NCBI GenBank assembly: GCA_024278345.1
Contig: JAJRTK010000282.1
Location: 1-5,910 of the forward strand
Source of the DNA: a bacterium
GTDB taxonomy: Bacteria > CSSED10-310 > JAJRTK01
Direction: 5' to 3'
Length of the DNA stretch: 5,910 bases
In this document: positions 1 to 5,910 of the stretch, one piece after another
How positions within the stretch are numbered: position 1 is the first letter of the stretch
How the letters are laid out: each line of letters opens with the position of its first letter
Position numbers and translations under genes: made by a program
The notes under the pieces: generated by a model
What the model was told of the DNA's origin: nothing
Databases searched by the model: none
What the model saw: only the letters and a program-made list of their open reading frames with translations

Positions 1-1
1 C

Positions 2-157
2 GGGGACCTATCAGATCCGGTTGACAACATCACCGCTGGGGCGGGCCTCCTTCCCGGCTCCGTGCAGCCCGGAGGGCGCTACACCGGCAAGATGCCGGTG
101 CCACCGTTTCGGCGAAGAAAATTGTAAAGCAAAAACACGACTATTTGATAGGTCCCC
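2..157. mobile_element. MITE-like element, copy 1 (156 bp)
   Basis: This non-coding element is bounded by a perfect 12-bp terminal inverted repeat: it starts GGGGACCTATCA and ends TGATAGGTCCCC. The match continues for two more bases after one mismatch. It recurs at 849-1004 as a direct repeat with a constant offset of 847 and three substitutions (positions 43, 122 and 142). Inside is an 8-bp hairpin at 82-100. No transposase is encoded, so if mobile it must be moved in trans. The left end lies one base from the window edge, so the left flank and any target duplication cannot be judged. The internal hairpin core resembles a repeat I recall in many repeat-rich genomes, where it gives spurious ORFs ending GTGILPV. 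The family is not identified. Confidence 0.75.
82..100. repeat. Internal hairpin of MITE-like copy 1
   Basis: CACCGGCA (82-89) and TGCCGGTG (93-100) are perfect reverse complements around a 3-base AGA spacer, giving an 8-bp GC-rich stem. The same hairpin is conserved base for base in the second copy at 929-947. On the minus strand it can be translated as GTGILPV inside a long but unconvincing open frame. Confidence 0.75.
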
Positions 158-185
158 AATGCCGTCCCCATGGTGGATGGTCCGT

Positions 186-209
186 GCGGGGCGCCGGGCG
201 GCGCCCCGC
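186..209. repeat. GC-rich hairpin, 10-bp stem
   Basis: GCGGGGCGCC (186-195) pairs perfectly with GGCGCCCCGC (200-209) across a GGGC loop. Every base of the stem is G or C, so it would be very stable in RNA or single-stranded DNA. There is no U-tract on either side, so a terminator call is not supported. Confidence 0.7.
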
Positions 210-234
210 TGACATTGTGTTTCGGTCCGCGGTA

Positions 235-255
235 GGGCGGGTTTGAAACCCGCCC
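235..255. repeat. REP-like near-perfect palindrome
   Basis: GGGCGGGTTT (235-244) and AAACCCGCCC (246-255) are perfect reverse complements around a single G. I recall near-identical palindromes dispersed in several repeat-rich bacterial genomes, where they give spurious translations containing RVSNPPY. It lies 25 bases from the 186-209 hairpin and 77 bases from the end of element copy 1, so this spacer has collected several unrelated palindromic units. Confidence 0.7.
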
Positions 256-624
256 CTGAAACTTCCCTTGCCGGAGCATTGGAAGGGAGTCCCGGCGGCT
301 GCGCTCCATCAGGCTGCGAAAATCTTCTCGATTGTAGGGAGCGAGGTGGTGGGCTATGATGAAGCGGGTTCCTGAGACGAAGGCTGGCAGTGGCCCTCTT
401 CCCCTGCGACTCCCCATCGGGCTTAACAGCGGAATTGCGAAGATATCGACATGAAACGTAGCCGCCAGAGCGGCAGGAGTGAGTGGAGCGCGGTCGAGGT
501 CACTGAACGTGTGCTCGAACTTTCCACACGGATGCTAGAGGAGACGGTAAGGGGCGGTGCTCCGGACTTAGGGCAATCGTTGTGGAGAGCGGCGGAAATG
601 GCGAGCAGCGGGTGCCGCGGGGAA

Positions 625-643
625 CTCGTGCCAAAGGCACGGG
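625..643. repeat. Short hairpin
   Basis: CGTGCC (627-632) pairs with GGCACG (636-641) around an AAA loop. The stem extends to 8 pairs as plus-strand RNA if one U-G wobble is allowed (625-643). There is no adjacent U-run, and its function is unknown. Confidence 0.5.
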
Positions 644-775
644 TCGATACCGATGCAAGCGGAACGTATAACACACAGGAAACAAAAGGTTTACCGAAAC
701 TTCCGCCCTAGACGGAGAGCACGATCGATGATTGGTGCCCGCAAGGAAACCTCCGCGGCATTTGTTGGTGGCGAT

Positions 776-791
776 GGTGGCACCGGCCACC
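776..791. repeat. Short GC-rich hairpin
   Basis: GGTGGC (776-781) pairs with GCCACC (786-791) around a 4-base ACCG loop. An A-rich run follows on the plus strand (about 797-802, and again about 812-818), so on the minus strand a T-rich stretch precedes the stem. That is the wrong order for a minus-strand terminator. Confidence 0.5.
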
Positions 792-848
792 CTCCCAAAA
801 AACGCGTAGCGAAAAAAATCTTGGTGGGGAACGGCGGAACCGTCCACT

Positions 849-1004
849 GGGGACCTATCAGATCCGGTTGACAACATCACCGCTGGGGCAGGCCTCCTTC
901 CCGGCTCCGTGCAGCCCGGAGGGCGCTACACCGGCAAGATGCCGGTGCCACCGTTTCGGCGAAGAAAACTGTAAAGCAAAAACACGACAATTTGATAGGT
1001 CCCC
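849..1004. mobile_element. MITE-like element, copy 2 (156 bp)
   Basis: This is the second copy, in the same orientation as the first, with the same perfect 12-bp terminal inverted repeat. Differences from copy 1 are at 890, 969 and 989. Here the inverted repeat can be extended by one base pair (T848 with A1005), which is not true of copy 1. It ends 20 bases beyond the stop codon of the large ELWxxDGT gene, so the transcript of that gene would run into it from its right end. No unambiguous target duplication is visible in the flanks. The near identity of the copies suggests recent insertion, recent duplication or gene conversion. Confidence 0.77.
929..947. repeat. Internal hairpin of MITE-like copy 2
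   Basis: The same 8-bp stem and AGA spacer as in copy 1, without substitutions. All three differences between the copies fall outside this hairpin. Confidence 0.75.
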
Positions 1005-1019
1005 ACCATACCGGTGAGG
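1001..1019 (-). terminator. Possible hairpin terminator after the ELWxxDGT gene
   Basis: Read as minus-strand RNA, CCUCACC (1019-1013) pairs with GGUGGGG (1007-1001), with one G-U pair, around a 5-base loop. The stem begins 5 bases past the stop codon. There is no U-tract directly after it; the first T-rich stretch on that strand is about 15 bases further on, inside the MITE-like element. Half of the stem is formed by the terminal bases of element copy 2, so the insertion may have helped create it. Rho-independent activity is doubtful. Confidence 0.3.
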
Positions 1020-1024
1020 TCTTG

Positions 1025-4000
1025 CTAGGATTCGTCTGGTTTTGTGCGGTCTTTCGTGCGGGTGAACCTCTGTTTCACTGCTAGCGCCAGCAAGAGAACC
1101 AGGCCTCCGAGCCACGCGAAGACGATGGAGGCCGCTGGAACCGGTCGAGGGCGGAGGATCGGCACTTCCCACAATTCCCGACCGGCATTTTTCGCATTGG
1201 CCGTCAAGAAGAGCCGGTCGCCCAGCCGGTAGAGATCCCTGGGGACCGCCGACGCCGGTCCTGGCTCCAGGTCCGCGTAGGGGCCGGTTCCCTCGGGCGT
1301 TCCGTCGCTGTGCCAGAGTTCCTCTCCGGTCTTGGGTTCCCAGGCTAGAAAGAAGAGCCCACCGGATCCGTCGGGAACCCAGGGATCGTGATCGACCCGG
1401 AGTTCCGCCTCCGGCCACCAGGCGAAGAGGTCGATGGCGTGGCCGCCGGTCGGGGGAATGGCGACGAGGCGTGCCACCCAGGTGCCGCTGGCGCTGGCGG
1501 CATAGATCGGTCCGCTCCGATCCACCGTGTACTGTGGCTCCCCGCAGTCATAGTCCAGAGCGCTTGGCATCGTGCCGAATTGCCGCGTGCCCTCGGGCGT
1601 TCCATCGCTGACGATCAACCTGTTTCCCACCAGGAAGATTACTCGTCCGGAGTTTCGGAGGAAACCTTCCACCTGAGAAAAACAACCGTCTTTGAGCTGC
1701 CCCTCCAGCAGGAGCGTGGTTCTCCCGGAGCCTGGATCGATGACCTCGAGTTCGTAGTCGCAACTACTAACGAGAATCGCCTGGAACCATTGACCGTTCT
1801 CCTGGACGGTTGCCCTTCCGGAATGACAGTAGATCCACCGTTTCCGGGTATCTCCACGTGGAGTTTGGGCCGCCCCGTCGCCGGATGCACGGCGGTCCCT
1901 CCTCCCGATCATGGGATTCCTGTCCGGTTTTCCCCGACTCTGGCGGCGTCTTCGGGTAACCTGGTGGGACGTGGGGACTGGAAACGTTCCTTGGGCCGTG
2001 CCATCGGTTCTCCAGGGTTCAGAAGAAAAAAAGGCCAGGAAGTAGAGAATGCCGTCCACGGCTTGAAAAGATCGGGGAGTAGAGCTGTAAGGGCTGGGAG
2101 TCACACCGTCCAGTGAAGTGAGGTCCTTCAGGAGACGGGTTCCAAGAGTCGTTCCGTCGGTCACCCAGGGTTCCCGCCCGTGATCCGGATCCCACGCCGA
2201 AAAGAAGATCCGGGATTTCCACCGGTAGAAATCCCGGCACGAAGAAGACCAGGGACCAGGGACGATGTCCTTCAGGAGGCGCGTTCCCCGCTTCGTTCCG
2301 TCGGTGATCCACGGTTCAGCGCCGTGCTCCGGATCGTTGTGGACGAAGAGAAAGCGGTTTCCCAGGGCGATCCCGCCCGTGGGCGGGGCTGCGGAAGGGG
2401 CGGAGGCTGCCCGGTTCTCCGCCGGGTGGCGGCGCTCCGGCGTGGCGTTCCCGGACGGCTGGCCCGCGCTCGGGGAGGGCGGAGCCGGGCAAGGGGCGGA
2501 GGGCTCCCGGTTCTCCGGTGGGTGGTGGCGCTTGGGGGGGGCGTTCCCGGAAGTCGATGCCGCCTCCATGGCATGGGGCGCTGCGGGAGAGGCGGAAGGC
2601 GGTCGGCTTGCCGCCGAGGGAGCCTCGCCGCCGGCGATGCTTTCCGGTCCCGGAAGGCGCGTGGATCTGGGAGGGGTCTCGGGGAGAAGGCATCGCGTTC
2701 CCCGTGGCGTTCCGTCGGTCGTCCAGAGGCACCAGCCCTCGTCGGAGGTCCAACCGCGGAAGTAACAGCGGTCTCCCTCACACCCCCGCCATGGCTGGAC
2801 CGGTGGTTCGTCGTAGCCGGATTCGAGTTTCGCCACGACGGAGGAGAGCCTTTCCAGGCCGCAGCGGGGGCTCCACTGCCAGAGGCCGTCGATGGAGCGG
2901 GCAGGTTGCCACCAGCGCCACTCCTTGACGAAAAACATGAGGCGCTGTCTCCAGCCGAGATACCCGAGGGCGACGCCGAAGGCGCTCTCCGTTTGCCGGG
3001 ACGAGGCCCACACCTTCCGGGTGGCCCTCGCCGCGCCGTCGTAGCACCAGATGGCCCCTAGTCCTCCCTTCCCGCGAGTCCAGAAGCACGCTCCGCCCTT
3101 CACGGGGGCCACGGCCTCTCCCACCTCGACCGCGGGATCGACCGTTTCCCACAGCTTTTCCGCCTTTCCCGGCTGGCCTCCCGAACGCCACAGGCCGGTC
3201 CGCCCGGGGCGCTCCGCCGCCAGCCAGTACAGCCAGCGCCCAGACCCCGCCAGGCCGTGGGGATTCGAACTCCCACGACCGGGCCGGAGGTCCACCAGCC
3301 GGTGCGTTCCACGCGTCGTGCCGTCGCTCACGTACACTTCCCGGCCGAAAACCCCGTCGGCCGCCGTGAAATAGAGGCGGTTCGCCGTCGCCGTCAGCTC
3401 CTTAGGGCGCGATCCCTGGGGCCCAGGCCTCACGTCGGCGACGAGCCGCGTCCCCTCTTCCCGGCCGTCGGTCCGCCAGAGTTCCCGGCCCAGACCCGCC
3501 CCCGCCGCCAAGAAATAGACCTTGCCCCCCAGCCTCTGGAAATCCCGAGGAGCCGACGAATCCGGGCCGGGAAGGAGATCCGACACGCGCTCCGTCTCCT
3601 CCCGCGTGCCGTCGGTCCGGTAGAGTTCATCCCCCCCGTATCCCCAGGCGGGAAAGAACAACCACCGGCCCAGGGATGCCCCAGTGACCCGGCCCAGGCC
3701 CGGCTCGGGGACTCCAAGGTGCAGGATCAGGACCTCCTTGTCGAGGCCCTGGAACAGCGCCAGATTGGACCACGATTTGTGGGTGTAGTCGGTGGAATAC
3801 CAGTTTTCGAACTGCATGAGGCTGTTTCTGGACCAAGTCGATGTCCATCGGAGAAAGCTCCCGCAAAGGTCTCCGAACCAGCAGTCCTGGTCCGACAGGT
3901 AGGATTCCCCGATCCTGTTGCCCGACTCGTCGAAACACTCGACGTAGAAGAGATGGCTCCCGCTGCACAGGGCGCCCCGGTAGGAGAAGAGTTCTTGCGC

Positions 4001-4663
4001 CACCCACCATTTCTTCGTCGCCAGTGGAAGAAAGGGACGGGTTCCCCCTCTCTCACCGTCGGTGACGTGGATGTTCTGAGCGTAGTATTCGCTATAGCCG
4101 GCCACGAAGGCGACCTGGTCCTCGTACTCGGTCCAGGCCTGGACGAAAGAATCTTGCGGGCCGGGAACGACGTCCTCCAGGAGGAACGTTCCCTCCGGGG
4201 TGCCATCGGTGCGCCACGGTTCCTCTCCGCTCTTGCCGTCGTCGAGGTCCAGATAGAGCAGACCGTCTATCGATGCCCAGTCTTCGGGAAACTGGAAGGT
4301 GCTTGGCGCCAACCGGGTGTCTAGGTCTTCCACCAGGCGGCCCCGGACCCTTGGCGCACTATCCGGTTGCCGCGTTCCCCGGCGGTCCGACGCCGATTGT
4401 CGCGGGGCGACCGGTTGGGGGAGGGCCAGGCCCGTCCAGGCCAGAACGATGGCCGCCAGGGCGGCCAAGAGGCCTGGAGACCTCTGCCGGCTTCCAGGAA
4501 GAGCCCAGTCGGGACGATCTCTGGAGGGATCCCGGTCCCCCAAGGGGGCGGGGAAGACCTGTGGGGAATGACGACACTTTTCTCGTCCCGCTACATTCGT
4601 TCCAGCCGGGAAGGCAGAGCCTCCGGCTGCGCGGTTGCGGGGCTCGACGGGAAACGACTGCAT
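1025..4663 (-). CDS. ELWxxDGT-repeat protein, membrane-anchored and predicted extracytoplasmic
   Basis: This 1212-residue protein is recognised by many copies of the ELWxxDGT repeat (TIGR04534-type). Clear motifs include EEPWRTDGTPEGT (about 147), DELYRTDGT (345), RELWRTDG (393), REVYVSDGT (441), LWTTDGTPRGT (646), EPWITDGT (783), EPWVTDGT (831), EPWRTDGT (882), LIVSDGTPEGT (1016) and ELWHSDGT (1115), with degenerate ones between. Many continue into a downstream PGP-S-PRDF/L consensus. Such repeats are expected to fold as beta-propeller blades. Residues 660-765 form a Pro/Ala-rich linker between two repeat blocks. A hydrophobic stretch at about 64-81 resembles a signal peptide but lies after an unusually long N-terminal region. 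A second at about 1178-1196 is followed by a Lys/Arg-rich tail, indicating a C-terminal membrane anchor. The start is supported by a GGGAGGT site. Several Cys residues suggest disulfides. The biochemical role is unknown; adhesion or envelope structure is only a guess. Confidence 0.88.
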   Translation of the reverse strand: MQSFPVEPRNRAAGGSAFPAGTNVAGREKCRHSPQVFPAPLGDRDPSRDRPDWALPGSRQRSPGLLAALAAIVLAWTGLALPQPVAPRQSASDRRGTRQPDSAPRVRGRLVEDLDTRLAPSTFQFPEDWASIDGLLYLDLDDGKSGEEPWRTDGTPEGTFLLEDVVPGPQDSFVQAWTEYEDQVAFVAGYSEYYAQNIHVTDGERGGTRPFLPLATKKWWVAQELFSYRGALCSGSHLFYVECFDESGNRIGESYLSDQDCWFGDLCGSFLRWTSTWSRNSLMQFENWYSTDYTHKSWSNLALFQGLDKEVLILHLGVPEPGLGRVTGASLGRWLFFPAWGYGGDELYRTDGTREETERVSDLLPGPDSSAPRDFQRLGGKVYFLAAGAGLGRELWRTDGREEGTRLVADVRPGPQGSRPKELTATANRLYFTAADGVFGREVYVSDGTTRGTHRLVDLRPGRGSSNPHGLAGSGRWLYWLAAERPGRTGLWRSGGQPGKAEKLWETVDPAVEVGEAVAPVKGGACFWTRGKGGLGAIWCYDGAARATRKVWASSRQTESAFGVALGYLGWRQRLMFFVKEWRWWQPARSIDGLWQWSPRCGLERLSSVVAKLESGYDEPPVQPWRGCEGDRCYFRGWTSDEGWCLWTTDGTPRGTRCLLPETPPRSTRLPGPESIAGGEAPSAASRPPSASPAAPHAMEAASTSGNAPPKRHHPPENREPSAPCPAPPSPSAGQPSGNATPERRHPAENRAASAPSAAPPTGGIALGNRFLFVHNDPEHGAEPWITDGTKRGTRLLKDIVPGPWSSSCRDFYRWKSRIFFSAWDPDHGREPWVTDGTTLGTRLLKDLTSLDGVTPSPYSSTPRSFQAVDGILYFLAFFSSEPWRTDGTAQGTFPVPTSHQVTRRRRQSRGKPDRNPMIGRRDRRASGDGAAQTPRGDTRKRWIYCHSGRATVQENGQWFQAILVSSCDYELEVIDPGSGRTTLLLEGQLKDGCFSQVEGFLRNSGRVIFLVGNRLIVSDGTPEGTRQFGTMPSALDYDCGEPQYTVDRSGPIYAASASGTWVARLVAIPPTGGHAIDLFAWWPEAELRVDHDPWVPDGSGGLFFLAWEPKTGEELWHSDGTPEGTGPYADLEPGPASAVPRDLYRLGDRLFLTANAKNAGRELWEVPILRPRPVPAASIVFAWLGGLVLLLALAVKQRFTRTKDRTKPDES
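2369..2686 (-). repeat. Pro/Ala-rich linker-coding segment containing a 96-bp duplication
   Basis: This encodes residues about 660-765 of the ELWxxDGT protein, a low-complexity stretch rich in Pro, Ala and Ser. Within it, 2395-2455 and 2491-2551 match at 51 of 61 bases with no gaps and an offset of 96 bases (32 codons). Weaker similarity continues into the adjoining 16 bases. The two peptide copies share the pattern SGNAxPxRxHPxENRxxSAP, followed by APP. Because 96 is a multiple of three, the reading frame is kept. A third, more degraded unit further along the linker (around 2587) is possible but not convincing. Confidence 0.7.
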
Positions 4664-4666
4664 GGG

Positions 4667-4675
4667 ACCTCCCTT
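4667..4675 (-). promoter_or_regulatory. Shine-Dalgarno of the ELWxxDGT gene
   Basis: On the minus strand AAGGGAGGT lies 3 bases before the ATG at 4663. GGAGGT is a six-base match to the usual anti-Shine-Dalgarno. The spacing is short but workable. It supports the upstream ATG even though this leaves about 60 residues ahead of the signal-like segment. No in-frame ATG or GTG was found between that ATG and the hydrophobic segment. Confidence 0.65.
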
Positions 4676-4686
4676 CGTTGGTACAG

Positions 4687-5091
4687 TCAGCTACGGCAAT
4701 ATCCGCGCCACAAGAGGCTCCCGGCCGTGGAGGAGAGGGTTTCCCTCTGTTGGGGTCGCGGAGCGAACTCGAGCATGCCGTACTCTATGATTTCGGGGTC
4801 CCAGATGAACTCGACTTGATCTCGGAGGCTCCGGGCCAGGGCGCCGACATCCGCCGGTAAGATGTAAAAGACTCCGCGGCAGTTGGGGCTTTCTGCAGTG
4901 CCGATGGGCAGATCGACGAAGAACTGGAAGAGGATGCCGTTCCGGTTGACCTTGGCCAGAGGGTCAGTGACCCGGGATTCCAGGTTCCGGCGAAACGCTG
5001 GGGTTTCCTTCGTATCGCGGAAGAACAGCGAGGGCGCCAGGCGGTGTCACAGGCCGGTGGAGAGAGGCTTGTCGTGTTCTTTCGTTGGCAT
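4687..5091 (-). pseudogene. Uncharacterised gene interrupted by an in-frame TGA at codon 15
   Basis: An ATG at 5091 opens a 14-codon frame (MPTKEHDKPLSTGL), then TGA at 5049-5047. The same frame then stays open for 119 more codons to a TGA at 4689-4687. The downstream part looks truly coding: 33 of the first 40 codons end in G or C, and the peptide is balanced and globular-looking (for example NGILFQFFVDLPIG, CRGVFYILPADVGALARSL, VEFIWDPEIIEYGMLEF). Between the TGA and the Met about 90 codons later there is no in-frame ATG or GTG, so restart would need a rare codon such as the CTG three codons after the stop. A GGAAAG lies about 8 bases before the ATG. It sits 37 bases after the preceding gene and 23 before the next. 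Family not recognised; no membrane segment or signal peptide seen. The other minus-strand frame here encodes Ser-rich low complexity and looks like a shadow. Most likely a nonsense mutation (for example CGA to TGA); sequencing error or recoding remain possible. Confidence 0.72.
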
Positions 5092-5128
5092 TTTGGTTCT
5101 TTCCGGTTCACCACTTCAGGCTGGCCTA

Positions 5129-5698
5129 CTACCTTTCCGATTGTTCCGGCCTTTCGTAGAGAACCTCTGGCACGCCCTGTCTGGCTCGGTCAAAGAGTGC
5201 TCCCACAAGACCGCCCACCATGAGGCTACTGCCCACGGCTTTGGCCCTGGCCTCGTCAGAGCGTTCCTCTGGAGGATCGAAAAGAAGAGCCGAAGCACCA
5301 CCCAGTACCAGGGCACCCAGGAGAAGCCCCCGAAGCCGACCCTTGCGGCCGAGCTCGATTCGCTGGACTTGCTTGAAACGCAGCGTCCGCCGCCGCCCGC
5401 CACGACGGGAGATCTCGAACCAGGAATCCTCGATCCTCTTGATCCGACCCTCCACCACGGCTTTGCCACTTCCCGCTAGGTAGATTCTCACGTGGCGACG
5501 CCGCGCCTTCACCAAGATCTCTCGCAACCTCTCCACCGCCGGAGCGGCGGAATCATGTTCACCGGATTTCCCGAAGGAATCCCCGGACCCAGCGAAAGGA
5601 ACGGCCAGAAAGAGCAGGGTCAGGGCGAGGGCCATGTATCGAGGAGACAGGATCCGCCCGGCTCCAGCGGGGTCGCCGTAAGAACGCCGTTGGGGCAC
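5129..5698 (-). CDS. Small envelope protein: beta-rich Sm/SH3-like domain plus two glycine-rich helices
   Basis: This 189-residue product has a hydrophobic segment at about 23-36 (MALALTLLFLAVPFAG), probably a signal peptide. A basic, beta-rich stretch follows at about 58-118, in which VRIYLAGSGKAVVEGRIKRI and then RTLRFKQVQRIEL follow the alternating pattern of small Sm/SH3-like barrels. Two Gly-rich hydrophobic helices at about 123-140 and 155-169 resemble a glycine-zipper hairpin. I recall this layout from many uncharacterised proteins of Acidobacteriota and related groups, but no named family is assigned. The start is uncertain: the GTG at 5698 gives a basic region before the hydrophobic segment, while the ATG at 5635 would start directly at it; neither has a good ribosome binding site. 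It is the first gene of the apparent cluster. Its role is unknown; the topology suggests the inner membrane or periplasm. Confidence 0.72.
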   Translation of the reverse strand: MPQRRSYGDPAGAGRILSPRYMALALTLLFLAVPFAGSGDSFGKSGEHDSAAPAVERLREILVKARRRHVRIYLAGSGKAVVEGRIKRIEDSWFEISRRGGRRRTLRFKQVQRIELGRKGRLRGLLLGALVLGGASALLFDPPEERSDEARAKAVGSSLMVGGLVGALFDRARQGVPEVLYERPEQSER

Positions 5699-5730
5699 GG
5701 CAAGCCGCGCCCCGTGGAAATGGCGGTCCG

Positions 5731-5787
5731 CGGGTATCCAGCGTGACAGAACAGGAAAAGGCGAGCCATTGGGTCGCTGGATACCCG
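5731..5787. repeat. 13-bp perfect inverted repeat upstream of the cluster
   Basis: CGGGTATCCAGCG (5731-5743) and CGCTGGATACCCG (5775-5787) are exact reverse complements separated by 31 bases. A closely similar sequence, CACGCTGGATACCCG, is one I recall as part of dispersed repeats in several phyla, giving spurious peptides like CHAGYPR. It lies between the first gene and whatever is beyond the window, so it may be a REP-type unit, a terminator for an upstream minus-strand gene, or an operator. Confidence 0.65.
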
Positions 5788-5799
5788 GGTTCGCTCGCC
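5756..5799 (-). terminator. Possible minus-strand terminator-like hairpin
   Basis: On the minus strand GGCGAGC (5799-5793) pairs with GCTCGCC (5766-5760) and is followed at once by TTTT (5759-5756). The loop is long (26 bases), and this fold competes with the 13-bp inverted repeat overlapping it. If active it would end a transcript entering from beyond the right edge. Weak call. Confidence 0.25.
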
Positions 5800-5910
5800 C
5801 ATGGCCGGCGCCAGAAGAGACCGGGCGGTTGGGTCCCCCAAGGGAGGATACGTTTGCCCGAAAACCGGTGGCATGGCTAGATTGGGTTTTGCCAGGATGC
5901 GCTTGCGTCA
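5800..5910. other. Right-edge sequence with nothing assignable
   Basis: I see no convincing gene, RNA or promoter here. A minus-strand frame from 5874 to 5620 is open but runs through the inverted repeat and into the first gene in another frame, so it is taken as spurious. The promoter of the cluster probably lies somewhere in 5699-5910, but no clear -35/-10 pair can be pointed out. Confidence 0.4.

Follow-up and report, generated by a model that had tools for sequence, protein, structure and literature searches.

The segment at positions 4687-5091 on the minus strand is very probably a pseudogene: judging from its sequence, it would be a decaying duplicate of a small gene of the VOC superfamily, bearing a nonsense codon, frameshifted and partly deleted, of which the genome retains an intact paralogue. 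The lesions, the homology and the paralogue are all directly observed, and they strongly suggest that this copy, lying in the 5,910-nt stretch of DNA that was analysed (hereafter, the window), has lost its function. A pseudogene of this type is ordinary and already known in kind.

Translation of the segment starts at an ATG at 5091 and proceeds through 14 sense codons, a TGA (5049-5047) and 119 further sense codons to a closing TGA at 4689-4687, 23 bases before the ATG (4663) of the next gene, exactly as laid out in the preliminary description. The product reads MPTKEHDKPLSTGL, stop, HRLAPSLFFRDTKETPAFRRNLESRVTDPLAKVNRNGILFQFFVDLPIGTAESPNCRGVFYILPADVGALARSLRDQVEFIWDPEIIEYGMLEFAPRPQQRETLSSTAGSLLWRGYCRS, stop, with a 119-residue part that begins HRLAPSLFF and ends GYCRS. 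After the first TGA, the ORF listing contains a single in-frame restart, ATG 4776, which would encode 29 aa. Two shadow ORFs, which use other frames (4785-5114 minus and 4883-5479 plus), were set aside.

An intact paralogue and its relatives

The 119-aa stretch did not match any Pfam family, and neither the other genomes searched nor the genome_contigs scan yielded a relative. Within its own genome, it matched positions 12585-12911 of contig C159 (E = 1.1e-25). This locus, G000:C159:12537-12953, is an unbroken 139-aa frame (MPGKKNEMTLSTGLGKRLVPSLLVRDMEATLLFYQQLGFQVTGSHPPGEPPFWAEV...YGMLEFAIRDPNGYILAFTEPADQGEMS) and belongs to Pfam PF00903 (Glyoxalase/Bleomycin resistance protein/Dioxygenase; 41.3 bits, 2.4e-10); bleomycin-resistance and other VOC structures gave weak matches. 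The paralogue passes the PF00903 gathering score of 20.6 bits, whereas the window copy, translated with X at the stop, matched no Pfam family at E up to 1, and the VOC family was revealed only with the intact paralogue as query. The same query retrieved eight near full-length relatives from genome_contigs (49-62% identity), in Gemmatimonadota, Acidobacteria, Planctomycetota and alphaproteobacterial records, but no clear relative among seven other genomes of the same phylum. The paralogue and these eight homologues from other genomes are the nine intact sequences of the protein alignment used below.

With the paralogue as query, the match to the window copy extended across the TGA into the 14-codon leader (Table 1); about 20 nt upstream are also shared, and the two copies have the same start and Shine-Dalgarno-like context. 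As judged from these alignments, the homology of the segment is more than chance and reflects real coding ancestry. It also bears out two proposals of the preliminary description, namely that the whole stretch originated as one gene and that this gene is interrupted by the TGA as a nonsense codon. Unlike the paralogue, the window copy is broken by an in-frame TGA, lacks 24 nt and is shifted in frame by a 2-nt deletion.

Because an intact paralogue persists in the genome, we infer that the window copy probably arose by duplication within the lineage (native) rather than by separate acquisition. Disabled native duplications are one of three pseudogene origins, and bacterial pseudogenes have been defined by a homology match together with more than one disablement, either a frameshift or a premature stop (Genome Biol. 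2004;5:R64, PMC522871). The window copy is no different in kind from the pseudogenes in that study, showing significant homology, a premature stop and a frameshift, plus an internal deletion and relaxed constraint, and a native-duplication origin fits.

Lesions and relaxed constraint

Comparison of the window copy with the nine intact sequences located three lesions (Table 1). The TGA aligned to a GGA codon of the paralogue. The segment missing in lesion 2 was present in nine of the nine intact sequences, and the eight homologues all retain both this segment and the C-terminal motif. The gap of lesion 3 is supported by 14/17 matching bases when it is introduced versus 4/17 when it is not (binomial p about 3e-6), and moves the conserved C-terminus, RDPNGY..AFTEP, into another frame. 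In the +1 frame, the sequence after this lesion reads ...LRDPNRGK, in which LRDPN is recognizable and similarity then stops, indicating that the listed tail PRPQQRETLSSTAGSLLWRGYCRS, the last ~24 residues of the product in the preliminary description, is out-of-frame sequence. Likewise, of the motifs of the closest subfamily, FYxxLGF is replaced by FRRNLES in the window copy, and RDP(N/D)GY..AF is represented by an RDPN that occurs only out of frame, with no similarity beyond it.

Table 1. Positions of the putative pseudogene, its lesions and its upstream leader in the window
Feature	Position	Strand	Basis
VOC (glyoxalase/bleomycin-resistance-like) pseudogene, putative	4687..5091	-	51% identity to intact paralogue; E 2.9e-30 with the paralogue as query, 1 TGA inside
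Lesion 1, in-frame TGA in N-terminal leader ahead of VOC fold	5047..5049	-	closest homologues: Gly
Lesion 2, 24-nt (8-codon) deletion site between VTG and W.E, mid-domain; position approximate	4947..4970	-	DNA and protein alignments
Lesion 3, 2-nt deletion, TTCGC--TCCGCGA, about 4763; position approximate	4758..4768	-	DNA alignment
Upstream leader, paralogue-like (GGAAAGAACCAAAATG vs AGGAAGAACCGACATG), with Shine-Dalgarno-like stretch	5092..5112	-	DNA alignment

Of the 36 alignment columns that do not vary among the nine intact sequences, 17 are broken in the window copy, as compared with 0-5 for each intact sequence in leave-one-out analyses. In a relative-rate test on amino acids, with homologue L007 as the outgroup, the window copy had accumulated 24 unique changes and the paralogue 5 (chi-square 12.4). 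Substitutions between both copies were distributed as 28:30:49 over the three codon positions, with a dN/dS of about 0.38. This enrichment in third positions would be expected of a gene that still worked during some of the period after the two copies diverged; it suggests that coding constraint shaped part of the divergence, and fits a once-functional gene.

These results do not agree with the preliminary description in two respects. It had seen no other visible damage, which is contradicted by the 24-nt gap, the 2-nt frameshift and the lost invariant residues, and it had considered the TGA to be either a recent mutation or read through. The additional lesions imply that the decay is not very recent, and an internal deletion, a frameshift ruining the conserved C-terminus and a faster loss of conserved residues speak against both options. 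From the sequence alone, the long frame with third-position G/C bias after the TGA seemed undamaged, and one intact paralogue and eight homologues were enough to expose two more lesions. We propose that translation from 5091 would end at the UGA after 14 residues, via release factor RF2, and that, beyond the UGA, the 8-codon deletion and the 2-nt frameshift would abolish the fold together with the conserved C-terminal strand. The long open frame may persist because the frameshift and later changes opened no further stops in this G+C-rich sequence.

The assembly is of metagenome type and fragmented (550 contigs, 88% complete), and the TGA and the frameshift could be assembly or consensus errors in a gene that is intact in the organism. 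We consider this very improbable, because several independent errors within 400 bases would be required, and a 24-nt in-frame deletion and 17 lost invariant residues are atypical of sequencing error; an error at the TGA alone would leave the other lesions unexplained.

Tests for recoding of the UGA codon

The preliminary description regarded selenocysteine (Sec) as conceivable and pointed to the sel genes and to the residue that homologues carry at the TGA position. We found that the Sec machinery is encoded in the genome, and recoding of the TGA therefore had to be tested. The genome contains selA (C270:9395-10684; 477.6 bits, over the cut-off), a selB candidate (C109:9127-10191, also over the cut-off) and a tRNA-Sec with anticodon TCA (G000:C479:12097-12190). 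The window copy, with an in-frame UGA in such a genome, in this respect resembles bacterial selenoprotein genes, whose hallmarks are conserved Cys/Sec pairs and a hairpin (bSECIS) whose apical loop lies 16-37 nt downstream of the UGA; this loop starts with a G, and the next base is often G or U (PMC13188914). A hairpin with an 8-nt loop occurs 27 nt after the UGA in the window copy, a distance permitted by the bSECIS model (PMC13188914). However, its loop starts with CGC, lacking the G then G/U, and 25 of 200 shuffled sequences folded equally well (z -1.29), so the hairpin is not clearly better than chance. The TGA position itself lies in the variable N-terminal leader, occupied by Gly in most close homologues and otherwise by Arg, Cys and other residues; Cys appears at the aligned position in one of nine homologues (L010), and there is no conserved Cys or Cys/Sec pair. 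A Sec-containing product would be ruined in any case by the downstream deletion and broken frame. We consequently judge it extremely unlikely that this UGA encodes selenocysteine and the gene a selenoprotein, and the suggestion remains unsupported in spite of the encoded machinery. Very likely, the organism does make selenoproteins, though not from the TGA at 5049-5047.

That the paralogue, L007, L008, L011 and others have Gly opposite the TGA would also be compatible with a variant genetic code that assigns UGA to an amino acid (e.g. Gly, as in code 25). Nevertheless, RF2 (prfB) is encoded in the genome (491.7 bits) and TGA serves as the stop codon of the paralogue itself, indicating that TGA is a stop in this genome. 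Moreover, no internal stops were found in the prfB, selA and selB candidates or in the paralogue, and, to our knowledge, the known code-25 genomes are unlike this G+C-rich, 6-Mb genome. The chance that a variant code operates here is thus practically nil. Equally hard to credit as the selenoprotein is a diverged, VOC-derived frame whose UGA is translated, by Sec insertion or by a suppressor, to give a rearranged protein with a new C-terminus. Comparison with intact relatives should be the first step for any in-frame TGA, also when the genome encodes Sec machinery.

Neighbouring genes and repeats

The putative pseudogene is placed between two genes on the same strand. The gene starting at ATG 4663 encodes a 1212-aa ELWxxDGT-repeat protein (TIGR04534, 380.6 bits), and the upstream gene (5129-5698, minus strand) a product of ~189 aa that has a hydrophobic segment at its N terminus and a DUF6897 match below the threshold. 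This placement, together with a Shine-Dalgarno-like leader that is still similar to that of the paralogue, would be consistent with a remnant active in the cluster as RNA or as a short peptide, such as the 14-aa leader or the 29-aa product from ATG 4776. Yet the segment showed no Rfam match, no promoter or terminator pattern and no sign of constraint beyond its ancestry, making such an activity very improbable. No tRNA was found in the window.

Within the 1212-aa ORF, an Arg-rich stretch (VTRRRRQSRGKPDRNPMIGRRDRRASGDGAAQTPRGDTRKRW; 1860-1975, minus strand) disrupts the repeats and lacks the excess of G/C at third positions, suggesting either compensating indels or an insert of foreign origin. 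At 2381-2572, two tandem 96-nt units that are 73% alike encode a Pro/Ser-rich linker of the same gene.

The window also contains two copies, 98% identical, of an element of ~154-157 bp (2-158 and 849-1005), bounded by terminal inverted repeats (GGGACCTATCA...TGATAGGTCCC) and without an evident gene. Further copies were found at L003:1853-2002, L057:2828-2981 and in most of the loci L037-L056. Copies are 68-100% alike, many of them lie at contig ends, and 151 occurrences of the end motif TTTGATAGGTCCC were counted in the genome versus 0 in a reversed control; this looks like a MITE-type family that fragments the assembly. One copy, at L043:1501-1737, shows partial tandem amplification of an internal ~34 nt. 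Separately, two tandem units of ~110 nt starting with ACCATGAAAGTACATGGTTAAATCCATCTTCGACGG were observed at the end of contig C159, near the intact paralogue (L003:6008-6202).
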